NCBI GenBank assembly: GCA_937923365.1
Contig: CALAIJ010000307.1
Location: 1 to 10,227 of the forward strand
Direction: 5' to 3'
DNA: 10,227 nt
Source of the DNA: an uncultured Sulfitobacter sp.
GTDB taxonomy: Bacteria > Pseudomonadota > Alphaproteobacteria > Rhodobacterales > Rhodobacteraceae
Shown here: in pieces, positions 1 through 10,227 of the stretch
Layout of the letters: each line of letters opens with the position of its first letter
Numbering within the stretch: the stretch's first letter is position 1
The notes under the pieces: model-generated
What the model saw: only the letters and a program-made list of their open reading frames with translations
Databases searched by the model: none
What the model was told of the DNA's origin: nothing
Program-made: the position numbers and the translations under genes

Positions 1-98
1 AAACCTCATTTGCTGATCGGTGGTTTAGCGCGCGCGCCGCGCCCTCGCAAGTGGTCGAACGCGCCCTTGAAGCGGGAATGGTTTTATGGGCAACCTGA
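1..98 (+). CDS. C-terminal end of an unrecognised protein (partial)
   Basis: The third frame is open from the window edge (first full codon at base 3) to a TGA at 96-98. It encodes about 31 residues that end in ERALEAGMVLWAT. The composition (Ala/Arg-rich, ending in a hydrophobic strand-like stretch) and GC-rich third positions look like real coding sequence, and the stop lies 26 bp before the next gene's start, a normal operon spacing. I cannot assign a family from so short a tail. The first frame is also open across this stretch but runs into the VOC gene, so it is less likely. Confidence 0.5.
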   Translation, partial: TSFADRWFSARAAPSQVVERALEAGMVLWAT

Positions 99-112
99 AC
101 CAACATGCACAC

Positions 113-118
113 AAGAGG
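113..118 (+). promoter_or_regulatory. Shine-Dalgarno that fixes the VOC gene start
   Basis: AAGAGG lies 6 bases before the ATG at 125. The in-frame ATG at 86 would add 13 residues (ending in HKRPT) that do not resemble the fold, would overlap the end of the upstream gene, and has no comparable ribosome binding site. The start at 125 is therefore preferred. Confidence 0.65.
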
Positions 119-124
119 CCCACT

Positions 125-532
125 ATGAAACTTACCCTTCATCACGTCAGCTATAGCTCGGAAAATGTGGCCCGCATGGATGCGTTTTACCGTGACGTGC
201 TGTGTCTGGATAACGTGTCCGAAGATATTCCCAAACGCGAAGTCAACAAGGGTTACGCTGGTGATATTGCGTTTATCACGGATGGCGACATCCAGACCCA
301 CATAGCGCAAAAAGACCTGACAGTTGGATTTAAGACTGGCCACGCTGTCAATCCGGTGGAGCGTGGACACATCGCCTATCGCACCGATGATATTCAGGCG
401 GCGATGGCGCATCTCGATAAAATGGGCATTCAATATTCTGACTGGGGGCATACTGCGGCGGCCGAATGGCATCAGATATTTTTCTACGATCCGGATGGAA
501 ATGTGATCGAGATCCATCAGGTCGACAAATAA
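125..532 (+). CDS. VOC family (glyoxalase/bleomycin resistance/dioxygenase-like) protein
   Basis: This is a 135-residue single-chain VOC protein, the normal length for two beta-alpha-beta-beta-beta modules. The first module opens with LHHVSYSSENVARMDAFYRD (residues 5-24), the hallmark strand followed by a helix. The second opens with RGHIAYRTDD (80-89) and ends with YDPDGNVIEI (121-130). Likely metal ligands are His6 or His7, a His near 59, His82 and Glu129, which fit the usual His/His/Glu pattern of metal-dependent VOC enzymes. The substrate cannot be read from the sequence: candidates are lyases, dioxygenases and antibiotic-binding relatives. It lies 22 bp upstream of a metallo-hydrolase on the same strand, so the two are probably co-transcribed. 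It is cytosolic, with no signal peptide. Confidence 0.88.
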   Translation: MKLTLHHVSYSSENVARMDAFYRDVLCLDNVSEDIPKREVNKGYAGDIAFITDGDIQTHIAQKDLTVGFKTGHAVNPVERGHIAYRTDDIQAAMAHLDKMGIQYSDWGHTAAAEWHQIFFYDPDGNVIEIHQVDK

Positions 533-554
533 CATCGCTTAGGGAGACACAATT

Positions 555-1250
555 ATGAACATCATCTGGCTTGGCCACGGCAGCTTTCGCATTGAAATCG
601 AAGATCAGGTTTTGCTGGTTGACCCTTGGCTGACGGGCAATCCAATGCTGAGCGAAGACCAGCACGAGGCCGCCACAGCCGGTGCGACGCATATTCTGGT
701 CACGCACGGGCATTTTGACCATATCACGGATGTGCCCGATATTTCCAAGTCCACGGGCGCGCCTGTCTCTGGCATGTACGAACTGGCGCAGTTTCTGCAC
801 GCGGCTGGCGCGGTCGAAGGCCAAGCCTTTAACATGGGCGGCACGATTGCCTTAGGCGACAAAGTGACCGCCAGCATGGTGCCTGCCTCCCATTCCTCCA
901 GCGCGGATGTTGCCGATACGCGGCGCTATATGGGCAACGAAAGCGGGTTTATCCTGCGCGGCGAAGGCCAGAGCATCTATGTCTCGGGCGATACGGGCAT
1001 CATGGCGGACATGGACTGGATCGGCGATTTCTACAAACCCGATATCGGCATCTTGTCAGCGGGTGGCCACTTCACGATGGGCATGGCCGAGGCCGCCTAT
1101 GCCGCCAAACGCTACTTTGATTTCAAGACCGTGATCCCCTGCCACTACCGCACCTTCCCTTTGCTGGAGCAATCGGCGCAGGTGCTCGCAGACGGCTTGC
1201 TGGGCGTGAACGTGGTGGAGCCTGAGGTGATGCAGGCGATCAAGCTTTAG
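555..1250 (+). CDS. Metal-dependent hydrolase, UPF0173/UlaG-like metallo-beta-lactamase fold
   Basis: This 231-residue protein has the compact metallo-beta-lactamase fold of the UPF0173 group, at the family's usual length. It opens with MNIIWLGHGSFRIE, followed by LVDPWLTGNP (residues 21-30). The metal site is clear: HGHFDH at 51-56 (the HxHxDH motif), His113 in PASHSS, Asp146 in VSGDTG, His172 in GGHFTMG and His197 in PCHYRTFP. The family hydrolyses unknown substrates and is related to the UlaG lactonase and to RNase Z-like folds. AGGGAG sits about 8 bases before the ATG. It follows the VOC gene closely and converges on tadA with only 2 bp between the stop codons. The enzyme class is secure but the substrate is unknown. 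Confidence 0.92.
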   Translation: MNIIWLGHGSFRIEIEDQVLLVDPWLTGNPMLSEDQHEAATAGATHILVTHGHFDHITDVPDISKSTGAPVSGMYELAQFLHAAGAVEGQAFNMGGTIALGDKVTASMVPASHSSSADVADTRRYMGNESGFILRGEGQSIYVSGDTGIMADMDWIGDFYKPDIGILSAGGHFTMGMAEAAYAAKRYFDFKTVIPCHYRTFPLLEQSAQVLADGLLGVNVVEPEVMQAIKL

Positions 1251-1252
1251 CG

Positions 1253-1714
1253 TCAGGACCCACTAACCCTGCGCTGCGCAAAGAACGCTTTGAGCAAGGT
1301 TTCGCTCTCTTCGGCGGCAATTCCGTCGAAAACCTCCGGTGCGTGGTGGCACTGGGAATGCGCGAACACCCGCGCACCTGTGGCGACGCCACCCGATTTG
1401 GGATCGGACGCGCCGTAGTACAAGCGCGCCACCCGTGCGGCGGCAATGGCGCCTGCGCACATGGCACAGGGCTCAAGCGTGACGTAAAGCGCGTGACCGA
1501 TCAGCCGTTCGGACCCGACAGCGTGGCAAGCAGCGCGGATCGCCAGCACCTCGGCGTGGGCGGTGGGATCGTTCAGTTCGCGTGTCCGGTTGCCTGCAAC
1601 CGCGACCACCGCGCCCGATGGTGCGACAACAACGGCACCCACAGGCACTTCGCCACGGGCACCCGCCGCGCGGGCCGCATCCAGTGCGGCAGACATATGC
1701 GAGGTAAATTCCAC
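1253..1714 (-). CDS. tadA: tRNA adenosine(34) deaminase TadA
   Basis: TadA converts A34 to inosine at the wobble position of tRNA-Arg(ACG), a zinc-dependent hydrolytic deamination in the cytosol. With the start chosen here the protein has 153 residues, the usual family length. It shows REVPVGAV-like GEVPVGAVVV (21-30), the zinc and proton-shuttle motif TAHAE (His53, Glu55) and PCAMC (Cys83, Cys86) in LYVTLEPCAMCAGAI, then YYGASDPKSGG (99-109). I chose the GTG at 1714 because the in-frame residues before the ATG at 1696 (EFTSH before MSAALD) look like the conserved N-terminal helix, as in E. coli TadA. The ATG at 1696 (147 aa) lacks a Shine-Dalgarno; the GTG has only a weak AGGT upstream. The open frame continues further upstream over rluB but is shadow coding. 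It is divergent from rluB. Confidence 0.9.
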   Translation of the reverse strand: MEFTSHMSAALDAARAAGARGEVPVGAVVVAPSGAVVAVAGNRTRELNDPTAHAEVLAIRAACHAVGSERLIGHALYVTLEPCAMCAGAIAAARVARLYYGASDPKSGGVATGARVFAHSQCHHAPEVFDGIAAEESETLLKAFFAQRRVSGS

Positions 1715-1777
1715 GCCCCAACCTGCCCGCAAACCGCGCCCTTTCGCAAGGGAGGCAAACAGGCTAGAGGCTGCATC
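1715..1777. promoter_or_regulatory. Divergent tadA/rluB intergenic region
   Basis: These 63 bp separate two divergently transcribed RNA-modification genes and must hold at least part of both promoters. AGAGG at 1766-1770 serves as the rluB ribosome binding site, 7 bases before its ATG. I could not pick convincing -35/-10 hexamers for either direction, so the promoter role is inferred from layout alone. Confidence 0.4.
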
Positions 1778-2602
1778 ATGACAGATACCCCGAATGATAC
1801 GCCCCGCGCGGGTGACCGCATCGCCAAAGTCCTTGCCCGCGCAGGTGTCGCCAGCCGCCGCGAGGCGGAACGCATGATCGAAGCGGGCCGCGTACGTGTG
1901 AACGGCGACCAGATATCCTCGCCCGCGTTGAACGTCACACCTCAGGACGTGATCCTTGTGGACGGCAATCCCGTGTCGGAGCCCGAGCCTGCGCGCATGT
2001 GGCTGTATCACAAGCCATCGGGGCTGGTGACAACAACCCGTGATGAAAAGGGCCGTGGCACGATCTATGACGATATGCCCGCTGACATGCCCCGCGTGAT
2101 GACTGTGGGCCGTTTGGACCTGAACTCAGAAGGACTGCTGCTGCTGACCAACGACGGCGGCATCAAGCGCAAGCTTGAACTGCCCTCGACGGGCTGGCTG
2201 CGCCGCTACCGCGCGCGGGTGAATGGCCGCCCCGAAGACAAAACACTGGAGCCTTTGCGCCGTGGCATCACCGTGGACGGAGAGCGTTTTCAGCCGATGG
2301 AGGTCACGATTGACCGCCAGCAAGGCGCGAATGCCTGGCTGACGGTGGGCTTGCGCGAGGGCAAGAACCGCGAAATCCGCCGCGCGATGGAGCATGTCGG
2401 ATTGAGCGTGAACCGCCTGATCCGCGTGTCATACGGGCCGTTCCAACTGGGCGAGCTCAAAGCAGGCGCCGTCGAAGAAATCCGCCGCAAAATTGTCCGC
2501 GACCAATTGGGCATGGAAATCGAGACCCCCGTGGGCACCGCCAAGGCAAAACCCAAGCCTGCCAACCGGTTTTCGAAAAAACGCCCGCAAAAGCGCCGCT
2601 GA
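1778..2602 (+). CDS. rluB: 23S rRNA pseudouridine synthase, RsuA/RluB/RluE family
   Basis: This 274-residue protein has an N-terminal S4 RNA-binding domain (about residues 13-60: RIAKVLARAGVASRREAERM and VRVNGD) and an RsuA-type pseudouridine synthase domain (about 75-235). The catalytic motif GRLDLNSEGLLLLTNDG starts at 111, with the nucleophile Asp114. The family's second motif, EGKNREIRRAMEHVGL, lies at 194-209. The expected product is pseudouridine at the position equivalent to E. coli 2605 in helix 93 of 23S rRNA; RluB is the best guess within the family because RsuA and RluE share these motifs. The tail (about 255-274) is Lys/Arg/Pro-rich and probably disordered. The ATG at 1778 has AGAGG upstream and begins just before the S4 domain; longer in-frame versions would run antisense through tadA. 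Confidence 0.92.
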   Translation: MTDTPNDTPRAGDRIAKVLARAGVASRREAERMIEAGRVRVNGDQISSPALNVTPQDVILVDGNPVSEPEPARMWLYHKPSGLVTTTRDEKGRGTIYDDMPADMPRVMTVGRLDLNSEGLLLLTNDGGIKRKLELPSTGWLRRYRARVNGRPEDKTLEPLRRGITVDGERFQPMEVTIDRQQGANAWLTVGLREGKNREIRRAMEHVGLSVNRLIRVSYGPFQLGELKAGAVEEIRRKIVRDQLGMEIETPVGTAKAKPKPANRFSKKRPQKRR

Positions 2603-2635
2603 TTTCGCCAAAAAGAGCGGATGTCGCCCCATTCC

Positions 2636-2653
2636 GGCCCAGATCATCGGGCC
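2636..2653 (+). other. GC hairpin just upstream of the 67-aa membrane protein gene
   Basis: GGCCC at 2636-2640 pairs with GGGCC at 2649-2653 around an 8-base loop. It is followed by A residues, not T residues, on the + strand, so it is not an intrinsic terminator. It ends 3 bases before the AAGG that serves as ribosome binding site for the next gene. A role in translation is possible but is inference. Confidence 0.3.
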
Positions 2654-2663
2654 AAAAAGGCGC

Positions 2664-2867
2664 ATGAACCCGATACTTTTTCTTGCCGCGATCATCGCCT
2701 GCGTCTCCGCGCTTTACGCGCTTTATCTGGGCAGCCGTTCGGTGCGTCCGATGCTGAACGCATTTATGGCGTTGGGCCACAACAGCGACACTCTGCAAGC
2801 GCGGGTGTTTCCCATGCTGGCCTTTCTGGGCCTGCTGGCGATCTTGCTGAAACTCACCATATTCTGA
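2664..2867 (+). CDS. Small membrane protein, 67 aa, function unknown
   Basis: The product is a 67-residue, two-helix membrane protein. Hydrophobic segments cover about residues 3-23 (ILFLAAIIACVSALYALYL) and 48-66, joined by a short polar stretch with Arg25, Arg28 and the AFMALGHNSDT segment. AAGG lies only 3 bases before the ATG, a short spacing. An in-frame extension to 2493 would overlap rluB and adds basic, non-membrane sequence, so it is rejected. Its TGA (2865-2867) overlaps the Shine-Dalgarno GAGGA (2866-2870) of the xpaC-like gene that starts 10 bp downstream, which suggests coupled translation and a shared role. I do not recognise the family. Confidence 0.78.
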   Translation: MNPILFLAAIIACVSALYALYLGSRSVRPMLNAFMALGHNSDTLQARVFPMLAFLGLLAILLKLTIF

Positions 2868-2877
2868 GGACGGCGCG

Positions 2878-3765
2878 ATGACCCCATTTGAACGTATCCA
2901 GCGCAACAAGGGCATGCAGGCCTTTGCCTTCGAACATGAAAAACCGGCCACGCCAACAGCCCCATTTCCGCGAAACGTCAGTGGATTGACCGTCCTTGTC
3001 CTTGCGATCACGCCGTTGATGTACAAAGCGATGTTGGCCCCGACGGCTGAAAACATTGTGGGCTACGGCGGGCTGACGGCCTGCTTTGGTCTGGCGCTTT
3101 GGTCGATGGCAGCAGGTCTCAAGGCCGAAGCTATCTATGACGCGGCCCCCGTGGCCCGCGCCCCTGCCCGCCCGCGCAAGATGGTTGGTGCAGGTCTCAT
3201 GGGCCTTGGTGCTGCGGGTCTGACATGGTTTCAGGGCGGCGACATTTGGCAAGCGGCCAGCGTGATGGTGGTCACCACCCTTTTGTGCGCCGTGGCCTTT
3301 GGCCGTGATCCCGGCCGCCATAAGGGGTTCGAGACGGTGCAGGCCCGCCAATCCCACAAGATCGATGATCTGACCGCCCGCACGGGTCTGTTGATGGAGC
3401 GTGTCCGCGAAGCCGCCGCCATCCACGGCGACCGCGATGTCATGCCCCGCGTGCGCGCCTTTGACGATGCGGTGGACGCCCTGCTGAGTGCCGCAATGCA
3501 TGATCCGGCCCGTGTGGGCGCGTTGCGCAAGTTCTTTGGCGTCTATCTGGAGAGCGCGGCCGAAGCTTCCGAACGGTTTGCCGCCGTCTATTCCGGCACG
3601 GGCGATCCGCAAGCCAAGCAAAAGCATCTGGATTTGCTGGAAAAATTAACCGATGCCTTTGGGGCCAAGGCACATGATTATGCAGCGGCAGGCCAGATCA
3701 AACTGGATGTAGAGCATGAAGTTCTGACCACCGCTCTTAGTCAGGAACTGCGCCGCGCTACCTGA
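2878..3765 (+). CDS. XpaC-family membrane protein, copy 1
   Basis: This 295-residue protein belongs to the family labelled '5-bromo-4-chloroindolyl phosphate hydrolysis protein' (XpaC). The label comes from a B. subtilis phenotype, and no enzymatic activity is established. The N-terminal half has four likely membrane helices (about 34-53, 60-81, 102-119, 123-142), then a cytosolic helical region. It shares with copy 2 (4886-5764) the block GL.AEA.Y.A..VAR.PA.PRK (about 80-101), the AFG.DP...KG.E turn (140-151) and the region F.GVYL..A..A..F...YS.T.D.QA (220-246). In copy 2 the spacing is the same, so they are true paralogs. In B. subtilis xpaC sits next to yaaN (TelA family); a telA gene follows here too, after copy 2. 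Role inferred: membrane partner of TelA in stress response. Confidence 0.85.
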   Translation: MTPFERIQRNKGMQAFAFEHEKPATPTAPFPRNVSGLTVLVLAITPLMYKAMLAPTAENIVGYGGLTACFGLALWSMAAGLKAEAIYDAAPVARAPARPRKMVGAGLMGLGAAGLTWFQGGDIWQAASVMVVTTLLCAVAFGRDPGRHKGFETVQARQSHKIDDLTARTGLLMERVREAAAIHGDRDVMPRVRAFDDAVDALLSAAMHDPARVGALRKFFGVYLESAAEASERFAAVYSGTGDPQAKQKHLDLLEKLTDAFGAKAHDYAAAGQIKLDVEHEVLTTALSQELRRAT

Positions 3766-3900
3766 GCGACCAACGTCCCAGTTGCCAGCCCTGCCTGCAG
3801 TGGGCAGCAACTGCGCAAATTTTCCCCCTCGTCAGACATTCACATTGACCCCCGAACCGCCTAAGAGGTTGTGCCAAGACAAGGCACCACGGGGACACCA
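3766..3900. other. Intergenic gap between xpaC copy 1 and terC
   Basis: At 135 bp this is the longest gap inside the central cluster and probably a transcriptional break. It contains an imperfect hairpin (3781-3811) near the xpaC end and the terC ribosome binding site GGGGA at 3891-3895. A TTGACC at 3845-3850 resembles a -35 box, but I see no acceptable -10 at 16-18 bases from it, so a terC promoter here is plausible but not shown. Confidence 0.4.
3781..3823 (+). terminator. Possible weak intrinsic terminator after xpaC copy 1
   Basis: GTTGC (3781-3785) pairs with GCAAC (3807-3811) and GCCC (3788-3791) with GGGC (3802-3805), leaving small internal bulges (CA against A) and a loop of about 10 bases. 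A TTTT run follows at 3820-3823, 8 bases beyond the stem, farther than ideal. The position, 16 bases after the stop codon, fits a terminator or attenuator. The uneven stem and distant T run keep this tentative. Confidence 0.35.
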
Positions 3901-4719
3901 ATGACTGAACTGCTGACAATCGAAAATCTCGGAAACCTGATCATGCTCTGCTTTTTGCAGGCTGTGCTGGGGTTCGATAACCTTTTGTATATCTCGATCG
4001 AAAGCCAGCGTGCGCCCGTTGCGCAGCAGTCTGCAGTGCGCAAATGGGGCATTCTGATCGCGGTGGCCCTGCGGATTGTGCTGCTCTTCACTATGATCCA
4101 GTTGATTGATGCCATGGCCGAGCCGTTCTTCATCCTCAACTGGGAAGGTGTGCTGGAAGGTGGCGTGAACTTTGCCACGCTGGTGTTCATCATCGGTGGT
4201 GTCTTCATCATCTATACCGCCGTGAAGGAAATCAGCCACATGCTGGCGATTGAACACCTAGATACGGATGTGGAGCACAAGTCCGGCAAGTCCGCCGCGC
4301 AGGTGGTCATGCTGATCGTCTTTATGAACCTGATTTTCTCATTCGATTCAGTGCTTTCCGCGCTGGCCATCACGGATGTCTTTATCCTTCTGGCCACGGC
4401 GATCATCCTGTCGGGTCTGGCGATGCTGTTGCTGGCCGACAGTGTCACGCGGTTCCTGGAAGCCAACCGGATGTACGAAGTCCTTGGCCTCTTCATCTTG
4501 CTGATCGTGGGCATCGTGCTTTTGGGCGAAGCGGGTCAGGCGGCCTCTCACGCGATGCATGATCCTGATCTGGCGCTTAAATTCTTCGGCTACGAAGTGA
4601 TCCCGATGTCAAAGACCACCTTCTATTTCTCGGTCATCGTGCTGGTCGCGGTGGAGATCATCCAGTCCGGTTATACCCGCAAATTGAATGCAGAACGGCG
4701 GACAGGCACCAAGCATTAA
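3901..4719 (+). CDS. TerC-family integral membrane protein
   Basis: This 272-residue protein is a TerC-family transporter-like membrane protein with about seven helices (roughly 10-32, 48-70, 91-111, 134-156, 159-181, 193-214, 238-257). The family's acidic intramembrane motifs are present: GFDN at 24-27 and FSFDS at 146-150, which place Asp residues within the membrane, as expected for metal-ion binding. The cytosolic loop around 115-132 is charged (EHLDTDVEHKSGKS). Family members were named for tellurite resistance; Alx and Bacillus homologs are linked to manganese export. Which ion moves here cannot be read from the sequence. The ATG at 3901 has GGGGA 5 bases upstream; the GTG at 3871 would add 10 polar residues before the first helix and is less likely. 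It lies between two xpaC paralogs on the same strand. Confidence 0.9.
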   Translation: MTELLTIENLGNLIMLCFLQAVLGFDNLLYISIESQRAPVAQQSAVRKWGILIAVALRIVLLFTMIQLIDAMAEPFFILNWEGVLEGGVNFATLVFIIGGVFIIYTAVKEISHMLAIEHLDTDVEHKSGKSAAQVVMLIVFMNLIFSFDSVLSALAITDVFILLATAIILSGLAMLLLADSVTRFLEANRMYEVLGLFILLIVGIVLLGEAGQAASHAMHDPDLALKFFGYEVIPMSKTTFYFSVIVLVAVEIIQSGYTRKLNAERRTGTKH

Positions 4720-4730
4720 CCTAGCGAAGG

Positions 4731-4744
4731 TGCACAGAAGTGCA
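4731..4744 (+). repeat. Small perfect inverted repeat between terC and the 29-aa ORF
   Basis: TGCAC (4731-4735) and GTGCA (4740-4744) form a 5-bp stem around an AGAA loop, 11 bases after the terC stop. A second short pair, ATGTT (4746-4750) with AACAT (4762-4766), follows. Neither has a T run, so a terminator is unlikely; an operator, an mRNA processing site or chance are all possible. Confidence 0.3.
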
Positions 4745-4780
4745 TATGTTAGCGCAGCCCCAACATTTGCGGCGCATGGA

Positions 4781-4788
4781 AAGGAAGG
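4781..4788 (+). promoter_or_regulatory. Strong Shine-Dalgarno for the 29-aa ORF
   Basis: AAGGAAGG precedes the ATG at 4793; its AAGGA core lies 7 bases away, near the ideal spacing. It is one of the best ribosome binding sites in the window, and it is the main reason to treat the tiny ORF as translated from 4793 and not from the in-frame ATG at 4688, which lies inside terC. Confidence 0.6.
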
Positions 4789-4792
4789 CCTG

Positions 4793-4882
4793 ATGGCCCC
4801 GTCAACTTTGCAGAAACTCAGCTATGTGGCGTTGATCATTGTGATGTTCGGCACTGCCACCGGCTGGCTGGGAGGGCTCTAG
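4793..4882 (+). CDS. 29-aa single-helix membrane microprotein, function unknown
   Basis: This 29-residue peptide has a short polar start (MAPSTLQK) and one hydrophobic helix (about residues 10-28: SYVALIIVMFGTATGWLGGL). Helix-breaking glycines and a Trp near the end resemble small regulatory membrane peptides. The ribosome binding site is strong. Its last codons (Gly-Gly-Leu-stop) contain GGGAGGG (4870-4876), which acts as the Shine-Dalgarno for the next gene, whose ATG lies only 3 bases after the TAG. That makes translational coupling with xpaC copy 2 likely. Automated annotation would easily miss it. It could be a leader peptide or a subunit of the XpaC/TelA or TerC membrane complex. I do not know a named family. 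Confidence 0.65.
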   Translation: MAPSTLQKLSYVALIIVMFGTATGWLGGL

Positions 4883-4885
4883 GCC

Positions 4886-5764
4886 ATGGCGAAGCGGTAT
4901 GGCGGCAAGCACAGCCCTGACGGATCAAGCCAGAACACGCCTTTGGAGCGGGTCGAGGTTGATCCCGTGGGCGGGCGCGCAAATGTTCTGTTCATTCCTG
5001 CGATTCCGCTGGTGGCGACCTCGTTCAACGATGGCGCGCTTAGCCTTACGGCTGCGCTGATCGGCGCAGGTGTCTGGACACTGGCTGCATGGCTTCTGCG
5101 CGAAGGTTTGCAGGCGGAGGCCGAATACAACGCCCGCAAAGTCGCCCGCCGCCCTGCCTTGCCGCGCAAGATCATCTCAAGCGTGCTGACGGGTGTAGGC
5201 ACCGCCTTTGCCGTGCTGGCGCATCTTAACAGCTTGGGCGACATTCTGGCGCCTGTGCTTTTTGGTCTGATCACCTCTGGCCTGCATGTGGCCGCGTTTG
5301 GTCTTGATCCGCTCAAATCCAAAGGCATGGAGGGCATCGACACCTTTCAGCAAGACCGCGTCGCCCGCGTGGTGGACGAGGCGGAAAAGCATCTGTCAGC
5401 CATGTCTGACGCTATCCGGCGCTCCAATGACCTGACAGCAGCCAAGCGACTGGGCAAGTTCCAGCACACCGCCCGCAAGCTTATTCGCACGGTCGAGGAA
5501 GACCCCCGCGACCTGACAGCCGCGCGCAAATATCTGGGCGTCTACCTGCGCGGCGCGCGTGACGCGACGGCCAAGTTTGCCGACATCTACAGCCGCACCC
5601 AGGACGTGCAGGCCCGCGACGATTATATCGCGCTGTTGGATGATCTCGACCAGAACTTTGCCGCGCGCAATACCAAATCCCTGCTGGAAGATCGTGGCGA
5701 TCTGACAGTGGAAATCGACGTGCTGCGAGAGCGGCTTTCCCGTGAAGGCGTGCGCCTTGAATAG
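4886..5764 (+). CDS. XpaC-family membrane protein, copy 2
   Basis: This 292-residue paralog of the gene at 2878-3765 has the same architecture: a hydrophilic N-terminus (about 1-32), four hydrophobic segments (about 34-46, 52-72, 95-115, 118-140), then a long helical cytosolic part with heptad-like stretches. Shared landmarks are REGLQAEAEYNARKVARRPA (72-91), AFGLDPLKSKGME (137-149) and KYLGVYLRGARDATAKFADI (215-234). The C-terminal end (about 265-292) is acidic/basic, with RERLSREGV. The ATG at 4886 is supported by GGGAGGG at 4870-4876. It lies 43 bp before telA, with AAGGAG between them, so it is the copy directly paired with TelA, as XpaC is in B. subtilis (xpaC-yaaN). Biochemical function is unknown; a membrane platform for TelA is my inference. 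Confidence 0.87.
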   Translation: MAKRYGGKHSPDGSSQNTPLERVEVDPVGGRANVLFIPAIPLVATSFNDGALSLTAALIGAGVWTLAAWLLREGLQAEAEYNARKVARRPALPRKIISSVLTGVGTAFAVLAHLNSLGDILAPVLFGLITSGLHVAAFGLDPLKSKGMEGIDTFQQDRVARVVDEAEKHLSAMSDAIRRSNDLTAAKRLGKFQHTARKLIRTVEEDPRDLTAARKYLGVYLRGARDATAKFADIYSRTQDVQARDDYIALLDDLDQNFAARNTKSLLEDRGDLTVEIDVLRERLSREGVRLE

Positions 5765-5807
5765 CGCCACCCGACCCTTCACCCAATACTTTAAGGAGCC
5801 AGAGTAA

Positions 5808-7004
5808 ATGTCAGAAACTGTTCGTGAAAAAGCCGCTCAGTCTATCGCCCTTGTGGACGAGGTCAACGCCGTGATCCTGCCCGAGCCTGTGGACGCAAAC
5901 GCCATCGTACCGCTGTCGGAAGCCGACAAGCCACTGGGCGCCGAGATCAAGGCGCGCATGGCAGAGATCGATATGAGCGACACGCAGTCCATCGTCTCTT
6001 TCGGGTCTGGCGCGCAAGCCGAATTGCAGGAAATCAGCCAAGCAATGTTGCAAGACGTGCGCAACAAGGATGTCGGCCCCGCGGGTGACAGCCTGCGCTC
6101 CATCGTGACCACGATCCGTGGCTTCTCCGTCTCTGAGCTGGACGTGCGCCGCAAGCGTTCATGGTGGGAGAAACTGCTGGGGCGCGCCGCACCTTTCGCC
6201 AAGTTCACCGCCAAGTTCGAAAAGGTCCAAGGCCAGATCGACCGCGTCACCGACAACCTGTTGAACCACGAGCATACGCTGCTGAAAGACATCAAGTCGC
6301 TGGACATGCTCTATGAAAAGACACTGCAGTTCTACGACGAACTGGCACTTTATATTTCTGCAGGCGAAGCAAAGCTGGCCGAGCTGGACGACAAGACAAT
6401 CCCCGCCAAGGAAAAGGCCGTCAGCAAGGCGAAGGAAGCCGATCAGGTCATGGTCGCGCAAGAGCTGCGTGATCTGCGCGCTGCCCGCGACGATCTGGAG
6501 CGCCGTGTGCATGATCTGAAACTCACCCGTCAGGTGACGATGCAGTCCCTGCCCTCCATCCGTTTGGTGCAGGAAAACGACAAGAGCCTTGTCACCAAGA
6601 TCAATTCCACGCTGGTCAACACCGTTCCGCTTTGGGAAACCCAGCTGGCGCAGGCCGTCACCATCCAGCGTTCTGCCGAAGCCGCAACTGCCGTACGCGA
6701 GGCCAACGATCTGACCAACGAGTTGCTGACCTCCAACGCCAAGAACCTGCGCGAGAGCAACAAAATGATCCGCGAAGAGATGGAGCGCGGTGTCTTTGAC
6801 ATCGAGGCCGTCAAGCAGGCCAACGCCGATCTGATCGGCACCATCGAGGAATCGCTTCAGATCGCCGACGAAGGCAAGGCCAAGCGCGCCGCAGCCGAGG
6901 TGGAACTCAAAGAGATGGAAGCCAAATTGCGCGACACGCTGGCCTCTGCCAAAGCCAAGAAGACCGGCCTTGGCGATACGGCCTCCGGCGCGGTTCCCGG
7001 CTAA
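5808..7004 (+). CDS. telA: Toxic anion resistance protein, TelA family
   Basis: The product is a 398-residue, mostly helical cytosolic protein of the TelA family (KlaA/YaaN relatives), at typical length. After a variable N-terminus (about 1-55) come a segment with RKRSWWEKLLGR (115-126), which could contact membrane, and long coiled-coil helices (about 135-245, with LLNHEHTLLKDIKSLDMLYE at 151-170). The family signature region is SLPSIRLVQENDKSLVTKI (247-265), followed by NTVPLWETQLAQAV (271-284), the equivalent of the IPLWK.Q motif. Further helices extend to 380 and the tail is short and disordered. Family members are linked to resistance to tellurite and to other envelope-acting agents, but the mechanism is unknown. 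AAGGAG at 5793-5798 lies 9 bases before the ATG. It ends 5 bp before the lipoprotein gene, so the two are coupled. Confidence 0.93.
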   Translation: MSETVREKAAQSIALVDEVNAVILPEPVDANAIVPLSEADKPLGAEIKARMAEIDMSDTQSIVSFGSGAQAELQEISQAMLQDVRNKDVGPAGDSLRSIVTTIRGFSVSELDVRRKRSWWEKLLGRAAPFAKFTAKFEKVQGQIDRVTDNLLNHEHTLLKDIKSLDMLYEKTLQFYDELALYISAGEAKLAELDDKTIPAKEKAVSKAKEADQVMVAQELRDLRAARDDLERRVHDLKLTRQVTMQSLPSIRLVQENDKSLVTKINSTLVNTVPLWETQLAQAVTIQRSAEAATAVREANDLTNELLTSNAKNLRESNKMIREEMERGVFDIEAVKQANADLIGTIEESLQIADEGKAKRAAAEVELKEMEAKLRDTLASAKAKKTGLGDTASGAVPG

Positions 7005-7009
7005 ACCTG

Positions 7010-7984
7010 ATGCGGGGGCTGGGGCAAAAAGCGGCACGATGGACCACCACGCTGGCATGCGTGGTGGGTCTGGCCGCGTGTACGGCGTCAGCCCCCGTTT
7101 CGCCCACGCTCAAGCCGCCGTCGAACCGTCCGGCCCCTGCCAAACCGCCCAAGCCTGCGGCAAAACCGCAGGTCGCCAATCCCACAAGCCAGAAAAGCGC
7201 CAGCCTGCGCAGCTATCTCAATCAGGTGCAGCGTGCACAACTGACCCAAGGCCTGCTGCGCCGTGATGGCGGCGGGGCTGATACGCCTTATACCGCCGAC
7301 GTATTGGCCCGCAATTTCGAGCAGATCGCGTTTTTCAACGAATATAACGGCACCTTTACCGGTCGTGGTGGGGCCAGCCCGCTGCGTCGTTGGTCGGCAC
7401 CCGTGCGCATGCAGGTGATCTTTGGCGCAGGCGTGCCACCGTCGCAGCGGAATGCCGACGGATTTGCCGTCTCGCAATATGCAAACCGTCTGGCGCGGGT
7501 CACAGGGCACCCTGTTTCAGCCACCGGCACGCCCAATTTCATTGTGATCATCGCAGGCGAAGACGACCGGACGGAGGCTTTGCAGACGGCTGCACAGCGG
7601 ATACCCGGCATCTCGGACACGTCTTTGCGCGCCCTGCGCGACATGCGCCGCGACACTTATTGCGCGGTGGCGGCCTATGCCGCCGGTCCTAATGCAAACA
7701 CCTATACTGCCGCTGTGGCCGTGATCCGGTCGGAAAATCCCGATCTGTTGCGCCTGTCTTGCATTCACGAAGAACTGGCTCAGGGGTTGGGACTGGCCAA
7801 CGACAGCCCCGCCGCGCGGCCATCGATCTTCAATGACGATGACGAGTTTGCCTTGCTGACCCGCCATGATGAGCAATTGTTGCGCATGCTATACGACCGC
7901 CGCTTGCGCACAGGGATGACAGCGGCGGAAGCACGGCCAATCGTGCGCACCCTTGCGCGGGAAATTGCTGGCGGGCCGGTCTGA
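7010..7984 (+). CDS. DUF2927 domain lipoprotein
   Basis: This 324-residue protein begins with a basic N-terminus, a hydrophobic stretch and the lipobox GLAAC (Cys24), so it should be a lipoprotein anchored on the periplasmic side. A Pro/Lys/Ala-rich linker (about 28-58) follows, then the globular domain. The C-terminal half has the landmarks I associate with DUF2927: YCAVAAYA (217-224), CIHEELAQGLGLANDS (251-266), then PSIFNDDDEFALLTRHDEQL (271-290) and LYDRRLRTGM (294-303). The HEE (253-255), ND (264-265) and His286 residues recall metalloprotease helices, but the spacing is not HExxH. It starts 5 bp after telA with no clear Shine-Dalgarno of its own, suggesting coupled translation. Function unknown; DUF name assigned from memory of the motifs. 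Confidence 0.82.
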   Translation: MRGLGQKAARWTTTLACVVGLAACTASAPVSPTLKPPSNRPAPAKPPKPAAKPQVANPTSQKSASLRSYLNQVQRAQLTQGLLRRDGGGADTPYTADVLARNFEQIAFFNEYNGTFTGRGGASPLRRWSAPVRMQVIFGAGVPPSQRNADGFAVSQYANRLARVTGHPVSATGTPNFIVIIAGEDDRTEALQTAAQRIPGISDTSLRALRDMRRDTYCAVAAYAAGPNANTYTAAVAVIRSENPDLLRLSCIHEELAQGLGLANDSPAARPSIFNDDDEFALLTRHDEQLLRMLYDRRLRTGMTAAEARPIVRTLAREIAGGPV

Positions 7985-7992
7985 TCCGGTGC

Positions 7993-8373
7993 TCAGGCCG
8001 CAGCCTGACGGCGCGACAGATACACAAACAGCAGCCCAAGTGCTGAGGGCACCATCTGTACAAGGCCCGGTTTCAACGCGACGGTAACTGCCGCACCAAG
8101 ACCTGCAACAAAGACGAACAACAGGAAACAGGACGCAATCCGCGCCTGCCACTTCACGTCCGCAATGAACAGAGACCACACAAGGCCCACGCCCAGAAAA
8201 GCGTTGTAAATCCCCTGGTTGGCCGCCATCTGGATCGTTTGTTCAAACAACTCGGGTGGGAAGCTTTCAAAAACCGCCGGCCCGCGCGATGTCCATGCAA
8301 AAATCTCGAACCAGGCAATGTAGAAATGTAGCGCTGCGACCAATGCGATCAGAACAAGTGCGATAGATTTCAT
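7993..8373 (-). CDS. DUF1304-family small membrane protein
   Basis: The product is a 126-residue membrane protein with four hydrophobic segments (about 3-24, 56-72, 79-99, 105-120). It shows DUF1304 features: HFYIAWFEIFAW (16-27) in helix 1 and ANQGIYNAFLGVGL (51-64) in helix 2, with conserved His16, Asn52, Gln53 and Asn57. The function of the family is unknown. The ATG at 8373 is preceded on the minus strand by GGGGGA with 7 bases of spacing; a longer in-frame start at 8403 adds 10 residues with no clear ribosome site. It converges on the DUF2927 gene with 8 bp between the stops and is divergent from the SPFH gene. It probably has its own promoter and may be unrelated to the stress cluster. 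Confidence 0.85.
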   Translation of the reverse strand: MKSIALVLIALVAALHFYIAWFEIFAWTSRGPAVFESFPPELFEQTIQMAANQGIYNAFLGVGLVWSLFIADVKWQARIASCFLLFVFVAGLGAAVTVALKPGLVQMVPSALGLLFVYLSRRQAAA

Positions 8374-8540
8374 CTGTCGTTCCCCCAACCCAAATGCGTC
8401 CACGGCAGTCTCGTCTGTGGCGGGGCGATAATCAACCAGAATGCACGCGGGGCGAATGCAGCGGCCATTTTCGGCCTCCCTTGATAACGCTGGCCCATCA
8501 CAATACTCTGCGCTGAAACCTATGAAAAGGACTGCACCCC
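8374..8540. promoter_or_regulatory. Divergent promoter region, DUF1304 / SPFH genes
   Basis: These 167 bp lie between divergent genes and must carry both promoters. Toward the SPFH gene, TTGATA (8481-8486) and AATACT (8502-8507, spacing 15) or TACTCT (8504-8509, spacing 17) form a possible but poor sigma-70-type pair. AAAAGGA (8525-8531) is the SPFH ribosome binding site, 9 bases before the ATG. No clear operator palindrome was found. Confidence 0.4.
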
Positions 8541-9650
8541 ATGGGCATTTTCGATTTCCTCTCCGGTGAATTCATCGACGTCATCCATTGGGTGGACGAC
8601 ACCCGCGATACCATGGTCTGGCGGGTCGAGCGCGAAGGCCACGAGATCAAGTATGGCGCCAAGCTGACCGTCCGCGAGGGGCAGGCCGCCGTCTTCGTGC
8701 ACGAAGGCCAGTTGGCGGATGTCTTTACCCCCGGCCTGTACATGCTTGAGACCAACAACATGCCGATCCTCACCACGCTGATGCACTGGGATCACGGCTT
8801 TCGCAGCCCGTTCAAGTCCGAGATCTATTTCGTCAACACCACACGGTTCAATGACCTCAAATGGGGCACCAAAAACCCGATCATCGTGCGCGATCCCGAA
8901 TTTGGCCCCGTGCGCCTACGCGCCTTTGGCACTTATTCCGTCAAGGTCAGCGATCCTGCGCGGTTCCTCACCGAGATCGTCGGCACCGATGGCGAATTCA
9001 CCATGGACGAGATCAGCTACCAGATCCGCAACATCATCGTGCAAGAGTTCTCACGCACCATAGCACGTGCTGGCATTCCGGTGCTTGATATGGCTGCGAA
9101 CACCCGCGAGCTGGGGCAATTGGTCGGCCGCGAGATCGCCGCACAACTGGCCGAATACGGTCTGGCAATGCCCGAGCTTTACATCGAGAACATCTCGCTG
9201 CCGCCCGCCGTTGAAGAGGTCATGGACAAGCGATCCTCTATGGGTGTCATCGGAAACCTCAACGAATACATGCAGTTCCAGGCTGCCGAAGCGCTGGGGC
9301 GTGACGGCGCCGGTGCTGCGGCCATCCAGGCAGGCATGGGGGCGGGCCTTGGCATGCAGATCGGCGCACAGGCGGCGGGCCCTTGGGGCGCACGGACCGT
9401 GTCGGCCCCGGCACCTGCGGCCATCGCGCCCCCACCGCCACCTGTCGAGCACGTCTGGCATATTGCGGACAACGGTCAGACAACCGGCCCCTTTTCCAAA
9501 GCCAAGCTGGGCCGCATGGCCGCCGACGGAGAGTTGACCCGCGAGACCTTTGTCTGGACGCCCGGTCAGGACGGCTGGCAAAAGGCCGAGGACGTGATGG
9601 AACTGGCGCAACTCTTTACTGTGCTGCCACCGCCACCCCCCGGGTCTTGA
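8541..9650 (+). CDS. SPFH (Band 7) protein with C-terminal GYF_2-like domain
   Basis: This 369-residue protein belongs to the soluble SPFH group typified by B. subtilis YdjI ('virion core protein-like'). The N-terminus, MGIFDFLSGEFIDVIHW, is amphipathic and not a transmembrane anchor. The SPFH domain (about 25-225) contains REGQAAVFVHEGQLADVFTP (45-64), GLYMLETNNMPI (65-76), LRAFGTYSVKVSDP (126-139) and the helical end YGLAMPELYIENISLPPAVE (206-225). A Gly/Ala-rich stretch (255-284) and a Pro-rich linker (290-301) lead to a GYF_2 (DUF4339)-like domain (about 305-352): WHIADNGQTTGPFS, then TFVWTPGQDGWQKAEDV. Family members often carry zinc ribbons in this place. In B. subtilis ydjI sits with a pspA homolog (ydjF), which links the group to membrane stress. 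The role here is inferred: a membrane-surface scaffold. Confidence 0.9.
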   Translation: MGIFDFLSGEFIDVIHWVDDTRDTMVWRVEREGHEIKYGAKLTVREGQAAVFVHEGQLADVFTPGLYMLETNNMPILTTLMHWDHGFRSPFKSEIYFVNTTRFNDLKWGTKNPIIVRDPEFGPVRLRAFGTYSVKVSDPARFLTEIVGTDGEFTMDEISYQIRNIIVQEFSRTIARAGIPVLDMAANTRELGQLVGREIAAQLAEYGLAMPELYIENISLPPAVEEVMDKRSSMGVIGNLNEYMQFQAAEALGRDGAGAAAIQAGMGAGLGMQIGAQAAGPWGARTVSAPAPAAIAPPPPPVEHVWHIADNGQTTGPFSKAKLGRMAADGELTRETFVWTPGQDGWQKAEDVMELAQLFTVLPPPPPGS

Positions 9651-9726
9651 TCCTGCGAGAACAGCCAAAGGCTGGCCGAGCGGTGCCGCTCATCGCTGGG
9701 CTATGCCCGCTCTTCGCAGGCACCAG
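9651..9726. other. Short intergenic stretch with GC hairpins, SPFH to cytochrome-like gene
   Basis: This gap contains AGCC/GGCT around AAA (9663-9673) and GAGCG/CGCTC around GTGC (9678-9691). Neither is followed by a T run, so intrinsic termination is not supported. A weak AGG at 9718-9720 precedes the next ATG (9727) by 6 bases. Read-through from the SPFH gene is possible. Confidence 0.35.
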
Positions 9727-10152
9727 ATGACACGCCGCAGCCTTTCCATTCTGCTGCATTGGGCCGTTTTCATGCTGATCCTGATCATGGTGAAAGGCGG
9801 CGTCTCCGCGCCTTGGGCGCTGTGGTCCTTTGTGGCCGTTGTAACTGTCTGGTCGGGCATGACGCTGGTCTTTGGGCTGCTGGGACGTGCTGGGCCGAAA
9901 CTTTCGCCACGCTGGCGTCGTGCCTACCCTTGGATGCACCGTTCTCTTCATCTCCTCTTGGCGCTGACCGCCCTTGCGATCCTGATGCGCCTGATCGGCC
10001 ACCCCCTATGGTGGCTCGATGCGTGGAGCATGCTGCTGATCACACTTGGCGCTGGCGCCTTTCACGGGTTATTCCATTTCTGGCGCCACAACGCGCTTTT
10101 TGACGGCGCGCTCAAACTGATCACCCCGAAGGTGCTGCACAAATGGCTCTGA
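9727..10152 (+). CDS. Cytochrome b561-like small membrane protein
   Basis: The product is 141 residues with four likely membrane helices (about 6-23, 30-52, 72-92, 98-118). Histidines sit where b-type heme ligands are expected: His11 in LLHW, His71 and His75 in WMHRSLHLLLAL (69-80), His91, and His113 and His117 in FHGLFHFWRH (112-121). This fits the short prokaryotic cytochrome b561 / 'cytochrome b/b6 domain' group, which moves electrons within the membrane, though the protein is shorter than a typical b561 (about 175 residues). The ATG at 9727 is preferred to 9703 because MTRRSL places the usual basic residues before helix 1. Its TGA overlaps the next gene by 10 bases, so the two are co-translated. 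Confidence 0.72.
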   Translation: MTRRSLSILLHWAVFMLILIMVKGGVSAPWALWSFVAVVTVWSGMTLVFGLLGRAGPKLSPRWRRAYPWMHRSLHLLLALTALAILMRLIGHPLWWLDAWSMLLITLGAGAFHGLFHFWRHNALFDGALKLITPKVLHKWL

Positions 10153-10227
10153 GCCTGCCCAAACGCCGCACCGTCCTGAAAGCCGTGCATTGGATGATGG
10201 TGCCTTTGCTGGTCTGGTTCATCCTTG
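10143..10227 (+). CDS. Cytochrome b/b6-domain protein, N-terminus only (cut by window end)
   Basis: The first 28 residues are visible: MALSLPKRRTVLKAVHWMMV and then PLLVWFIL. A basic start followed by a hydrophobic helix with an early His-Trp (16-17) is the typical start of a b561-like cytochrome, as in the gene just upstream. GAAGG at 10128-10132 serves as Shine-Dalgarno inside the upstream coding region, 10 bases before the ATG. The gene overlaps the upstream one in another frame by 10 bases. The rest lies outside the window, so family and heme count cannot be confirmed. Confidence 0.65.
   Translation, partial: MALSLPKRRTVLKAVHWMMVPLLVWFIL

What the first reader, a model, noticed from the sequence alone, without database searches (positions are those of the whole stretch)
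2664..7984. Compact XpaC-TerC-XpaC-TelA-DUF2927 membrane cluster with two extra tiny membrane ORFs
Seven + strand genes in a row form a candidate envelope or metal stress module. XpaC-TelA pairing is known from other bacteria (B. subtilis xpaC-yaaN) and TerC belongs to the same broad network. A TerC between two XpaC paralogs, plus a lipoprotein coupled to TelA and two unannotatable-size membrane ORFs, is a richer arrangement than the known pair. None of the components has an established mechanism.
Basis: partly seen in the sequence, partly recalled or inferred. Interest (0 to 1): 0.7.

Follow-up and report, generated by a model that had tools for sequence, protein, structure and literature searches.

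The report
Envelope-stress operon with hidden microproteins
A membrane-protection gene cluster found in nearly all Rhodobacteraceae sampled carries, in front of its XpaC genes, a tiny and apparently undescribed membrane protein, and its gene order suggests that the poorly understood TelA/XpaC "tellurite" proteins work together with a membrane-organising (SPFH) protein.

Summary
The seven + strand genes are real. The window is a whole contig of an incomplete Sulfitobacter-like MAG. The stable unit is not XpaC-TerC-XpaC-TelA but microprotein-XpaC-TelA-DUF2927-SPFH plus, past the contig end in relatives, a zinc-ribbon protein. In 137 Rhodobacteraceae loci XpaC adjoins TelA in 136, DUF2927 follows in 132 of 134, SPFH in 126 of 130 and the zinc-ribbon gene in 116 of 121. 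TerC (37/129) and a second XpaC (27/129) are optional; both occur in 3 of 129.

The strongest result is the tiny ORF. A small hydrophobic ORF abuts xpaC in 127 of 133 loci by script, against 1 of 550 starts of other genes. One of the 127 (L160) is spurious; the six misses carry the gene on reading, displaced in L020: 132 of 133. pN/pS is 0.31-0.39. The second XpaC has its own microprotein (26 of 27), so the pair probably duplicated as a unit.

Best reading: an envelope-integrity machine built like B. subtilis PspA-YdjGHI, with TelA as effector and microprotein-XpaC as anchor. Function is inferred.

The parts
2664..2867 (+). microprotein 1 (67 aa, two hydrophobic stretches), partner of XpaC1
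   Evidence: a like gene sits in front of 26 of 27 upstream XpaC paralogs; family pN/pS 0.36 over 22 pairs, window versus L023 0.66; 119 database proteins match the family profile, the window's own among them
2878..3765 (+). XpaC1, accessory XpaC paralog
   Evidence: PF10112 26.5 bits, below the curated 29.8; clade of 27 upstream paralogs, support 0.993
3901..4719 (+). TerC, accessory integral membrane protein
   Evidence: PF03741 125 bits; present in 37 of 129 loci
4793..4882 (+). microprotein 2 (29 aa, one hydrophobic stretch), partner of XpaC2
4886..5764 (+). XpaC2: AF2 model with hydrophobic helices followed by a helical bundle
   Evidence: PF10112 94 bits; AF2 mean pLDDT 84.6; no TM predictor was run
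5808..7004 (+). TelA, long-helix protein
   Evidence: PF05816 360 bits; AF2 mean pLDDT 70 with helices 129-207, 210-326, 332-385; telA in 194 of 196 genomes of the order sample
7010..7984 (+). DUF2927 predicted periplasmic lipoprotein
   Evidence: PF11150 212 bits; lipobox-like site in 117 of 133 and HEExxQxxGLxND-type motif in 130 of 133 relatives
8541..9650 (+). SPFH (Band_7_1) protein with C-terminal GYF_2 domain
   Evidence: 333 and 76 bits; follows telA within 4.5 kb in 126 of 130 loci
7993..8403 (-). DUF1304 membrane protein lying between DUF2927 and SPFH on the other strand; probably an insertion, not part of the module
   Evidence: PF06993 99 bits; a phmmer search of the loci at E<=1e-10 found only the window's own copy

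Best explanation
A housekeeping envelope-integrity operon of Rhodobacteraceae that joins two modules which B. subtilis keeps as separate operons: XpaC-TelA (xpaC-yaaN) and zinc-ribbon/SPFH (ydjG, ydjI). Proposed working: (1) XpaC, with hydrophobic helices and a cytosolic bundle, forms a membrane complex with the microprotein translated just before it; (2) this complex, with the zinc-ribbon membrane protein, anchors the SPFH-GYF protein at the inner membrane; (3) SPFH and XpaC recruit the long-helix protein TelA to the membrane when it is stressed, TelA taking the role PspA has in B. subtilis; (4) the lipoprotein DUF2927 acts on the periplasmic side; (5) TerC or a second microprotein-XpaC pair are optional add-ons. 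Gene content, conservation and the microprotein-XpaC pairing are shown; one duplication of the pair is the simplest reading of the tree. The complex, recruitment and stress role are inferred.
For: Core order: XpaC next to TelA 136/137, DUF2927 132/134, SPFH 126/130, zinc-ribbon 116/121. Outside the family, XpaC-TelA-SPFH loci without a DUF2927 hit (L106, L107, L109, L181, L183, L184). SPFH next to a zinc-ribbon gene without TelA/XpaC hits in 6 of 9 loci fetched from other Pseudomonadota. Microprotein: 127/133 by script, 132/133 after reading, controls 1/550; pN/pS 0.39 and 0.31 against 1.0-2.0 in the other frames, pairs of at least 60% nucleotide identity. A microprotein before 26/27 XpaC paralogs (looser rule, no control), which form one clade. 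In five Paracoccus-type loci XpaC is gone and no ATG-started microprotein was seen, while TelA-DUF2927-SPFH-zinc-ribbon remain. Literature: YdjI needs YdjG/H to bring PspA to the membrane, in a sigma-W operon (PMC8581546, abstract and passages); YdjG has a zinc ribbon (PMC9239133, passage); xpaC-yaaN is a core sigma-W operon (PMC3498285, table passages); a lmo1967 (TelA) mutant is nisin-sensitive, as cited in PMC12791056 (passage).
Against: No expression, interaction or phenotype data for this lineage. The AF2 model of microprotein 2 read through into XpaC2 gives the microprotein pLDDT of only about 50-70, so no docking is shown. TelA's model is of middling confidence, and neither model has a Foldseek match at E<=0.001. 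PspA occurs elsewhere in 58 of 196 genomes of the order sample, including this MAG, so TelA does not simply replace it. L160 has XpaC and TelA but no microprotein, DUF2927 or SPFH found; L109, outside the family, shows no convincing microprotein. The zinc-ribbon gene is not next to SPFH in 64 of the 116 loci (200 nt or more away). Its relation to YdjG rests on domain type, not on a direct comparison.
Confidence: 0.5

Rival explanations
1. A metal or oxyanion module: TerC exports manganese or another metal across the inner membrane, and TelA/XpaC protect against tellurite-like anions.
For: TerC lies between the XpaC genes here; family names; in L. monocytogenes a telA mutant is two-fold more sensitive to tellurite (cited in PMC12791056, passage).
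Against: TerC is present in only 37 of 129 loci; the constant partners are SPFH and zinc-ribbon proteins; the same telA mutant is four-fold more sensitive to nisin; XpaC and TelA genes in Firmicutes belong to envelope-stress regulons (passages).
Confidence: 0.2
2. The tiny ORF is mainly a cis-acting translational leader that sets expression of xpaC by coupling; its peptide does not matter.
For: It overlaps or lies within 5 nt of the xpaC start (distances -4 to +5 in the 127 script hits).
Against: Purifying selection on the amino acids (pN/pS 0.31-0.39); near-invariant residues; longer frames with a second hydrophobic stretch and the same C-terminal helix; the ORF is kept in L020, where an M23-peptidase-like gene separates it from xpaC.
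Confidence: 0.12
3. A Ter-type anti-phage or xenobiotic barrier in which TelA forms a sub-membrane structure.
For: TelA is proposed to form sub-membrane structures in Ter systems (PMC7824862, passage).
Against: No TerB, TerD or vWA family among the ten window proteins scanned; near-universal presence (194/196) is unlike a defence island; the PADLOC library was not searched.
Confidence: 0.1

Closest known systems
B. subtilis / Listeria xpaC-yaaN (telA) operon
   Same: XpaC-family gene directly followed by TelA; in B. subtilis a core sigma-W operon (PMC3498285 passage), in Listeria lmo1966-1967 (PMC12791056 passage)
   Different: In the B. subtilis record viewed (a plasmid copy) no SPFH, zinc-ribbon or DUF2927 gene is listed beside it, XpaC is 204 aa, and the small-ORF script finds nothing before xpaC; that gene table is incomplete by its nature
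B. subtilis pspA-ydjG-ydjH-ydjI
   Same: SPFH (band 7) protein with a zinc-ribbon membrane partner (PMC8581546, PMC9239133 passages; the control finds a Band_7_1 protein in B. subtilis)
   Different: No PspA in the window; TelA, XpaC, microprotein and DUF2927 are added; no YdjH-like gene was identified
ter operon (TerB/C/D/E/F/Z)
   Same: TerC and TelA families occur in both (PMC7824862 passage)
   Different: No TerB, TerD or TerF family among the ten window proteins scanned; TerC is optional (37/129)

Membership tests
TelA (PF05816) | profile match over the curated cut-off | tested here: met
   360 bits against 30
xpaC-yaaN type pair | XpaC-family gene directly upstream of telA on the same strand | tested here: met
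   window, and 136 of 137 loci
xpaC-yaaN type pair | control by an envelope-stress sigma factor | not testable with these tools
   the promoter scan covers only sigma-70 types; both sites it found are on the - strand
XpaC / Halogen_Hydrol (PF10112), XpaC1 | profile match over the curated cut-off | tested here: not met
   26.5 against 29.8 bits; the tree makes it a sister group of the main XpaC, so it is called a paralog, not a Pfam member
XpaC / Halogen_Hydrol (PF10112), XpaC2 | profile match over the curated cut-off | tested here: met
   94.2 bits
PspA-YdjGHI system | PspA encoded in the operon | tested here: not met
   no PspA among the ten window proteins scanned; among genomes listed with both, the closest same-contig pair I compared is about 21 kb apart (G260)
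PspA-YdjGHI system | SPFH (Band_7_1) gene | tested here: met
   333 bits
PspA-YdjGHI system | zinc-ribbon membrane protein near SPFH | tested here: inconclusive
   met in 116 of 121 relatives; the window contig ends first, and the MAG's copy lies near the start of contig C26
ter operon | TerB/TerD-family genes | tested here: not met
   none among the ten window proteins scanned

The most novel reading that the evidence does not exclude
XpaC has a dedicated membrane microprotein as a near-obligatory subunit (one- or two-helix form, duplicated together with it), and microprotein-XpaC plus SPFH plus zinc-ribbon proteins form a membrane platform whose effector is TelA: a second, TelA-based counterpart of the phage-shock system, nearly universal in one major bacterial family.
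Probability: 0.4. Interest if true: 0.78.

Novelty: new variant of a known kind. Interest (0 to 1): 0.6.

Why it matters
TelA and XpaC are widespread families whose mechanism has stayed open; they are named after tellurite and a dye phosphate. Their fixed linkage to an SPFH and zinc-ribbon pair, together with a candidate missing subunit (the microprotein) that the family libraries searched do not hold, gives a concrete testable complex. A purification or deletion study of XpaC in this family that ignores the microprotein may work with an incomplete complex.

Tried and rejected
Rejected: XpaC-TerC-XpaC as the defining unit (3 of 129 loci). Rejected: chance ORFs (controls, frames). Rejected: TelA simply replacing PspA in the family; PspA is over the cut-off in 58 of 196 genomes, including the window's own. 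An early idea of mine that XpaC had been swapped for the zinc-ribbon protein was overturned: both occur together.

Literature: no paper held XpaC, TelA and TerC together and none held DUF2927; the listings showed no paper on this operon or microprotein (titles and starts of abstracts, capped lists). Passages were read in six papers. Subscription papers and most preprints are not in that library.

Dropped before counts and exceptions: 22 short loci overlapping others and 6 duplicates were removed, 13 outgroup loci were left out of the Rhodobacteraceae tables, and three regions gave no TelA hit (L115, L116, L120). Order loci were picked by hand, about one per genus, from a capped list of hits. 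Four of the 137 were not scored: L008, L017 and L045 (start not found or contig edge) and L124 (no XpaC). L160 was a false script hit; L129 and L170 are divergent. L047's truncated paralog lacks a microprotein. The start of many microproteins is uncertain: shorter and longer starts are open in the same frame. In one search the 29-aa set was chosen by a rule that includes its C-terminal glycines, so their constancy there is not a result; the upstream comparison was ungapped. One tree row, L090, is an outgroup locus labelled main by my script and lies outside.
Full report
What is there. The window is the whole of contig C307 of an unnamed, 65%-complete MAG; the nearest TelA relatives are Sulfitobacter. 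A DUF1304 gene on the other strand follows, then an SPFH (Band_7_1) gene with a GYF_2 domain.

Neighbourhood. I fetched 80 loci by TelA similarity (the best 80 of 314 relatives) and further regions from genomes of the class and order samples (for the order about one per genus, picked by hand from a capped list). After removing duplicates and outgroups, 137 Rhodobacteraceae loci remain. XpaC adjoins TelA in 136 of 137 (not in L124); DUF2927 follows in 132 of 134 with at least 1.2 kb of sequence (not L132, L160); SPFH within 4.5 kb in 126 of 130 with at least 3 kb (not L160, L164, L179; in L011 it lies 4.9 kb away). Upstream (129 loci with at least 4 kb): none of this set in 68, TerC in 34, a second XpaC in 24, both in 3 (the window, L023 and L047). 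rsuA lies upstream in 116 of 129. telA is found in 194 of 196 genomes of the order sample, all of one family, but in 19 of 190 of the class sample.

The hidden gene. Directly before xpaC2, 127 of 133 scorable loci have a 20-90 aa hydrophobic ORF by a fixed script; the distance from its stop to the xpaC start is -4 to +5 nt. The same script before telA, DUF2927, spfh, rsuA and terC gives 0/136, 0/131, 1/131, 0/115 and 0/37. The script does not test the sequence. On recheck 124 of the 127 match a profile of the family (built from 37 such sequences, most of them among those tested); L129 and L170 are divergent and L160 is not one. Reading the six others finds it in all: L078, L126 and L176, L148, L149 and L020, in L020 with an M23-peptidase-like gene slipped in between. 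So 132 of 133, with L160, whose neighbourhood is also otherwise aberrant, as the exception. In-frame pN/pS is 0.39 (37 sequences of 29 aa) and 0.31 (23 of 27 aa), against 1.0-2.0 in the other two frames; mean nucleotide identity is 0.63 in the ORF and 0.27 in the ungapped stretch upstream. In a hand-picked alignment of 37, M1 and L14 are invariant and Q7, K8, G27 and G28 nearly so. In about 20 loci the open frame reaches a second, N-terminal hydrophobic stretch (17 of them aligned; one search lists 22, of which L160, L164 at full frame and L004 are doubtful), so a two-helix form of 62-84 aa is likely there, though a short internal start is also open. Database relatives of the long forms carry no Pfam domain except one, and names given are mostly hypothetical protein, with cell division protein FtsX for 7 of the 120 listed. 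Single members touch unrelated Pfam or NCBIfam models weakly (NCBIfam was not run on the microprotein-1 family alignment).

A paired module. Upstream XpaC paralogs also have a microprotein of their own in 26 of 27 cases (a looser window, no control). All 27 paralogs, including the window's XpaC1, form one clade (support 0.993) beside 57 main XpaC (0.891; the mains were thinned from 137); the node joining the two has 0.755, and five outgroup rows plus L090 lie outside. The simplest account is one duplication of the microprotein-XpaC pair. Where XpaC is missing (five Paracoccus-type loci: L124, L203 and three more fetched from L124's genus; probably one loss) I saw no ATG-started microprotein, while TelA-DUF2927-SPFH-zinc-ribbon remain. 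Outside the family, small hydrophobic ORFs before XpaC are seen in L106 and L181 (similar to each other), L107, L183 and L184; L111 is unclear, L109 and L090 show none that convinces, L117 is cut. These were read by eye, without control. Loci with a short XpaC show none, nor does the B. subtilis copy viewed.

The far end. An annotated Paracoccus record shows a zinc-ribbon gene after SPFH. Searching with it finds the gene within 5 kb after SPFH in 116 loci, 52 within 200 nt and 64 further away; 5 lack it, 7 have no room and 9 no SPFH hit (of 137). The MAG's own copy lies near the start of contig C26 (692-1780), which fits adjacency across an assembly break but does not show it. In nine loci fetched from other Pseudomonadota (one of them from another family of the same class) none has a TelA or XpaC hit; six have the zinc-ribbon gene next to SPFH (L194, L196-L200), L201 and L202 have other zinc-ribbon-like proteins nearby by eye and weak Pfam matches, and L195 ends there.

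Mechanism. In B. subtilis the SPFH protein YdjI with the membrane proteins YdjG and YdjH brings PspA to the membrane, from a sigma-W operon (PMC8581546, abstract and passages), and YdjG has a zinc ribbon (PMC9239133, passage). xpaC-yaaN is a separate core sigma-W operon (PMC3498285, passages). Here the two sets are physically joined, with TelA where PspA would be expected. XpaC2 is modelled as hydrophobic helices plus a helical bundle (pLDDT 84.6) and TelA as very long helices (pLDDT 70). I therefore propose an envelope-integrity platform: microprotein-XpaC and the zinc-ribbon protein as anchors, SPFH as adaptor, TelA as recruited effector, DUF2927 in the periplasm. Shown: gene content, conservation, pairing and selection. 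Inferred: complex, recruitment and function. Firmicute data fit: TelA loss makes Listeria nisin-sensitive (cited in PMC12791056, passage), and xpaC is up seven-fold in a liaR mutant of Enterococcus faecium (PMC10269926, passages).

Limits. There are no expression or interaction data. The microprotein is poorly placed in the model (pLDDT about 50-70). Fold searches are inconclusive. Common origin of the two microprotein families is suggestive only. PspA is still present in 58 of 196 genomes.

Verdict. The finding worth keeping is the near-obligatory microprotein and the TelA-XpaC-SPFH-zinc-ribbon linkage.

Noticed in passing
window 7766-7804 (DUF2927 residues 253-265): DUF2927 has a conserved HEExxQxxGLxND-type motif (130 of 133) and two cysteines constant in the alignment. 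Its spacing recalls a degenerate zincin motif (recalled, not tested), so it may be a periplasmic enzyme or an inactive relative.
   Followed up: partly
L020:6406-7082: An M23-peptidase-like gene (by eye) is inserted between the microprotein and xpaC in Tateyamaria omphalii.
   Followed up: partly
G000:C26:692-1780: The MAG's zinc-ribbon gene lies near a contig start, so C26 may follow C307.
   Followed up: no
G000:C182:3697-4689: A second, distant relative (32% identity) of the zinc-ribbon protein in the same MAG.
   Followed up: no
G000:C213:3181-3807: The window's genome also has a PspA-family gene (64 bits).
   Followed up: no
L124, L203, L205, L206, L207: Paracoccus-type loci lack XpaC (and, as far as read, the microprotein) but keep TelA-DUF2927-SPFH-zinc-ribbon.
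   Followed up: yes
relatives of L121:7301-7501 (minus strand): Seven of the 120 listed database relatives of the long microprotein are named cell division protein FtsX by a source, probably a misnomer for a 67-aa protein.
   Followed up: no
window 1778-2602: An RsuA-type pseudouridine synthase gene (name recalled) lies upstream in 116 of 129 loci, a stable but probably unrelated neighbour.
   Followed up: partly
window 9727-10152: A small cytochrome-b561-like membrane ORF (name recalled; no Pfam hit) follows SPFH; in several relatives similar ORFs follow SPFH too.
   Followed up: no
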